Part shown: one piece after another, positions 1 to 64,000 of the stretch
Numbering within the stretch: position 1 is the stretch's first letter
Layout of the letters: each line of letters begins with the position of its first letter
Assembly: GCF_022012475.1 (NCBI RefSeq)
Contig: NZ_JAKLWS010000011.1
Span: 62,001 to 126,000, forward strand
Origin: Rhodohalobacter sulfatireducens
Lineage (GTDB): Bacteria > Bacteroidota > Rhodothermia > Balneolales > Balneolaceae
DNA length: 64,000 bases
Direction: 5' to 3'
Notes under the pieces: model-generated
What the model was told of the DNA's origin: nothing
What the model saw: the letters and a program-made list of their open reading frames with translations, nothing else
The model's database searches: none
Translations under genes and position numbers: made by a program

Positions 1-426
1 TTTGCACGTACGCCGATCTTCATCGTGGATGGTGATAGCTGTTTCAAGCATCTTTTGTTTGATGTCGGCAATCGGTTCCTCTTTGAGTGCATAGATGGTT
101 GTGAGCATTCTCTTAAGCGACCAAGACAGGTTCATCACTGTTGGTTGAGCGGTTTTGATATAATCGGCAATTCGCTGAGCCTCACTATAGAATGTTTGAA
201 AGGTTGAGTCGGCCAGATCCTGAACTCCAAAATAAAGTCCATAAGCTCCCGCTATGCCAATAACGGGCGCCCCGCGTACTTTTTGTTTTTTTATAGCGTC
301 CCAAACCTGACCCACAGAATCTAAATCAATATAGACTTCACGATCGGGTAAAAAGGTTTGATCGAGAATGGTTAGATGATCGTCGTCCCATCGAATGGAT
401 TGAAATGATGAATCTTCTTGGCTCAT
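1..426 (-). CDS. mtnA: S-methyl-5-thioribose-1-phosphate isomerase, N-terminal part
   Basis: Partial gene running off the left edge; 142 codons from an ATG at 426 are visible, without a stop. The translation carries the MtnA/eIF2B-alpha-like motif RGAPVIGIAGAYG at residues 51-63 and the usual N-terminal region with WDDDHLTILDQ. The family isomerises methylthioribose-1-phosphate to methylthioribulose-1-phosphate in the cytosolic methionine salvage pathway. Full-length members are about 340-370 residues, so roughly 60 percent lies outside. The gene is divergent from the DUF2892 gene. No other salvage gene is in the window. The family call is firm; the catalytic Cys and Asp lie beyond the edge and cannot be checked. 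Confidence 0.9.
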   Translation of the reverse strand, partial: MSQEDSSFQSIRWDDDHLTILDQTFLPDREVYIDLDSVGQVWDAIKKQKVRGAPVIGIAGAYGLYFGVQDLADSTFQTFYSEAQRIADYIKTAQPTVMNLSWSLKRMLTTIYALKEEPIADIKQKMLETAITIHDEDRRTCK

Positions 427-657
427 AAATATCTATTTCCTTAAAAATTTACGCTCTTTAAACATAAGTAATTCAAAAGAGAGTATCGGAATATTCCTCA
501 CTCTGTAATAAGGAGAATCATTACAATAGATTCAGGTTAAGACTATCTGTAATGGTCATGGGGTTTTGTAGTTTATAATAAAGTAATTCATTAAAGAGCA
601 TTGAGTTACAAAAGCGTTTTGGTATTTAACCTGGAGAAAGTTCTTGAGGTGATTTCC

Positions 658-864
658 ATGATTATGAAGAAAAATGTAGGATACTGGGATTCAATAATCA
701 GAACCATTGTAGGTGCTGCAGTTGTTAGTTTAGGAATGTTTTATGATAACTACTGGGGATTACTGGGAATAATATTGGTATTCTCGGGTGTTGTTTCCTT
801 TTGCCCGATTTACCAGTTATTTAAAATTGGAACTGTTAAAACAGGTTTAGAGAGAGAGAATTAA
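658..864 (+). CDS. DUF2892 family small inner-membrane protein
   Basis: Protein of 68 residues. It begins MIMKKNVGYWDSIIRTIVGA and has two hydrophobic segments, about residues 13-32 and 35-52, followed by the CPIYQLFKIGT motif typical of DUF2892 (YgaP membrane-domain-like) proteins. An upstream in-frame TTG at 601 would add 19 residues, but a GAGGTGA sequence sits just before the ATG at 658, and the shorter form matches family length, so 658 was chosen. Members are often linked to rhodanese or sulfur-transfer proteins; no such partner is present and the function is unknown. A strong terminator follows. Confidence 0.8.
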   Translation: MIMKKNVGYWDSIIRTIVGAAVVSLGMFYDNYWGLLGIILVFSGVVSFCPIYQLFKIGTVKTGLEREN

Positions 865-927
865 GAGAGATCATGATTGGTTCACGGAGACCATTCATAT
901 CATAACCTGAGTTCAGTCATTAGGATA

Positions 928-962
928 GGAGCCGGACAGATAAAGTTCGGCTCCTTTTTTTT
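928..962 (+). terminator. Rho-independent terminator after DUF2892 gene
   Basis: Stem GGAGCCG (928-934) pairs with CGGCTCC (948-954), followed by eight T residues (955-962). It lies about 60 bases after the DUF2892 stop and before the GMC oxidoreductase gene, so the two genes are probably separate transcription units. Confidence 0.85.
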
Positions 963-1035
963 GGATTAAAGTTGTTCACGAATAAAAAAATTCTTACTTA
1001 TCTCCCCTAAAATTGGAATTCTCTATTTCTGTGGT

Positions 1036-2751
1036 ATGAATATTAATGGCAAAGCCCGCCAAAACAGAACATTTGACGCAATTGTAATTGGTTCAGGAAT
1101 TAGTGGTGGCTGGGCAGCAAAGGAATTATGTGAGCGCGGATTGAAAACCCTGGTACTGGAACGGGGGCGGCCTGTTAAACATCGAGAAGATTACCCAACA
1201 GCAACGAAACATCCCTGGGAGTTCCCGCATCGAACAAGAATACCTGAAGATGAACTGCGGGAAAATCCAATTGTGGCCAAGTGCTACGCTTATGATGAAG
1301 CTACCAAGCACTTCTTCGTGAAAGATGAGGAACATCCTTACATCCAGGAGAAACCGTACGATTGGATTCGCGGATACCAGGAGGGAGGTAAATCTTTGAT
1401 CTGGGCACGGCAGGGTCAGCGTTGGAGTAGTTATGATTTTGAAGGACCGGCTCGTGATGGTTATGGAATTGAATGGCCAATCACATACGATGATGTTGCC
1501 CCCTGGTATAGCCACGTTGAAAAGTTTGTCGGTTGGTCTGGAAATAAAGACGGACTCGATCATATGCCCGACGGAGAGTTTTTACCGCCATTTGATTTTA
1601 CATGCGTTGAAGAGCACATCAAAGAGCGAATTGAGAGTGAATTCGCAAACAGGTATGTAATCCAGGGGAGGTGTGCACATCTGACCGAGTTGAAAGAGAT
1701 CCATCGTCGACAAAATCGAGGTCAGTGCATGGCTCGTCATTTATGTTACCGCGGATGCCCGTATGGTGCGTATTTCAGTTCGAATTCATCTACACTTCCC
1801 TGGGCGGAGCAAACCGGTAACCTTACAAAACAGACTCATGCTGTTGTAGAATCAATTTTATATGATGAAGAATCAGGTAAAGCATCCGGTGTCCGAGTTG
1901 TTGATGCGAATACAAAAGAAGTGTCTGAATATTATTCAAAAGTGATTTTTGTAAATGCAGCCTGCCTGAATTCGAACTTGATTTTATTGAATAGTAAATC
2001 AAATCGTTTCCCGAACGGTTTAGGAAATGACAACGGTTTGTTAGGCCGGTATGTGGCGTTTCACAATTACCGAGGGACGATTAATGCATCCATAGATGGT
2101 TTCGAGGATGAATATTACTATGGCCGTCGCCCTACACAACCGATCATGCCATCCTTCAGAAATGTGTATCAACAGGATGATGTAGATTTCCAGGGAAAAT
2201 ACCTGATCGCTTTTGGAGCGGCTCGATCTAACTGGACCCGCGGAGCATTTTCTGAGAATATTGGCTCAGCACTCAAACAAGAGATGCAGGAACCCGGCAG
2301 ATGGGGAGTGTTTATGATGATTCAAGGGGAAACCATTCCACGCCATGAAAATCATGTTCGACTTAGTGAATCTGAAACCGATCCGTGGGGTGTTCCTCAA
2401 CTTATTACATCCATCGATTACACAGAGAATGATGAGAATTTATTACAGGATTTCCTGAACGAGGGAGCTGAGATGCTCGATAGTGCCGGATGTAAAAATA
2501 TTGGTACGTACGATTCACAGCAGGCTCCGGGGCTCGATATTCACGAGATGGGGGGTGCAAGAATGGGCATGGATCCTGAGACGTCTATTTTGAATGGCCA
2601 AAACCAGGTTCACACGTGCAAAAATGTCTTTGTGACGGATGGGGCGTGTATGACATCTACCGGGATTCAAAATCCTTCGTTGACGTTCATGGCATTGACG
2701 GCACGTGCAGCAAATTACGCAGCTGATGAGATACAGAAAGGAAATCTTTAA
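1036..2751 (+). CDS. GMC family oxidoreductase (gluconate/glucose dehydrogenase-like)
   Basis: 571 residues. The N-terminal FAD-binding Rossmann motif GSGISGG is at 19-25 and the ribose-binding acidic residue at E42 (VLERG). Near the C-terminus the catalytic His of HEMGGARMG (about H503) and Asn of NPSLT (about N546) are both present. GMC enzymes oxidise alcohols or sugars with FAD. A cysteine group C231-x5-C237-x3-C241 lies in the middle and resembles the iron-sulfur ligand region of membrane-linked FAD glucose dehydrogenases; that assignment is inference. No signal peptide is evident. The small subunit 3 and cytochrome partners of gluconate dehydrogenase are not adjacent, so substrate and electron acceptor are unknown. 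Confidence 0.85.
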   Translation: MNINGKARQNRTFDAIVIGSGISGGWAAKELCERGLKTLVLERGRPVKHREDYPTATKHPWEFPHRTRIPEDELRENPIVAKCYAYDEATKHFFVKDEEHPYIQEKPYDWIRGYQEGGKSLIWARQGQRWSSYDFEGPARDGYGIEWPITYDDVAPWYSHVEKFVGWSGNKDGLDHMPDGEFLPPFDFTCVEEHIKERIESEFANRYVIQGRCAHLTELKEIHRRQNRGQCMARHLCYRGCPYGAYFSSNSSTLPWAEQTGNLTKQTHAVVESILYDEESGKASGVRVVDANTKEVSEYYSKVIFVNAACLNSNLILLNSKSNRFPNGLGNDNGLLGRYVAFHNYRGTINASIDGFEDEYYYGRRPTQPIMPSFRNVYQQDDVDFQGKYLIAFGAARSNWTRGAFSENIGSALKQEMQEPGRWGVFMMIQGETIPRHENHVRLSESETDPWGVPQLITSIDYTENDENLLQDFLNEGAEMLDSAGCKNIGTYDSQQAPGLDIHEMGGARMGMDPETSILNGQNQVHTCKNVFVTDGACMTSTGIQNPSLTFMALTARAANYAADEIQKGNL

Positions 2752-2794
2752 GAGAAGTTTGAAACGAGTTTTGCTGGAATCTAAGACCTGTAGT

Positions 2795-2853
2795 CATCCG
2801 ATGAGTACATTTAGGCAAGATCTTTGTTTTTTAATTTCTCCACTCGTCGGATG
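2795..2853. repeat. Intergenic inverted repeat with CATCCGATGAGT arms
   Basis: CATCCGATGAGT (2795-2806) is complementary to ACTCGTCGGATG (2842-2853) with one wobble, around a 35-base T-rich loop. It lies between the convergent GMC and paaZ genes and could act as a bidirectional terminator. The core CTCATCGGATG recurs at 46933-46943, which suggests a dispersed extragenic repeat. Confidence 0.6.
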
Positions 2854-2924
2854 AATATTGATTGCGTACCTGTATCGAGAACTGTAAAAGACCTCATTTA
2901 ACCCTTTCAAGGGTTTTTCGATGT

Positions 2925-4964
2925 TTAAAGATCAATATCCAAACGATCCTTTCGTTTTACAAGCGTTAGAATGGTATACTCGGCAACTAAATCGTTCTCT
3001 TGATTCGTTACTTCCACATCCCACCAAACCATTCCGAATGGATGCTCATCATCTTTGCGCTGCTGACGAACTGTTTTTCTTTTTACAATTAGCTTGGCTT
3101 GAATAGTATCTCCGGGAGCGACGGGAGCTGTGAACCGAAGATCCTCCAATCCATAATTGAGTAGAACAGGACCCGGATCGGGATGGACAAACAATCCGGC
3201 AGTAATTGAGAGCACCAAATAACCATGAGCCACACGTTCTCCAAACAGTGACTCTTTTGCCGATTCGTCATCTGCATGGGCGTAAAAATGATCTCCGGTC
3301 AGATCGGCAAATTCTGTGATATCCTCATTTGTAATGGTACGTTTTTCGGTTGTCAGTGATTCTCCTACCTCCAACTCTTCAAAGTATTTTTTGAAAGGGT
3401 GAGTATCGGATTCCTTGGTATTTGCACCGCTGATATGCTGACCGGTAATATTCATGAGTGTGGTTGGCGATCCCTGCAAAGCAACTCGCTGCATGTGATG
3501 TAAAACAGCCCTCGCACCTCCAAGTTCCTCACCCCCGCCTGCTCGTCCCGGTCCGCCATGAACAAGTGATGCAATCGGTGAACCGTGACCTGTCGATTCC
3601 TCAGCACTGTCCCGATTCATGATCATGAACCGCCCGTGATAAGGAGCACAGCCAAGAGTGATTTTTTGAGCGATCTCACCATCAGCCGTAAAAAGAGATC
3701 CAACCAAAGATCCATCCGCTTTATTTGCAATTTTAATCGCTTCATCAATGGTTGAGTAGGGCATGATGGTAGTCATTGGGCCGAAAGCTTCCACCGTATG
3801 GACCTCATCAATCTCAAGAGGTTTGTGGCATTGTAGGATTCGTGCTTTGGTATAAGCATTTTTGAGATCACTGTTTTGATATTGATAAACTGAATCTGTG
3901 ACCTCCTCTAGTTTTTGAAGCTTATCCTCAAACCGTTTTGCTTGAAGTGAACTTGCAAGAGGGCCCATTTTGGTATTCACATCAACAGGATCACCAATCA
4001 CTACTTCAGAAAGCCGCTCCTTTAGCGCTTCAATTACTTCATCCGATTTACCCATAGGAACAATTACGCGACGAATCGCCGTACATTTTTGTCCCGTTTT
4101 TACGGTCATCTCATTGGCAACTTCTTTAATGAAGAGATCAAACTCCGGCATGTCGGATGAGACATCAGGCCCCAGGATGGAGCAGTTCAGTGAATCGGCT
4201 TCCATATTAAACCGAACATTGTTGGCAACTATATTCGGATGACTTTTGAGCTTTCGGCCGGTTTCCGCTGAGCCGGTAAAATCCACACTGTCCTGGCTGG
4301 TCAGATAATCGAAGATGTCACCTGGTTTATCAGCTGCAATGAATTGAACCGAACCCTCCGGCAAAATTCCTGATTCTATAATATCCTTAAAAACTTCAAA
4401 CGCCAGGTAAGAGCCAAGGGGTGAGGGTTTGATAATGGACGGCATTCCTGAAATAAAAGAGGGGGCTAATTTTTCCAGCATATTCCAAACCGGGAAGTTA
4501 AACGCGTTGATCTGAACAGCTACCCCATGTCGGGGAACACAAATATGCTGACCGGTAAACGTTCCTTTTCTAGACAACCTCACTTGCTTTCCTTCCACAT
4601 GCCAGGGTAGATCGGAAAGGTTTTGCCGGGCCTGACTGGAAATACCAAATGCGGTTATGATTCCACCATCAATATCAATCCATGAATCTCGTTTTGTAGC
4701 ACCGGTGTGAGTAGAGATTTCATAATATTTTTTCTTCCGATCCAGCAGATACTTCGCCAAATACTTGATCTTAAACGCTCGTTCATGGATGGACATCTTA
4801 CGCAGCTTCGGCCCTCCAACCGTTCGGGCATACTCACACATCGACTTATAATCGAGATCAGCTTCAATCAACGTACCGACAGTCTTTCCGGTCACAGCAC
4901 TAATCAGGTCAGATTCATTTCCTGTAGTGATCCAGTTGCCTTGGGAGTAGGAAGATACTTTCAT
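2925..4964 (-). CDS. paaZ: Bifunctional oxepin-CoA hydrolase / 3-oxo-5,6-dehydrosuberyl-CoA semialdehyde dehydrogenase
   Basis: 679 residues from the ATG at 4964, nearly the length of E. coli PaaZ. An N-terminal aldehyde dehydrogenase domain (about 1-530) has the catalytic pair E255 (MEADSLN) and C294 (GQKCTAIRR). A C-terminal MaoC-like R-hydratase domain (about 535-679) has D558 and H563 in the GDHFYAH motif. The enzyme opens the oxepin-CoA ring and oxidises the semialdehyde in aerobic phenylacetate degradation. The reading frame stays open upstream to 5057, but that stretch overlaps the four-helix-bundle gene and has no homology, so 4964 is preferred. The start lies two bases from an inserted repeat array, so the leader of this gene belongs to the inserted unit. 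Confidence 0.95.
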   Translation of the reverse strand: MKVSSYSQGNWITTGNESDLISAVTGKTVGTLIEADLDYKSMCEYARTVGGPKLRKMSIHERAFKIKYLAKYLLDRKKKYYEISTHTGATKRDSWIDIDGGIITAFGISSQARQNLSDLPWHVEGKQVRLSRKGTFTGQHICVPRHGVAVQINAFNFPVWNMLEKLAPSFISGMPSIIKPSPLGSYLAFEVFKDIIESGILPEGSVQFIAADKPGDIFDYLTSQDSVDFTGSAETGRKLKSHPNIVANNVRFNMEADSLNCSILGPDVSSDMPEFDLFIKEVANEMTVKTGQKCTAIRRVIVPMGKSDEVIEALKERLSEVVIGDPVDVNTKMGPLASSLQAKRFEDKLQKLEEVTDSVYQYQNSDLKNAYTKARILQCHKPLEIDEVHTVEAFGPMTTIMPYSTIDEAIKIANKADGSLVGSLFTADGEIAQKITLGCAPYHGRFMIMNRDSAEESTGHGSPIASLVHGGPGRAGGGEELGGARAVLHHMQRVALQGSPTTLMNITGQHISGANTKESDTHPFKKYFEELEVGESLTTEKRTITNEDITEFADLTGDHFYAHADDESAKESLFGERVAHGYLVLSITAGLFVHPDPGPVLLNYGLEDLRFTAPVAPGDTIQAKLIVKRKTVRQQRKDDEHPFGMVWWDVEVTNQENDLVAEYTILTLVKRKDRLDIDL

Positions 4965-4966
4965 TT

Positions 4967-4991
4967 CTGGATACTGGTTTCTGGTTACTGG
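4967..4991. repeat. Left array of unit A, CTGGnnn x4
   Basis: CTGG at 4967, 4974, 4981 and 4988, separated by the spacers ATA, TTT and TTA. The tetramer and the period are conserved while the 3-base spacer varies. It is inverted relative to the CCAG array at 5427-5458. Confidence 0.85.
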
Positions 4992-5007
4992 ATGTTCGTT
5001 ACATTTA

Positions 5008-5370
5008 TTAGTTATTTTTTTCGACCGATTGAATAAAAAGATTAAGCTTTTTCCCAACTATATCACAAAGTGAAACTAATTCTTGATATAAGCTTTGATC
5101 TTTCAAAGACTTTGTTTCAAAAAGGGAATCCAAATGATCACGTGTCTCATCGTTTGATGCCTGAGCAAAAACTAAAAATCGTATGTATTCTTGTTTATAA
5201 CGCCTTCTCCCATAGCCTTCAACTATATTTGACCTCACCGACTTTGCCGAACGCCTGATCTGACTTCCAGTTTCATACATTTCGAATTTAGGTAGTGTAA
5301 GTGACATGGCATGTATTTTATTTGATTGTTCTCTCGCTAATTTCCAGATTTCCTGATTCCTGTAACTCAT
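5008..5370 (-). CDS. Four-helix bundle protein (23S rRNA IVP / S23 / Avd-like), copy A
   Basis: 120 residues, beginning [20 protein letters not shown], with the family landmarks [20 protein letters not shown] and [15 protein letters not shown]. The family (PF05635/TIGR02436) forms small four-helix bundles. Members occur in intervening sequences of 23S rRNA genes and as Avd accessory proteins of diversity-generating retroelements, but most are free-standing with unknown role. No rRNA or reverse transcriptase is nearby. The protein is rich in Arg and Lys in the central helices, compatible with nucleic-acid binding. It lies between paaY and paaZ in the same orientation, so it is probably read from the paa transcript. 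It is closely related to copy B at 8031. Confidence 0.9.
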
Positions 5371-5426
5371 GATGATTGATTTTATTCAGATTTGACATAA
5401 AATCTAAATGATCTAATGATTACTAT

Positions 5427-5458
5427 CCAGTTTCCAGTTTCCAGTTTCCAGTTTCCAG
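5427..5458. repeat. Right array of unit A, CCAG at period 7 x5
   Basis: CCAG at 5427, 5434, 5441, 5448 and 5455, all with TTT spacers, so 5431-5458 is four perfect TTTCCAG heptamers. It is inverted relative to the CTGG array at 4967 and ends two bases before the paaY stop codon. Confidence 0.9.
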
Positions 5459-5460
5459 AA

Positions 5461-6057
5461 TCAACCTTTCTGCTTCTCTCTCCAAGTCTCATACTCCCTT
5501 GACTGATCATCTCTATCCTCAGGAATCTCTCGCAGCGGTTCGCACTCTTGCCACTTGTTTTTCATATCTGAGGGAAGTTTTTGATACCACTCTGTTCCCT
5601 CCGTTTTCCACTTCAGCATCTCATCCGAAACGTCTTTGATGATTTTTGCCGGATTTCCTACCACCACTTTTCGATTGGGGATCTCCATTCCTTCCGGTAT
5701 AAACGTCAAAGCGCCGACGATACACTCATCTCCTAGATTTACATTGTCCATCATAACGGAGTTCATCCCAACAAGGCAGTTTTTGCCAATTGATGAGCCG
5801 TGAATAATTGCTCCATGGCCGATATGCGCTGATTCTTTCAGTGTAACGGTTACTCCCGGGAACATATGAATGGTACAGTTTTCCTGTACATTGCAGCCAT
5901 CCTCAATTACGATTTTTCCCCAGTCTCCACGAATTGCCGCGCCGGGACCGATATATACACGCTTGCCAATTATCACATTGCCCGTGACTGCTGCTTGCGG
6001 ATGGATAAATGCACTTTCATGAATGACAGGTTTATAACCATTAAACTCGTAAATCAT
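5461..6057 (-). CDS. paaY: PaaY-type gamma-carbonic-anhydrase-fold thioesterase
   Basis: 198 residues of left-handed beta-helix hexapeptide repeats (VIIGKRVYIGPGAAIRGDWG and following), then a C-terminal helical tail containing EPLREI as in PaaY. Metal-ligand histidines are visible in IHMFPG and HIGHGAIIHG. PaaY hydrolyses stalled ring-hydroxylated CoA thioesters formed during phenylacetate degradation and so protects the CoA pool. Its position between the YdeI-like gene and paaZ supports PaaY over a generic YrdA/CaiE protein. The stop codon is only two bases from the repeat array of unit A. Confidence 0.9.
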   Translation of the reverse strand: MIYEFNGYKPVIHESAFIHPQAAVTGNVIIGKRVYIGPGAAIRGDWGKIVIEDGCNVQENCTIHMFPGVTVTLKESAHIGHGAIIHGSSIGKNCLVGMNSVMMDNVNLGDECIVGALTFIPEGMEIPNRKVVVGNPAKIIKDVSDEMLKWKTEGTEWYQKLPSDMKNKWQECEPLREIPEDRDDQSREYETWREKQKG

Positions 6058-6069
6058 ATATTTAGAATC

Positions 6070-6672
6070 TTATTTATACATCTCATTCAAACCAACCCCT
6101 TTCCGAATCAAATCCATGGATTTTTTTAGGCGACGTTGCTTTGTGGTATCCCGTTTGGCTGTTTCAATATATTCAATGAACTCCTTCTTTTTGTAATCAG
6201 TGAAATTCTCGAATTCAGCTTTCGCTTTGGAATCTTTAGATAAAGCCTCCTCCAACAGATCTGAATACAATTCTTCTTTTACTGATTTGTTGGGAACCAC
6301 TAATTCCGCATCGGATTCCTGGTATCGAATTGCTTCCCGAATCAATCCTTTCAATCCATCTTCGTCCAACTCATCTATGCTCCGAAGAATATATTTTCTC
6401 ATATATTTTGTATCGTCAGAGCTGGCTTCGAGCAGATTTTTAGGATCATCAAAAAAAGCTCCTCTGTGAAACCAGACAGCCGCAAATTTTTTGAATTTTA
6501 GTGTACTCATCATGAGGCCATTGTATTCATAAGAGGGGGCTCCCCATTTAATTGCCTCAGCAACTTTTGGGACAGTCTCCAGAACTATTTCATGAACTCT
6601 TGTTAGGATTGGATGCGCGAACGTACCCTCGGTTCGCGCGATATATTCATCGATGGTTTTGGGTTTTGCCAT
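6070..6672 (-). CDS. YdeI/OmdA-type protein with DUF1801 domain
   Basis: 200 residues from the ATG at 6672; a longer frame to 6732 overlaps paaJ and was not used. The N-terminal half (about 1-115) is a DUF1801 domain with EAIKWGAPSYEYNG and WFHRGAFFDD. The C-terminal half is the helical bacteriocin-protection (OmdA-like) region, ending in KRDTTKQRRLKKSMDLI. The biochemical role is unknown. It sits between paaJ and paaY with 12 bases on each side, so it is probably a passenger of the paa operon. There is no evidence that it works in phenylacetate catabolism. Confidence 0.85.
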   Translation of the reverse strand: MAKPKTIDEYIARTEGTFAHPILTRVHEIVLETVPKVAEAIKWGAPSYEYNGLMMSTLKFKKFAAVWFHRGAFFDDPKNLLEASSDDTKYMRKYILRSIDELDEDGLKGLIREAIRYQESDAELVVPNKSVKEELYSDLLEEALSKDSKAKAEFENFTDYKKKEFIEYIETAKRDTTKQRRLKKSMDLIRKGVGLNEMYK

Positions 6673-6683
6673 GATTACTTGAT

Positions 6684-7898
6684 TTATGTTCGTTCCAGAA
6701 TGGTTGCATATCCCTGGCCAACACCTACACACATGGTGACCAAGGCATATTGTTTATGTTGTTTTTGAAGCTCAATGGCTGCGGTTTGCAGAATTCGAGC
6801 ACCACTCATTCCCAGTGGGTGACCAATTGCAATCGCTCCTCCATTCGGGTTGATTCGGGGATCGTCATCGTCAATTCCCATTTTTCGGGTGCAAGCTAAA
6901 ACTTGTGCTGCAAAAGCTTCATTGATCTCGATGATATCCATCTCATCAAGAGTGAAACCTGCGCGTTCGAGAGCAATTTCGGATGCATATACCGGTCCGA
7001 TTCCCATAATCCGTGGCTCAACACCAGCCACTCCTGAGGATACGATTCGGGCCATCGGTTCTAAGTTTTGATCCTTAACAGCCTGTCCCGATGCGATGAG
7101 CATTGCTGCCGCACCATCATTCAATCCGGATGAATTTCCCGCCGTAACACTTCCATCCTTTTTGAAAGCAGGTCTTAATTTGGATAAAATTTTATTGGTG
7201 GTTTTGGGTTTGATGAATTCATCATCCTTGAAAATTATTGGATCGGATTTTCTTTGAGGAATCTCCACCGGTACAATCTCTTCCGCCAATCTTCCGGATT
7301 CCTGAGCCTTTCCGGCTTTATTTTGAGACCATGCTGCAAATTTATCCTGGTCTTCACGGGAAATCCCGTACTTCTCAACAAGATTTTCGGCCGTATTTCC
7401 CATGCCATCTGTTCCGTACAACTCTTCCATTTTTGGGTTGATGAACCGCCAGCCAAAACTGGAATCGTGCATTTCGGAGTCATTGCCAAAGGGTTTAGAT
7501 ACTTTTGAGATCACCCATGGGCCGCGCGTCATATGCTCAACACCACCGGTGATAAACAGATTTCCTTCTCCGGCGGCAATGGCTCTCCGCGCATGAATGG
7601 CAGCCGACATACTCGACGAGCATAATCGATTCACAGTCTCACCCGGTACTGTAAATGGTAATCCGGCTAATAAAAGAGCCATACGTGCCACGTTTCGATT
7701 ATCTTCCCCGGCCTGGTTAGCACATCCAAGAATCACATCGTCGATGGAGTCAGGATCGATAGTCTTATTTCGTTTCATCAACTCCTTGATTGGCAACGCA
7801 GCCAGATCATCCGTTCGAATAGGTGAAAGGCTCCCGCGAAAATTTCCAACCGGGGTTCGAACAGTGTCTATGATAAAGGCGTCTTTTAGATTAGACAT
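6684..7898 (-). CDS. paaJ: 3-oxoadipyl-CoA / 3-oxo-5,6-dehydrosuberyl-CoA thiolase
   Basis: 404-residue thiolase. The N-terminal nucleophile is C93 in NRLCSSS, where the family more often has CGSG or CSSG. The C-terminal catalytic residues are H360 (GHPLGMSG) and C390 (CVGVGQG). The stretches DDVILGCANQAGEDNRNVAR and RIMGIGPV match PaaJ/PcaF enzymes strongly. It performs the thiolytic steps of the phenylacetate pathway that give acetyl-CoA and succinyl-CoA. It is the first paa gene of the minus-strand run here. The paaABCDE epoxidase, paaG isomerase, paaF, paaH and paaK are not in the window. The start codon lies five bases from the left array of unit B. Confidence 0.92.
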   Translation of the reverse strand: MSNLKDAFIIDTVRTPVGNFRGSLSPIRTDDLAALPIKELMKRNKTIDPDSIDDVILGCANQAGEDNRNVARMALLLAGLPFTVPGETVNRLCSSSMSAAIHARRAIAAGEGNLFITGGVEHMTRGPWVISKVSKPFGNDSEMHDSSFGWRFINPKMEELYGTDGMGNTAENLVEKYGISREDQDKFAAWSQNKAGKAQESGRLAEEIVPVEIPQRKSDPIIFKDDEFIKPKTTNKILSKLRPAFKKDGSVTAGNSSGLNDGAAAMLIASGQAVKDQNLEPMARIVSSGVAGVEPRIMGIGPVYASEIALERAGFTLDEMDIIEINEAFAAQVLACTRKMGIDDDDPRINPNGGAIAIGHPLGMSGARILQTAAIELQKQHKQYALVTMCVGVGQGYATILERT

Positions 7899-7902
7899 GA
7901 GA

Positions 7903-7944
7903 TGTGAGATTTGGTTTCTGGTGTGAGGAGTGTGGTATGTGGAG
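7903..7944. repeat. Left array of unit B, TGTGGnn-type heptamers x6
   Basis: Six degenerate heptamers in register at 7903, 7910, 7917, 7924, 7931 and 7938: TGTGAGA, TTTGGTT, TCTGGTG, TGAGGAG, TGTGGTA, TGTGGAG. T at position 1 and G at position 4 are invariant. Confidence 0.7.
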
Positions 7945-8030
7945 GCGGTTCAACTATTCAAATTTTGTAAGGAATTCAATTTTCCAGGTTCATACAATTA
8001 CAACTATAACAATGACTTAAACTTGACTAT

Positions 8031-8393
8031 ATGAGCTATCGTAATTTAGAAATATGGAAACTTGCGAGAAAACAATCTATTCTCATTCACACAATGACAC
8101 TTTCTTTGCCTAAGTTTGAGCTTTATGAGACTGGAAGTCAAATTCGGCGATCCTCCAAATCAATTCGGTCAAACATTGTTGAGGGGTATGGCAGAAGACG
8201 GTACAAAAATGAATATATCCGATTTCTGATCTTTTCTCATGCTTCAGCTTTAGAAACCCTTGACCATCTTGAAACTCTTATGGAAACCGGATCGCTCAGC
8301 AATAAAGATCACTATCAAAAAATCTGGATTATTGTCGATGAATGCGGAAGAAAGTTAAACAAGTTTATTGCCGGAGTAGAACGGGAGTATTAA
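8031..8393 (+). CDS. Four-helix bundle protein (23S rRNA IVP / S23 / Avd-like), copy B
   Basis: 120 residues, beginning [20 protein letters not shown], with [20 protein letters not shown] and [15 protein letters not shown]. The N-terminal two thirds are nearly the same as copy A at 5008, while the last 40 residues diverge, as expected for an old duplication. The gene is divergent from paaJ and convergent with the OstA-like gene, so unlike copy A it cannot simply be co-transcribed with the paa genes. The start follows an A/T-rich leader of about 85 bases after the left repeat array. Function is unknown. Confidence 0.9.
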
Positions 8394-8403
8394 AAGGAAT
8401 TTT

Positions 8404-8435
8404 CACACTCCACATTTCACAGTCCTAAAGTCTAA
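8404..8435. repeat. Right array of unit B, CACA/CTAA tetramers at period 7
   Basis: CACA at 8404, 8411 and 8418, then CTAA at 8425 and 8432, each followed by a 3-base spacer. Read on the minus strand these are TGTG and TTAG heptamers, the inverse of the left array. The last CTAA contains the stop codon of the OstA-like gene. Confidence 0.7.
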
Positions 8436-9907
8436 AATTCATCATCTGTTTCAGCATCAACTTCAAATTCCTCAGTTGGATCTTCATTTCCACTGTTTTG
8501 CTGATTTTCCAAATATCTCAAGTACCTTGGTGGTAACTCAAACGGGCGTTCTTCCGGGATCGGTGGGAGACGCGGTGTTTGAACCTGAGGGCGCTGCGGT
8601 CTTTGTTCGGGATTCCACTGAAAGTTGTCGAGTTGTCGGTTGATGTTCGTTGAGTCCTCAGGCAGGTAAGAGCCATTGATACTTCGCTCCGCTTTAAAAT
8701 CGTCGAACTCTCCCTGTTCAAAATGCATGATTGACGGACCGGCAGATATCAGTTCAATGAGTCCATCCGGCTGATCATTCTCATCACGTTGATGGAAAAT
8801 AATCTCCGTATTGTTAAACATTCTCAATCGATCCAATTCGCCATCCTGGAAATATGCATTTAACGTATCTCCTGTCATTTGATGCAGTCGTCCGGTTAAT
8901 GAATCCTCCTGCACCAGAATTGGACGGGGATAGGAGGTGAGAAACCGAATGTTATCGTCTTCCATGTAAGCTTCTGTATATGGACCACTTAGCTGAATTC
9001 TTTCATGCCAAAGTTTTGGTGAGGAGCGCAGGATAAATTGATCCAAATCATCCCTGTAATTTGCTGTATCTGCAATGGCGGAAAAGTTTGAAGACCACAT
9101 CCGTACATCATGAAATGCATCCATGTAGGAGACGGTATCCGTTTCAGTGATTTCGATCGTATCAGCATAAAGGTGGGTGGTATCTTCCTTCGATTCACTG
9201 ACCTCCATCAGCCAGGCATCTTCCTTCAGCAATCGGTAACCGGTAGAATCAGCATACAAGTATTCACCTGAAAATCGGACATCATCTTCATAGTCATTTG
9301 CATAAACCTGACCGTACATCTCGTATAGATCTTTCTCACGATTCATAAAGAGTGAATCGGCCTCAATGTATTGAGTGGTATCGGACAGTTGTACATCTCC
9401 TCGAAAAACAGCACTATCCACATCTTGATAATACAGACCGCGTTGAGCAATCAGGGTTCCATCCTCATCCTCAAACCGAACGGGCACATTGAAAGTAGCA
9501 ATATCGGTCTCCATATCAACATCTATAGAATCACTAAACATCATATTCTCCTCAGACTGTACAATCACACGACCCCGCAGGCGACTTATTTCCAATTCTG
9601 TATTGTGATAAAGAGTATCCGCCCATATCATTTCATTTTCTGTTTCAATCTGGATGTTGAAAGCTGTCAATAAATTCCGCTCGGTATATTGGTAAACACT
9701 GTCTGTTTCAAGTACCATCTCTTCGGTTGTAAGAATCACATTACCCAAAATTTTCCTCACAGATTCGCCGTCAATTGTAATCCCTTCAGCCTGGTCGGCC
9801 TGGTTGATGATAACCCGATCCTGTGCATGAAGAGTTCGTCCGCCGGTTAAAAAGATCAGAAATAATAAACCAAGGAAGGCTGTATATGTGGAAATCAGTC
9901 TTATCAT
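8432..9907 (-). CDS. OstA-like LPS-export protein (LptA/LptD N-domain family)
   Basis: 491 residues with an N-terminal signal peptide (hydrophobic residues about 8-24, cleavage near LHAQ). The body consists of repeated beta-strand units with motifs such as GNVILTTEEMVLETDSVYQY and RGRVIVQSEENMMFSDS, typical of the OstA-like N domain. These proteins form the periplasmic beta-jellyroll bridge for lipopolysaccharide. The C-terminal 90 residues are rich in Pro, Gln, Asp and Glu and probably disordered. It starts four bases inside the end of lptC, so the two are translationally coupled, which supports a role in LPS export. It could be called an LptA-like protein; the length is more typical of Bacteroidota forms. 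Confidence 0.8.
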   Translation of the reverse strand: MIRLISTYTAFLGLLFLIFLTGGRTLHAQDRVIINQADQAEGITIDGESVRKILGNVILTTEEMVLETDSVYQYTERNLLTAFNIQIETENEMIWADTLYHNTELEISRLRGRVIVQSEENMMFSDSIDVDMETDIATFNVPVRFEDEDGTLIAQRGLYYQDVDSAVFRGDVQLSDTTQYIEADSLFMNREKDLYEMYGQVYANDYEDDVRFSGEYLYADSTGYRLLKEDAWLMEVSESKEDTTHLYADTIEITETDTVSYMDAFHDVRMWSSNFSAIADTANYRDDLDQFILRSSPKLWHERIQLSGPYTEAYMEDDNIRFLTSYPRPILVQEDSLTGRLHQMTGDTLNAYFQDGELDRLRMFNNTEIIFHQRDENDQPDGLIELISAGPSIMHFEQGEFDDFKAERSINGSYLPEDSTNINRQLDNFQWNPEQRPQRPQVQTPRLPPIPEERPFELPPRYLRYLENQQNSGNEDPTEEFEVDAETDDEF

Positions 9908-10476
9908 TCTACAATCAACCTGCCTCGTGGTTCGGTAATTGTATACGATGTGAGATCTGTCAACCCACTAAACCCTCGCCCTGATATACTGTCTGTAGGT
10001 GTTATAATTGTAACAAATTGCGGGGATGATATTCGGTCTGAATCTTGGATGTATTTGAGGTAGTCTGTATAAAGCTGGCGATCATCCACAGTTTGAACCC
10101 GGACAGAGTCCAGAAGTTCAAACTCTCGAACATCGTCATAGTAGATCGCTTCCTTGCTCCATGCTTCGGTTTCTAAATTACCGGTTGTGTCGAATAACTG
10201 AACATAAACGGGGCCGTCAATTGTGGTGCGTTTATTCTCTTCTGATTGATATTGAACGGAATGAGAACCGTCGATAATCATTCGGATTCTCCCTTTTCTC
10301 ATCAGTGATATTTCAACATCCCAGCTCTCGGTTGTCGTGATCAGGGAATCATTTAATGCAGCCTGTACTTGTTGGGAATCATATTCTGAGAGCTCTGTAC
10401 AAGAGATAGAGATGAGAGCAATCGAGAAAGTCAGTACTAACTTATGAATGTGTTCCAAAATAGCGATCTCCCGCAT
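9904..10476 (-). CDS. lptC: LPS export periplasmic protein LptC, probable lipoprotein
   Basis: 190 residues from the ATG at 10476. The N-terminus has a hydrophobic segment ending in ISISC, a possible lipobox, followed by a DUF1239/LptC beta-jellyroll (LMRKGRIRMIIDGSH, EAIYYDDVREFELLDSVRV). LptC receives LPS from the inner-membrane LptBFG transporter and passes it to LptA. The proposed start lies 35 bases inside the end of upp. An in-frame TTG at 10458, preceded by GGGAG, would give a shorter leader and is a real alternative. The gene ends overlapping the OstA-like gene by four bases. lptB, lptF and lptG are not nearby. Confidence 0.75.
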   Translation of the reverse strand: MREIAILEHIHKLVLTFSIALISISCTELSEYDSQQVQAALNDSLITTTESWDVEISLMRKGRIRMIIDGSHSVQYQSEENKRTTIDGPVYVQLFDTTGNLETEAWSKEAIYYDDVREFELLDSVRVQTVDDRQLYTDYLKYIQDSDRISSPQFVTIITPTDSISGRGFSGLTDLTSYTITEPRGRLIVE

Positions 10477-11080
10477 CACCCAACCCCGGTACAATGAACG
10501 CATTGTCGTTAAGTTTTTCATCCACTGCTGCTGTAATAATTGGAACATCGGGATATTTGTTTGAAATTCGCTCCAGTCCCTCGGGTGCAGAAATAAGAGA
10601 GATAAACCGGATATTTTCTGCTCCACTATTTTGAAGAAAATCGATGGCATCATCTGCACTGCCACCGGTCGCCAACATGGGATCAACAAGAAGTACCAGG
10701 GCTTTATCCAGGTCTTCAGGCATGTTGGAATAGTAGTCAACGGGTTGATGCGTTGTTTCGTCTCTGTACATACCAAGATGTCCTACTTTTGCGTCCGGCA
10801 CAAAATCAATAATCGCATCAACTAGACTCAAACCCGCTCTTAAAATAGGAACAATCACAATTTTTTGGTCGATCTGATACCCGGTAGTACGGGTAATGGG
10901 AGTATCCACTTCAATTTCCCGTAGAGGAAGATCTTTGAGGGCGTAATAAGCTAAAATTGTGGCAATTCGGGCCATAGCTACCCGAAAATCTGCAGTCTTA
11001 GTAGTCGATTCGCGGAGAATAGTCAGATCCCTGGCAACAATGGGATGTTGTATAATTGTCGGTTTGTTTGAATTAGTCAT
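10442..11080 (-). CDS. upp: Uracil phosphoribosyltransferase
   Basis: 212 residues from the ATG at 11080; a longer frame to 11149 overlaps the symporter coding region and was not used. The PRPP-binding loop VDPMLATGGSADDA and the uracil-binding C-terminal region with FIVPGLGDAGDRYFGT are intact. The enzyme makes UMP from uracil and PRPP in pyrimidine salvage. The start overlaps the end of the upstream symporter gene by eight bases, and the 3' end overlaps lptC, so three functionally unrelated genes are packed in one transcript. Confidence 0.93.
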   Translation of the reverse strand: MTNSNKPTIIQHPIVARDLTILRESTTKTADFRVAMARIATILAYYALKDLPLREIEVDTPITRTTGYQIDQKIVIVPILRAGLSLVDAIIDFVPDAKVGHLGMYRDETTHQPVDYYSNMPEDLDKALVLLVDPMLATGGSADDAIDFLQNSGAENIRFISLISAPEGLERISNKYPDVPIITAAVDEKLNDNAFIVPGLGDAGDRYFGTHS

Positions 11081-12722
11081 TGTCTTCAGATTCTTCCATT
11101 CGTTTGAAGTAATCTTTCGTGGTTCCGTAAACAACACCGGAGAGCGCAAAAAGGGCGATCAGGTTGGGGAATGTCATCAGTCCAAGAGCGATATCACCAA
11201 TAGCCCAGATTGTACCTAGCGCCGTGATGGCCCCGACGAAGTGGAGAACAACATAAACCGCCTTGTAGTAAATAATGGATTTATCACCAAGCAGATACTG
11301 AATGGATCGATCTCCGTAATAACTCCAGGATATGGAGGTTGAGATCGCAAAAAGAAGCACTGAAATTGTAACAATATATTTACCACCGGGGAACAAAGGG
11401 GCAAGGCCATCTTCAAATCCCTGGGAAGTTAACGTAGCACCGTTATAAATTTCTTTACCATAAACAATACTACTTACCTCTCCACTCGGTTCATATGTAG
11501 CTGTATAACTATCGGTGTCGATTGTTCCGCTGAACAGTTCGGTCTGCTCTATGTTTGCAAAGACTGTGTCGATAGCGAAATCACTTCTCAACATAGATCC
11601 ATTTTGGATAATGCCATCTTCAACAACCAGTGTATTGGGTTGATCCAGTGATTGGCTTATTTCAAAATCGAGATCGGGAGAACCCAGGTTTACTTCAGTC
11701 ATATGTTTTGTATCCCAAACCCCGGTTGAGATAATCACGAGACCTGTCATGGTACAAACCATAATGGTATCGATGAAGGGTTCCAAAAGAGCTACAACTC
11801 CTTCACGAACGGGCTCTTCTGTTTTTGCAGCACCATGTGCAATTGGGGCTGAACCCTGGCCTGCTTCGTTCGAAAAAAGTCCCCGCTTGACACCCCAAAC
11901 CATGGTGGTGATGAATAAACCTGAACCCACTCCCCAGGCACCTGCTTGTGGATTAAATGCGTAGGAGAAGATTTTTCCAAAAGAGGGAAGAACCTGGTCG
12001 TAGTTAATCAATAATATTAAAAGAGCTCCTAAAACGTATACAATGGCCATTAATGGGGTTAGACGGGCAGTTACATATCCAATCCTTTTAATTCCACCAA
12101 TGATGACAATTCCTACCAGTGATGCCGTGATAAGCCCCGTAACATAAGGTGGAACAATAATGAAAAAAGAGTTTTCCATCACATCAGCCACTGTGTTGGC
12201 CTGGATGGCATTTCCTGTAAAAAAGGAACAGATAACTGCAAGTGAGGCAAAAATTACAGCAAGCCATTTCCAGTTTTCTCCTAAGCCGCGTTCAATGTAG
12301 TACATCGGTCCGCCCGATACAGAGCCATCGGCATTCTGAATTCGGTATTTAACGGCGAGAGTACATTCGGAATATTTAATAGCCATTCCGAAAAAGGCGG
12401 TAACCCACATCCAAAAAAGTGCGCCGGGTCCTCCATAATGAATAGCGATGGCAACTCCGGCAATGTTACCAATGCCAACAGTAGCTGACAGAGCAGTTGA
12501 AAGAGCCTGGAAGTGATTTACATCACCTGTGTCATCGGGATTATCATAAAATCCACTTACAACTTTAATTCCATGTGTAAAACGTCGAATTTGGATGAAT
12601 CCCATCCGAAGTGTAATAAAAATGCCATACCCCAAAAGAAGTATGACCATTGCAGGTAGCGTTTCGGGGGTATTCCAAACAAGATTATTTAAAAACCCTA
12701 CGACTCTTTCTAAAACTTCCAT
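11073..12722 (-). CDS. Alanine or glycine:cation symporter (AGCS family)
   Basis: 549-residue multi-spanning inner-membrane protein. Family motifs include VGIGNIAGVAIAIHYGGPGA, FFGMAIKYSECTLAVKYR, SGGPMYYIERGLG and RGLFSNEAGQGSAPIAHGAA. AGCS proteins import alanine or glycine with Na+ or H+. The usual length is about 450 residues; the excess is a hydrophilic insert of about 110 residues between membrane segments (about residues 334-446), rich in Asp, Glu, Ser and Thr. It is probably an extracytoplasmic domain. The gene heads the minus-strand run into upp. Confidence 0.9.
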   Translation of the reverse strand: MEVLERVVGFLNNLVWNTPETLPAMVILLLGYGIFITLRMGFIQIRRFTHGIKVVSGFYDNPDDTGDVNHFQALSTALSATVGIGNIAGVAIAIHYGGPGALFWMWVTAFFGMAIKYSECTLAVKYRIQNADGSVSGGPMYYIERGLGENWKWLAVIFASLAVICSFFTGNAIQANTVADVMENSFFIIVPPYVTGLITASLVGIVIIGGIKRIGYVTARLTPLMAIVYVLGALLILLINYDQVLPSFGKIFSYAFNPQAGAWGVGSGLFITTMVWGVKRGLFSNEAGQGSAPIAHGAAKTEEPVREGVVALLEPFIDTIMVCTMTGLVIISTGVWDTKHMTEVNLGSPDLDFEISQSLDQPNTLVVEDGIIQNGSMLRSDFAIDTVFANIEQTELFSGTIDTDSYTATYEPSGEVSSIVYGKEIYNGATLTSQGFEDGLAPLFPGGKYIVTISVLLFAISTSISWSYYGDRSIQYLLGDKSIIYYKAVYVVLHFVGAITALGTIWAIGDIALGLMTFPNLIALFALSGVVYGTTKDYFKRMEESEDND

Positions 12723-12902
12723 CTGTTCTGGTTAAATTCTGTGTTGAATTCAAAAACGAAGGTATAAAAGATTTGACAAAATTTTTGAGTAAATTTTAGA
12801 ATAAAATGAACGATTTGAGGGAGCATTCACATTTGCACTATAGATTAAGAAGTATATAGTTAATTAAATCACATGATAAAAAGTTGATTAAACGAAGATA
12901 CT

Positions 12903-13187
12903 ATGACTAAAGCCGATATAGTAGATGTTATTTCATCATCCACCGGACTAACTAAGGTTGAAACCGAAGCTGTTGTAAATGGTTTTATGGACACTGTCAT
13001 TGATGCCATGAAACGGGGCGAAAATATTGAACTACGCGGTTTTGGAACTTTTAAAGTAGTAAAAAGGGCTCAACGGGTTGCAAGAAATCCAAAGACAAAT
13101 GAAGAAGTTATTGTTCCTGAGCAGTTTGTCCCTCAATTGAAAGTTTCGAAAGATTTTAAAGAGCAGGTAAACGAAGCGAATAGCTAA
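12903..13187 (+). CDS. HU/IHF family DNA-binding protein
   Basis: 94 residues with the full HU fold: helical N-terminus (MTKADIVDVISSSTGLTKVE), beta-arm region with GFGTFKVVKRAQRVARNPKT, and the final helix. The family bends DNA as a dimer and organises the nucleoid. The ELRGFGTF and RVARNPKTNE motifs are canonical. The gene stands alone, with a 180-base upstream region shared with the divergent symporter gene and the GH16 gene convergent downstream. HU and IHF subtype cannot be separated by eye. Confidence 0.93.
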   Translation: MTKADIVDVISSSTGLTKVETEAVVNGFMDTVIDAMKRGENIELRGFGTFKVVKRAQRVARNPKTNEEVIVPEQFVPQLKVSKDFKEQVNEANS

Positions 13188-13244
13188 TTTTGCAAATCCT
13201 CAACAATCTCTCGGAGGGGTTAATACAGCCTGCAATGTAAGTAG

Positions 13245-14039
13245 TTACTTTTGATAAACTCTTACATAATCCACGACGAAAGCTTGTGGGAATTCAGTAG
13301 ATTCGTCCGGATTTGGCAGAAAATCACCGCCAACGGCAAGGTTTAAGATGATATAGAAAGGAGTTGAAAAGGGATTGAATTCAGTATCAAACTCATCGAA
13401 TCGAATTCGCTGAAATATCTCATCTTCAAAATACCAGGTTAGTTCATCTTCAGTCCACTGCAGGGCGTAAATATGGAACTCCTCACTGAGTTTGCTCTCT
13501 TCAGTTGTAAACTCTTTCACAAAAAATCTTCTGCAGTCAAGAGTTTCGCCTTCACATCCGCCTCTCCAAAAATGTATCGCACCGCTGGTGGTATAAGGTT
13601 CATTTCCGCGATATTCCATAATGTCTATCTCGCCACCCTTTGGCCAGTCAATGTCGCGAATGGGCATCAACCAGAACGCAGGCCAAAATCCCTTTCCTTC
13701 CGGCATTTTCAATCGTGCTTCGAAACGACCATACTTCCAGCCGATTTGGGTACTGTCTGTTGATATTCGTGCTGAGGTGTATTCCATTCCCCGATAATTT
13801 TCCCGGTGGGCTTCAAGGTATAGTTTGCCCTCCTCGACATAAGCGTTCTTCGATCGTGGAGTGTAATATTGCAGTTCATTATTGTATGCCGTTCCCTCCC
13901 AAAAATTCCAGGTGTCGGAATCAATAGATTCCCCGTTAAACTCTTCCGACCAAACCAATTTATAATCCTGGGAAAAAGCAGTTTCAGCGATTAGATTTGC
14001 GATGATTAAGAGTGTGGCAACAGCAATTATTTCTCTCAT
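13245..14039 (-). CDS. Secreted glycoside hydrolase family 16 (laminarinase-like)
   Basis: 264 residues from the ATG at 14039, with a signal peptide (about 1-23, cleavage after FSQ). The catalytic signature GEIDIMEYRG places nucleophile E137, D139 and acid/base E142 in the expected E-I-D-I-M-E spacing. WKYGRFEARLKMP and GFWPAFWLMP are also typical. The methionine-bulged active site is that of beta-1,3-glucanases, so laminarin or a related beta-glucan is the likely substrate, acting outside the cytoplasm. The protein is a bare catalytic domain without CBM or T9SS tail. An earlier start at 14087 would add 16 residues before the signal peptide and is less likely. Confidence 0.9.
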   Translation of the reverse strand: MREIIAVATLLIIANLIAETAFSQDYKLVWSEEFNGESIDSDTWNFWEGTAYNNELQYYTPRSKNAYVEEGKLYLEAHRENYRGMEYTSARISTDSTQIGWKYGRFEARLKMPEGKGFWPAFWLMPIRDIDWPKGGEIDIMEYRGNEPYTTSGAIHFWRGGCEGETLDCRRFFVKEFTTEESKLSEEFHIYALQWTEDELTWYFEDEIFQRIRFDEFDTEFNPFSTPFYIILNLAVGGDFLPNPDESTEFPQAFVVDYVRVYQK

Positions 14040-14119
14040 AGATGATAAATAAAAAAATCCCAATGACTCTAATAAATTATGAGCCATTGGGATAAATCAA
14101 AAGAGTGGATAAGAAATAT

Positions 14120-17100
14120 TTAAAAATCGATACCTATTGTAAAATAATGAATCGGATCTCCCTGGAATCCATCTCTGCCATACGGCCATCCAATATCGTA
14201 TCTGACCGGAAGTCCCAAAAGAATGGTTCGGAGACCAAATCCGGCGCCAATAAGAATATCTCCGTCAACAAAGGTTGTTTCCAGGTCACCGTCCTGAGGT
14301 TCGCCTTCGCGTAACAACCCGGTTTGTGGGTTGATGTATTCGGTACGCTTGTTCCCGATTCGCCAGTCGAGTTCAGAGGGGTTTTCATAGTAAACGATTG
14401 GATTTCCTCTCTCATCGCTATATCTGAAATACGGTACATCGAATCCCCACGCAGCACCAGCATCCACAAAAGCAACGCCGGTTAAGTTATATAGTGGCAG
14501 CAAGGGAATGGGACCCGGAAGTACGGCTGCAAAAAGCGGGAACCGAAATTCTGCATTCACCATGGTAAATCTATCACCGAAGATTGTGTTAAATTCGTGC
14601 CCCCGAAGCGGTGTTGCCGGGAGAGTGAAAAAAGTATCGGCGAGCCTGTCGAACGGAATTTCCGCATCCGACCATTTTTGGTTGATCCATCCAAGCATAC
14701 CTCCCATAAAGAATGTTTGGGAGTCGCGGCCAAATGAAGCTGACCCCGAACCTCTCAGGGCAAAAGAATATCTCGACCCCAAATTGAAATACTTGCGAAA
14801 ATCACCGAGTACTGTTGCAAATTGAGGAATCTCACTTCCCAATGGAGGGCTGCCCGATAACCGAACGGAGTACCGTGTTCCCCCGGCAGGTGTTATGAAT
14901 CCCGGTATGGTGTAATCACCCGTGAATGTAACCTGTGGGTAGAGGAACCATGTGTCTTCATTTCGTGTATTTTGACCTCCAAAACCTGAGACAGTGCTGA
15001 AATCCCTGGCAATACCAATGGCTGATACGCCGTAATCAAACCGCTGGTATCGGTTCAATGGATATTGAAAATCAATAGATCCGCCATAGGTTCGGAATCT
15101 CAGAAGCTCACCAAAAAAGGTTTGATAATTCCTGGATTGGTGGAAATATGATAATAGGAAATTGGTCCTGTTCTTGAAGTATCCGTATTGAAAACTGTAA
15201 TCACTGTTTCGGAGGTCAAACACCAAGTTCGAACCAAATGAGATTCGATGGTCGCCAAACAGATCACTTAGCGAAATGTAAGCGAACGCAGATGTTCCAT
15301 AATACGTACTCACTTGAGCTGCCGAGTAACTGAATATTGGTGAGAATTCAAGCTTATACTCTTTGGGCTGAAATAATCCGTCTGCAGTTAAATTATTTTC
15401 AGGTTCAAAATTACTTGGGTCATCTCGAAGTTCGAGAGTTGAATCTCGAACTACGGATTCACCAAATTGATAATTTCTGAAATCGATTCTGTCTGATTGT
15501 TCCTCACTATCGGCTGTATCGGGTTCACTGGGTTCAATATATCGATTTTGACCGGATGTGGATGCATCAGCCAGGAATCGCGATGAGATAGCATTTCCCT
15601 GCGGCCGTGATTCAATCATCTCCTGCACATATTGTATAGCAGGAACACGATCTCCGGGGCGTTCTTCGGCTCGTTCTCTTGCCCAGGTATTTGGCTCTAA
15701 TGGCGCATCCCTTCGTTGTGCAAGGGGGGAGCGCATCATAAAAATGTCGGGGTAGCCTTCGTTCAGGGCATTAAATGCAAGCCGGGTTCCATCAGCTGAA
15801 ACCGACATCTGCATAAGTCCGGTTTGCAGATCAGTCAGTGGATAAACAGAGCGGCTTTGCAGATCATATTCGTAAATATTTGGGATTCCATTCTGATCGG
15901 AAACAAAAAGCAGTTCTCCGTTTTGGGTTAACTTTGGATTTGTTTCATCCCAATGAGTATTCGTTAATCGATTTATACGCTGCTCTTCAACATTTATTGA
16001 GTAAAGATCATGCTGAAAGAACGAATCATCTTTCATGCCGGAAAAGCCAGCGAGATAAGTGTTCGGTTGGATATGTTCGCCACGATTTGAAACAAAATAA
16101 ATTGTTTCTGAATCAGGGCCCCACGCCGCTTCAACATCCGTAAAGATATCGTTTGTTAGATTTACAAAATCCTGGGTTTCAAGATTGTACACAAAGATAT
16201 CCTGATAGGGACCAATGTTGCCGTCGAATGCAATTTTATTTCCATCGGGTGACCATGCTACGGAATTGATGGCATCTACTTTTGGAAATCGAATTGTTTG
16301 TGTATCCAGAGTTTCGTAATCAACAATAGCCAGGTTGTAAGATCCCTGAGATTTACTTGAGAGAGCGATTCTTGATCCATTTGGAGACCAGGATAGGTTT
16401 GGATTCAGGATATTTAACTCCTCAAACATTGGATTGTCTGCACCGCTTACAATTGTTTTCAATCTTTCACCGCTGTTTGCATCAACCACGACTACGTCAA
16501 ATACACCCCGCCGATTGGTAATCATCGCAATTCGATCGCCACGAGGGGAGATAGATGGACTGGTATTGTAAGAACCGGACCGAGCCCTGTTTGTAATTTG
16601 TGTTGCAACACTGTTCAGTGACTGGCGATTGGCAACTTCCGGAAAGTACCTCTGCCGATAATATTCTTGCCATCGCTCCGAAATCTCCTCAACATTCAAA
16701 CCCAAAGACTGAATAAGAGATTGCTGGATATTTCGAGTGGTTTTAATTCTCTGAAGTATCTCCGTGATTTTCGGTCGTCCATATTGATCAGCGATATAGT
16801 ACCAAAATGATTGTCCACCGCGATAGGCATAGAAACCTCTGAGCTGACTAATAGGTGGAAGGTAATCATTCAACACCGCATCGCGCACATACATGTCTGT
16901 TTGTGTATCCCATTTTAACGCCAGGAATTCAGCAAGGCCTTCATCAAACCAGTTAGGAAAAACAAGCTGAATATTATTGTTGATGAGCGATTGAGCAGAT
17001 CCGCCATAATAGATGTCATTCACGTAGGCGTGTAACAACTCGTGATGGATCGTTCGCCGGAAATCAGCATAATCAGCCATGAAGGGCTGTGTCATCCGGT

Positions 17101-17476
17101 TTTGATATAGGTCTGTCACACCGCCAATTCCTTGAGCGTCAACAGGAAGTGCAACTACATTTGTCTGGGAAAAATCGCTGTGAGAATCGTAGATAATGAC
17201 CGGAATACGGGAAGTTATCTGATCTCCAAAATCTTCATTTAGCTGTTTCAGGCTCGATTCAACTGCTTCTGCCGTAAACTGGGCGAGGTGGTAATTCTTG
17301 GAGTTATAGTAGTACACATCGAAGTGGTCGGTCTCAATAAACCTCCAGTCGAATTTCTCGTATTGAACCCGGTTTTTCCCAAAATTGAAAAACTGGGCAT
17401 AAAGATTTTCAACCGCTGATCCTGCAAGCAGAAAAGCGATCAGAGAGGTAAGTAAAATTTTATACGTTACGCGCAT
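14120..17476 (-). CDS. Large exported protein: HExxH peptidase-like domain, PD40 propeller, outer-membrane barrel
   Basis: 1118 residues with a signal peptide (about 1-27). Residues 40-280 form a gluzincin-like domain: HELLH at 145-149 and WFDEG with E179 as probable third zinc ligand. Residues about 300-590 hold WD40/TolB-like PD40 repeats (SPRGDRIAMITN, SWSPNGSRIALSS, AWSPDGNKIAFDG). From about 690 to the end there are beta-barrel strands of the surface-antigen type ending IHYFTIGIDF. Such proteins are usually named biopolymer transporter Tol or PD40 proteins; substrate and role are unknown. I infer an outer-membrane-anchored peptidase facing the periplasm. The gene is last in the packed minus run and 16 bases after rnr. 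Confidence 0.8.
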   Translation of the reverse strand: MRVTYKILLTSLIAFLLAGSAVENLYAQFFNFGKNRVQYEKFDWRFIETDHFDVYYYNSKNYHLAQFTAEAVESSLKQLNEDFGDQITSRIPVIIYDSHSDFSQTNVVALPVDAQGIGGVTDLYQNRMTQPFMADYADFRRTIHHELLHAYVNDIYYGGSAQSLINNNIQLVFPNWFDEGLAEFLALKWDTQTDMYVRDAVLNDYLPPISQLRGFYAYRGGQSFWYYIADQYGRPKITEILQRIKTTRNIQQSLIQSLGLNVEEISERWQEYYRQRYFPEVANRQSLNSVATQITNRARSGSYNTSPSISPRGDRIAMITNRRGVFDVVVVDANSGERLKTIVSGADNPMFEELNILNPNLSWSPNGSRIALSSKSQGSYNLAIVDYETLDTQTIRFPKVDAINSVAWSPDGNKIAFDGNIGPYQDIFVYNLETQDFVNLTNDIFTDVEAAWGPDSETIYFVSNRGEHIQPNTYLAGFSGMKDDSFFQHDLYSINVEEQRINRLTNTHWDETNPKLTQNGELLFVSDQNGIPNIYEYDLQSRSVYPLTDLQTGLMQMSVSADGTRLAFNALNEGYPDIFMMRSPLAQRRDAPLEPNTWARERAEERPGDRVPAIQYVQEMIESRPQGNAISSRFLADASTSGQNRYIEPSEPDTADSEEQSDRIDFRNYQFGESVVRDSTLELRDDPSNFEPENNLTADGLFQPKEYKLEFSPIFSYSAAQVSTYYGTSAFAYISLSDLFGDHRISFGSNLVFDLRNSDYSFQYGYFKNRTNFLLSYFHQSRNYQTFFGELLRFRTYGGSIDFQYPLNRYQRFDYGVSAIGIARDFSTVSGFGGQNTRNEDTWFLYPQVTFTGDYTIPGFITPAGGTRYSVRLSGSPPLGSEIPQFATVLGDFRKYFNLGSRYSFALRGSGSASFGRDSQTFFMGGMLGWINQKWSDAEIPFDRLADTFFTLPATPLRGHEFNTIFGDRFTMVNAEFRFPLFAAVLPGPIPLLPLYNLTGVAFVDAGAAWGFDVPYFRYSDERGNPIVYYENPSELDWRIGNKRTEYINPQTGLLREGEPQDGDLETTFVDGDILIGAGFGLRTILLGLPVRYDIGWPYGRDGFQGDPIHYFTIGIDF

Positions 17477-17492
17477 GTTTATAAAATTGTAG

Positions 17493-19643
17493 TTAAAAAT
17501 CAGCGATCACCAGATCAATTTGCCTTTTGTCAAGGTCGGTTCGTGTTACCTTTGCATTTATGCTATCACCGAGCCGGAATTTTTTGCCTTTCGACCTTCC
17601 CACAAGGCAATGCAAGTTAGGATTATAGATGTAATAGTCATCCTTCAAATCACTAACGCGAATCATACCTTCGCAGTATATATCGTCTAGCAGAACATAG
17701 ATACCGTTTTCGGTTACCCCGCTGATTGTACCCCGGTAGGTTTCTCCAAGGCGCTCAGACAGATATTCAACCTGTTTCAGTTTTACTGAATCTCGTTCTG
17801 CTTCAACGGCATAACGTTCTCTTTCGCTGCAATGTTCACCTGCATGTTCTAATTGAGTAAATGTATACTCTTTTGAACCGGCATTGTACCTTTTAAGGAG
17901 CCTGTGAACAATTACATCTGGATAACGGCGGATTGGACTTGTAAAGTGTGCATAGTTTGAAAATCCAAGCCCAAAGTGGCCAATATTTTTCGGAGAGTAC
18001 TCTGCTTTGGACATTGCACGGAGCATCAAACCGTTAATAATCTTTTCAATTGACGTATCTTCAACTTGCTTCAGCAACTCGTTGATATTTTTGGATGAGA
18101 TTGATCCGTCTACCTCAAAATTTATACCCAGTGGCTTTGCTGTTTCGCGAATATTATGGAGTTTCTCCAGGTCGGGTTTGTCGTGAACACGATAAAGAAA
18201 GGGGTGGTCATTCTTAGCCGTTCTTCCGCCTTTTTTCCGTAGTGAATCCACATGTTTGGCTACTGTTTTATTCGCCATTAACATGCACTCTTCAATCAGT
18301 TTGTGCGCGAACAACCGCTCTTTTACGATAACATCTATGGGTTTACCATTATCATCGAGCACAAACTTTGGTTCCGGAGTTTCAAAAGCGATGGATCCTT
18401 GTTGAAATCGTTTTTCGAGCAAGGTATTGGCCAGGGCCTGCAGGGTTTTTAACTGAGTTTCAAGCGGATGCGATTTTTTACCGTCCAGGATCTCCTGCAC
18501 CTCATCGTACACAAAGCGTTCGTTCGAGTGAATGACCGTTTCTTCAATGGAATAATCTACCAGTTTCCCATTGGGAGCAATTTCCATAAAGCAGCTGTAT
18601 GCCAGTTTATCCTCACGAGGGCGTAGGCTGCACATGTTATTGCTGAGACGTTCCGGAAGCATAGGAATAACCCGATCCACCAAATAAACGCTGGTTCCGC
18701 GATTGAAAGCTTCATCATCCAAAACGGTATTTCGCGGCATATAATGAGTAACGTCGGCAATGTGTACTCCCAGGTAGTAATTCCCATTATTGAGAACTTC
18801 GATACTCAATCCGTCGTCAAAATCCTGGGCATCAGCCGGATCAATTGTCAATACAACTTCATTTCGCATATCCCGGCGGCGCTCAATTTCCTGTTCGGGA
18901 ATTTCATCGGGAATATTACCTGCAAACTCCTCGACTTCGGGAGGGAAGGCTGCTTGGAACTGCTTTTCGGCCAAAATAGATAATACATTGGCTTCGTTTG
19001 AACCGCTCTTTCCAAGAACCTGTACAATACTGGCTTGAGGGTATCCGCGTTCATCATCCCATTGTATCAGTGTACAAGAAACTTTGTCTCCGGGTTTTGC
19101 CTCATGCAGATGGTCACCTTCAACGAAAAAATCAACACGGCTGGAATGAGAGTCTGTCTTTATGATATAGGTGTTTTTGGCAACCTCTTCAAGTGTTCCT
19201 ACAAAGAGTGTGTTTGCCCGTTTTTCAATACTCTCGATCTTTCCGAGAGGTTTATTACTCTTCCTGTGATACCCCAACAGTTTTACAGTAACAATATCAC
19301 CGTCGAGAGCGGTACTCATATTTTTTTGGGCAATTTTGATATCCTGGTCGCGACCCTCTACAATCACGTAGCCATCACCATGACTGGTTACATCCAGCTT
19401 TCCTTTCACTATATTTTTATCGCCCGCAGTCGTTTCATTGAGTCGTACCAGGTTTCCTTTCGATACCCTGATATGACCAAGCTGTTTTAATCGATTTACT
19501 GCACTTTTGATTTTCCTTGTGCCCTTCTTTTTTGACAGGCCAAGCGCTTCGATTAGCAATGGCACCGGGATAGATGCATCCGGGTAGGATTGTAGGATCT
19601 CAATTATTTTCTTTTCAAGTGAACTTAAATTGTTATCAGACAT
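17493..19643 (-). CDS. rnr: Ribonuclease R
   Basis: 716 residues: N-terminal winged-helix region (about 8-70), cold-shock domains (about 75-240), RNB catalytic domain and a C-terminal S1 domain (about 630-716). The catalytic acidic cluster DPADAQDFDD lies at 268-277, with D268, D274, D276 and D277 matching the magnesium-binding set. RNase R degrades structured RNA 3' to 5' in the cytoplasm. The gene sits 33 bases downstream of tamB and upstream of the PD40 protein in the same orientation. The basic C-terminal tail of many RNase R proteins is absent. Confidence 0.95.
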   Translation of the reverse strand: MSDNNLSSLEKKIIEILQSYPDASIPVPLLIEALGLSKKKGTRKIKSAVNRLKQLGHIRVSKGNLVRLNETTAGDKNIVKGKLDVTSHGDGYVIVEGRDQDIKIAQKNMSTALDGDIVTVKLLGYHRKSNKPLGKIESIEKRANTLFVGTLEEVAKNTYIIKTDSHSSRVDFFVEGDHLHEAKPGDKVSCTLIQWDDERGYPQASIVQVLGKSGSNEANVLSILAEKQFQAAFPPEVEEFAGNIPDEIPEQEIERRRDMRNEVVLTIDPADAQDFDDGLSIEVLNNGNYYLGVHIADVTHYMPRNTVLDDEAFNRGTSVYLVDRVIPMLPERLSNNMCSLRPREDKLAYSCFMEIAPNGKLVDYSIEETVIHSNERFVYDEVQEILDGKKSHPLETQLKTLQALANTLLEKRFQQGSIAFETPEPKFVLDDNGKPIDVIVKERLFAHKLIEECMLMANKTVAKHVDSLRKKGGRTAKNDHPFLYRVHDKPDLEKLHNIRETAKPLGINFEVDGSISSKNINELLKQVEDTSIEKIINGLMLRAMSKAEYSPKNIGHFGLGFSNYAHFTSPIRRYPDVIVHRLLKRYNAGSKEYTFTQLEHAGEHCSERERYAVEAERDSVKLKQVEYLSERLGETYRGTISGVTENGIYVLLDDIYCEGMIRVSDLKDDYYIYNPNLHCLVGRSKGKKFRLGDSINAKVTRTDLDKRQIDLVIADF

Positions 19644-19676
19644 TAATTAACTATGGTTTAAAAATTCGGTCATCAA

Positions 19677-22600
19677 TCAGTTGCTTTCTGCAATTGTTGA
19701 TTCTTGATCATCATCTTCAGTTTTTTCTTTAATTCCAAATAATGACCGAAATGCATTAGAAATTCTTGTTTTTAATTCTTGCCAGGTATTGTATTGCACT
19801 TGGGCTTCTACGCCCACGCCGTTCATCTCCTGGGCTTGTTGTTCCAAACTGCTTTCATAATTCAGAGTTGGATCTCGCCTGTGAAAGGCAGTCAGAGAGA
19901 ATGTTTGATTGATGCGATAAGTTGCTCCGATATCGCCAATATCACTCTGTTCACCGGTAATTTGACCTTCACGGCGCAAAACAATCCTGTCATCAAAAAA
20001 TCTGAGCGCAACTCCTAAATCAACTTCATTGAAGGAGTTGAGGTTTACGTCAATATCAAATGTGATGTCACTTCTCAACAAAGAGTTAATCTGATTTGAA
20101 AGTAACGGATTTATCAATTGACTCGTCAAGAGTGGATTTACAACTACCGCCGTGCCTGAGAGACTTTCCGTGAGACCGAGTCCCTGTGTTTGTGAAGGAG
20201 GCAGAAAGTTTCCGCTCAATAAAATACTGGTAGCCTGGATTAACTTCTCATCTTCATTTTGATTCAGATTGCTGATCTGTGTAGCAATTCTGGGATCAAC
20301 ATTAGTTTGAATACCTGTGGGCACCCTGAAAAAGAATTCATTTTCCACAGAAGTCATTGTCCCGGTAATTTCAAGTACCAATTCTATCGGTATTCGTTGA
20401 GCCGGCCCATCAGGAGTTGCCTCATTTGTTAGCAGTAATGTCCTGATGTTCGGCCGTGCCCGATAGGTGGCTGTTACATTCAGATCTGCATCTGTTAAAT
20501 CTCCCGACCAAACGATGGAACCTCCCGGTTCAAGAGAAAACCTTCGGGTGAAAATATCTCCACTTACAAACTGGTAACTACCACCCGTGATGTTAAACCG
20601 GCCGAACATGCTTACATCCTGGTCAGCCAAAAGAATACGAATCTGACCTGTTCCATCAGCGCTAATTGCATCATTCGTTACGCGATCAAATATCAGGTCA
20701 ATATTAATAGGATTATTTGCCTGGAACTGAAGATCCATCGTAAATCGATCCATAAATGAGAACTCCTCATCAACTTCTCCATTTCCATTTTCACCATTTG
20801 CATTTGCCAGGGGCCCCTGCCAATAGGGCAAATCAAATGATTCTACAAACCTGATAAACCGTTGATCTTGTTCATACTCTGTAGTGGGTTCAAGTGGAAC
20901 TGAAATGCTTGAATTCGAAGAAACAATGAGCGGACGTGTAGTACTCAGCACCGGTGCAAAATTAGTTCCAGTAATTTGAGCCTGGCCGGTTCCGAAAATA
21001 CTACCATAAAACGGAATATCAGGATCATAAGGATTGTTCATGAATTGAAGTTCATCCATATCCAGCGTCAGATCAATATCTGTGGTTTCAGAAAAATTAT
21101 TCAAATCTACCTGCCCGCTGAGTGTGCCATTGCCATTGAATTGGTCTTCTACCCGGATATCCTGGAAAAGTAATCCGTCTGATTTGTTGAACCGGATATC
21201 GCCATTCAGGGTATACTCCACATTAGTAAATGCGGGTACACCGTACACATCTGAGGTGTTGAATGTTGCATCAAAGTCAAAATCGTTAGCTGTTCCAAAA
21301 ATGACTCCGCTACCGGTTGCACTTCCTTCCATCTCTGTAATGATATTAGGTACGATTGCGGTTACAATCCACATATCTATCTGGCGGAAATCTGCATCGA
21401 AATTAAAGAGTTCTTCATCCTCAGCTGTATTCTCGTTGGGCAGTTTAAAATACCCGTTTAGCCGAATATCCTGACCAATTCCTTCATTCCTGTTGTAATA
21501 TCGCTGATATTTGTCAGGGTTGGTGTAAATTCGGACATTTGTATCGAATCGTTCCTCTTCGCTATTAAATGCACTGCTAATATTTACATCTCCAATAATT
21601 CTTCCCTGCATTCTGCCTTCTTCAACACTCAAATTTCCTTGAACGGAGGGGATTTGTGTGAGTGTACGGGTTTGGAAATTTCCATTCAATAATCCTGAAA
21701 AAGAAACTCGCCCCCCGATCAGGTCAGAAATTCGGCTCAGGTCAAGGTTCTGAATTTCGTAATTGACGGAATCCTCAAAATTACCGCTATAGGTGCCGTC
21801 AACAGCAATGTAATCCGCATCGCTAATCAGAACGAGACTATCTATCACAAAACTTTCACTGCTGGTATATGCCAATTGCGGATTATTTTGAGCTGTCCAT
21901 CGATAATCAGATGTACCGATTTCGAACTCCCCGATAGAAACCTGTACGGAATCGGGTTGTAAACGTCCTGTGAATGATGATTCGAGAACAAGCTCGTCCT
22001 CAAGGCGGGCAAAATTTTGCTGAACTCGGAAAGAGTCATCCCTCATGGTAAAGTCTATGGAGCCCTCCCTGAGATTGAAATTTCTAAAACCGGCTTCAGC
22101 ACTGTTGATTTGAAGATCGATCGTGCTGGATGATTTCAAGTCTGCGTCATGGCGTAAGCTGGCGGTAAATGTGGTGTTAAAATCATTGGCACGGAGTTGT
22201 TCCGTGTGGAAATCCTGGTCAGCAAAATTTCCGGTAATAAGTAATCTGTCCCGTGACGAACTGACTGTAGCATTGAAACGTGCCTGGCTTTCAACCTCGG
22301 GAAAATCCGGGTAGTATTTTCTGAAAAGTGACAGGTCTTTCACATTCATCTGTACGGATACATCAACGGAACTGCTGTCCGATTCATTAAACTCCGGTAA
22401 TAGTAGCTCCCCAAAGTAACCCGGATTAAACAGGAATTCTTCAGAGATTCGCTCTTTCAGATATACATTCCAATATTGAATGTGATTTCGAATGAGGCTG
22501 TGATCGAGCGTACCCTGCATCTCGCCATCAAAAAATGATGAGGTAAATCGAAACGTGCGGGTTCCGTCGGGGTTTGGGTTGATGTCTGCATAAAACTGAT

Positions 22601-24365
22601 GAGGTCGCAGAGTGTCAGCATTAATAGTAGATTGTTCCATCTCAAAACTTACACGGCCCACCAGGTCATCCAGGTTTGAGGCTTCAATATCTGCGGAAAA
22701 AGTACTGTTGAAACTGGTGGAGTCGGAATGAAATTCAGGATAGAATTTTTCGATATCCAGGTTTTGTACCGTACCGTCGCCGGTAAAAATGTGCTGAGCT
22801 TCATTTCGCCTGTAAGAACCATCTGCTGATACAAAAAACTCGCCGTCTCCGCCATTGATGTCGTAATCGAGGTGGCCGGTATCATAATCGAAGTCGGCTA
22901 CAAAAGAGGTCAAATCTACTCCCATAAGTGTGCTGTTGCTCAAATCGACCGAGCTTGCAAATTGTGCATTGGTTCCGGTTCCCGTACCATCAAGATTTAC
23001 ATTTCCCTGGATGATGGTACTCTGAGTTGTATCGTTCATGAATGGAGTGATATCAAGTGAATCGACCTCAAACAGAAGATTGTAATCCAGCGGTCGATTA
23101 AGTGAAAGGGAGCCATCCAGTGCAAACGAACCAGCTTGGGTTTGAGCTTCAAAATCACTCGTCAATTTTTCCCGGGTTCCATCCAGCTCCCCGCGAATAG
23201 TACTAAGTTGATACCGTTGCAAGTTATACTCATTCTCGAAATAGGTTTCTGAAATCCAATCGAACATCGAGGGTTGAATGACCACATTATCCAATTGAGC
23301 GTGGTAGGAGAAATTATTTGTGAACAGATTTTGAGCATTTGCAGTAATTAAAACAGAAGATTCCCCTAGATTGGCCTGAAGCCGATCCAGAAAATATTCC
23401 TCTTGAGAACCTTCAGACTCTAAAATGATATCAAGATTATTCTCAAATGGAGGATAATTTTCAACGAAAAGCTGAACAAATTCAGTTTCAAAAGAACTTT
23501 CTGTTACGGAAAATCGGTATGAAGCATCTTTAAATTGACGGCTTAAACTATCCTCAAAAAGAGTCACCGGCGAGGCTTCAAAACTGAAATCTGCCTCACC
23601 GATATCTGTACTTATTCGAAACCGATTTAGCTCAAAAAATTCATCATCATTGTAAAACTGCCCGCTCATTTGGAAGAATTCGTACGGCGTTCCGGGAATT
23701 TCGGCGATAAAATTTGGCAGGTCGAAATAGATCTGCGAATCGGTAACCTCCAGGAAGAGGTCAAGGCTTACATTTTCTACATTCAAAGGGGCCTGAACAT
23801 GTAGTTGACTCGGCAGGTTGATCGATTCATCCACTTCAGCTCGTCCGTTCACTACTGAAATCGAAGGTGCAAAGATGTTAATTCGCTGCAGCAATCGAAT
23901 TTCGCCACCTTCAATGAAATTTGTTTCCTCTTGTGTTTGAGTTCTGCGTTGACTGAGTGCGTGAAAGAACGTGATTCTGTCATCTCTTTCTGTGAGATAA
24001 ATGGTGGGTTGAGTCACTTCAAATGTGGTGATCGACAAGTTTTGCTGTAAGATCTCCCACAGGTTCACCTGAACTTCAGCTCTTTCGAATGAAAAAACAG
24101 GATTTATTGAATCGGAGGGAGCATAAACACGACCGTCATTAACACTTGCTGAAAAAGGGAGAAATCCACCGATTCTTCCGAGTTCAAGGTTTCCCTGAAA
24201 TTGATCATTAAAGGCTATGATTACCTCATCTTTCATATAATCCTGACTGGCGGGTAACTGCAGTAAACCCAAAAGCACCGGCACTGAGATTAGCAAAACG
24301 GCAAAGAGCGCAAACACCGTTCGCCAAAAGAAAATCCAGATTTTATGTATATATCTAAGTAGCAA
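19677..24365 (-). CDS. tamB: Translocation/assembly module TamB-like protein
   Basis: 1562 residues. One N-terminal membrane segment (about 11-35) anchors it; the rest is a very long repetitive beta-rich region as in AsmA/TamB lipid-transfer proteins. The C-terminal DUF490/TamB domain (about 1200-1540) includes GGSYQFVSGDIFTRRFSLEP and IPIELVLEITGTMTS. TamB-like proteins form a periplasm-spanning groove and move phospholipids or help outer-membrane protein assembly. A tamA/BamA partner is not adjacent. The length is at the upper end of the family, as in other Bacteroidota. Confidence 0.9.
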   Translation of the reverse strand: MLLRYIHKIWIFFWRTVFALFAVLLISVPVLLGLLQLPASQDYMKDEVIIAFNDQFQGNLELGRIGGFLPFSASVNDGRVYAPSDSINPVFSFERAEVQVNLWEILQQNLSITTFEVTQPTIYLTERDDRITFFHALSQRRTQTQEETNFIEGGEIRLLQRINIFAPSISVVNGRAEVDESINLPSQLHVQAPLNVENVSLDLFLEVTDSQIYFDLPNFIAEIPGTPYEFFQMSGQFYNDDEFFELNRFRISTDIGEADFSFEASPVTLFEDSLSRQFKDASYRFSVTESSFETEFVQLFVENYPPFENNLDIILESEGSQEEYFLDRLQANLGESSVLITANAQNLFTNNFSYHAQLDNVVIQPSMFDWISETYFENEYNLQRYQLSTIRGELDGTREKLTSDFEAQTQAGSFALDGSLSLNRPLDYNLLFEVDSLDITPFMNDTTQSTIIQGNVNLDGTGTGTNAQFASSVDLSNSTLMGVDLTSFVADFDYDTGHLDYDINGGDGEFFVSADGSYRRNEAQHIFTGDGTVQNLDIEKFYPEFHSDSTSFNSTFSADIEASNLDDLVGRVSFEMEQSTINADTLRPHQFYADINPNPDGTRTFRFTSSFFDGEMQGTLDHSLIRNHIQYWNVYLKERISEEFLFNPGYFGELLLPEFNESDSSSVDVSVQMNVKDLSLFRKYYPDFPEVESQARFNATVSSSRDRLLITGNFADQDFHTEQLRANDFNTTFTASLRHDADLKSSSTIDLQINSAEAGFRNFNLREGSIDFTMRDDSFRVQQNFARLEDELVLESSFTGRLQPDSVQVSIGEFEIGTSDYRWTAQNNPQLAYTSSESFVIDSLVLISDADYIAVDGTYSGNFEDSVNYEIQNLDLSRISDLIGGRVSFSGLLNGNFQTRTLTQIPSVQGNLSVEEGRMQGRIIGDVNISSAFNSEEERFDTNVRIYTNPDKYQRYYNRNEGIGQDIRLNGYFKLPNENTAEDEELFNFDADFRQIDMWIVTAIVPNIITEMEGSATGSGVIFGTANDFDFDATFNTSDVYGVPAFTNVEYTLNGDIRFNKSDGLLFQDIRVEDQFNGNGTLSGQVDLNNFSETTDIDLTLDMDELQFMNNPYDPDIPFYGSIFGTGQAQITGTNFAPVLSTTRPLIVSSNSSISVPLEPTTEYEQDQRFIRFVESFDLPYWQGPLANANGENGNGEVDEEFSFMDRFTMDLQFQANNPINIDLIFDRVTNDAISADGTGQIRILLADQDVSMFGRFNITGGSYQFVSGDIFTRRFSLEPGGSIVWSGDLTDADLNVTATYRARPNIRTLLLTNEATPDGPAQRIPIELVLEITGTMTSVENEFFFRVPTGIQTNVDPRIATQISNLNQNEDEKLIQATSILLSGNFLPPSQTQGLGLTESLSGTAVVVNPLLTSQLINPLLSNQINSLLRSDITFDIDVNLNSFNEVDLGVALRFFDDRIVLRREGQITGEQSDIGDIGATYRINQTFSLTAFHRRDPTLNYESSLEQQAQEMNGVGVEAQVQYNTWQELKTRISNAFRSLFGIKEKTEDDDQESTIAESN

Positions 24366-24388
24366 TCTCGGTCAGGGTCGTTGAAATT

Positions 24389-25483
24389 TTATGATAATTC
24401 GTTTGAAGCTGCATCCCATGCCTGGTTTATGAGTGTTTTATCTTTTACGGTTTTTACTTCCGGTTCTTGCCAATTATTAAGCAGAACAAATTTTATATGT
24501 TCATCAGTTCTTTTCTTGTCCGCTTTCATATACTCATTGAGTTGATTGTATGATAACTCCTCTTTTGATATTCTGAAGTTATACAAGGAACGATATGCAG
24601 ACAGTTTAGTTGTTTGAAGATCTGCCCCCGTTAAATTCGATAATTCCTGGGCGGCAAGCATCCCGAGGTACACCGCTTCACCGTGGCTTATGGTATCAAA
24701 ATCACAGGCTTTTTCCAGTGCGTGAGCGAATGTGTGGCCATAATTCAAAAAGGCGCGGATGCCTCCCTCAAACTCGTCTTCTTCTACAATATCGGCTTTA
24801 ATCTTAATACACTTCGCAATTAGGTGAATCAGTTTCTTTTTATTCATGGACTGGAGGTCGGGTTCCATGAAAATTTCCGCTTCAGAAAAGATCGCTTCAT
24901 CCCGGATGGCCGCATATTTAAGAATTTCGCTTAGACCATTGATCCACTCAGTTTTTGGCAAAGATTCCAGGAACCGGGTATCGGCAATAACTCGGTCCGG
25001 TTGATAAAATGACCCGATCAGGTTTTTACCGGTGGCATGATTCACGCCTGTTTTGCCGCCAATAGAGCTGTCTACCATTGCCAAAACAGTTGTGGGCACA
25101 TGAATCAGCGGAATTCCCCGCAATGCCGTGGCAGCTGTAAATCCGCCGAGGTCTCCGGTAACGCCGCCCCCAATGACTACAAGAGGCACATTTCTGCGGA
25201 TCCCTGCATTCAACAAAAAATCGAGAGTCTTGCTCCAAAAACGAACTGACTTGCTGCTTTCTCCCTCTGGTACCTGGAGAAAGTGAACATTTGTTACGAG
25301 TTCAGATAAAATAGGCTGAATGGTTTTCCAGTGATGACGGAAAACATTTTCATCAATCAATACAAAGAGTTTATCGGCCTGTTTCTGACTAAGATAATTA
25401 GCAAGTTCTTCTTCAAATATATTTTCGCCAACGGCAGCTTTGTAACTTCCGGAGGATGCGTTAATGGTAATCTCGGCCTTCAT
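24389..25483 (-). CDS. aroB: 3-dehydroquinate synthase
   Basis: 364 residues. NAD-binding features (GGGVTGDLGGFTAATALRGI, HVPTTVLAMVDSSIGGKTG) and the zinc-ligand region FLNYGHTFAHALEKA are present. The enzyme converts DAHP to 3-dehydroquinate, the second step of the shikimate pathway, in the cytosol. Its start overlaps the aroK end by 23 bases, a common aroK-aroB arrangement that indicates coupled translation. The C-terminal region is complete. Confidence 0.96.
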   Translation of the reverse strand: MKAEITINASSGSYKAAVGENIFEEELANYLSQKQADKLFVLIDENVFRHHWKTIQPILSELVTNVHFLQVPEGESSKSVRFWSKTLDFLLNAGIRRNVPLVVIGGGVTGDLGGFTAATALRGIPLIHVPTTVLAMVDSSIGGKTGVNHATGKNLIGSFYQPDRVIADTRFLESLPKTEWINGLSEILKYAAIRDEAIFSEAEIFMEPDLQSMNKKKLIHLIAKCIKIKADIVEEDEFEGGIRAFLNYGHTFAHALEKACDFDTISHGEAVYLGMLAAQELSNLTGADLQTTKLSAYRSLYNFRISKEELSYNQLNEYMKADKKRTDEHIKFVLLNNWQEPEVKTVKDKTLINQAWDAASNELS

Positions 25484-26006
25484 AGATAGTCAGTTTTTTC
25501 ACAATTTCGGTTGTAATCTCATCGACTGATTTGTTCTCCGTTTGAACGGAAAAGTGTGCCTGCTCATAATACTGCATTCGTTCATCAAACAGGGAATTGA
25601 TCCTCTCAGTCAGTTCATCGGCAGTCTCAAGCATCGGCCTTCCTGTCGGATCACTTAATCGTTCGAAAATATCAGCCCGGGATGTATCAATAAAAATAAG
25701 CCATCCATAAATTTTCAGGTGGTCTACAATCTGTTGGTTTTGGAGTGATCCGCCACCGAGTGCCAGGATACCTTCGATCTCTCCGGCCAGTTTTATGAGC
25801 TGATTTCTCTCGATTGCCCGAAATCCTTTTTCCTGTTTTTGTTCAAATATTTCGGGTATGCTCATGCCTTCAGATTTCTCAATCACAGAATCCAGGTCTG
25901 CAAATGCTACCCCAATTTTATCGGCAAGCTTTTCTCCAATTGTGGATTTACCGGATCCCATCATACCACACAAAAAAACAGGATGCGAAAGTTTGGGTTT
26001 GTTCAT
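25461..26006 (-). CDS. aroK: Shikimate kinase
   Basis: 181 residues with the Walker A motif GMMGSGKST at 14-22, the shikimate-binding DLDSVIEKSEG and GGGSLQN motifs, and the lid-region DPTGRPML. It phosphorylates shikimate with ATP. It overlaps the NFACT gene by four bases upstream and aroB by 23 bases downstream. The stretch FRAIERNQL matches the RxxE region of the family. Confidence 0.95.
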   Translation of the reverse strand: MNKPKLSHPVFLCGMMGSGKSTIGEKLADKIGVAFADLDSVIEKSEGMSIPEIFEQKQEKGFRAIERNQLIKLAGEIEGILALGGGSLQNQQIVDHLKIYGWLIFIDTSRADIFERLSDPTGRPMLETADELTERINSLFDERMQYYEQAHFSVQTENKSVDEITTEIVKKLTIYEGRDYH

Positions 26007-27586
26007 GAGGGCATTTTTTGAGGTTTCACCATTTCAACTTCTTCACGGTTTACGCGAACTGTTCCGGTGGGAGCCCCTTTCGGTTTAACTACGTATTTTC
26101 GTTTTGTAATCATCACAGGAGCCAGTCCGGATCCCCGTGCTTTTGAGTTCCATGCTGCAACTGAAGCCGCTTTCAAAAGCGTTTTCTTTGGGGGCATCTC
26201 TTTGTGGTTGTCCATTCGAATCACAACATGAGAACCGCTCACTCCGCGGGCGTGCATCCAAACATCTTCTTTATGCGCATCGGTGGTTAATTGGTCGTTG
26301 CTCTTTGCGTTTTTCCCCACCCAAACGGTGTATCCGTCGATTTCAAGAATACGATAGGGAGGAGCTTTCTTTTCAGTTTCAGCTTTCAACACGCCTGCTT
26401 CAAGAAGTGCATCTTCATTCTCTTTATACCAATCACGGAATTCGTAAATCTTATCAATGTCATTCAGTGATTTTTGAAGCACTTTCAATTTTTTCAATTT
26501 CTTTTTGATTTCCCCGAGCCTGCGTTTCGACTCCTCCACATTCCGCTTCGATTTATTAGCTTTCTCATAATAATACTGAGCATTTTCAGCGAGCGACAAT
26601 TTTGGTTTAAGCTGTATTTTTACGTTTTCGTCGGGATTGTAAAGATCGGGAAATGTAACCGATTCATTAAATTCATTTTTTTCGTGGGCATGCGCCATCA
26701 AAATATGCCCATATTTTTCATATTTATCGGCTCTTTTTAAGCCTTTATCAGCATGCTTCAATTGGTCAAGGGTAGACTCATACTTATTGATGATTCGGTC
26801 TATTTTCGGTTTGATCGACTGTCTTCTGGATTCAAGACGGCGCTCATTCGAGGTTTTGTAGTAGGCATGCCGTATCGCATCATTAACATTATCATATACT
26901 TTTAGATTGGAATACGGCAGCAGATCTTGGGGGACCAGGCACAAGTTTCCGTTCTCAAGGACTCGAAATTCCGGACGGTTGAGCATTGAATCGATCAACT
27001 TGTCTATAACCTCTTTGATCTCGGGAATCGATTTTTCGTTCAAATCAAACTCATCAATAATCAACGGAATCAGGTGGCGCGGAAACTTTTTATCCAGCTT
27101 TGTGATGACCCTCTTTACAGAATCGTCAGGATTGGGGGTTTGTGGCTTTGATCCCTTTCGAGGTTCAGGAGGTGTTTTGCCTTCAAAATCATCTGGAGAT
27201 TTGAATGATTCGATAATAATATTGTCTCTGACTAAAAAAACGTTGGGCGAATTTCCAAAAATCTGGAACATTAGCGAGTAGTCTTCATCAAAGCAGAATG
27301 TGATGAAACGATCGTTCTCCGCCATGGAAACTTCCCGGACAGATTTATCGGATAGAACTCCAAAAAAAGGAGTAGTATTTGTTTTCTTTGGTGGTCGGTC
27401 GGAATCAACAAAGAGGGCCGTTTCCTCCGGGTTAGTTGAAAACTTTAATCGAAAACGAGAACCATTCCCGGAGAGGTAACAATCCCAAACATCTTTATGC
27501 GGTGAGGTACTAAACTGAAAGGTTTGACCTTTACATTTGTTTTTTAGTACCTCCGTTAAATATATTAAAGCATAGAAGTTATTCAT
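26003..27586 (-). CDS. NFACT family protein (RqcH-like)
   Basis: 527 residues: NFACT-N domain (about 1-250), a coiled coil of basic and acidic residues (about 255-400), and an NFACT-R/DUF814 domain at the C-terminus with YTVWVGKNAKSND, DVWMHARGVSGSHVVIR and MITKRKYVVKPKGAP. Bacterial RqcH binds stalled 50S subunits and adds alanine tails to nascent chains; many members are mislabelled fibronectin-binding proteins. It is the first gene of the 13.4-kb minus run and starts 45 bases from the divergent gene at 27631. The C-terminal domain is clear; RqcH function is inferred from the domain order. Confidence 0.85.
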   Translation of the reverse strand: MNNFYALIYLTEVLKNKCKGQTFQFSTSPHKDVWDCYLSGNGSRFRLKFSTNPEETALFVDSDRPPKKTNTTPFFGVLSDKSVREVSMAENDRFITFCFDEDYSLMFQIFGNSPNVFLVRDNIIIESFKSPDDFEGKTPPEPRKGSKPQTPNPDDSVKRVITKLDKKFPRHLIPLIIDEFDLNEKSIPEIKEVIDKLIDSMLNRPEFRVLENGNLCLVPQDLLPYSNLKVYDNVNDAIRHAYYKTSNERRLESRRQSIKPKIDRIINKYESTLDQLKHADKGLKRADKYEKYGHILMAHAHEKNEFNESVTFPDLYNPDENVKIQLKPKLSLAENAQYYYEKANKSKRNVEESKRRLGEIKKKLKKLKVLQKSLNDIDKIYEFRDWYKENEDALLEAGVLKAETEKKAPPYRILEIDGYTVWVGKNAKSNDQLTTDAHKEDVWMHARGVSGSHVVIRMDNHKEMPPKKTLLKAASVAAWNSKARGSGLAPVMITKRKYVVKPKGAPTGTVRVNREEVEMVKPQKMPS

Positions 27587-27630
27587 TGGGATGAGAAATA
27601 AAGAAAACCATTTTCAAATTAAATTCGAAC

Positions 27631-28281
27631 ATGCAGTATCCAATTTTTCAGTCGGTTGTTAATAAAATTAGCAGTTCATTAAACAAGAGAAATATAAACG
27701 TTGTTAAGTTTAAAACGTGGGAAGAATCAAACATAAATGCAGCAGGCCTCGAAATTTTAATTGATCTTAATGATTCAACAGATCACCTTACTCATTTGTC
27801 GATCAATTTTGATTGGGACAGGTTTCGAGAAGCTGCTCTTGCCAATAAATTAGAAGGTACTGATGATCACCCCATGTTAAAATCAAAGCGCTTGATTGAA
27901 GCCAATGTTGCTCCCTCCATAGACATTGAATTGGTATGGCATTTTGATGTTGAAAGCTGTCAGCCAAAAACCGGAACGGAAGATGATAATTTTAGGATTC
28001 AAATGGCCAGTGAGTGGATGGACCGGGCCAGTAAGAAAGTAAATGAACTTTTAATTTCTGATGACATCATTACGCGCTGGCACATAGAGATTGACGGCGA
28101 TGAGTATGGAAAATATCTTACAGCCATCAACCTGCTCTCCTATTTCCAATTCTCAATTGGAGAATTAAACAGCCTTAATCAAGTACATGAATATATTGGG
28201 AGAAAACTAACTCATCTTCTTTATAAGGCAAATAGAATTATCAAAATTGCTGATAATTCTGTGGTTGTCCAGGCAGCTTAA
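27631..28281 (+). CDS. Uncharacterised protein, 216 residues
   Basis: I do not recognise the family. The protein starts MQYPIFQSVVNKISSSLNKR and has no signal peptide or membrane segment. It looks like a soluble alpha/beta protein with a predicted strand-rich first half (LEILIDLNDSTDHLTHLSIN) and helical second half. Charged and aromatic residues are evenly distributed. It is transcribed divergently from NFACT with only 45 bases between the start codons, and is followed by the convergent small basic gene and its terminator. Base composition resembles the surroundings. Function is unknown. Confidence 0.75.
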   Translation: MQYPIFQSVVNKISSSLNKRNINVVKFKTWEESNINAAGLEILIDLNDSTDHLTHLSINFDWDRFREAALANKLEGTDDHPMLKSKRLIEANVAPSIDIELVWHFDVESCQPKTGTEDDNFRIQMASEWMDRASKKVNELLISDDIITRWHIEIDGDEYGKYLTAINLLSYFQFSIGELNSLNQVHEYIGRKLTHLLYKANRIIKIADNSVVVQAA

Positions 28282-28383
28282 TTGGATTCATAATTCACAA
28301 TTCGAGGGTGCGCTAAACTATTTTTGTGCCAGTGACGTTGCATTCCGCGTAGATTACCTCTTGAAACCTGAATGTCGATCCAT

Positions 28384-28410
28384 AAAAAAAGGGCACAATT
28401 TCTTGTGCCC
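28384..28410 (-). terminator. Terminator of the small basic COX24-type gene
   Basis: GGGCACAA (28391-28398), loop TTTC, TTGTGCCC (28403-28410): a perfect 8-bp stem. On the minus strand it is followed by seven T residues (A run at 28384-28390). It lies 21 bases after the stop of the 30-residue gene and may also stop plus-strand transcripts from the 27631 gene. Confidence 0.85.
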
Positions 28411-28431
28411 TCAAATACTTTCAACCTGAAA

Positions 28432-28524
28432 TTACTTTTTCTTTTTATGCCTGTTTTTTCTCAGACGTTTTTTACGTTTGTGTTTCGCGATTTTAGATCG
28501 TTTTCTTTTCTTTCCGCTTGGCAT
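28432..28524 (-). CDS. Small basic AURKAIP1/COX24-type (mS38/bS22-like) ribosome-associated protein
   Basis: 30 residues, beginning MPSGKKRKRSKIAKHKRKKR and ending RHKKKK, so nearly two thirds Lys or Arg. This matches tiny proteins annotated as AURKAIP1/COX24 domain proteins in Bacteroidota, related to mitochondrial mS38 and mycobacterial bS22 of the small ribosomal subunit. A GGCGGGTG sequence about five bases before the ATG could serve as ribosome binding site, and a strong terminator follows, so it is probably a monocistronic highly expressed gene. The ribosomal role is inferred from the family. Confidence 0.85.
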   Translation of the reverse strand: MPSGKKRKRSKIAKHKRKKRLRKNRHKKKK

Positions 28525-28781
28525 AAAATCACCCGCCTTTGTTTAATTTAGCTTATAATTTCGTCTGTCATGTTGAGTCCTAATCTCAAACAGAGTTACA
28601 AAATACAAAATGTTTTTAAGAAATCTATAGCTATTCTCCACGCCAGGGAGGAGTAAAAGATCTTATTTGTTGGGGCTCAATGGATCATAAATAGTTTCTT
28701 TGAAAATAAAATTAGAAAGAATCCTGCTAAAGGGCTTAAAATTTCGTTATTTTCAATGCTCAATTTTATTCGAATAAAAAC

Positions 28782-30134
28782 ATGCCAGATTTAATAAAAG
28801 TAGCAAAGTTTGGCGGCACCAGCATGGCAGACCTTACAGCCATGAGGCGGTGTGCGTCAATCGTATCGTCAGATCCAGACAAGAAAATCATCGTGGTTAG
28901 TGCCACCGCTGGGACTACCAACCATCTGACTGAATTGACCGTTGAACAATCAGTCGAAGAACGCAAGCAGATTTTTATTGCCATTCGGAAAAAACATCTT
29001 TCGATTTGTAAAGACTTGGGAAACCCCGCCTTGCTAATTGATAAGGTGGAAAATCTGTTGGATGCCCTCGAAGCCATAACTTTGCGAAAACAGATTATGA
29101 CTCCAATGCTTCGCGATGAAATTTTATCATTTGGCGAACGGCTTTCCTCAACAATATTTACGGAGGTGTTAAAGCAGGAATCCGGTGATGAGGTTGAATG
29201 GCTTGATGCCCGCAGAGTGATCAAAACAGACGATGATTTTGGAAATGCCGAGCCCGATATTCCCGCAATATCCGAGGCAGCATCAAAAAATCTTCAACCA
29301 CTCTTGGCTCAATCAAGAATTGTAACTCAGGGATTCATCGCATCAGAACCAAATGGACATACAACCACACTTGGCCGAGGGGGTAGTGATTATTCAGCTG
29401 CACTTTTTGCCGAAGCCGTTGATGCAGATGTACTGGAGATCTGGACAGATGTAACCGCAATCTATACAACGGATCCAAGAATAGTATCAGATGCGCGACC
29501 CATTACAGAAATCAGTTTTGATGAAGCGGCTGAGCTTTCTGTTTTTGGGGCTAAAGTTTTGCACCCGGCAACGATGGTTCCTGCCATCCGAAAGAATATT
29601 CGTGTTTATGTGGGTTCCAGTATTCACCCGGAAAAACCGGGAACCTGGATTGTGAGAGACACAAAGGATAAACCAATCTTGCGCGCTATTAGCCTCCGGC
29701 GCAATCAGACTCTCGTGAAAGTTCACAGTCTTGATATGCTTCACCGATATGGTTTTCTTGCAAAATTGTTCCAGGTTCTGGCTGAGCACAAAATCAGTGT
29801 TGACCTTGTAACCACGAGCGAGGTAAGTGTAGCACTAACTCTTGATACGGATGTAAACAAACCGGATAACTCGATGCTGGACTCAGAAGTTCTAAAGGAA
29901 CTACAAAAGTTTAGTGAAGTAGAAATTGTGAAGAACCTGTCGCTGATCGCTTTGGTTGGAAATAATCTGGATGCAACGGCCGGGTTAAGTGGCCCGGTTT
30001 TTGGATCTCTTCAGGAAACTAACATTCATTTGATATGCCACGGTGCCAGTTCTCATAATCTCTGCTTTTTAGTTGCAGAAGATGAAGCAGAAGACGTTGT
30101 CCGTGTATTGCACAAACGATTTATAAAATCATGA
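28782..30134 (+). CDS. lysC: Aspartate kinase (monofunctional)
   Basis: 450 residues. The kinase domain starts with KFGGTS at 9-14 and contains GRGGSDYSAAL; two ACT regulatory domains occupy about 300-450. It phosphorylates aspartate, the entry to lysine, threonine, methionine and diaminopimelate synthesis. It overlaps dapB by four bases (ATGA), so the two are translationally coupled, and dapA follows in the same way. This pairing suggests a kinase devoted to diaminopimelate/lysine and probably lysine-inhibited, which is inference. No lysine riboswitch could be recognised in the 250 bases upstream. Confidence 0.95.
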   Translation: MPDLIKVAKFGGTSMADLTAMRRCASIVSSDPDKKIIVVSATAGTTNHLTELTVEQSVEERKQIFIAIRKKHLSICKDLGNPALLIDKVENLLDALEAITLRKQIMTPMLRDEILSFGERLSSTIFTEVLKQESGDEVEWLDARRVIKTDDDFGNAEPDIPAISEAASKNLQPLLAQSRIVTQGFIASEPNGHTTTLGRGGSDYSAALFAEAVDADVLEIWTDVTAIYTTDPRIVSDARPITEISFDEAAELSVFGAKVLHPATMVPAIRKNIRVYVGSSIHPEKPGTWIVRDTKDKPILRAISLRRNQTLVKVHSLDMLHRYGFLAKLFQVLAEHKISVDLVTTSEVSVALTLDTDVNKPDNSMLDSEVLKELQKFSEVEIVKNLSLIALVGNNLDATAGLSGPVFGSLQETNIHLICHGASSHNLCFLVAEDEAEDVVRVLHKRFIKS

Positions 30135-30826
30135 CCAAATCAAACCAACAAAGAAAATTTGCTGTAATTGGAACGGGTAAAACAGGTGGAACTGTGGCAG
30201 AATTGCTCGGAGAAGCAGCTATTCCTTTTGACGAGTATAATAAACCCACCCCTGAAAAATTAGCAGAGGCGGATTCTGCCATCATTTTCGTTCCGGGAAC
30301 GGCTGCTGAAGAGATCATTGAAATTTTACTCCAAACTGATTTACCGGCAGTTTGGGGAACTACCGGTTATCAATGGCCGGAGGAGTTACCTGATCAGGTA
30401 AAAGAGATCGGAACCCGGTGGGTGATCGGATCTAATTTTAGTTTGGGAATGAACCTAGTTCGAAAATCTCTAAATATTTTGGGGAAAGGATCAGAATTTT
30501 TAGATGAACCGAAATTTCATATTCACGAAGTCCACCACGAACACAAACAGGATGCCCCCAGCGGTACGGCATTATCCTGGAATGATTGGCTCGGGAAAGA
30601 GGCGTCGATCTCTTCCGACCGTCAGGGAGATGTAAAAGGTATTCATGAACTGCATCTGAAAACAAAGGGCGAATCAATCTTTTTGAAACATGAAGCTCAC
30701 GACCGATCAATTTTTGCTGAAGGGGCAATTTGGACGGCGAACTATATTTTGGATCACCCGGAAATTGAACCGGGTGTTTATCCATTTTCAGAACTTTTTG
30801 ATCGTGCATTTAAAGAATTGTTATGA
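30131..30826 (+). CDS. dapB: 4-hydroxy-tetrahydrodipicolinate reductase
   Basis: 231 residues. The N-terminal dinucleotide-binding motif is GTGKTGG, and the signature EVHHEHKQDAPSGTA holds the catalytic His and Lys. It reduces hydroxytetrahydrodipicolinate with NAD(P)H. It is slightly shorter than the 250-270 residues of proteobacterial forms. It overlaps lysC and dapA by four bases on each side (ATGA in both cases), giving a coupled three-gene unit for the first part of diaminopimelate synthesis. Confidence 0.93.
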   Translation: MTKSNQQRKFAVIGTGKTGGTVAELLGEAAIPFDEYNKPTPEKLAEADSAIIFVPGTAAEEIIEILLQTDLPAVWGTTGYQWPEELPDQVKEIGTRWVIGSNFSLGMNLVRKSLNILGKGSEFLDEPKFHIHEVHHEHKQDAPSGTALSWNDWLGKEASISSDRQGDVKGIHELHLKTKGESIFLKHEAHDRSIFAEGAIWTANYILDHPEIEPGVYPFSELFDRAFKELL

Positions 30827-31701
30827 CTGATATTCAACTTTGGACAGCACTTATCACTCCCATGAAAGAAGATGGGAGCATCCATTTTAAAAACCTGGAT
30901 GAGATTATTTCTCGACAGGAAGAGGCCGGAAACGGGATTCTCGTGCTCGGAAGTACGGGAGAAGGTTTGGCCTTAGCGCATAATGAAAAAAAAGAGATTG
31001 TTGACTTTATTTCGGACCGGGGTAACTCGGTACCCATTATGGTGGGAGTTGGTGGATTTAACCTCAAGACGCAAACCGACTGGATCTCGTACTGCAATGA
31101 GAAGAATATTGAATCCTTTTTGTTGGTGAATCCACTTTATTCCAAGCCGGGCTTAAAAGGACAGTTCGAATGGTTCAAGTCCCTGATGGATGTATCAGAC
31201 AAACCATGTATGATTTATAATATTCCATCAAGAACCGGTGTAAAACTATTTCCGGAAGTTCTGCAACAGCTTAAACATCACGGTAATCTTTGGGCAGTGA
31301 AGGAAGCCAGCGGAAGTATCAGTGAGTTCCAGGAGTTCAGGAAAGCTGTTCCATCCATCCCCCTTTTTAGCGGAGATGACGGTCTTATGCCATTTTTTGC
31401 AACAGCAGGTGGAAGCGGACTTGTATCGGTTGCATCGAATATTTGGCCGAAAGAAACGAAGCTTTATGTTGAGAAAAGTTTGAAAGGCGATACGGCCTCA
31501 CTTTTTCCAATTTGGACCGATGCGGTGAAAGCACTCTTTTCGGCATCAAACCCAATTCCTTTAAAAGTATTGATGAAGGAGAAAGGATTGATTGAGAGAT
31601 CCGTTCTTCGATCTCCGTTGACTAATGAGGAGCTTTCATCAACGGATCATTTGCGTGCTTCGGATGAGGCAATTATTAACTGGTACCAACTGAATAAATG
31701 A
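30823..31701 (+). CDS. dapA: 4-hydroxy-tetrahydrodipicolinate synthase
   Basis: 292 residues, TIM-barrel class I aldolase. VLGSTGEG binds pyruvate, YNIPSRTG carries the catalytic Tyr, and WAVKEASGS carries the Schiff-base Lys. It condenses pyruvate with aspartate semialdehyde. It is last of the coupled lysC-dapB-dapA set; dapD follows after a gap of 146 bases containing a hairpin-rich repeat. Confidence 0.95.
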   Translation: MTDIQLWTALITPMKEDGSIHFKNLDEIISRQEEAGNGILVLGSTGEGLALAHNEKKEIVDFISDRGNSVPIMVGVGGFNLKTQTDWISYCNEKNIESFLLVNPLYSKPGLKGQFEWFKSLMDVSDKPCMIYNIPSRTGVKLFPEVLQQLKHHGNLWAVKEASGSISEFQEFRKAVPSIPLFSGDDGLMPFFATAGGSGLVSVASNIWPKETKLYVEKSLKGDTASLFPIWTDAVKALFSASNPIPLKVLMKEKGLIERSVLRSPLTNEELSSTDHLRASDEAIINWYQLNK

Positions 31702-31748
31702 TAGATTTTAAAAAAGAGGCAACTTGTCAAAGTCCGTTAGGTATTGAC

Positions 31749-31806
31749 AGAGTTGCTTAGCAAACTCTGGCGGGAACCGAAAATTCGCCGGTACTCTGCC
31801 AGGTCT
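31749..31806. repeat. Tandem imperfect hairpins between dapA and dapD
   Basis: Hairpin 1: AGAGTTGC (31749-31756) against GCAAACTCT (31760-31768) with one bulged base. Hairpin 2: CTGGCGGGAACCG (from 31767) against CCGGTACTCTGCCAG (to about 31803), imperfect. The base composition (G+C-rich arms) stands out from the A+T-rich flanks. It may be a dispersed extragenic repeat or an RNA element separating dapD from the operon; no T run follows. Confidence 0.5.
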
Positions 31807-31847
31807 TTTACAGTATTAACAAATAAATTTTAACCAAGAAACACCCT

Positions 31848-32594
31848 ATGAGCTGGGAAAAAATTTTAGATCAACTTGAAGAAGGAACTATTCGTGCGGC
31901 CAATCCCGATGGGGATGGATGGAAGGCGAATGTAGACGTTAAGGAAGCAATTCTCGAGGCCTTTAAAGCAGGCAAAAATGTAAACTACGGTGGTATCTAC
32001 GAAGGATTTGTTGATAAAGAAAACCTCCCCCCGCGAATGTTTGATACAGGTGATGGTGTACGACTTGTTCCCGGCGGATCGTCCGTACGAAGAGGGGCAT
32101 ATGTGGCTGAGGGTGTTATAATCATGCCGCCAGCTTACGTTAATATCGGTGCATATGTTGATGCAGGGGCCATGATCGACAGTCACGCTCTTGTGGGTTC
32201 TTGTGCTCAGATTGGGAAGAATGTTCATCTGTCAGCCGGTGTGCAGATTGGTGGAGTGCTTGAACCGGTAGGACTCAGCCCGGTTGTTATTGAAGATGAC
32301 TGTTTTGTTGGAGCCGGATCTGTGATTGTTGAAGGAATTTTAGTGAAAAAACGAGCCGTCATTGCACCGGGTGTAACACTTTCGAAGTCAGTACCCGTTT
32401 ACGACGCAGTAAACGAACAGGTTCTCGGAAAAGGAGCCGCAATTCCCGAAGGAGCGGTGGTTGTACCGGGCACCCGGCCGATTAATACTGATTGGGGAAT
32501 CGAGACCAAATTGTCTGTTTCTTGTCCTATCATAATAAAGTACAGAGATAAGGGTAGCGATGCCTCTTTAGTGCTTGAAGATGCCCTTCGATAA
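31848..32594 (+). CDS. dapD: 2,3,4,5-tetrahydropyridine-2,6-dicarboxylate N-succinyltransferase
   Basis: 248 residues, left-handed beta-helix transferase. Signature stretches are PPRMFDTGDGVRLVPGGSSV, GAYVDAGAMIDSHALVGSCA and GVQIGGVLEPVG. It transfers succinyl from succinyl-CoA to tetrahydrodipicolinate, committing the pathway to the succinylase branch. It is shorter at the N-terminus than proteobacterial DapD (about 270 residues). It lies downstream of lysC-dapB-dapA and before ssb. dapC, dapE and dapF are not in the window. Confidence 0.93.
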   Translation: MSWEKILDQLEEGTIRAANPDGDGWKANVDVKEAILEAFKAGKNVNYGGIYEGFVDKENLPPRMFDTGDGVRLVPGGSSVRRGAYVAEGVIIMPPAYVNIGAYVDAGAMIDSHALVGSCAQIGKNVHLSAGVQIGGVLEPVGLSPVVIEDDCFVGAGSVIVEGILVKKRAVIAPGVTLSKSVPVYDAVNEQVLGKGAAIPEGAVVVPGTRPINTDWGIETKLSVSCPIIIKYRDKGSDASLVLEDALR

Positions 32595-32668
32595 AAAAAT
32601 TCTGTAAGGGATTGCAAAATTTCAGTTCTTACTAATAGAACGATAACAAAAATCAAACCCAACTTATT

Positions 32669-33103
32669 ATGAGTTCATTAAACAAAGCAATGATAATCGG
32701 CAGGCTTGGAGCTGACCCTGAAGTACGATACACACAGTCAAATACAGCTGTTGCAACGTTAAGTGTTGCAACAACCGAACGATATAAGGACCGAAATGGT
32801 GAACAGCAGGAAAGCACTGAATGGCATAGAATTGTGGCATGGGGGCGTCTTGCGGAAATCTGCCAGGAATATCTCAAAAAAGGCTCATTAGCCTATTTCG
32901 AAGGGCCGATTCAAACACGTCAGTGGGAAGATAAAGATGGTCAGAAGAAGTATACAACTGAGATTAAAGCATTGAATATGCAGATGCTCGACAGCAGGAG
33001 TGATTCAATGGGAGGCGGAGCTCCTTCAAAACCGAATAACAGTTCAGCAACCGCTGAAATAGATGATTCATTCGATGATATGGATGACGATCTCCCATTT
33101 TAA
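32669..33103 (+). CDS. ssb: Single-stranded DNA-binding protein
   Basis: 144 residues. The OB fold (about 1-108) starts [20 protein letters not shown]; a short Ser/Asn-rich linker follows, and the acidic tip DDMDDDLPF binds partner proteins. It protects single-stranded DNA during replication and repair. The gene is followed by gldE, the usual order in Bacteroidota. A strong hairpin terminator lies directly downstream. Confidence 0.96.
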
Positions 33104-33123
33104 AAGAGAAGTTTTGTACATTT

Positions 33124-33158
33124 AAAGGTGGCGGTGGCTTTCATCGTCACCTTTTTTT
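33124..33158 (+). terminator. Rho-independent terminator after ssb
   Basis: AAGGTGGCGGT (33125-33135) pairs with ATCGTCACCTT with G-T wobbles around a short loop, followed by a T run ending near 33158. The rest of the 260-base gap to gldE (33160-33363) holds no gene I can support. Confidence 0.8.
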
Positions 33159-33363
33159 ATTCATATTTACAACAGGTTTGTAAAAGTCCCGTCATAGTGA
33201 ATGAAGCAATTCCGGTTACGGCCGGGAGAGGAGAATGTGGCAATGAACCGGTTTTAGGTGTTCGTCACACTATCCAGAATGTGCGGGATGATAACAATTT
33301 CGATGAAGTGGCTTTACAGATCTATCATAAACAAGTAATTCTCTACAAATCAACAAATTTTAT

Positions 33364-34758
33364 TTGGAATCTTTAGACGAACCTCCGAGTCGTAGTTTCA
33401 GGGTTTTCCTGGTGTTTACCGCTCTTTTCTTAACAGCAGCTGAAACAGTTGGGACTCTACAGTTTGGAGAAATCGCTGTAGAGGTGGGGGTTATGATCCT
33501 TGGTCTATTTTTGAGTGCATTATACTCAGGGTCAGAAGTAGCTTTCTTTTCGTTGGTCAACAAGTTGGAGGATCTTCATCTTACAGGGGCGCATTCCAAG
33601 ACGGATAACCGAATTCTCACCATGCTGAACAAGCCGCGAAGGTTGTTGGCAACGATCCTGATAGGTAATACATTTGCGAATATTGTAAGTTCTGTTCTGG
33701 CTGCCGTTTTAGCTGGTAAAATCGCCATAGTATTCGAGCTGTCCACGTTTGTGATTTATACGATCCAGATCTTTGTACTTACTTTCATGATTTTGATTCT
33801 GAGTGAAATCACTCCTAAAGTGATTGCCATTAATAATCCTTTAAGGGTTTCGCGTAACATGAGTGGTTTTGTTTATTTTAACTTTATTTTGTTTACGCCT
33901 ATCTCTAAACTGATTGCAAACAGCACGTTAAGTCTCGAAAAAAATCTTCCAAAACCTGACAACCGGATGACGGCTCAGGATCTTAAAACAATGGCGGAGA
34001 TGGGAGAGAAAGAGGGCTCCATAAAAGGCGAGGAGCGGGAAATTATTGAGAATGTCATTGAATTTGGGAACACCACAGTTAGAGAAATTATGACTTCCCG
34101 GGTCAATATTGTGGCTGTTAACGTAGATTCCACTTTGCCGGAAGTAATTTCTCTCATCCAGGATAAAGGACTCTCCAGGATGCCTCTTTATGAGAATGAT
34201 CTTGATACTATCCTGGGCGTCATCTACTCGAAGGATGTATTGCCATACATCAATACCAATTTGGAAAAAAGTGGCATCAACTGGAAAACCATCGCACGAA
34301 AGGCTTTGTTTATCCCGGCTACAAAAAAACTGGATGATCTGCTGCGCGATTTCCAGCACGAAAAAACACACATTGCCATCGTGGTAGATGAATATGGCGG
34401 AACCGAGGGAATTGTAACCCTTGATGATATTTTAGAAGAAATAGTCGGAAATCTGAGCGATGAATATGATGATGAAGAGGAGAAGCTCTATACAAAATTC
34501 AAAAACGGAATTTATATTTTTGATGCCAAGATAGACCTTGACGACCTGGATGAGATACTTGGAACTTCTATCTCTGCTGCTGATGATGAGTTTGAAACAC
34601 TCGGAGGGCTCGTATATCACCTAACCGAGCGAATTCCAAATGTTGGTGAGCGCATGACCTATAAAGACTTAGAGCTTACCGTTCATTCCGTAAAAAACAA
34701 CCGAGTGCGAAAATTGAGAGTCATGCCCCCTGCATCCGTTAAAAATCAAAAGAGTTAA
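33364..34758 (+). CDS. gldE: GldE-like membrane protein (CNNM and CBS domains)
   Basis: 464 residues. A CNNM/DUF21 membrane domain occupies about 35-190, with LFLSALYSGSEVAFFSLVNK and NKPRRLLATILIGNTFANI. Two CBS repeats (about 215-335) and a CorC-like transporter-associated domain ending near residue 455 follow. It is called GldE because it directly follows ssb, the Bacteroidota arrangement, where GldE is linked to gliding and type IX secretion; otherwise it is a hemolysin-C/CorC-type protein. No ATG gives the full N-terminus, so the TTG at 33364 is proposed; the nearest upstream in-frame stop is at 33328. The exact start is uncertain. Confidence 0.8.
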   Translation: MESLDEPPSRSFRVFLVFTALFLTAAETVGTLQFGEIAVEVGVMILGLFLSALYSGSEVAFFSLVNKLEDLHLTGAHSKTDNRILTMLNKPRRLLATILIGNTFANIVSSVLAAVLAGKIAIVFELSTFVIYTIQIFVLTFMILILSEITPKVIAINNPLRVSRNMSGFVYFNFILFTPISKLIANSTLSLEKNLPKPDNRMTAQDLKTMAEMGEKEGSIKGEEREIIENVIEFGNTTVREIMTSRVNIVAVNVDSTLPEVISLIQDKGLSRMPLYENDLDTILGVIYSKDVLPYINTNLEKSGINWKTIARKALFIPATKKLDDLLRDFQHEKTHIAIVVDEYGGTEGIVTLDDILEEIVGNLSDEYDDEEEKLYTKFKNGIYIFDAKIDLDDLDEILGTSISAADDEFETLGGLVYHLTERIPNVGERMTYKDLELTVHSVKNNRVRKLRVMPPASVKNQKS

Positions 34759-34767
34759 AGCGTAATA

Positions 34768-35805
34768 GTGAACAGAAGTAACCCTCAAAAAAAAACAGAC
34801 GTTGATTTAACCTCTTTCAATACACTTGGGGTTTCAGCGGTAGCAAATAATTTTGTAGATGTTGAGTGTCCAAAGGATCTTTACGAGTTATATGAAGGTG
34901 GGTTTTTTGAGCATGATTGCCCGTTTGTGCTTGGCGGTGGGAGTAATATTCTATTTCTGGAGAATCCGGCTCAACCAATTTTGAAAGTTTCTATTAAAGG
35001 AAAAGATATTATCGAGGATAGCTCCGGTAGACTGAAGGTTAAAATTGGAGCCGGGGAAAACTGGCACGAATTTGTAACCTGGGCTGTGAAGAATAATTAT
35101 GGAAGTGTTGAGAACCTTGCACTGATTCCCGGAACGGTTGGAGCTGCACCTATACAGAATATCGGGGCTTATGGTGTGGAGTTGGATGAAGTATTTGATT
35201 CTCTTGAATTGTTTGACATGAGAGATGGAATCTTCAAAACCTTCCAAAAGGAAGAGTGCAGATTTGGGTACCGTGATAGCATTTTTAAAAAAGCACTAAA
35301 AAGAGTAGTTGTTGTAACCCGAGTTACGCTAAATTTGACGACAGAAAATCACCAAATTGAAGACAGTTATAAATCACTTCAATCCTATTTATCTGAAAAA
35401 AGAATTACAGAACCTTCTATCAAAGATATCTACGAAGCGGTTATTGATATTCGAAGGTCGAAACTCCCTGATCCGAATTTAATTGGGAATGCAGGCAGTT
35501 TTTTCAAAAATCCTATTATTAACAGGAAACAGTTTGAAGAACTTCATAAGAGATATGATGAGATGCCATTTTACGAGTTGAACAGTGAGGAGATAAAAAT
35601 TCCGGCGGCTTGGCTGATCGAAAAAACCGGTTGGAAAGGAAAACGGATTGGAGATGTGGGAACTTATAAAAACCAGGCCTTGGTGATTGTCAATCACGGG
35701 AACGCAACCGGATCAGAAATTTTTAGCTTTTCAAAAAAAATTCAGCATTCGGTATTTGAGGAGTTTGGTATTGAGTTGGTTCCCGAAGTGAATATTGTTG
35801 AATAG
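34768..35805 (+). CDS. murB: UDP-N-acetylenolpyruvoylglucosamine reductase
   Basis: 345 residues, type I MurB. FAD-binding VLGGGSNILF and IPGTVGAAPIQNIGAYGVE are present, the catalytic Ser is in NAGSFFKNP and the terminal Glu in LVPEVN. It reduces enolpyruvyl-UDP-GlcNAc to UDP-MurNAc for peptidoglycan. The start is GTG, 10 bases after the gldE stop, and the next gene begins two bases after its stop, so the three are probably one transcript. Confidence 0.93.
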   Translation: MNRSNPQKKTDVDLTSFNTLGVSAVANNFVDVECPKDLYELYEGGFFEHDCPFVLGGGSNILFLENPAQPILKVSIKGKDIIEDSSGRLKVKIGAGENWHEFVTWAVKNNYGSVENLALIPGTVGAAPIQNIGAYGVELDEVFDSLELFDMRDGIFKTFQKEECRFGYRDSIFKKALKRVVVVTRVTLNLTTENHQIEDSYKSLQSYLSEKRITEPSIKDIYEAVIDIRRSKLPDPNLIGNAGSFFKNPIINRKQFEELHKRYDEMPFYELNSEEIKIPAAWLIEKTGWKGKRIGDVGTYKNQALVIVNHGNATGSEIFSFSKKIQHSVFEEFGIELVPEVNIVE

Positions 35806-35807
35806 AT

Positions 35808-37703
35808 ATGAGTGAGAAAGCTCCCATTATTATCAATGATGATCTCTTTTTGAATACGGTATCTTGTCCTCTGAAGTTTATCCATATTACGAACGATTCC
35901 CTGAATCGCGATACCTCAAAACTATATTTCAGGCAGCGAAATAAGTTACACATCCGGGATGCAATATCTTTACGTTTTGAAAATTGCAGGCATACATCCA
36001 ATTCTACAAAAAAAGCGTTCGGTGAGACAACAGAGTTACTGAAGGAAGAAACGGTAGCTATTACCGGTGCGGTTATTCAACAAGATAAGGTTTTGACCCG
36101 AATACCGATTCTGGTTAAGAACGATAAAAAACTGATTATCATCCAGGTACATGGAAAACTTCGCAAACAATCGGAAGGAGATGAAATTCAACCGGGAATA
36201 AAAAAAAGAAGTATTGTTCGATATCTTCTGAAAGCAGCCTATCGGTTGGATGTGTTAAAAAGACAGTTTCCGGATTATGATGTTGATGTCCATCTCTATT
36301 TTCCGAATAAACATTTCAAATCTTCAATAGATCATCTGCACCTATTCGATCAAGCAAGTTTTTTTACCCGAAAAAAAATCAAAAGAGAACTATTAGAGCT
36401 TTTTACAAAAGTCCGTGCCACAAAAGCGGTGGAACAGATTCGGCAACAAATTCCTATTGAGCAGTCTCATCAATACTTTCATAATGAGTCTGTTTCTTCG
36501 GCGATTGAAAAAATAAAATTAATGATCCATCAACCACACGAATTTCGTGGTATTGATCGGCATAAAAGTTGCAAATATTGCGATTTTAGATTGTCAAGAA
36601 ATGAGAGTACTGAAGGTTGCTGGAGGCAATTTTTTTCATCAGAAGATATTAATCACACCGAGAAACATGTTTTTGAGTTGATTGGACATGGGAATAGCGC
36701 AGAATCAGAAAATGGTACCTTTTACCAGGAAGAAGCGGAATTCTCCAGGGGTTTTGATTCTCTCGAGAAGATGCTTCATCAGAACATTGCCACTATTCCG
36801 ATTTTAAATCGAAGAAACCTGCAGATTCTAAAGGCCCGGGACCTGGCTGTTCCAAGTTTATGGATTAAGCAGAGTATGAAGTCAATTAATGATCTGAAAT
36901 ACCCCCTGCATTTCCTGGATTTTGAAGCGGCAACATATGCTATACCTATGAAGAAAGAATCCCGGCCCTATACGCCGGTTTACTTCCAGTTTTCCTGCCA
37001 TACGCTTCATCAATCCGGAAAGATGATTCACACAGAGTGGCTGGACCTTCAGGATAAAACTATTCACCCTCATAGGGAATTTGTTTGCCAACTGGGAAGG
37101 ATTCCGGATATTTTTGAGGGAACAATTATGCAATATTCACCCTTTGAGAAGCAGGGTGTAAATCGATTGATTGCGGATTTCAAGCGTGAGCAAAAAAAAT
37201 ATAAGAAGGAGCTTGAAATTCTTGAGAAGATCCGAACGTCAAGAACTGACAAGTATGAACATCGTTTTTTTGATGTAAGCAGAATTATTCGAGACTACTA
37301 TTTTAATGAATATCTAAAAGACAGCCTAGGTTTGAAACAGGTTTTGCAAAGCATTTTAAAATGGGAACAGTCTTCGGAGTTCTCAGACTTCTTTGATAGC
37401 CAGGTAAATGATGTATTGTTTGGTGAGAAAGGAGAAGAAAAAGGAAGCAAAACTTTTGATCCGTATAAGAATGTGAAAGATTCCGATTTTTCAATTTCGG
37501 ATGGATCTGACGCAATGAATGCATGGCTTTCCTACAAAAACGGTTTGATGACTGATGAAGAGAAAAGTGCTGTCCCCGAAGTACTTAAAAAATATTGCAC
37601 TCTGGATTCATATGCCCTCTTCATTATTTTCAAGCACATTAAACGGTTTACGGGTCTTCTGGACAGTGAAGATTATATCCTATTAAACAGAAATAATCGT
37701 TAA
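35808..37703 (+). CDS. DUF2779 protein: Cas4/RecB-like Fe-S region fused to DEDDy exonuclease-like domain
   Basis: 631 residues. The N-terminal half resembles Cas4/RecB nucleases: four cysteines are spaced C20, C255-x2-C258-x12-C271, the pattern of an iron-sulfur cluster closing the nuclease fold. However, where active members have D and E-x-K residues, this protein reads RIPIL and IIQVHGK, so the catalytic site looks lost. The C-terminal half is the DUF2779 domain: LDFEA (DxE), a conserved Asp in FFDVSRIIRDYY and YCTLDSYA (YxxxD) match a DEDDy 3'-5' exonuclease. I infer a DNA or RNA processing enzyme with a structural N-terminal module. It follows murB by two bases. Confidence 0.75.
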   Translation: MSEKAPIIINDDLFLNTVSCPLKFIHITNDSLNRDTSKLYFRQRNKLHIRDAISLRFENCRHTSNSTKKAFGETTELLKEETVAITGAVIQQDKVLTRIPILVKNDKKLIIIQVHGKLRKQSEGDEIQPGIKKRSIVRYLLKAAYRLDVLKRQFPDYDVDVHLYFPNKHFKSSIDHLHLFDQASFFTRKKIKRELLELFTKVRATKAVEQIRQQIPIEQSHQYFHNESVSSAIEKIKLMIHQPHEFRGIDRHKSCKYCDFRLSRNESTEGCWRQFFSSEDINHTEKHVFELIGHGNSAESENGTFYQEEAEFSRGFDSLEKMLHQNIATIPILNRRNLQILKARDLAVPSLWIKQSMKSINDLKYPLHFLDFEAATYAIPMKKESRPYTPVYFQFSCHTLHQSGKMIHTEWLDLQDKTIHPHREFVCQLGRIPDIFEGTIMQYSPFEKQGVNRLIADFKREQKKYKKELEILEKIRTSRTDKYEHRFFDVSRIIRDYYFNEYLKDSLGLKQVLQSILKWEQSSEFSDFFDSQVNDVLFGEKGEEKGSKTFDPYKNVKDSDFSISDGSDAMNAWLSYKNGLMTDEEKSAVPEVLKKYCTLDSYALFIIFKHIKRFTGLLDSEDYILLNRNNR

Positions 37704-37750
37704 AGTTGCATGAAAATCTTACCTTTTAAACACACTTAAATTATTTGGAT

Positions 37751-39241
37751 ATGCGTACTCTAACATCCTATCTGCTGATATTTTTCTCAGTTTTTATTTT
37801 TTCGAATTCCTGCACTGTTCAAAAAAGTCCCGTGAGTGGAAATAAACGGGCTTATGCATATTCGTGGGAGGAAGAAGTTCAAATTGGCAAGGACGTGGAC
37901 AATCAAATTATTGCCCAATATGGACTTTACCAGGATGAAAACTTGAGTGAATATGTGAAGAACCTCAGTGAGGAAATCCTGGCAAACAGCCATATGAGAC
38001 GTGAGGATACTCCCCAGAAATACAGCGAAACAGAGTTTACATTTAGAGTACTAGACAGTCCTGTAGTGAATGCTTTTGCTCTGCCCGGCGGGTATGTGTA
38101 TGTAACCCGCGGACTGATTGCTCACCTCGAAAACGAGGCTCAACTCGCCGTAGTTATAGGCCACGAAATCGGGCATGTAGCGGCAAGACATGCCTCACAA
38201 CGCGGTCTCACACAAACAATTGGACAGGTTGTGGCTGTGGGCGGCGCAATTCTTGGCCAAGAATTTTTAGGGATGTCCGGAGAGAATCTACTGGCATTAA
38301 GCAGCCAGGCGGCACAGTTACTTTTCTTGAGTTACAGTCGCGAAAATGAACGCGAATCCGATGAGCTTGGTGTTGAGTATGCCGCAAAAACTGGTTATGC
38401 GGCAGCTGAAGGTGCTGAATTTTTTAATAGCCTTAAACGAATATCAGAGAATTCCAATCAATCACTGCCAACATTTCTCTCTTCTCACCCCGACCCGGGA
38501 GAACGAGAACAGACCATTCCAAGAAAAGCTGAACAGTGGGCTGAAGAAGGTTATGAACAGACCATTTATGATGCTGAAGAATATATGAGTCAACTCAATG
38601 GAATCGTTTATGGTAATAATCCGCGGCAGGGTTTTTCTGAAGATGGTATGTTTTACCATCCTGATTTAGAGTTTCAATTTCCAGTACCGGAAAGCTGGCA
38701 GGTGATCAACCAGGCACAACAGGTTGCATTGGTTAGCCCGGAACAAAATGCCGTGATGATTTTCCAGATCGATTCCGAAGCATCAAATCCGGAGCAAGCT
38801 GTCAGAAATTTCTTGTCGAATAACGAATTACAGGCTGAAACTCAGCGGTCTACACAAAGTAGCGGACAATGGAACGCATATGTTGCAAATACTACGGCAC
38901 AAGGAGAGCAGCAAGATTTAGGTGTTTATGTGTATGCGGTGGAGTTTGGCGGCAATATTTACAGGTTTATTAACTACAGCTCTGCGGATCAATATTCTAC
39001 ATTTGAACCTGATTTTGAGGAAACAACTACAGAATTTGATCGCCTTACAGATCAGCAGATATTGAACATCAATCCGGTCCGGCTCAGCGTCATACAGACA
39101 GATAGAAGGGCACGGTTTAGTGATCTTCTGCCGAGTTCACTTCCAATGGATATCCAGCCGGAGGAAATTGCCATTTTGAACCAGGTTCAACTGGATGAGA
39201 TGATTGAAGCCGGCACCACGATAAAAATTCCAACTCAATAA
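37751..39241 (+). CDS. M48 family metalloprotease, lipoprotein
   Basis: 496 residues from the ATG at 37751. The N-terminus [20 protein letters not shown] is followed by Cys21, a lipobox-type signal. The zinc motif HEIGH lies at 138-142 and the third ligand in [12 protein letters not shown]. The peptidase domain ends near residue 270; the remainder is an additional domain with beta-rich segments and a final IKIPTQ. Such BepA/YcaL-like proteases act in the periplasm on misassembled outer-membrane proteins. The C-terminal half contains no TPR repeats, unlike BepA. A TTG two codons upstream is an alternative start. Confidence 0.88.
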
Positions 39242-39251
39242 AGATTATTTC

Positions 39252-40547
39252 ATGATAGACAGATATTCCCGAGAGGAAATGACCAACATATGGACCGAAC
39301 AAAACCAATTCCAGGCATGGCTTGATGTTGAACTTGCTGCTTGCTGGGCGTGGAGTCAGTTGGGTAAAATTCCCTCCGAAGATGTTGACAAACTTTACGA
39401 TAATGCAACATTCGATGTCGACAGAATCAAAGAGATTGAGAAGGAGACCCGGCATGATGTGGTTGCGTTTACTCGAACCGTTTCAGAGAGTCTCGGGGAT
39501 GAAAAAAAATGGGTTCATTACGGCCTCACCTCAACTGATGTGGTAGACACGGCCAACGGCTATAGGCTCAAACAGGCCAACGAGATATTAAGAAAAGGGC
39601 TGGACCGATTTTGTGAAGCTCTCGCTGAAAAGGCTCAAGAACATAAATTAACGGTGATGATGGGGCGAACTCATGGTGTTCATGCAGAACCCACAACATT
39701 TGGATTGAAGTGTGCACTTTGGTATGCAGAGATGCAGCGAAACCTCGATCGATTTCAGAGAGCAGCCAAAGATGTAGAGTTTGGAAAGCTTTCAGGTGCA
39801 GTTGGAACCTTTGCACATATCCCGCCAAAAGTGGAAGCACTAACATGCGAGAGGCTTGGTATCCAGCCGGCGCCCGTTTCAACTCAAACCCTGCAGCGAG
39901 ACCGGCACGCATATTACCTGGCAACCCTGGCTGTGATTGGTTCAACCCTCGAGAAGATCGCAGTTGAAATACGTCACTTGCAAAGAACCGAACTTCGGGA
40001 GGCGGAAGAGTTTTTCAGTAAAGGACAAAAGGGATCATCTGCTATGCCTCATAAACGAAATCCCATCAGTTCGGAGAATATTTCAGGATGTGCGAGAGTG
40101 CTCCGTGGATATATGGTTTCCTCTTATGAAAATATTCCACTGTGGCATGAAAGAGACATTTCTCATTCGTCCGTTGAACGAATTATTCTTCCCGATGCAA
40201 CCATTTTATTGGATTACATGCTCCACCGTTTTTCCGGGGTGGTAGAAAAACTGATGGTCTATCCTGAAAACATGAAAGATAACATGCAGAAAACGCATGG
40301 TCTGGTTTTCTCGCAGCGATTATTATTGATGCTGGTTGAAAAGGGGCTATCGCGTGAAGTTGCTTACGATACCGTTCAGCCGCTGGCTATGAAAGCCTGG
40401 GAAGAAAAGCGAGCATTTCGCGAACTGGTTGAAGCAGATTCCACCATTCAGGAGAATCTATCTCCGGAAGAAATTGAGAATGCTTTCGATCTCAGTTATC
40501 ACACAAGAAGAGTAGATGAGATTTTTGAGAGAGCTGGTTTGGAATAG
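39252..40547 (+). CDS. purB: Adenylosuccinate lyase
   Basis: 431 residues. The fumarase/aspartase superfamily signature [12 protein letters not shown] is intact, with [21 protein letters not shown] and [10 protein letters not shown] regions holding the catalytic histidines. It cleaves SAICAR and adenylosuccinate, releasing fumarate, in purine synthesis. It starts 10 bases after the protease gene. A repeat-rich stretch of about 200 bases separates it from the convergent fur gene. Confidence 0.96.
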
Positions 40548-40597
40548 CCACGAATACAGAAAAATACAAAGAAGTTTTCTCGAATCATGCAGAATTT

Positions 40598-40618
40598 TCC
40601 CAAAGGGATCTCTTTGGG
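40598..40618. terminator. Hairpin after purB
   Basis: CCCAAAG, loop GGATCT, CTTTGGG: a perfect 7-bp stem about 50 bases after the purB stop, within the purB-fur convergent gap. A clear T run is lacking, so its termination role is only likely. Confidence 0.5.
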
Positions 40619-40666
40619 GGATTCAGCATCTTCATAATTGAATCGCGTTCGGGAATTTTGAATCAA

Positions 40667-40697
40667 GCCTGCCTACGCTAAAGCTTCAGCAGGCAGG
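40667..40697. repeat. Extragenic palindromic repeat, GCCTGCC...GGCAGG type (copy 1)
   Basis: CCTGCCT (40668-40674) pairs with AGGCAGG (40691-40697), and inside GCT pairs with AGC. The same pattern with the shared core AAGCTT recurs at 44816-44848, so this is a small dispersed repeat family. It lies between the convergent purB and fur genes. Confidence 0.7.
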
Positions 40698-40752
40698 TTC
40701 AGAACGACATTCTTTATATAATTTTTGTGTTTTCGTGCTTACTGGCGAAAAA

Positions 40753-41268
40753 TTAAGCCTCTTTTTTCTCCTTCATCGATTTGATTTTGTCACCGCTTTC
40801 TCGCCTTTTTTCACAGGCTTCGCGGTCGTTACATCTTCCAAATAGATGCAGAGTATGGCCTTCGACTTCAAAATCATGGATTTTTTCCATCAGGTTTTGA
40901 ATTTCCAGAATTCTTGGATCGCAAAATTCAATCACCACACCGCACTCCTTGCATATCATGTGATCGTGCTGCTGGTATGCATACGATCGCTCATAATAGT
41001 ACTGGTTTTTGCCAAACTGCTGCCGTTGTACGAGTCCGCACTCAATTAGAAGGTCGAGTGTGTTGTACACCGTAGCACGTGATACGCGAGTTCCGGCATT
41101 CTTCATGTTGAAAAAAATATCATCGGCATCGAAATGGCCGTCTGAACGATAAATCTCTTCCAGAACCATGAAACGTTCGGGTGTTTGTCTTTGATTTCGT
41201 TCCTTTAAATATGTTCTGAAAATTTGCTTAACCAGTTGTACGGTTTCTTCTTGTGCTTGGTGTGCCAT
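40753..41268 (-). CDS. Fur family metal-responsive transcriptional regulator
   Basis: 171 residues. A winged-helix domain (about 10-90; RVSRATVYNTLDLLIECGLV is the recognition region) is followed by a dimerisation domain with structural zinc cysteines C106-x2-C109 and C146-x5-C152, and metal-site His residues in QQHDHMI. Fur proteins repress metal uptake or peroxide genes. Fur, Zur and PerR cannot be separated by eye. The C-terminal 20 residues are Lys/Glu-rich, an extension beyond the fold. It is transcribed divergently from the acyl-CoA ligase gene, with 156 bases between them. Confidence 0.9.
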   Translation of the reverse strand: MAHQAQEETVQLVKQIFRTYLKERNQRQTPERFMVLEEIYRSDGHFDADDIFFNMKNAGTRVSRATVYNTLDLLIECGLVQRQQFGKNQYYYERSYAYQQHDHMICKECGVVIEFCDPRILEIQNLMEKIHDFEVEGHTLHLFGRCNDREACEKRRESGDKIKSMKEKKEA

Positions 41269-41424
41269 TGGTAACGGATTAAATTATGAAACTTAAGATA
41301 GACTGAACGAATTTAAAGGAATGTTCTTACAAAAATTATTTACTTACGTTTACAATAGTATATTAAAAATGCTTGAAAATTTTATCTTATTTATAATCTA
41401 CCATTTTAAACGAATCTGATTAAC

Positions 41425-43305
41425 ATGCCTACTCTCGTTGCATTTGAGACTTTAACTGAACTTTATCTTAATCTTGCAAAAAAATACGAAAATTCTGATA
41501 AAACAGCTTTTGCATATAAACCCTCTCCCAACGGTGAATACAAGACTGTAACTTGGGATACTGTAAAACAAGACGTTACAGCAATTGCCAGTTATCTGCT
41601 GGAACGAGGAGTGGAAAAAGAGGATCGGGTGGCGATTCTCAGCGAGAACAGGTATGAATGGATGGTTGTAGATCTTGCTATCCAAATGGTAGGGGCTATT
41701 AATGTTTCATTGTACACAACACTACCGCCAAATCAGTGCAAGTATATTCTCAAAGATTCAGAATCAAAGATCTTTTTTGTTTCAACAGGTATTCAACTGA
41801 AAAAGGCGGTTAAAGTCTTTGACAACTGTCCGGATTTAGAAACAATTATTGCCTTCGACGAACCCAAAGTGAAGAAATATTTGGAGGGCGACCAGGTAAA
41901 ACTATTTGATACCATTTGTGCGGCCGGCATGAAGGCAGAAACAAAATTTCAGCATGCGTTAAAAAAACGGGTTAAAAACATAAAACCTGAAGATGTTGCA
42001 ACCCTGATCTACACTTCGGGTACTACCGGTAAACCTAAAGGGGCAATGTTAACTCATCGCAATATCGTCAGTAATATTAAAGCGGCTCACGATGCTATAA
42101 ATATTAACGAAAGCGACCGGTGTCTCTCGTTTTTACCGCTCTGCCACTCTTTTGAGCGAACTGCTGGTTATTATGCAATGATTGCCGGGGGAGCTGAAAT
42201 CTACTATGCCGAGAGTGTGGATACGGTAGCACGGAATATGACGGAAGCCCATCCTACCATCGTTGTTAGTGTACCAAGATTATTTGAAAAGATATTCAAC
42301 CTGGTGAACAAGAATGTGAAAGAGGGTAGCGCTATACAGCAATCGATCTTTTCCTGGGCTCTGAATGTGGGGAAACAATATTGGAATGGGAAACGGGGGT
42401 TGACTTCTGTTCAGAAAAAAATTGCCGACAAACTTGTGTTCGATAAGCTCAAAGAGCGTACAGGTGGACGCATACGGTTTTTTGTGTCAGGAGGCGCAGC
42501 ATTACCTCCGGAGATCGGGATATTTTTTATGGCGGCCGGACTAAATATAATTGAGGGATACGGACTTACGGAGACGTCACCCGTGATGTGTTGCAATCCT
42601 TATGGGGATGAGGTTATCGGAACAGTTGGGCAGGTAATAAATGGGGTAACAGTTGGCATTCAAAGCCTGGAGGACAACCGCATTCTAGCCCAGGTTAGCG
42701 GTGAAGATTATCCGACAAATGTAACCTGTGAGGCCGGCGAGATTTTAAATCGAGGCCCAAACACCATGAAAGGTTATTGGAAAAACGAGGAAGCTACTCG
42801 TGAGATGATCGACGAAGACGGGTGGCTCCATACCGGTGATGTAGGGCGATTTGTAAACGGCCGGTTAAAAATAACGGATCGGATCAAACATATGATTGTA
42901 AATGCCGGTGGAAAGAATATATATCCCGGACCGATTGAGGATATGTTCAAAACCAGTCCGTGGATTGACCAACTGGTTGTAGTTGGTGAGAGGAAAACGT
43001 TTATGGCAGCATTGATTGTCCCAGATTTTGAATCTCTTGAGAAATATGCCAACCAGGAGAACATTAAATATTCAAACCTTAATGAACTGCTTCAAAAAGA
43101 GTTCATCCAAAATATCTACAACAAAGAGATCCGAACCTTTTCAAAAGAGCTGGCATCACACGAAAAAATCAGAGATTTCCGATTGGTTTCTAATGAGTTT
43201 ACGGTGGAAACCGGGGAACTCACACCCACACTTAAGGTGAAACGCCGAATTATCGAGGAGAAATATAAACACCTGATTGATGATATCTTTTCGAATGAGA
43301 ACTAA
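41425..43305 (+). CDS. Long-chain fatty-acid-CoA ligase (AMP-forming)
   Basis: 626 residues, ANL superfamily. The AMP-binding motif YTSGTTGKPKG, the EGYGLTETSPV motif, TGDVG and the C-terminal catalytic-lysine region (LTPTLKVKRRII) are all present. It activates fatty acids to acyl-CoA at the inner membrane. It is of the FadD15 type common in Bacteroidota. It could also be the CoA ligase of another acid, but not phenylacetate-CoA ligase, which has a different sequence and is shorter. Confidence 0.92.
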   Translation: MPTLVAFETLTELYLNLAKKYENSDKTAFAYKPSPNGEYKTVTWDTVKQDVTAIASYLLERGVEKEDRVAILSENRYEWMVVDLAIQMVGAINVSLYTTLPPNQCKYILKDSESKIFFVSTGIQLKKAVKVFDNCPDLETIIAFDEPKVKKYLEGDQVKLFDTICAAGMKAETKFQHALKKRVKNIKPEDVATLIYTSGTTGKPKGAMLTHRNIVSNIKAAHDAININESDRCLSFLPLCHSFERTAGYYAMIAGGAEIYYAESVDTVARNMTEAHPTIVVSVPRLFEKIFNLVNKNVKEGSAIQQSIFSWALNVGKQYWNGKRGLTSVQKKIADKLVFDKLKERTGGRIRFFVSGGAALPPEIGIFFMAAGLNIIEGYGLTETSPVMCCNPYGDEVIGTVGQVINGVTVGIQSLEDNRILAQVSGEDYPTNVTCEAGEILNRGPNTMKGYWKNEEATREMIDEDGWLHTGDVGRFVNGRLKITDRIKHMIVNAGGKNIYPGPIEDMFKTSPWIDQLVVVGERKTFMAALIVPDFESLEKYANQENIKYSNLNELLQKEFIQNIYNKEIRTFSKELASHEKIRDFRLVSNEFTVETGELTPTLKVKRRIIEEKYKHLIDDIFSNEN

Positions 43306-43322
43306 CGTTCATCAAAGACCTA

Positions 43323-43703
43323 TTACTCTGCTTGTTTCTTTCGTGCGTCCACAAAAGATTTGATACCGGCAATCAAGAAAATGATACAGATTACGGCCAT
43401 TATGGATTGACTCACTGCTGCTGACATTCGTTCGGGCATGGTTCCCGCAAGAGCACCAAAAACCGATATTAAACCACTAAAAGAACCCCCTAAACCAAGA
43501 AGTGCCAACAAAAGTGCAGCATGCATGGTGTGCTTTCGCATCGATTCACTTCTAGTTCCCCAGAAGCCGAGTCCCGCAAATACAATCCCGAAAAAGGCGG
43601 GGATCAGAGCAGTGACGCTTGCAAAATCTGTGAGGATGTAGGACAGAATTCCAAGAATTGTTAACAGGATTCCAATATTGATTGACATTTTTGGTATGCT
43701 CAT
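43323..43703 (-). CDS. Small four-TM membrane protein, uncharacterised
   Basis: 126 residues with four hydrophobic segments (about 8-26, 32-48, 62-84 and 96-115) and a basic C-terminus ending DARKKQAE. No motif is recognisable. It follows the DUF1499 gene by four bases on the minus strand and is convergent with the acyl-CoA ligase gene. A second Met at residue 6 (43688) is an alternative start. The function is unknown; adjacency to DUF1499 suggests an envelope role. Confidence 0.7.
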   Translation of the reverse strand: MSIPKMSINIGILLTILGILSYILTDFASVTALIPAFFGIVFAGLGFWGTRSESMRKHTMHAALLLALLGLGGSFSGLISVFGALAGTMPERMSAAVSQSIMAVICIIFLIAGIKSFVDARKKQAE

Positions 43704-43707
43704 AACT

Positions 43708-44115
43708 TTAAGAAATTTGTTGTTTGATTGTTGTTAATATACGTTTAATACGCCGTCTGTTTACTCCCAGGTCACTCTCGCCAACCCGGCTTGAACTCTT
43801 AATGTGAAGGATACTTTTCTCGTGATCAACCGGTTTGACAGCTATTTCCACATCATCTTTAAATCCAAATATTGGAATACGAAATACGGCATCTATTTGA
43901 AGGGATTGTGAATTTGTATTTATTTCATAAGGTTCAATCCGATTTATCGCTGAAGAAACGATCTCAAATAGATCCTCCGCTTTTTCATTAAATTCTACAG
44001 AATCAAAGGTGCAATTGGGAGAATCAGGACAAGGTTCGAAGGGTGAAGTGTCGGCGGCTTGATTAAAATCGTCAGGTTTAGAACCAAAAAAATAGGTGAT
44101 GATAGATTGAAGCAA
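43708..44115 (-). CDS. DUF1499 domain protein
   Basis: 135 residues. Family landmarks are PCPDSPNCTFDSV near the N-terminus and SSSRVGESDLGVNRRRIKRI near the C-terminus. The first residues (MLQSIITYFFG) are weakly hydrophobic. DUF1499 proteins are usually envelope-associated and of unknown function. It lies between the LOG gene and the small membrane protein gene, all on the minus strand with short gaps. Confidence 0.85.
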   Translation of the reverse strand: MLQSIITYFFGSKPDDFNQAADTSPFEPCPDSPNCTFDSVEFNEKAEDLFEIVSSAINRIEPYEINTNSQSLQIDAVFRIPIFGFKDDVEIAVKPVDHEKSILHIKSSSRVGESDLGVNRRRIKRILTTIKQQIS

Positions 44116-44142
44116 TGGTCAACAGTTTATTCCTAAAAATAA

Positions 44143-44688
44143 TCACATTTTGTTTACTGATTCACAAAACCTCAAACATTCCTCAAGCGTTTCAGCTACT
44201 TGTAAAATTTTCCTGTTTTTGGGCCTGATGAAGCCAACTTCAACCGCATGATCGATCATGTTTATAAGTGAATCGAAGTAGCCATTAAAATTATAGACAA
44301 CAACAGGTTTGTTGATAAGGCCAATTTGATTCCATGTAATGATCTCAAACAGCTCCTCAAGAGTACCAAAACCACCGGGCAGTGCAATAAAAGCCTCGGC
44401 ACGATCAGCCATTATTGACTTACGCTGATGCATACCATCCACGGCGATAAGTTTGGTGATTCCCTGGTGAGCAACCTCTTTTTGAAATAGATTTTTGGGG
44501 ATCACACCAACCACTTCACCGCCGTTTTGCATTACAGAATCAGCCAAAATCCCCATGATGCCACGGGAAGCTCCGCCATAGACAAGATTGTGTTCTCTTT
44601 GGCACATCAGCTCTCCCAATTTTGTGGCTTCTTCTTCGATCGCAGGGTCTTTCCCGGAAGAAGAGCCGCAGTAAACGCAAATGTTCAT
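44143..44688 (-). CDS. LOG family protein (TIGR00730 Rossmann fold)
   Basis: 181 residues with N-terminal CVYCGSSSG, central YGGASRGIMG and the LOG signature PGGFGTLEELFE. Such proteins act as nucleoside 5'-monophosphate phosphoribohydrolases (LOG, YgdH/PpnN-like short form), releasing base and ribose-5-phosphate. The exact nucleotide substrate cannot be read from sequence. It begins a minus-strand group with the DUF1499 gene, and a repeat-containing gap of 184 bases precedes it. Confidence 0.9.
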   Translation of the reverse strand: MNICVYCGSSSGKDPAIEEEATKLGELMCQREHNLVYGGASRGIMGILADSVMQNGGEVVGVIPKNLFQKEVAHQGITKLIAVDGMHQRKSIMADRAEAFIALPGGFGTLEELFEIITWNQIGLINKPVVVYNFNGYFDSLINMIDHAVEVGFIRPKNRKILQVAETLEECLRFCESVNKM

Positions 44689-44815
44689 ATTTTGAAAAAG
44701 TTTTCGTCAGATCGGGCGCACTCTGAGCGCAACGAAGTGAAGCCGAAGAGGGAGTCGAAATGTCGCATATTGCCAAAGAATAGTTCTCGACTTTATTCCA
44801 TTCGCGTTCCGTTGC

Positions 44816-44848
44816 GCTTGCCTGTGCTCAAGCTTTTGAAGGCAGGCT
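44816..44848. repeat. Extragenic palindromic repeat, GCTTGCC...GGCAGG type (copy 2)
   Basis: GCTTGCCTGTGCTCAAGCTT followed by TTGAAGGCAGGC. It aligns with the hairpin at 40667-40697 at most positions, including GCT, AAGCTT and GGCAGG. It lies upstream of the LOG gene. The stretch just left of it (44720-44760) contains a CTCTGAGCGCAACGAAG segment of the type often seen in Bacteroidota extragenic repeats. Confidence 0.65.
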
Positions 44849-44872
44849 CGAAGTGACGGGTTAGAAATCAAT

Positions 44873-45538
44873 TTATAATCCCCACCAGGAAAATACCATC
44901 CAGCTTTCGGCAGAATCTGCATATTGAGAAACCAACTCACGATTCATTTCAGGTACTTGTTGTTCCATCTCGGACTGTTGTTGTTCGAACTGCTCAAGGT
45001 TCATATTGTTAAAATTACCCTCGCTGGCAGCCTCAGCTATTTGGTCGATGTTGTAAGAAAACAGCTCCATACCCAGTGCACTGTAGAAAGATTGCTGAAC
45101 ATACCGATATTCCTGTAGAGAGAAATCGTGATCATTCAGTGCATCCACCTGGATCTGTTTGGCATCTGAATAGAGGTTGATAATATCTCCCCAGGCACTC
45201 ATGATAGCAGTTAAACCGGGTTCCTGGTTCTGATTTTGAAGCTCCTGTTCAAGCTCTTCATACTTCTGCTGAAACTCATTCAAACGTTCCTCAACTCCAC
45301 TCTGAATCTGCTTCTGAACAGCTACAAAACGTTCTACCTGTTCTTCGGTCATTGCATTGTCAGCCGGTGGCTCATACGTCGACTGATTATCAATTCTATT
45401 ATTTGTTTCGTGTATCTCCTGGAGTGATTCCACGCTTCCCATCACCGGTTTGTAGATATAGTTGTAGGTCAAAAACCCACCGCCAATCAGTATTAAAAGG
45501 CCAACTCCCAAACATCCAAGTGCTATTTTCTTTCCCAT
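44873..45538 (-). CDS. Membrane-anchored helical protein, uncharacterised
   Basis: 221 residues. One N-terminal hydrophobic segment (about 5-28, with the Gly-rich stretch LILIGGG) anchors or exports the protein. The remainder is helical and acidic with a Gln/Glu-rich coiled coil (about 70-105: VERFVAVQKQIQSGVEERLN and following) and another Gln/Glu-rich stretch near 180-195. It ends SWWGL, with aromatic residues at the very end. I do not recognise the family. It stands alone between repeat-containing gaps, and no neighbour hints at function. Confidence 0.75.
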   Translation of the reverse strand: MGKKIALGCLGVGLLILIGGGFLTYNYIYKPVMGSVESLQEIHETNNRIDNQSTYEPPADNAMTEEQVERFVAVQKQIQSGVEERLNEFQQKYEELEQELQNQNQEPGLTAIMSAWGDIINLYSDAKQIQVDALNDHDFSLQEYRYVQQSFYSALGMELFSYNIDQIAEAASEGNFNNMNLEQFEQQQSEMEQQVPEMNRELVSQYADSAESWMVFSWWGL

Positions 45539-45619
45539 AGTAGATTACATTTGTTTATTTATTGTGAATGTGTAATGTCCCCTGTAAACCTGTCAGTTTG
45601 CTTTTAGATAATAGCTAAA

Positions 45620-46780
45620 TCAGCCCGCCATTGCCAACATCCTGTCCAGGATTCCCTCAAGTTTATTCACTAATAAGGTCACTTCCTCTTTAGTATTATG
45701 CTTGCCAAAACTGATGCGAATACTTGAATTGCAGTGATCCTGGTTCAAACCTATTCCGCTTAATACATGTGATGGCTCCGTAGCTCCCGATGTACAAGCT
45801 GATCCATTTGATACACAGATCCCCTCAATATCCAGGTTTAAGAGAAGCATTTCACCGTCTAAACCCTTTTCGTCAGGTGATAGAAATGCTACATTCAGAA
45901 TATGTGGAGCCCCACCGTTACGAGGTCCGTTAACATAAAATTGTTCGTCGAACTTTTCATCGAGTTGTTGAATGGCGAATTCACGAAGCGAATAATAATG
46001 GCTTGCATTATTTTCCAGCTCATCAACTGCAAGTTCCATCGCTTTGGATAGACCTACGATTCCGGGCACATTTGATGTACCCCCTCTTCGTTTTCTTTCC
46101 TGTGAACCACCTTGCAGCCAGGGCTCCCAGGGAGTGCCATTTTTAACATAAAGTACACCAATGCCTTTCGGCCCGTAAATTTTATGAGCACTGATACTAA
46201 GTGCATCCATTCCAAACTCTTTCACGTCAACCGGTATTTTGCCAATGCTTTGAACTGTATCAGAATGGAATGGTACACCGCTTTCTCGGCATACCTCAGC
46301 AATCTCTTTTATTGGGTTGATGGATCCAATCTCGTTGTTCACATGCATCAAACTAACGATGGCCGTGTTTTCAGAAATAGCATTTTTTACTTGCTCAGCT
46401 GTGATTATACCCTCTTCATTCGGTTCCAGGTATTTGATGGTAATTCCTTCGTTTTCAAGAGATTCCGCGGGATGCAGAACTGCATGATGCTCAATAGGGG
46501 AGGTTATAATCTCATTTTTCCCGGTTCCGGTGATCATTCCTTTGATGACGGCGTTATCACTTTCAGTACCTCCGCTGGTAAAAATGATTTCAGATGGCTC
46601 GGCGTTTAACAACTTTGCGATGTTCTCTCGTGCATCTTCAATTGCTACTTTGGAAGTACGCCCTAGCTGGTGTGCTGAATTTGCATTCCCATAATTTTCG
46701 GTAAGAAAAGGTGTCATCGCATCCAATACCCTTTTATCTAAAGGTGTTGTGGCTGCATGATCAAAATAGATAGAGTCCAT
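45620..46780 (-). CDS. Cysteine desulfurase (NifS/IscS-like)
   Basis: 386 residues, PLP-dependent class V aminotransferase fold. N-terminal FDHAATTPLD, PLP-binding K200 in SAHKIYGPKG and catalytic C329 in CTSGATEPSHVL are intact. It removes sulfur from cysteine for Fe-S clusters or thiolated tRNA. The long active-site loop and length indicate the IscS/NifS type rather than SufS. There is no iscU, sufB or mnmA beside it, so the sulfur acceptor is unknown. Confidence 0.93.
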   Translation of the reverse strand: MDSIYFDHAATTPLDKRVLDAMTPFLTENYGNANSAHQLGRTSKVAIEDARENIAKLLNAEPSEIIFTSGGTESDNAVIKGMITGTGKNEIITSPIEHHAVLHPAESLENEGITIKYLEPNEEGIITAEQVKNAISENTAIVSLMHVNNEIGSINPIKEIAEVCRESGVPFHSDTVQSIGKIPVDVKEFGMDALSISAHKIYGPKGIGVLYVKNGTPWEPWLQGGSQERKRRGGTSNVPGIVGLSKAMELAVDELENNASHYYSLREFAIQQLDEKFDEQFYVNGPRNGGAPHILNVAFLSPDEKGLDGEMLLLNLDIEGICVSNGSACTSGATEPSHVLSGIGLNQDHCNSSIRISFGKHNTKEEVTLLVNKLEGILDRMLAMAG

Positions 46781-47046
46781 ACCTCTGTTTTTTTTGAACT
46801 TTTTTTCATTTTACAAAATATCCAAAATGATCTTTAAATACAGGTGCAATAATTATGTAATTTTCTATGATTTCTTAGAACCATTAGACTCTTCATCAAA
46901 CGGCTCCCCCATGATTTAATCGGTTATGAAAGCTCATCGGATGAGTGATCCAGTAAGGTATGTTAGATTTAAGCATTTATACTACCAATGACAGGTTTCG
47001 GAATGTGGCTTTAAACAACATAAACGTCCCTATTGGTTCTTCTCTT

Positions 47047-47072
47047 GTACCTTTTGGACCGTCAAAAGGTAC
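47047..47072. repeat. Perfect 10-bp hairpin upstream of pgk
   Basis: GTACCTTTTG (47047-47056), loop GACCGT, CAAAAGGTAC (47063-47072). All ten pairs match. No T run follows on either strand, so it is not an obvious terminator. Confidence 0.8.
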
Positions 47073-47106
47073 CTAAAAGCTCTCGGCTGTGATGGCTTTC
47101 GGGCAC

Positions 47107-47186
47107 GGTTTGCACGCACGGGTACACTCTGCGAATGCTCACAGGTGAGCGCGCAGGGCGATTTTTCCCGTGCTGCCATGCAAACC
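47107..47186. ncRNA. Nested long hairpin, candidate structured RNA or palindromic element
   Basis: Four nested helices: GGTTTGCA (47107-47114) with TGCAAACC (47179-47186); CACGGG (47117-47122) with CCCGTG (47167-47172); CTCTGCG (47127-47133) with CGCAGGG (47152-47158, one wobble); and GCTCAC (47137-47142) with GTGAGC (47145-47150). The arms are much richer in G+C than the surroundings. The sequence supports the fold; whether it is transcribed or a DNA palindrome is unknown, and strand is not assigned. Confidence 0.45.
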
Positions 47187-47460
47187 ATGCAATTCCTCCA
47201 CCCATCAAGGCCGAAGGAGTAAAGCCCCTCATCGATTATCGTTTAGTGCAACGGGTAAATTTTCTGTCAACTCCACAATGGTGTTGCCCTGCTTTGGGAA
47301 AAATTAGTGGCTTCCCGATGACTGACATTACAATCAAGAGATTTGAGGAGTGGTTAATAATTTTTTGTAGAGCTTTAAAAGCCCACAAAAATCTTTCTTT
47401 TCGAGCTTATAAACCTGTATTTTGCAAAGAAATTGAATATCAAATTAAACAGATACACAA

Positions 47461-48654
47461 ATGGCTAAACTAACATTGAATGATGTTGAACTGAAGGGAA
47501 AAACGGTACTGATGAGAGTCGATTTTAACGTGCCGATCAAAGAGGGAGTTATTTCAGACGATAACAGAATTGTACAAGCCCTAAAATCAATTAATTTTGT
47601 AATTGACGCCGGAGCGAAACTTATTTTAACAAGCCACCTGGGACGGCCTGGCGGATCACCCGATCCTGAATTTAGCCTCAAACCGGTAGCGGATCACCTT
47701 GCAACTTTAGTGGATGTCCCCGTTCATTTTGCAACTGACTGTATTGGTGATACTCGCAAAGAAGTCGTTGATCAAGCGAAACCCGGTGAAATTGTACTTC
47801 TTGAAAATGTTCGATTCCATGCCGGGGAGAAAGCCAATGATTCTGATTTTGCCGATCAGCTGTCTGAAGGGGCAGATCTTTTTGTGAATGATGCATTTGG
47901 AAGCAGCCACAGGGCGCACGCTTCCGTTGCCGGGGTAACAGAGTTTTTGCAGCCATCTGTTTCCGGGTTCTTGCTTGAGAAAGAGATTAAATATCTTGAA
48001 GGAAGTGTGAACAATCCTGAACGGCCATTTGTAGCTATTCTCGGCGGAGCGAAAGTATCCGATAAAATTGGTGTGATTGAAAATCTGCTTGGCAAAGTGG
48101 ACAGTATTCTGATTGGCGGTGGTATGACCTACACTTTTTATAAAGCCAAAGGCCTGCCCATTGGTGATTCATTGGTCGAAGATGACAAGATTGACCTTGC
48201 GAAAGAGCTCCTTGAAAAAGCAGAAGCAACCGGTGCGAATGTAATGCTTCCGGTTGATTCCGTCGTAGCAAAAGAGTTTAAAAACGATGCCGAACATAAA
48301 GTAGTAAGCGAGGACGGAATTGAAGACGGATGGATGGCTTTGGATATAGGTCCCGAAACGGCGATTGCATTTGGGAATACCATCAAACAAGCGAAAACGA
48401 TTGTTTGGAATGGTCCAATGGGTGTATTCGAAATGTCGAACTTTGCGGATGGAACCTTTGAAGTGGCCAAAGCTCTCGCAGCAGCAACGAAACAGGGGGC
48501 CACAACCATTATTGGTGGAGGAGATTCAGCTTCTGCGATTAAAGTAGCCGGACTTGAAGATGACGTTTCTCACGTCTCAACCGGCGGCGGAGCCAGCCTC
48601 GAATACCTCGAAGGGAAAGAATTGCCTGGGGTTGCTTTTTTAACGGATAAGTAA
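47461..48654 (+). CDS. pgk: Phosphoglycerate kinase
   Basis: 397 residues, two Rossmann-like domains. N-terminal [19 protein letters not shown] and the C-terminal nucleotide-binding GGGDSASA are intact. It makes ATP from 1,3-bisphosphoglycerate in glycolysis. It stands without gap in this window. It follows the long structured intergenic region, so its transcript may carry a long 5' leader. A 13-14-bp hairpin begins 24 bases after the stop. Confidence 0.96.
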
Positions 48655-48677
48655 TTTTTGACTCACTCATTTTATCT

Positions 48678-48711
48678 CAGTTCTTTTTCCTGGAAAAAAG
48701 GAAAAGGACTG
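48678..48711 (+). terminator. Hairpin after pgk
   Basis: CAGTTCTTTTTCCT (48678-48691) pairs with AGGAAAAGGACTG (48699-48711) with one bulge and one wobble. It is long and stable but is followed by the G-rich octamer array of unit C rather than a T run, so termination is plausible only. Confidence 0.5.
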
Positions 48712-48766
48712 GGTAAGTTGGTAAGTGGATGATAGGGAGACTGGGTGAATGGGAGTCTGGGTGAAT
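48711..48766. repeat. Left array of unit C, GGGTGANN octamers x7
   Basis: In register from 48711: GGGTAAGT, TGGTAAGT, GGATGATA, GGGAGACT, GGGTGAAT, GGGAGTCT, GGGTGAAT. Period 8, with G at position 2 invariant. Confidence 0.85.
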
Positions 48767-49147
48767 TACTCCCCAATCGTCCATTGATCTGCTGAATGGA
48801 TCATATTGACAAGCATTCCAATAACATGTTCATATTTTTGATTTAGATTATCACATGTCTCAGGAGTGAGATATTTGCAGTCTTTAGCAAAATCAATCCA
48901 GGTTTGGGTTTCGGAGGCTTCTCCTTCGGAATCAGAGAGTTTTGCGATAAAAGCTTTTTTATATCAATTTTTTTCTGAAGGCTTCAGCAAGATTCGCAGC
49001 CACTGACCTTGAACTATTCCGAATTTGAGAGGTCAAAGCATAACGTTCTTCTTTAGGAAAAGATTTGGAAATATTGAAGATCTCCATTGCCAGATCGTAG
49101 GAAAGCTGATAAACCTTCAGGTCTTTATGTGATCGAATACGTTCCAT
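48766..49147 (-). pseudogene. Frameshifted four-helix bundle protein (23S rRNA IVP family), copy C
   Basis: The first part (start ATG 49147) reads MERIRSHKDLKVYQLSYDLA and continues to AFRKK, then hits a stop at 48959-48961. The second part, in the next frame, reads YKKAFIAKLSDSEGEASETQ and onward to a stop at 48766-48768. Removing a single A near 48964 joins them as AFRKKLYKKAFIAKLSD, the consensus of the family, giving about 126 residues, the normal length. So this is a one-base insertion in an otherwise complete gene: a recent pseudogene, a sequencing error or, less likely, a programmed shift. Confidence 0.85.
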
Positions 49148-49193
49148 CGTAACTTATTTTTGATTTACATTGTTGTACACAGCTCAAAATATT

Positions 49194-49225
49194 AATCACC
49201 CACTCTCCCCATCACCCTTTCACCC
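49194..49225. repeat. Right array of unit C, NNTCACCC octamers x4
   Basis: In register from 49194: AATCACCC, ACTCTCCC, CATCACCC, TTTCACCC, then the degenerate ACTCTAAA. It is the inverse of the left array and reaches the stop codon of the HhH/barrel gene. Confidence 0.85.
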
Positions 49226-49228
49226 ACT

Positions 49229-51334
49229 CTAAAACCTCACCCTCGCCTGTATCCCAAAATCACTCCTGCGATCACCCTGAATCTCATTCAATCCGCTGCT
49301 AATCGTTTGGCGATCTTCATATATAGTCGTAGACAACTTCATCCACAGTTCAAGCCAGTTGGTGGGTTCGTAATTGAAGAGGATGTACATTCGCTGGCCC
49401 TGGTCGAAAAGCATAGTATTTGATAACACGTACAGCAAGTCATTTTCGAATTGATAAACGCGTGAATCGTATCCTTCGGTTTCAAACATAGTTACACGTG
49501 CATCGATCTGAAATCTGTCGCTGAGGTAATAGCGAATATCCTGGAAAACCAGGTATCCCCAGCTTGTGTCGCTGTTTGGTGGAGTAGATTTTGCAAGGTC
49601 AAAACGTGTTCTCAGCCGTACTTTCGGGTGAACCTGGTACTCGGCCTGGTAGCGAATGGAACTTCGAATATCGTCATCAAGCAGGCTGATTTCTCGTCCA
49701 AATTCATCGGTTGTATCGTATTCTTCTTCCCGTGTTTTGGACCGGAAAAGAAGATACATATTCAGATCAGTGTTCGGTTCATATTCTATCATTCCAAGCC
49801 AGTCGAACCCGGATGTTGGCTGACTTTGCAGGAATCTTGCCCCGGGAAAACGGAACTGATCAAAATATCCAATGAGTTGAATTTGATCCGTCAATTCGTG
49901 TTCAATTCCGATGTAAAATCCCTCTTCATTTCCCGGAGTACCGGACTGTTCGCCAAAACCTGCGCCGAAAATGGATTGTAGCTGCTTGTCGTAATACCTG
50001 TAGGAGAGGGCAAGGTTGGTTCGGTTGCCTACTTCAAAATCAGCCCCGGAAAGAAGTCCGTACCCGCCATTATCGGTATAGGCAAATTCACCAAAAAGGA
50101 TTACGTCCTGGATCAAAAAACGATAATCGGCGGAATATCCTGATAACTCCTTTCCGGAGAAATCAAACACCTGGTAGGGTTGATTTCCCGCTTCAACCGT
50201 CTGATCAAACCGATTATGGTAGCCCGAGACTCCAACGAAACCAAACGGAACACGGGCCCGAATGCGTCCGCCGAAGGTTTCCTGGCCAAGATTATTTCGA
50301 CGGCTTCTTTCGTTAACTGTTCTATGATACCCGGTCTCCGTCGGAAAGTTTACAATATTGTCCTCAATGATACTGGCTGTTCGGTCTCGGTTTGAGTAGA
50401 AAGCGCTCACTTGGATATCCTGTCCGTAAGTGGCGGCGATGCCCCGAAAACCTATCGCTTCCTGTGCGGATGTAAATGGGCGGATTCCTCGTTCATTTTT
50501 TGAAACGCCGTTCGTTACATCACGTCCCTTACCAAATGCCCCGCCACTCCAGATTAATAATCCCTGGCCAAATGAAACACTGTAGTCACCAATTACAAAA
50601 TCTTGCAGGTTGCCAACATCATTTACTCCAATGTGCCAAGATGTGTAATCAAAATCGGTAGGGCCGGATAACGGTTCACCGGGATCTTTATCTTGGGTGA
50701 GATTGAGTGAAAGATGATTGCTGGTATAACGAAATCGTTGATAATATTTAGCCGGACTGCCTAAATATCCTCCAGATGAGTCGGGTCTTGCATACCCTTC
50801 CTGCTCCTGGAGGGTCTGTTGATACCGTGTGAACCCCTCAAAACGTCCGTTATTCGTCCAATAACTTGGATCGAGATAGAGGTCCCGGCTCAATTCCAGC
50901 CCGGTTCCAACGGTAATGTAGGGGCGAATCCTGCTGAGGGTTGCCGGTCCAACACCCGGTACATCGGTAAGTTCATCGACTGTTGAAAATGGAGCTTGGT
51001 TTGATCTGTACTGTACAATTCCCTGTGCGAGCCGAAAGTTTAAGCCAGGGATCTGCATCAAATCATCGACAGAGGAGCGATTGATGTTAATTGGGTTATT
51101 CGCTAAGCTCTCCAGGAATTCAACGAGTTCTTCCAGGTCAAGATCAGATTCTTCGGGATCGATCTCTTCAATAGCTTCTTCAAGATCTCGTTCAATCTGA
51201 GTACGGACGGTATCCCTTTGCTGTGCATTCGCTTGTATCGGAAAAATTGAAATAACAAAAATCCCAAATGTAAAGACATATCTCAGCTTTGCCAGTGTCA
51301 GCCAGCTTTGATATCTATCCCCAAAAGCTCTCAT
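49229..51334 (-). CDS. Exported helix-hairpin-helix protein with outer-membrane beta-barrel
   Basis: 701 residues. A signal peptide (hydrophobic about 18-37) is followed by an acidic segment (about 45-75), then two ComEA-like helix-hairpin-helix motifs: NINRSSVDDLMQIPGLN at about 84-100 and STVDELTDVPGVGPATLSRI at 117-136. From about 150 to the end it is a beta-barrel with alternating strands and a terminal aromatic residue (RVRF). HhH motifs bind DNA backbone without sequence specificity. The combination suggests an outer-membrane protein whose periplasmic plug could bind DNA, but function is unproven. Proteins of this layout are common in Bacteroidota. Confidence 0.8.
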   Translation of the reverse strand: MRAFGDRYQSWLTLAKLRYVFTFGIFVISIFPIQANAQQRDTVRTQIERDLEEAIEEIDPEESDLDLEELVEFLESLANNPININRSSVDDLMQIPGLNFRLAQGIVQYRSNQAPFSTVDELTDVPGVGPATLSRIRPYITVGTGLELSRDLYLDPSYWTNNGRFEGFTRYQQTLQEQEGYARPDSSGGYLGSPAKYYQRFRYTSNHLSLNLTQDKDPGEPLSGPTDFDYTSWHIGVNDVGNLQDFVIGDYSVSFGQGLLIWSGGAFGKGRDVTNGVSKNERGIRPFTSAQEAIGFRGIAATYGQDIQVSAFYSNRDRTASIIEDNIVNFPTETGYHRTVNERSRRNNLGQETFGGRIRARVPFGFVGVSGYHNRFDQTVEAGNQPYQVFDFSGKELSGYSADYRFLIQDVILFGEFAYTDNGGYGLLSGADFEVGNRTNLALSYRYYDKQLQSIFGAGFGEQSGTPGNEEGFYIGIEHELTDQIQLIGYFDQFRFPGARFLQSQPTSGFDWLGMIEYEPNTDLNMYLLFRSKTREEEYDTTDEFGREISLLDDDIRSSIRYQAEYQVHPKVRLRTRFDLAKSTPPNSDTSWGYLVFQDIRYYLSDRFQIDARVTMFETEGYDSRVYQFENDLLYVLSNTMLFDQGQRMYILFNYEPTNWLELWMKLSTTIYEDRQTISSGLNEIQGDRRSDFGIQARVRF

Positions 51335-51508
51335 GCGAATCTCTTTGAAAATGATGGATTGATAAATTATACAGTCTCTGTTGGTATATTTAAACTCTCA
51401 ATTATGAAGATCAACAGCTAAACAAATAACGAAAAAGTCAATTCGTGCTTGTAGTAAAGATAAAATGTAGAAATAAAAATGTGTCTATTTTTTTCTGCTA
51501 AGGCCGCG

Positions 51509-52903
51509 CTAACTCCACAGTCGATCCCAGGATTGGCGTTCATCCCATTCCGTTGTTGGCTCGAAAAATCCGATCTCTTCATCCATGTGTTCCTTTACCA
51601 CCTCTTCATTCAGTTCTACGCCAATGCCTGGCTTTTCGGGAACCTGAACATATCCATCCTGTACGATCGGTTTTGGGACACCGGTGACTAAATCGTCGTA
51701 CCAGGGTGTATCCACGAAATGGTGCTCCAACCAAAGAAAATTTTCTGTGGCCGCTGCTGCGTGAACGGATGCTAAAAATGAAACGGGAGAAGAAGCATGA
51801 TGAAGCATCATCGGAATACCATTTTGCTGTGCATAATCACCAATACGTTTCGTGGTCAGTAATCCGCCCGTACCTACAGGGTCGGGGTGGACAATGTCTA
51901 CTGCTTGGTTGTCAATAAGATCTTTAAAACCACCTTCTAAAAGATAGATATCTTCGCCGGTTACGGTTGGAGTGGTGGTAGATTGTGTGATCTCTTTCCA
52001 ATCATTTGTGTACTGCCAGGGGATCAGGTCTTCAAGATAGGCGAGGTTATATTTTTCTGTAGCCCGTGCAATCTTGATCGCTTCATTCTTGTCGAAGTGG
52101 CCCCAGTGATCCGTTCCCATTGGGATTTCATACCCGATTTTGGATCGCATTACATCCACGTACTCCATCAACTTGTCGATTCCCTTATCTGTAACTTGAA
52201 CTCTCGTGAACGGATGTTCCGTATTAGCATAACTGCCGGGGATAGAGTTCCAGCCGCTCAATCCCCCCGATTGATTTTTCCAGAATTCAGCATTTACCAG
52301 GGCACCGGGAACGTCTTCAATCAGGTTGATCCCGATATCCATTTTCAGCGCAGTATAACCGGCGTCAACACGTGCCTGCATTCGTTCTGCATATTCATCA
52401 GGATCTTGCGACATCGTGGTATCACAATAAATTCGCACTGAATCACGGTATTTTCCTCCCAACATCTGGTAAACAGGCACACCGTAAGCTTTCCCGGCCA
52501 GGTCCCAAAGTGCTGTTTCAACGCCCGATACCCCTCCGCCTTGTCTTCCGTGATACCCGAACTGTTTTATGATTTTGAATAGTTTTTCCACGTTACATGG
52601 ATTTTCTCCCAAAATCCGGCTTTTCAGCTCCAGTGCATAGCGATAGTCGCCAATATCGCGCACATCACCATGGCCTACAATGTCTTGATTGGTGTAAATG
52701 CGGATGATTGGTGTACGAAGGACTTGAACCACGCGCATGTCGGTAATTTTTAACTCTGACGGCCGGGAAGCCCGTTGAACGTTTTGAGATGCATAGGCAA
52801 CTTCATCACCAATAGAAGTTAAAGAGAGGCCTGCAAGGCTTAAGCCTCCAAGAGAAGTTTTCTTCAGGAAGCTTCGGCGGCTGTTATTGTTTTCCTTCTT
52901 CAT
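51509..52903 (-). CDS. Tat-exported enolase-superfamily dehydratase (mandelate racemase type), copy 1
   Basis: 464 residues with a twin-arginine signal (SRRSFLKKTS at 8-17, hydrophobic to about 38). Enolase-superfamily residues can be placed: K187 and D189 on strand 2, metal ligands D265 (GTDHWGHF), E291 and E317, and the Asp-His dyad D341 (HPDPVGTGG) and H368 (MLHHA). This is the mandelate-racemase/acid-sugar-dehydratase layout with K-x-D instead of K-x-K. A 70-residue stretch before D265 is longer than usual. Substrate unknown; an acid sugar is likely. Last gene of the operon starting at 56443; paralogue of 54065-55486. Confidence 0.85.
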   Translation of the reverse strand: MKKENNNSRRSFLKKTSLGGLSLAGLSLTSIGDEVAYASQNVQRASRPSELKITDMRVVQVLRTPIIRIYTNQDIVGHGDVRDIGDYRYALELKSRILGENPCNVEKLFKIIKQFGYHGRQGGGVSGVETALWDLAGKAYGVPVYQMLGGKYRDSVRIYCDTTMSQDPDEYAERMQARVDAGYTALKMDIGINLIEDVPGALVNAEFWKNQSGGLSGWNSIPGSYANTEHPFTRVQVTDKGIDKLMEYVDVMRSKIGYEIPMGTDHWGHFDKNEAIKIARATEKYNLAYLEDLIPWQYTNDWKEITQSTTTPTVTGEDIYLLEGGFKDLIDNQAVDIVHPDPVGTGGLLTTKRIGDYAQQNGIPMMLHHASSPVSFLASVHAAAATENFLWLEHHFVDTPWYDDLVTGVPKPIVQDGYVQVPEKPGIGVELNEEVVKEHMDEEIGFFEPTTEWDERQSWDRLWS

Positions 52904-52935
52904 TGTATATTGAATTTTAATTACCGTTTTGTAAA

Positions 52936-54063
52936 TCAGGTAGCCGGTTTCATAGCAGGTTCCGGTGCTTCTCCTGCATCCTCTTCCTTTTCAGATTTTC
53001 GTCTCCAGTAGTTGGCAAGTGTGGAGCCGGAGATATTCATCCAGGGACCAAAAATAGCCGGTGCAAGGCCAACGGTTGCCAGTCGCCCCATCTCCTGGGC
53101 GAGTCCCGATGCCATACCTCCATTCTGCATTCCGACTTCAAACGCAATGGTTCGGCACGACTTTTCATCCATCCCTACAAGGCGACAACCCCAATACCCA
53201 AACAGGTATCCCAGGGCATTATGAATGATTGCTGCGAGGATCAGCAGAAGTCCAATGGTTATAAGTGAATCGCGTCCCGCTGCAGTAATTACAGCGATGA
53301 TAAAGGCGATCCCTGCCATGGAAACTGCCGGCATAATATCATCCAGCCACTTTATTTTCCCGTGAAGGAAATGATTGAAAAGCAGTCCAAGTACTATGGG
53401 CGCAATAATCATATTCAGGATGCTGAGCATCATTCCGTATGTATCAATAGGTACAAACTGCCCAGCCAGTAGCTGCATCAAATAGGGAGTAGCCAGCGGT
53501 GATAACATGGTTGAAACAGCTGTAAGTGTAATTGACAAGGCAAGGTCTGCTTTCGCAATAAAGGCCATCACGTTTGAAGCAACGCCGCCCGGGCAGGAGC
53601 CAATTAACACAACTCCCGCCGCAACTTCAGCCGGAAAACCAAAACTCAAAGCCAGGCTTATTCCGACAATCGGCATTATTGTATATTGACAGATCACCCC
53701 AACCGCCACGCCTTTCGGTTTTTTGAAAACTCCTTTAAAGTCCTGAATGCTCAATTGAGTACCCATCCCAAACATGATCAGCTGTATGAGCGGCACAATC
53801 AGGTTGCTTAGGTCATACCCGCCCCATGAAGTCATGTATTGAGGGTAAAACATCGAGAATGTTACGGCTGAAAAAATCCATAGTGAAAAGGCAAAAGATT
53901 TAAAAATCGTATCCGTACCTCTTACTCCGATCGCAAGCGAGAGAAACATGCCTGTTGAGAATATTGCAACGAATGGTGAGCTGCTGTCCACGAACAGCAT
54001 TACAATCAGTCCGATTAGGCAAATTAAGCTTAACCAAAGAAATGCTTTAAGAGCAGTTTTCAT
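52936..54063 (-). CDS. Bile acid:sodium symporter (BASS) family transporter
   Basis: 375 residues from the ATG at 54063, which has GGAG nine bases upstream; a start at 54138 would overlap the upstream gene and add a charged, non-hydrophobic stretch. About ten hydrophobic segments are present. BASS landmarks are LIMFGMGTQLSIQDF, GFPAEVAAGVVLIGSCPGGV and FEVGMQNGGMASGLA. BASS proteins import organic anions such as pyruvate, 2-ketopantoate or bile acids with Na+. It is located between two exported dehydratase genes with a one-base gap to the upstream one, which suggests uptake of their product. The C-terminal tail is Glu/Pro-rich. Confidence 0.88.
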   Translation of the reverse strand: MKTALKAFLWLSLICLIGLIVMLFVDSSSPFVAIFSTGMFLSLAIGVRGTDTIFKSFAFSLWIFSAVTFSMFYPQYMTSWGGYDLSNLIVPLIQLIMFGMGTQLSIQDFKGVFKKPKGVAVGVICQYTIMPIVGISLALSFGFPAEVAAGVVLIGSCPGGVASNVMAFIAKADLALSITLTAVSTMLSPLATPYLMQLLAGQFVPIDTYGMMLSILNMIIAPIVLGLLFNHFLHGKIKWLDDIMPAVSMAGIAFIIAVITAAGRDSLITIGLLLILAAIIHNALGYLFGYWGCRLVGMDEKSCRTIAFEVGMQNGGMASGLAQEMGRLATVGLAPAIFGPWMNISGSTLANYWRRKSEKEEDAGEAPEPAMKPAT

Positions 54064-54064
54064 C

Positions 54065-55486
54065 TTAACTCCAGGTTCTGTCCCACGTTCGAATTTCGTT
54101 CCATTCCGGTGTCGGTTCGAAGTAACCGGCGTCTTCAATCAAGTGCTCCCGAACGGCCTCTTCGTTGATTTCAACCCCGAGTCCCGGTTTTTCGGGAACA
54201 GGTGTGTAACCATCCTGGAAAATGGCATTTTTGTCCTCCTGGACCAGGTCGTACCAATTTGGAGTGTCCACGGAGTGATGCTCAAGAGCAACAAAATTCT
54301 CGGTAGCCGCCGCCGCATGGACGCTAGCCATAAATCCGAATGGTGCACCGGCGTAGTGCAGCATCATGGCGATGCCGTTCTGCATAGCATAATCACCGAT
54401 TCGTTTTGTCTCCAAAATTCCACCGGAAGAACCGAGATCGGGATGGATCATATCCACGGCTTTTTTATCGATCAACTCTTTAAACCCATCAAGCAGGTAG
54501 ATATCCTCACCAGTCATGGTTGGTGTAGTAGTTGCTTCAGAAATCTCTTTCCACTCATCTGCATATTGCCAGGCAATCAGGTCTTCCACGTAAGCAAGTG
54601 TATAGGGCTCAGCGGCACGAGCAATTTTAATTGCTTCATTCTTATCAAAATGTCCCCAGTGATCGGTACCCATCGGGATTTCGTACCCAATTGTATCACG
54701 CATCACCCGCAGATACTCCATCATTCGTTCGAGGCCTTGCTGTGTAACTTGAATCCTCGTAAAGGGATGATCGATCTGTCCGTAATCTCCTTGTTCACCT
54801 GAATATTGAGATCGCAGTTCTCGTTGACCTTTCGGGCCGTATTCCCGGGTATTTGTGAGCGACCCTTCTTCGTCATCCACCAACCCGATTCCCATATCCA
54901 TCTTCAGAAAGGTGTAGCCCAAATCTACTCGCTCTTGCATTCTTCGGGCGTATTCGTGTGGATCATCAGATGTGGTTGTATCACAGTAAAGGCGAACTTT
55001 GTCGCGATATTTTCCACCCAGCAATTGATAAACCGGAACGCCGTATGCTTTCCCGGTCAGGTCCCAAAGAGCGGTCTCAACTCCGGAAACTCCGCCGCCC
55101 TGGCGACCATGCCCGCCAAACTGTTTGATGATCTTAAACACCTTCTCAACATTGCATGGATTTTCACCCAATAGCCTGCTTTTCAGGAATAGAGCGTACT
55201 CTTTTGCACCACCGTCGCGAACCTCGCCATATCCCGAAATTCCCTGATTCGTGTCAATTCGAATCAGTGGAACGCGAAACGGAATTCCGTCAATTTCAGC
55301 AATTCGAAGGTCTGTAATTTCCAGCTCAGACGGACTTGAATATCGATTCACATTTTGTGCAAGATGTCCGATTTGATCCTCAAAAGGAAGGGCAAACATA
55401 CCGAACAAACCCAGTCCGCCTGCTCCGGCTTTTTTGATGAAATCTCGCCGGTCAACATCTCCATTACTTTTTCTATCGTTGTCCAT
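54065..55486 (-). CDS. Tat-exported enolase-superfamily dehydratase (mandelate racemase type), copy 2
   Basis: 473 residues with a twin-arginine signal (DRRDFIKKAG at 12-21). Residues correspond to copy 1: K195, D197, D275, E301, E327, D350 (HPDLGSSGG) and H377 (MLHYAG). Overall it is strongly similar to copy 1 in the barrel but differs in the capping domain segment DGIPFRVPLIR and in the region 200-240. This suggests that the two copies handle different epimers or chain lengths of the same substrate class (inference). The gene lies 12 bases after the RraA-like gene and one base before the transporter start. Confidence 0.85.
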   Translation of the reverse strand: MDNDRKSNGDVDRRDFIKKAGAGGLGLFGMFALPFEDQIGHLAQNVNRYSSPSELEITDLRIAEIDGIPFRVPLIRIDTNQGISGYGEVRDGGAKEYALFLKSRLLGENPCNVEKVFKIIKQFGGHGRQGGGVSGVETALWDLTGKAYGVPVYQLLGGKYRDKVRLYCDTTTSDDPHEYARRMQERVDLGYTFLKMDMGIGLVDDEEGSLTNTREYGPKGQRELRSQYSGEQGDYGQIDHPFTRIQVTQQGLERMMEYLRVMRDTIGYEIPMGTDHWGHFDKNEAIKIARAAEPYTLAYVEDLIAWQYADEWKEISEATTTPTMTGEDIYLLDGFKELIDKKAVDMIHPDLGSSGGILETKRIGDYAMQNGIAMMLHYAGAPFGFMASVHAAAATENFVALEHHSVDTPNWYDLVQEDKNAIFQDGYTPVPEKPGLGVEINEEAVREHLIEDAGYFEPTPEWNEIRTWDRTWS

Positions 55487-55498
55487 GATCGTATCCTT

Positions 55499-56443
55499 TT
55501 AGATTTCTTCGGTTTCTATAATTCGGTTGATGGTAGACTCGCCAATTCCATACTCTTCATGGAGCATTGTTCGGTTCTCTTCCAACCAGTTTAAAAAGTC
55601 CTGCCTTATAGCTTCAGTCCAGTCCGTGTCCATCTGGCCGGCCGTATAGGTACCTTCCTGTACTCGCTGATGGGCAAAAATATCGGTAAGGCGTATTACT
55701 TCGGATTCATCCACAACTTCTTCGGCAAGATGAGCAGGGATAAAAATAACCCCGGTCTCTTTAGCCAAAACCACATCACCGGGCAATACGGTTACCTCAC
55801 CAATCATAATAGGCGTATTTAATCCCATCAGCATCATCTCTTGTAGAAACGAAGGATCCCATTCACGTACAAAAGCATTGAATCCGTCTATTGCAGAGAG
55901 TCCTTCTCTGTCGCGTGATGATCCATCAAACACAACGCCGTTCCCGGAGTTTGCATAGATTGTATTTCCAAGTCGGTCGCCAATCAGCGTTCCGTCCTTA
56001 ATTTTCCTAAATCCATCGGCTACATACACATCTCCCTGGACCAATACATCAATGGGCCAGGTGTTCATCGGGCCGGATCTGCCGTCTTCCATTCCTTGAG
56101 CAATGATCGTTTCTTCAAGGGCTGGGCGACTTGGCATATATTGAGCAGTCACTGCCCGTCCCACGACCGGTTCACCGGTTTTCAAAATCTCCCAGTCACC
56201 GCCGGTAAATTGATTATGGTATCCAAATCCCCTGATAATTCCCCAGGCTTCCTCAATCGAAACATGTTCCATTCGTTCAAGAACATCGTCAGCTACTTTG
56301 GGCCTGCCGTCCTCAAACCGTTCGCCTTCCCACTGAGGTGTGAGCCAGATCATTTTTTCTTTTGATATAGTTTGAGCAGAAGAGGGCAGGTAAACAACAA
56401 ATATCAGTATAGATACAAAGAGTAGTGAGGTCAGTTTTTTCAT
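55499..56443 (-). CDS. Exported RraA-family protein (aldolase-like)
   Basis: 314 residues with a Sec signal peptide (about 1-23, MKKLTSLLFVSILIFVVYLP). The RraA fold follows at about 60-260, with GDRLGN and VFDGSSRDREG, which keeps the Arg-Asp pair that binds substrate and metal in the HMG/CHA aldolases of this family. Cytoplasmic RraA regulators of RNase E lack this pair and have no signal peptide, so an aldolase or decarboxylase of an oxoacid in the periplasm is more likely. It is the first gene of the operon; its product would act with the dehydratases. Confidence 0.8.
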   Translation of the reverse strand: MKKLTSLLFVSILIFVVYLPSSAQTISKEKMIWLTPQWEGERFEDGRPKVADDVLERMEHVSIEEAWGIIRGFGYHNQFTGGDWEILKTGEPVVGRAVTAQYMPSRPALEETIIAQGMEDGRSGPMNTWPIDVLVQGDVYVADGFRKIKDGTLIGDRLGNTIYANSGNGVVFDGSSRDREGLSAIDGFNAFVREWDPSFLQEMMLMGLNTPIMIGEVTVLPGDVVLAKETGVIFIPAHLAEEVVDESEVIRLTDIFAHQRVQEGTYTAGQMDTDWTEAIRQDFLNWLEENRTMLHEEYGIGESTINRIIETEEI

Positions 56444-56591
56444 TGGTCAGGGTATGGTTAATTAGGTTACGATTTACGCAACAATTAAAAAGCGCTTTTT
56501 CAAATAAGAATTTAGTCCGAATTAATCAATTAATCAGCGAAAAATAGAATTGAAGATTCTGAATAAAGTACAGAATGACTTACAAAGAAAT

Positions 56592-57413
56592 CTAAAACTT
56601 TACAGCCAGGTCAAGTGCCGGGCTCAATCCAAGCGGGTTATGCTGTTGAAGTGCAAAGTTTACATCCCATCTGCTGGATTTGTACCCGAATCCAAAGGAA
56701 TACGTTTCCGGTTGGGTGGTAATACCGGCTCGAATAAAGAGGGATTGAATAATTTCGAACTGAACACCGCTTCGAAAGGAGAGGGGAAACATCACATCTT
56801 TCACAATTTCGGCTGTGACGAGAGCTTCCGGAGTTAGCATATAACTTAAACCTGTGGCCAATTCACGTGGAAGTTCTTCATCCGTATCACCATAGGTTGG
56901 CTGGTTGAGATTAGTAGCGCGGGCACCGAACCAGAGGTCATCTGTAATTTCCGCTGCGAGTCCCAAATCAAACCCAATAGCTCCGGCTGCACCGTAATCA
57001 CCCCCCTGGAAAATGTGGGTGTATGAAACCGAGGCTCCATAGTAAAATCGATCGAGGTTGTTTTTGTAAGCAAGGAGAAACCTGTTTTCGTTGAACAGAT
57101 TAAACCCATACCGGTGAATTCCCGCCCCCAGTGTTCCCCAGCTTGTTTGCGTAGTAAGGTTGGCAGCCATATCAGTAATTTCTGAAATACCCACATAACG
57201 AAAACCGTAAAATGAAACGCGGTTCCCATCCGTTGGCATCATGGCAACATTAGAAAAGAGTGACCAGTTAGTATTGGGTACGGCTACTCCGGTTTGGCCC
57301 ATTGCTAAAGAGCTTGCACCCAGGCTTGTTTGTGCTTGCACTTGACCGTATGCCCCTAACGTTGCAAGAAGTAAAACACCTACAAAGTAATTAAGTTGAA
57401 TCCTTTGTATCAT
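56592..57413 (-). CDS. PorV/PorQ-like outer-membrane beta-barrel protein
   Basis: 273 residues from the ATG at 57413, which gives a normal signal peptide (MIQRIQLNYFVGV to about VQA). A start at 57446 with a G-rich upstream sequence would add 11 residues. The mature part is beta-strand rich with SSLAMGQTGVAVPN near the N-terminus, as in PorV/PorQ and UPF0164 proteins of type IX secretion genomes, and terminates AVKF. It is transcribed divergently from porD with about 75 bases between. The T9SS link is inference from similarity and neighbourhood. Confidence 0.65.
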   Translation of the reverse strand: MIQRIQLNYFVGVLLLATLGAYGQVQAQTSLGASSLAMGQTGVAVPNTNWSLFSNVAMMPTDGNRVSFYGFRYVGISEITDMAANLTTQTSWGTLGAGIHRYGFNLFNENRFLLAYKNNLDRFYYGASVSYTHIFQGGDYGAAGAIGFDLGLAAEITDDLWFGARATNLNQPTYGDTDEELPRELATGLSYMLTPEALVTAEIVKDVMFPLSFRSGVQFEIIQSLFIRAGITTQPETYSFGFGYKSSRWDVNFALQQHNPLGLSPALDLAVKF

Positions 57414-57487
57414 AGAAGAAGTCAATTTAAGCCAAGTAGTAATCATCCCCGAAAAAATAGCAGTTTATTTGCCATTAGTATCATAAG

Positions 57488-58408
57488 ATGGAAGCTAAAC
57501 ATCAACTAAACATGGTTAGATTTTTATTTTTTTCTCTTATTGGATTGATATTGCCGGTTATAACCCTTGCACAGGAGTTTGATTGCGATGTATCGATAAA
57601 TGACCGTCAGATTAGTGGTAGTTCGTATGATTATATTTCTGAACTGGAGACGGCTCTTGAAAATTATATCAATGGCTACCGATGGACGAACGACCGATAC
57701 CAGGATCAAGAAAGAATTCGATGCAGCTGGCAGATTGTACTTACCGGGGTGGACGATAATTTTAACTACACCGCTGAAATTGCCCTAACTGTTCGGCGTC
57801 CCATTTACAATACGAACCGGGAATCGCTGGCTATTCTGTTTAGTGACAATAACTGGCGATTCTACTATCCCCAGAATAAGAACCTGGTTCATGATGAACT
57901 TCAGTTCGACGATCTGACCAGTTTCGTGGACTTTTATGTTTACATGATGCTAGGGTACGATTACGATACTTTTTCGGAGCTTGGCGGAACCCAATATTAC
58001 GGCCAGGCGCAGTCGGTATTTGAGATTGGACAAAATTCAGGTTCGCAGGGGTGGGGGCGTTCAATCGGGGCACAGCGAAACCGCTATGGATTGATTAACG
58101 ACATTACGAGTCCTGCTTATGAAGATTTCAGGCGCGCGATTTACATCTACCATCGGGTAGGACTTGATCAGTTTACAATGCAACCGCAGGAAGCAAGGAA
58201 CGAAGTTTTACGGTCTTTGGAGATCATCAGGGAGAACAAACAACTGACGAATAATAATTACCTGTTCGATATTTTCTTTAGTGCGAAATACACGGAGATT
58301 GTGGCAATATTTCGGGATGCCGATGCAGAGATGAGAACCCGTGCCTACAATATTTTAAGTGATGTTGATCCCGCCCATACCTCAGAATATGAGAAACTTC
58401 AAACATAA
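57488..58408 (+). CDS. porD: DUF4835 family protein (PorD of type IX secretion)
   Basis: 306 residues with a signal peptide ending near ITLAQ. The start of the mature protein, EFDCDVSINDRQISGSS, and the segment NGYRWTNDRYQDQERIRCSW are hallmarks of DUF4835/PorD. PorD proteins are periplasmic or outer-membrane factors needed for type IX secretion in Porphyromonas. The exact start is ambiguous between 57488 and an ATG at 57512. It is followed after about 110 bases by the rhamnose genes. Confidence 0.85.
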   Translation: MEAKHQLNMVRFLFFSLIGLILPVITLAQEFDCDVSINDRQISGSSYDYISELETALENYINGYRWTNDRYQDQERIRCSWQIVLTGVDDNFNYTAEIALTVRRPIYNTNRESLAILFSDNNWRFYYPQNKNLVHDELQFDDLTSFVDFYVYMMLGYDYDTFSELGGTQYYGQAQSVFEIGQNSGSQGWGRSIGAQRNRYGLINDITSPAYEDFRRAIYIYHRVGLDQFTMQPQEARNEVLRSLEIIRENKQLTNNNYLFDIFFSAKYTEIVAIFRDADAEMRTRAYNILSDVDPAHTSEYEKLQT

Positions 58409-58521
58409 CACCCCTTTACAGTTACAGAGAGATATTCCGTTTCATGGTTCCGGTAAAATTTCCGTATTCTTGAGATGACTAAAGTTGACCTGAAACAAAT
58501 ATAAAATCGAGAACAAAATTC

Positions 58522-59229
58522 ATGAAAGGAATTGTATTAGCCGGAGGAACAGGCTCGCGACTTTATCCACTCACCAAAGTTACAAACAAACATCTGCTTC
58601 CCGTTGGTAATAAGCCGATGATCTACTATCCCATCGAGAAATTGACTGAAGCAGGCATTGAGGAAATACTGATTGTAACCGGGACCGAACACATGGGAGA
58701 TGTTGTGAATTTGCTCGGCTCAGGAAAAGATTTTGGTTGCCGCTTTACCTATAAAGTACAGGATGAAGCCGGTGGAATTGCCCAGGCACTCGGGTTGGCA
58801 GAAAACTTTTGCGGTGATGAACCGATGACTGTAATCCTGGGAGATAATATTTTTGAAGCCGGACTTTCCAAAGCTCTTGGGAATTATGACAATTCCGGTG
58901 CGCAAATTCTGATTAAACAGGTAGAGGATCCCGAACGGTTTGGTGTGGCTGAACTGGAGGGAGACAGAATTATCGGCATTGAGGAAAAACCGGAGCAACC
59001 CAAATCAGAGTTTGCGGTAACGGGGATATATATGTATGATTCGCAGGTTTTTGATCTCATTAAAAATTTGGAGCCGTCTGACCGTGGTGAGTTGGAAATA
59101 ACCGATGTAAACAATCACTACATCAAAAATGGGACGATGAAATATTCTAAACTTGACGGATGGTGGACCGATGCAGGAACTCCTGAATCATACAAAGTGG
59201 CAAACAATCTCGCCCATAAACTGATTTAG
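58522..59229 (+). CDS. rmlA: Glucose-1-phosphate thymidylyltransferase, short form
   Basis: 235 residues. N-terminal GGTGSRLYPLTKVTNKHLLP and the metal-binding ILGDNIFE are intact, and WWTDAGTPESY matches the active-site C-terminus. Classical RmlA enzymes are about 290 residues; this short form ends after the catalytic domain and lacks the C-terminal helices that form the allosteric dTDP-rhamnose site. It makes dTDP-glucose from Glc-1-P and dTTP. It is the first gene of the rml set in the order A-D-C-B, with small gaps. It could also be a related nucleotidyltransferase, but context favours RmlA. Confidence 0.88.
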   Translation: MKGIVLAGGTGSRLYPLTKVTNKHLLPVGNKPMIYYPIEKLTEAGIEEILIVTGTEHMGDVVNLLGSGKDFGCRFTYKVQDEAGGIAQALGLAENFCGDEPMTVILGDNIFEAGLSKALGNYDNSGAQILIKQVEDPERFGVAELEGDRIIGIEEKPEQPKSEFAVTGIYMYDSQVFDLIKNLEPSDRGELEITDVNNHYIKNGTMKYSKLDGWWTDAGTPESYKVANNLAHKLI

Positions 59230-59232
59230 TAG

Positions 59233-60117
59233 ATGAAATATTTGATTACCGGTGCCACGGGACAACTGGGCCGAGAATGGGTTCGCTTTCTGAAATATCG
59301 AGGGTTGAGCTATACGGCTTATTCTTCTGCAGAATTAGACATCACGGATTTGGAAGCTGTGATTCAAAAAATAGAAAATGTTCAACCCGATCTGCTGATT
59401 AATTGTGCGGCTTATACGGATGTTGATGGTGCAGAGAGTGAATCAGAAAAAGCCTTTCTAGTGAATGAAACAGGTGTGAAAAATCTCGCGAATGTCTGCG
59501 AATCTGTTGGTGCCAAATTAGTTCATTACAGTACCGATTATGTATTTTCAGGCAGTGAGAAAGATCAACAAAAATACCCGGATGGTTACCCTGAAGATGC
59601 TGATACAAATCCCGTGAATGTATATGGAAAATCAAAGGAGGCAGGAGAGAAAATTCTTCAGCAAGCGAAGTGTGATTGGATGTTGATTCGAGTGTCGTGG
59701 TTGTGCGGTCGATATGGAAGTAATTTCATCAAAACGATGCTCCGTTTAGGAGCTGAACGACATGAATTGAGTGTTGTGGATGATCAAATTGGGTGTCCCT
59801 CTCTCGCTTTTGATGTTGTTGAGAAAACGCACCAACTCATTGAAAAGATGGAAAACGGTGTATTTCATATTAGCTGCGAGGGTAAAATTAGCTGGGCCGA
59901 TCTTGCCGAGGAAGTTTTTAACCAAAGTGGACTGGAGGTAAATTTGAGCAGGATATCATCTGATGAATATCCGTTTACAGCAACCCGCCCAATGTTTACC
60001 TTACTGTCTTTGAATAAAGCCAAAAATACTGGATTGAAACCATTAGCCTGGAAATCCGGTTTGAAACGAATATTGATACAGATTGAGAAAAAAAATAAAG
60101 AAGAACCAAACACCTAA
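59233..60117 (+). CDS. rmlD: dTDP-4-dehydrorhamnose reductase
   Basis: 294 residues, extended SDR. The N-terminal NAD-binding GATGQLG, active-site YGKSKEAGE and the STDYVFSG motif fit RmlD. It reduces dTDP-4-keto-rhamnose to dTDP-rhamnose. The start is three bases after the rmlA stop. Confidence 0.93.
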   Translation: MKYLITGATGQLGREWVRFLKYRGLSYTAYSSAELDITDLEAVIQKIENVQPDLLINCAAYTDVDGAESESEKAFLVNETGVKNLANVCESVGAKLVHYSTDYVFSGSEKDQQKYPDGYPEDADTNPVNVYGKSKEAGEKILQQAKCDWMLIRVSWLCGRYGSNFIKTMLRLGAERHELSVVDDQIGCPSLAFDVVEKTHQLIEKMENGVFHISCEGKISWADLAEEVFNQSGLEVNLSRISSDEYPFTATRPMFTLLSLNKAKNTGLKPLAWKSGLKRILIQIEKKNKEEPNT

Positions 60118-60125
60118 CAGGGATC

Positions 60126-60689
60126 ATGTCCATGAAATTTGAGAAGACATCACTTGATGAGGTTTGGTTGATTAAGCCAAAAATATTTGAAGATGACAGG
60201 GGACATTTTCTTGAATCGTTTCGAAAAGAAATATTTAAAGAAAAAGGAGTGGAGTACGAATTCTTACAGGATAATATTTCAACCTCAACGAGAGGAACAA
60301 TTCGCGGGCTGCATTACCAAATTTCTCCCTTCAGCCAGGCAAAACTGGTTATGGCTGTGTACGGCGAAATCCTGGATGTAGCAGTGGATATCCGAAAGGG
60401 ATCGGCCACGTTTGGTCAATATTTTTCTTCGATTCTGAATGATACCAACAGGCATATGATGCTTGTGCCCTCAGGCTTCGCTCACGGTTTTTCTGTTCTC
60501 TCTGAGAAGGCAACCGTTGCTTACAAATGTGATCAATATTACAATAAAGAATCAGAGCGGGGAGTACGCTGGAATGATCCGGCGTTGGGAATTGACTGGA
60601 AAACGGAATCTGCGATTCTATCAGAAAAAGACAAGAATCAGCCGTTATTAAAGAATATACAGGAAAAGGATCTATTCAAATTAACTTGA
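60126..60689 (+). CDS. rmlC: dTDP-4-dehydrorhamnose 3,5-epimerase
   Basis: 187 residues, cupin fold. RGLHYQ holds the catalytic His and VPSGFAHGF the conserved substrate-binding region; the Tyr region VAYKCDQYYN is present. An ATG two codons later (60132) is an alternative start. It lies nine bases after rmlD and 10 before rmlB. Confidence 0.94.
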   Translation: MSMKFEKTSLDEVWLIKPKIFEDDRGHFLESFRKEIFKEKGVEYEFLQDNISTSTRGTIRGLHYQISPFSQAKLVMAVYGEILDVAVDIRKGSATFGQYFSSILNDTNRHMMLVPSGFAHGFSVLSEKATVAYKCDQYYNKESERGVRWNDPALGIDWKTESAILSEKDKNQPLLKNIQEKDLFKLT

Positions 60690-60699
60690 GATAAAAACT

Positions 60700-61710
60700 A
60701 TGAAATTAATTGTTACAGGTGGTGCGGGATTTATCGGATCAAATCTGATCTTACATCTGCACGACAACTATCCGAATGTTGAAATTTTGAATATTGATAA
60801 GCTGACCTACGCCTCCGATTTGAGTTACCTGGAGCCGATCAAACAGTCGGACCGATATCGATTTAAAAAACTTGATATCACCGATCGCGAGGCACTTCGA
60901 GACCTTTTCCAAAAATGGCATCCCGATGGAATCATTCACCTCGCTGCGGAGTCTCACGTTGATAATTCCATTAAGGGACCAGAGCCGTTTGTATATTCAA
61001 ATGTGGTTGGAACATTCAACCTGCTCGAGGAGTGCAGATTGATTTGGAATCAATTTGGAGATGATCTCAAACCACAGCGTTTCTTGCATATCTCTACCGA
61101 TGAGGTTTACGGAACCCTGGGGGACGAAGGCAGCTTTAGTGAGACGACTCCTTATGCTCCAAATTCACCCTATTCAGCGTCGAAGGCTGGAAGTGATTTC
61201 CTGGTTCGATCGTATCATCACACCTTTGGTATGAATACGGTGATTACCAACTGTTCAAACAATTACGGTCCTCATCAACATGATGAAAAACTCATCCCGA
61301 CAGTTATTCGAAAAGCACTTTCAGGCGAACCGATTCCTGTTTATGGAAAAGGGGAAAATGTGCGTGACTGGCTGTTCGTGGAGAACCATTGTAATGCTTT
61401 GGCTACTGTTTTCTTTAAAGGAAAAACCGGTGAGCAATATAATATCGGCGGAGATAATGAATGGAAAAACATTGAGCTGGTGAATCATATCTGTGATATT
61501 TTAAATCAGGAGAAAGGCGAAGGTCCGGAGGGAGATTACAAGAACCTGATCAGTTTTGTGACGGACCGGCCCGGACACGATTATCGATATGCAGTGGATG
61601 CATCAAAGATTAAAAAAGAGCTGGGGTGGACACCTTCGCAGGATTTTGATAATATGCTTAGAGAAACCGTACGCTGGTACATGAAAAAATACGGTTTCAA
61701 TGATGCATAG
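60700..61710 (+). CDS. rmlB: dTDP-glucose 4,6-dehydratase
   Basis: 336 residues, extended SDR. GGAGFIGSN at the N-terminus, the catalytic Thr-Asp-Glu in STDEVYG and YSASKAG (YxxxK) are intact. It makes dTDP-4-keto-6-deoxyglucose. It completes a self-sufficient dTDP-L-rhamnose pathway for LPS O-antigen or exopolysaccharide; no glycosyltransferase follows in this window. Confidence 0.95.
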   Translation: MKLIVTGGAGFIGSNLILHLHDNYPNVEILNIDKLTYASDLSYLEPIKQSDRYRFKKLDITDREALRDLFQKWHPDGIIHLAAESHVDNSIKGPEPFVYSNVVGTFNLLEECRLIWNQFGDDLKPQRFLHISTDEVYGTLGDEGSFSETTPYAPNSPYSASKAGSDFLVRSYHHTFGMNTVITNCSNNYGPHQHDEKLIPTVIRKALSGEPIPVYGKGENVRDWLFVENHCNALATVFFKGKTGEQYNIGGDNEWKNIELVNHICDILNQEKGEGPEGDYKNLISFVTDRPGHDYRYAVDASKIKKELGWTPSQDFDNMLRETVRWYMKKYGFNDA

Positions 61711-61764
61711 AACGTTCTGATTTATAACAGGTCAGAATTAAACATCCATTAAACCACTCTCATC

Positions 61765-63228
61765 ATGGGTAAGAAAATCTTATTGGTTCTTTTGGGGGCA
61801 TTTCTAACATTCGTAATCGTTGTAATGGTGCGAACCTTTCAACTGGGAAACACACAGGTTGAACCGCAGGCAAATCCGCAGGTTGTCTGGGATGAAGACG
61901 CAATGATTCGCCGATTTTCGCAATCTCTCCAGTATCAAACTATTTCAGGAGATACAGGAGCAGAGCTGGACTCCACAGCTTTTAGTGACTTTTTGACTTT
62001 TTTGAGAGTTTCCTTTCCACGAGTTCATAACACGATGGACGATACGCTCTTCAATGATTTTACACCCCTTTACTACTGGGAAGGAACCGACTCCTCGCTG
62101 GATCCCATTTTATTGATGGGCCATTACGACGTGGTACCGGTGGATTCATCCAATATCGATAGCTGGCCGCACCCGCCATTTTCAGGTACTGTACAGGACG
62201 GATATATCTGGGGCAGGGGATCGATGGATAACAAGTTTACGGTGATGGGATTACTGGAAACCGCTGAGTACCTGATAGCTGAAGGATATCAACCCAGGAG
62301 AAGTGTCTATTTTGCGTTTGGTCACGATGAAGAAATTGGCGGTGAACAAGGGGCGAGAACTGTTTCCAGGTATCTTCAGGATAATGATGTTGTCCTTCAA
62401 ACTGTGATTGATGAAGGAGGGGTGGTGATTGACGGTGCCCTCCCGGTAGATCGACCCGTTGCCATGGTGGGAATTGCAGAGAAAGGATATCTCTCACTTG
62501 AATTGGTTGCAAGAAGTGCCGGCGGACATTCATCGCGTCCCACGGAGGACAACGCCGTAAAAATTCTGAGTGAAGCAATTGTCAAACTTTCTGAAAACCA
62601 GTTTCCCTCCCGTATCGATGGAGCCGTGGAGCAGATGTTTGAGTCGGTAGCAAGCGAAATGCCGTTTGGCTTTAAAGTGATCTATTCAAACCGTTGGCTT
62701 ACGGATGGTATTTTCAAAAATCAGCTTTTATCTGATCCATCTTCGGCGGCGATGGTACGTACAACAATCGCACCCACAATGTTAAGAGCCGGTGTGAAAG
62801 ATAATGTATTGCCAAATGAGGCCAGGGCTGTGGTGAATTTCAGAATTCTTCCGGGTGATACGTTTGAAACAGTAACCGACCATGTAGAGAGTGTGATTGA
62901 TGATGAACGAATCAGCGTTCAGCGCTATGGAGAAATCCAGGTGTTGCCCTCCGGTGTGTCGAATGTAAACAGTTCAGGGTTTGAAACATTGCAACAAACC
63001 ATTATGGATGTAATGCGGGATGTTTATGTAGCTCCCTACTTAGTTTATGGAGCTACCGATTCAAGACACTATTCATCGTTATCCGACCAGGTATATCGGT
63101 TTGCTCCAATGATGATCTCGTCTGAAGACTTGAGTCGAATACATGGAACCGCTGAGAGGGTGAGTGTAGACTCTTACGTAAACACAGTTCGATTTTACTC
63201 TCATTATATTCGAATGAGCACTGAATAA
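61765..63228 (+). CDS. M20 family peptidase (PM20D1/carboxypeptidase S-like)
   Basis: 487 residues with an N-terminal hydrophobic signal anchor (about 5-25). Zinc-binding motifs are intact: GHYDVVPVD, GRGSMDNKFTV and DEEIGG, with a C-terminal His in YGATDSRHYSSL. The lid domain lies at about 240-370. PM20D1-like enzymes hydrolyse or form N-acyl amino acids or cleave dipeptides. The protein probably faces the periplasm. The gene is followed by an EVE-domain gene after about 70 bases. Confidence 0.9.
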   Translation: MGKKILLVLLGAFLTFVIVVMVRTFQLGNTQVEPQANPQVVWDEDAMIRRFSQSLQYQTISGDTGAELDSTAFSDFLTFLRVSFPRVHNTMDDTLFNDFTPLYYWEGTDSSLDPILLMGHYDVVPVDSSNIDSWPHPPFSGTVQDGYIWGRGSMDNKFTVMGLLETAEYLIAEGYQPRRSVYFAFGHDEEIGGEQGARTVSRYLQDNDVVLQTVIDEGGVVIDGALPVDRPVAMVGIAEKGYLSLELVARSAGGHSSRPTEDNAVKILSEAIVKLSENQFPSRIDGAVEQMFESVASEMPFGFKVIYSNRWLTDGIFKNQLLSDPSSAAMVRTTIAPTMLRAGVKDNVLPNEARAVVNFRILPGDTFETVTDHVESVIDDERISVQRYGEIQVLPSGVSNVNSSGFETLQQTIMDVMRDVYVAPYLVYGATDSRHYSSLSDQVYRFAPMMISSEDLSRIHGTAERVSVDSYVNTVRFYSHYIRMSTE

Positions 63229-63298
63229 AGAACTTTTGGAATGCAGCGAATTTTCCCGTTGTTTCAGAGCCGTTAATTCTAATAAAAAAATTGGATTC

Positions 63299-63772
63299 AT
63301 GAGTACACGACAATATTGGTTGATGAAATCAGAACCTTATGCGTATAGCATTGATGATTTAGAAAAAGACGGGGTTACTCCGTGGGATGGTGTTCGAAAT
63401 TACGCCGCGAGAAATTATATGCGAGATGAGATGAATGTGGGTGACAGGGTTTTATTCTACCATTCGAATGTTCGTCCGCCTGTAATAGCGGGAATTATGG
63501 AAGTTTGCAGCGAACCCTACCCGGATCAGCTTCAATTCGACCCTGAGAGCAAATATTTTGATGAAAAGAGCAGTGAAGAGGACCCTACCTGGCAATTGGT
63601 GGATGTAAAGTTTGTAGAAAAGTTCGACAAACCCGTAACACGAGACGAATTAAAAGAGGTGAGCGAACTTGATGATATGGAGCTGTTCAGGTTGAACCGT
63701 GTATCAATTACTCCTGTCCGGGAGCATGAATACAAGAAAATTTTGGAGATGGCTGAGGCGAAAGAAAACTAA
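63299..63772 (+). CDS. EVE domain protein
   Basis: 157 residues from the ATG at 63299; an upstream frame to 63236 adds unrelated residues. Landmarks are YWLMKSEPYAYSIDDL, WDGVRNYAARNYMRDEMNVG and FYHSNVRPPVIAG, typical of the EVE (PUA-like) fold that reads modified bases in DNA or RNA. Its cellular role in bacteria is mostly unknown. It is convergent with the recG fragment. Confidence 0.92.
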   Translation: MSTRQYWLMKSEPYAYSIDDLEKDGVTPWDGVRNYAARNYMRDEMNVGDRVLFYHSNVRPPVIAGIMEVCSEPYPDQLQFDPESKYFDEKSSEEDPTWQLVDVKFVEKFDKPVTRDELKEVSELDDMELFRLNRVSITPVREHEYKKILEMAEAKEN

Positions 63773-63801
63773 AGACAGGTTCATTTCTTGAGACGATATA
63801 T

Positions 63802-64000
63802 TTATCCAATCCCGAAAAATTCTGCACGTTCTTTATAATAGGGTTTAAACACTTTTCTGAGTTTTTGATGGTTGGATGATCTCAAATCAGGATCTGTTTG
63901 AATAATATCTCTGGCTGAATTCTTAGCACTTTCAAGAAGCATACGGTCTTCAACAATATCAGCATATTTAAATTCGGGCAGGCCGCTTTGTTTGGTGCCG
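63802..64000 (-). CDS. recG: ATP-dependent DNA helicase RecG, C-terminal end
   Basis: Partial: 66 codons before the stop at 63802-63804. They read GTKQSGLPEFKYADIVEDRM and end KERAEFFGIG, which matches the RecG C-terminus (GxxQSGxPxFKxAD). The helicase remodels stalled replication forks. The start and motor domains lie beyond the right edge. Confidence 0.85.
   Translation of the reverse strand, partial: GTKQSGLPEFKYADIVEDRMLLESAKNSARDIIQTDPDLRSSNHQKLRKVFKPYYKERAEFFGIG

Follow-up and report, generated by a model that had tools for sequence, protein, structure and literature searches.

The window, that is, the whole 64,000-nt stretch of DNA analysed, belongs to a genome with Balneolaceae affinity and carries four minus-strand open reading frames (ORFs), listed in the order RraA-like, EnoA, BASS and EnoB, with the following features.

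55499..56443, minus strand: RraA-like protein with a Sec-type signal peptide, 314 aa (ORF list, PF03737)
56375..56443, minus strand: probable Sec signal peptide, residues 1-23 of the RraA-like protein (end set by eye)
55976-55978, minus strand: D156 of the RraA-like protein, first D of the D-X20-R-D motif (alignment)
55910..55915, minus strand: R177-D178 of the RraA-like protein, end of the D-X20-R-D motif (alignment)
54065..55486, minus strand: EnoA, Tat-signal enolase-superfamily protein of the mandelate racemase (MR) subgroup, 473 aa (ORF list, Pfam)
55445..55450, minus strand: twin arginines R13-R14 of EnoA (alignments)
52936..54063, minus strand: BASS-family transporter, 375 aa (Pfam SBF, ATG start)
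51509..52903, minus strand: EnoB, second Tat-signal enolase-superfamily protein and tandem paralogue of EnoA, 464 aa (ORF list, Pfam)
52874..52879, minus strand: twin arginines R9-R10 of EnoB (sequence and alignments)

The ORF list starts the BASS gene at a TTG at 54138, while direct reading places the start at an ATG at 54063, one base past the EnoA stop, so the intergenic gaps of 12 (RraA-EnoA), 1 (EnoA-BASS) and 32 bases (BASS-EnoB) hold, and the ORF coordinates agree with the gene order and spacing given by a first-pass annotation of this DNA. A promoter and terminator scan yielded site counts close to those in shuffles (7 vs. 8.3 and 8 vs. 6.1, respectively), and therefore did not inform the operon ends.

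EnoA and EnoB share 65% identity, and orthologues of EnoB with 83.6-84.8% identity were found in three relatives (L042-L044). Both N- and C-terminal MR_MLE domains of the MR subgroup were present (MR_MLE_C, 158.2 bits in EnoA and 163.2 bits in EnoB, Pfam cut-off 29.4), and residues D275, E301, E327, D350, H377 and E402 of EnoA were invariant in 43 aligned Eno sequences; by the alignment with 2qq6, the first five are presumably the three metal ligands and the Asp-His dyad. These domains and invariant residues support the placement of both proteins, also made in the first-pass annotation, in the enolase-superfamily branch holding acid-sugar dehydratases. Structure comparison of EnoA gave a Z of 47.1 to 2qq6 (VIA). 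Scores against the galactonate, gluconate-galactonate and mannonate dehydratase equivalogs all fell under the NCBIfam cut-offs (score/cut-off, 210/311, 165/750 and 155/550 for EnoA, and 186/311, 168/750 and 156/550 for EnoB, respectively). Galactonate and mannonate dehydratases have a D-x-H motif at strand 3, which is present in 2qq6, while the Eno proteins have D-H-x there (D275-H276-x-G278). The Zobellia 3,6-anhydro-D-galactonate cycloisomerase 5olc is another structural neighbour (Z 42.0, 26% identity in the structural alignment) and matches Eno by sequence at 3.4e-27, which would suit a cycloisomerase acting, for example, on a 3,6-anhydro-galactonate and still giving a 2-keto-3-deoxy acid; however, 2qq6 and putative dehydratases match equally well or better, and we regard such an activity as improbable.

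The RraA-like protein has an RraA-like domain (PF03737, 59 bits, Pfam cut-off 24.5), and its AF2 model (pLDDT 93.1) resembles 5x15 (Z 24.1) and the HMG/CHA aldolase 3noj (Z 22.1, rmsd 2.3, 199 aligned; both VIA). It carries D-X20-R-D, presumably the motif of RraA and HMG-CHA aldolases, of which R177 and D178 are kept in 50/50 and D156 in 43/50 aligned RraA proteins. Its score with the HMG/CHA aldolase equivalog TIGR02798 (46.1) lies below the NCBIfam cut-off of 304.5, and its possible roles include an aldolase, an epimerase working through retro-aldol chemistry, and a decarboxylase/dehydratase.

The third gene product carries an SBF domain (140.5 bits, Pfam cut-off 24.3), and its A162, S163, N164, Q313, N314 and G316 are each conserved in at least 46 of the 47 sequences aligned. 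It retains the pantoate- and sodium-site residues of ASBT_NM, and belongs by these to the transporters with that sodium site; at the position of His294, Met is found, as in 44/47 aligned sequences. It scored 260.6 bits with the PanS ketopantoate/pantoate transporter model, under the NCBIfam cut-off of 400. These features are consistent with a transporter that would import a 2-oxo acid, probably with sodium coupling. We know of no record of 2-keto-3-deoxygluconate (KDG) as a BASS substrate.

Conservation of the gene set was assayed in a phylum sample of 394 genomes, the window's own included. An RraA homologue was found in 19/19 Eno-positive vs. 4/375 other genomes, the 19 comprising, besides others, the window's own and five with a distant best match (G348, G372, G049, G186 and G194; E 1e-33 to 1e-37). 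The Fisher test of this co-occurrence ignores kinship. Within 5 kb of Eno, RraA was present in 58/78 loci and BASS in 29/78 (30 at looser thresholds), the 78 being 80 minus L062 and L132, where no Eno ORF was called. At L062 (Roseithermus), tblastn did match Eno, and RraA lies next to that match. Among the 20 loci lacking a near RraA, 12 were tested, and 11 of these 12 genomes have an RraA elsewhere, as do both genomes of the Eno-BASS loci L112 and L107, examples with no RraA in view. The gene arrangement thus exceeds chance, and species carrying such sets include Gracilimonas mengyeensis, Dyadobacter fermentans and Cyclobacterium xiamenense. The first-pass annotation had named a non-conserved gene set as grounds for abandoning its reading, and the set proved conserved; the dedicated transporter that it had proposed is also supported.

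A wider context for the pathway came from a genome of the same genus (G108, locus L044), in which twelve same-strand genes with gaps of 12-231 bases are ordered SusC-SusD-UxuA-like2-UxuA-like1-RraA-EnoA-BASS-EnoB-PQQ dehydrogenase-SMP30-KdgK-Eda, with Tat signals on both UxuA-like proteins. The KDPG/KHG aldolase of this operon exceeded its NCBIfam cut-off (355 vs. 275 bits), and UxuA-like1 exceeded that of a subfamily model (228 vs. 191) but not that of the uxuA equivalog (157 vs. 200), while UxuA-like2 (126 vs. 191), the KDG-kinase-like protein (500/700 and 213/440) and the PQQ dehydrogenase (438 vs. 833) all scored below theirs. In L093 and L117, KdgK is the immediate neighbour of BASS and RraA-Eno follows alongside, so that KdgK was linked to the operon in just three of the loci seen, L044 included. 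Of the KdgK loci in the order of G396, 30 were inspected, a subset of the matches in 85 genomes, and none had a BASS gene within 1.5 kb. In the window's genome, no PQQ dehydrogenase gene adjoins the operon, and the KdgK and Eda homologues lie together on another contig (C62) in a hexuronate-type operon. KdgK and Eda occurred in 23/23 RraA-positive vs. 4/17 RraA-negative relatives, while KdgK was not matched in 2 of 12 additional Eno-carrying genomes. Since 6/7 KdgK-Eda loci viewed were hexuronate-type operons (called by family for the glucuronate isomerase of L180 and the UxuA of L184, and otherwise by sequence reading), this co-occurrence is partly non-specific and was lowered as proof; we therefore rely on the three operon-linked loci. 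The median genome size is also larger with RraA than without (4.8 vs. 3.5 Mb).

Export signals were called with rules of our own making instead of a trained predictor, an RRxF-type motif ahead of a hydrophobic stretch being scored as Tat. EnoA (DRRDFIKK) and EnoB (SRRSFLKK) carry Tat motifs, the Eno twin arginines being invariant in 17/17 and in 43/43 aligned sequences, and the RraA-like protein has a Sec-type N-terminus ending SSA-QT, where the alignment consensus is Ala-Gln. By the same rules, 95/99 close Eno proteins were called Tat and 95/106 RraA proteins carried an export signal of some type, so the export signals earlier claimed for the three enzymes stand as predictions. Signals were also called in 6/6 PQQ dehydrogenases, 6/7 SMP-30 proteins, 8/8 amidohydrolases and 5/6 DgaE-like proteins, vs. 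0/11 KdgK and 0/8 Eda; all counts made by these rules left out L054, L059, L062 and L090, which are from the same genomes as L041, L045, L047 and L053. UxuA-like copies were called Tat in 9/10 cases in Eno/RraA loci, three of the nine being weak matches (116-127 bits), and in 0/4 in hexuronate-type operons, while the signal-less copy in the RraA-Eno locus L169 counts against this division. Taken as rule-based predictions, the calls support that the upper enzymes are exported and that the kinase and aldolase are cytoplasmic.

Starting from what the sequences show, namely gene order, protein families, export motifs, co-occurrence and the conservation of catalytic and binding residues, we infer the substrates, the transport direction and every reaction of a pathway in which the operon would supply the extracytoplasmic part of sugar-acid breakdown, with the upper, Entner-Doudoroff-type half in the periplasm and BASS importing the 2-keto-3-deoxy acid, a reading to which we give slightly better than even chances. 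The starting sugar acids would be aldonates, which PQQ dehydrogenases and SMP-30 lactonases may produce outside. EnoA and EnoB, exported by Tat, would dehydrate them in the periplasm; the 2-keto-3-deoxy acid formed, in all likelihood KDG or its epimer, would then be worked on by the Sec-exported RraA. BASS would take in the 2-oxo acid that results, probably together with sodium, and KDG kinase followed by KDPG aldolase would finish the route in the cytoplasm. Import of the intact 2-keto-3-deoxy acid is favoured because a KDG-kinase-like gene lies in the operon (L044) or adjoins BASS (L093 and L117), and some action of RraA on that acid is favoured because RraA is a near-constant partner of Eno. 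Import of KDG leaves RraA without an obvious task, which counts against this explanation.

The alternative in line with the first-pass annotation is a periplasmic non-phosphorylative route, in which RraA would cleave the KDG made by Eno to pyruvate and glyceraldehyde and BASS would import the pyruvate. As a 4-hydroxy-2-oxo acid, KDG is of the kind on which HMG/CHA-type aldolases act, and the invariant R-D pair in 50 RraA proteins, the fold similarity to 3noj and the presence of RraA in all 19 Eno-positive genomes of the sample, with copies elsewhere in 11 of the 12 tested genomes lacking a near one, would all suit such cleavage. However, KdgK within the operon or beside BASS, the Eno-BASS loci with RraA only elsewhere in the genome, and the lack of a recognised glyceraldehyde-use gene among the recurrent neighbours looked at, which mostly carried no family annotation, make this route less likely than not.

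An aldarate could instead be converted by Eno to a 2-keto-3-deoxy aldarate, from which RraA would produce alpha-ketoglutaric semialdehyde for import, as FlDet, an RraA-family protein of 237 residues from Flavobacterium sp. UMI-01, dehydrates and decarboxylates 2-keto-3-deoxy-glucarate (PMC8563752). Purified FlDet begins at Met, which argues that it is not an exported form. The dehydrogenase, lactonase, mannonate-dehydratase-like and KDG-kinase-like neighbours point to mono-acid chemistry, and no semialdehyde dehydrogenase was recognised among the recurrent neighbours looked at; FlDet-like chemistry was lowered on this poor fit of the gene context, and we hold it to be quite unlikely. Similarly little credence is given to a scavenging set of another kind, whose exported proteins have a role outside sugar acids: it would accord with EnoA, EnoB, RraA and BASS all scoring under the NCBIfam cut-offs for named activities, but not with the recurrent sugar-acid neighbours and SusC/SusD.

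Import of a 2-keto-3-deoxy acid gains a wider setting from RraA-BASS loci without Eno (L154-L157), which contained DgaE-like and deacetylase genes (4/4), RidA (3/4) and SMP-30 (3/4); their DgaE-like/deacetylase chemistry presumably also ends at KDG, so KDG is again indicated. In a BASS-centred survey of 20 loci picked from BASS matches, none viewed before, one carried a DgaE-like gene (L191) and seven (L202-L208) OiaK/OiaX-like genes, with family scores, taken from L205, below cut-off, while no sugar-acid gene was recognised in the other 12. We tentatively suggest, at somewhat less than even chances, that many Bacteroidota, together with certain Verrucomicrobia and Phycisphaerae, share a modular pathway outside the cytoplasm with KDG as its single currency. 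Interchangeable exported enzymes of the enolase-superfamily, UxuA-like and DgaE-like kinds would make KDG there from neutral sugars, from mannonate-type acids and from amino-sugar acids; an exported RraA would adjust the product, and a BASS-family KDG transporter would import it.

No description of the gene set was found in searches of one open-access library, and it is absent from the accessible part of PMC5507952. A periplasmic location would keep reactive sugar intermediates from the cytoplasm, commit carbon to a compound few competitors import, and let a single transporter serve several sugars. If true, the pathway would suggest roles for three little-described groups: enolase-superfamily proteins exported by Tat, RraA proteins exported by Sec, and one clade of BASS transporters.

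The semi-phosphorylative Entner-Doudoroff pathway comprises aldose dehydrogenase, lactonase, aldonate dehydratase, KDG kinase and KDPG aldolase. By family assignment, several being under curated cut-offs, all five steps are encoded in the one G108 operon; in contrast, the enzymes of its first three steps, up to the dehydratase, bear export signals, and their genes are interspersed with that of a transporter. The kinase and aldolase are present by homology in the window's genome (C62) and in G108 (in the operon, the aldolase above and the kinase below cut-off). To our knowledge, sugar-acid dehydration is cytoplasmic in the described Entner-Doudoroff variants. The known periplasmic glucose oxidation by PQQ dehydrogenases in Pseudomonas and Gluconobacter ends at gluconate and its keto forms; similar to it, sugar would here be oxidised outside the cytoplasm by PQQ enzymes, while dehydration to a 2-keto-3-deoxy acid would take place outside too. 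The cycloisomerase 5olc, whose product we take to be of the 2-keto-3-deoxy acid class, shares the MR-branch fold but differs at 26% structural-alignment identity. DgaE-family enzymes are ammonia lyases for D-glucosaminate-6-phosphate; the DgaE-like proteins beside RraA and BASS (L154-L157) or BASS (L191) differ by scores of 131-210 vs. a cut-off of 385 bits, Tat-type starts, adjoining deacetylase genes and RidA-like genes in 4/5 loci. With PanS and ASBT_NM (PMC10645422), the window BASS shares the family and the pantoate/sodium-site residues, but scores under the PanS cut-off and has Met for His294. FlDet (PMC8563752) is likewise an RraA-family protein of a Bacteroidota host acting on a 2-keto-3-deoxy sugar acid, while it begins at its own Met and uses an aldarate, in contrast to the window RraA with its Sec-type signal.

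The operon runs on the minus strand, with its four genes in this order:

55499-56443, minus strand, RraA-like protein (ORF listing)
54065-55486, minus strand, enolase-superfamily protein EnoA (ORF listing)
52936-54063, minus strand, BASS transporter (ATG read directly in the sequence)
51509-52903, minus strand, enolase-superfamily protein EnoB (ORF listing)

Since the BASS ATG sits 1 base past the EnoA stop (the ORF table has an upstream TTG), the intergenic gaps are 12, 1, and 32 bases, so that ORF listing and sequence confirmed the gene order and gaps of the first-pass annotation. EnoA and EnoB share 65% identity. The families of all four proteins were backed by Pfam above cut-off, and 0/4 reached an NCBIfam cut-off in the profile search; therefore, family alone names none of them. 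Adjoining the operon, 49229-51334 encodes a 701-aa protein. Its start resembles a signal peptide, it contains a ComEA-like helix-hairpin-helix domain, and its long C-terminal part had no Pfam match. On the other side, 56592-58408 encodes type IX secretion PorD, scoring above its cut-off (296.6 vs. 170), and a PorV/PorQ-family protein, scoring below its cut-off (32.9 vs. 90).

Export was called by our own simple rules (Tat motif, hydrophobic stretch, lipobox), not by a trained predictor. EnoA and EnoB carry N-terminal Tat motifs, and neither of the twin arginines varied among 17 or among 43 aligned homologues (hereafter Eno). By these rules, 95/99 close Eno proteins had a Tat signal and 95/106 RraA proteins an export signal, in agreement with the export initially claimed for the three operon enzymes. 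Export signals were likewise called for PQQ dehydrogenases (6/6), SMP-30 (6/7), AGE epimerases (8/11), amidohydrolases (8/8) and ammonia-lyase-like (DgaE-like) proteins (5/6), but for none of the KDG-kinase-like proteins (KdgK, 0/11) or KDPG aldolases (0/8). Mannonate-dehydratase-like (UxuA-like) proteins provided a partial internal control, as Tat signals were found in 9/10 copies from Eno or RraA loci (three of the nine matched only weakly, at 116-127 bits; the one exception, in L169, lacked a signal) vs. 0/4 copies from hexuronate-type operons.

The gene set also proved conserved, which goes against the refuting condition of no conservation set by the first-pass annotation. At E<=1e-30, Eno occurred in 19/394 phylum genomes, the window's own included; at the same cut-off, RraA was found in 19/19 of these vs. 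4/375 other genomes (Fisher p 8e-29, kinship ignored), and BASS in 17/19 vs. 32/375. A scan of genome contigs gave at least 567 relatives, of which the best 80 were retained; going by their record titles, most were Bacteroidota, and a few belonged to Verrucomicrobia, Phycisphaerae, Omnitrophota or Acidobacteriota. An Eno ORF was called in 78 of these best 80 loci. In these 78, RraA lay within 5 kb of Eno in 58 and only beyond that distance in 2 more, BASS in 29 (1 farther), SusD-like in 31 (3 farther), SusC-like in 28 (2 farther), UxuA-like in 6, AGE epimerase in 5 and KdgK in 2; counted per taxon label, RraA was near Eno in 42/60 and BASS in 27/60. In 12 tested genomes whose Eno locus lacked a near RraA, 11 had RraA elsewhere and 10 a KdgK match. 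Six tandem Eno genes followed by an RraA gene were seen in Adhaeribacter aquaticus (L082:8154-18193), and two or three RraA genes in each of L045, L055, L077 and L104; L055 and L077 hold two tandem RraA-Eno pairs of different subfamilies, as if duplicated together.

Neighbouring genes in relatives extend the set. In G108, a genome of the same genus, twelve consecutive same-strand genes with gaps of 12-231 bases encode SusC, SusD, two Tat UxuA-like proteins, RraA, EnoA, BASS, EnoB, a PQQ dehydrogenase (also with a cytochrome c domain), SMP-30, a KDG-kinase-like protein and a KDPG/KHG aldolase. NCBIfam cut-offs were passed by the aldolase and, with a subfamily model, by the first UxuA-like protein, while the kinase, the PQQ dehydrogenase and the second UxuA-like protein were below them, with Pfam domains above. 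The order is RraA-EnoA-BASS-EnoB-AGE epimerase-PQQ dehydrogenase-SMP-30 in G282 and RraA-EnoA-BASS-EnoB-AGE in G223, and G278 has RraA-EnoA-BASS with a Tat UxuA-like protein above the subfamily cut-off. In two Bacteroidales records (L093, L117), KdgK adjoins BASS beside RraA-Eno; in 30 control loci with KdgK, taken from the order of G396, BASS lay within 1.5 kb in 0/30 and KDPG aldolase in 25/30. These families would imply sugar oxidation, lactone opening, dehydration to KDG, import, phosphorylation and cleavage, in that order.

The window's genome (a 5.1-Mb draft in 138 contigs) has predicted homologues for most of these steps. Contig C62 carries KdgK together with KDPG aldolase, a glucuronate isomerase and what reads as a TRAP transporter, and three PQQ dehydrogenases are on other contigs; thus, the operon would hold only the exported and transport part. 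The genome also encodes a second RraA with a Sec-type N-terminus and no Eno or BASS beside it (L037:9514-10413, contig C81), and the window's contig a third, distant enolase-superfamily protein (27% identity) with a Tat-type start (L038:2416-3768).

Four of the 394 genomes had RraA but no Eno at cut-off, and in all four RraA adjoins BASS (L154-L157). All four loci encode DgaE-like PLP proteins (the three scanned scored 163-210 bits vs. a cut-off of 385) and amidohydrolase/deacetylases (the two scanned were above cut-off), and three each encode RidA-like and SMP-30 proteins. A further DgaE-like locus, L191, has BASS, SMP-30, RidA and amidohydrolase, with no RraA in view. The DgaE-like proteins of these five loci have Tat-type starts, and the deacetylases are exported by our rules. 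DgaE converts glucosaminate-6-phosphate to a 2-keto-3-deoxy acid with loss of ammonia; these loci perhaps encode an extracytoplasmic route for N-acetylglucosaminate. Two unrelated chemistries would therefore converge on BASS, and mostly also on RraA, suggesting by inference that KDG is the compound they share. Another case of BASS adjoining a sugar-acid kinase was seen in L202-L208, seven loci where a longer BASS protein accompanies DUF1537-kinase-like (OiaK-like) and RuBisCO-like (OiaX-like) genes; L205 scored 378 (OiaK) and 499.5 (OiaX) vs. NCBIfam cut-offs of 700, and the other six were assigned by reading their sequences.

Export signals, the conserved set and neighbour families together support the main idea of the first-pass annotation, that acid-sugar chemistry would occur outside the cytoplasm with the product imported, all functions of operon and neighbour proteins being predicted from sequence. 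No description of such a pathway was found in the open-access literature searched. KdgK and KDPG aldolase were present in 23/23 RraA-positive genomes vs. 4/17 RraA-negative relatives, and PQQ dehydrogenase in 22/23 vs. 1/17, an excess that in part reflects the use of hexuronates and the larger size of these genomes. The weakest part of the scheme is RraA, as a route of KDG import, kinase and KDPG aldolase has no need of it, yet it is nearly always present. Its task may be the aldol cleavage proposed as a later step in the first-pass annotation, KDG-KDGal interconversion or an FlDet-like reaction (PMC8563752).

The RraA model (pLDDT 93.1) matched 5x15 (Z 24.1) and the HMG/CHA aldolase 3noj (Z 22.1), and its R-D pair was invariant in 50 aligned sequences. 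The EnoA model (pLDDT 86.6) best matched 2qq6 (Z 47.1, rmsd 1.7, 369 aligned), followed by many putative dehydratases and cycloisomerases. EnoA residues D275, E301, E327, D350, H377 and E402 were invariant in 43 sequences, the first three being metal ligands by alignment. However, the strand-3 motif is D-H-x-G in Eno vs. D-x-H-G in 2qq6, and therefore the Eno substrate is not readable from sequence. Compared with ASBT_NM, the BASS proteins mostly have Leu or Val at the Thr112 position and Met at that of His294, while the residues for sodium or for the pantoate carboxylate/2-hydroxyl (A113, S114, N115, N265 and G267 in ASBT_NM numbering) are retained in 46 or 47 of 47 sequences.
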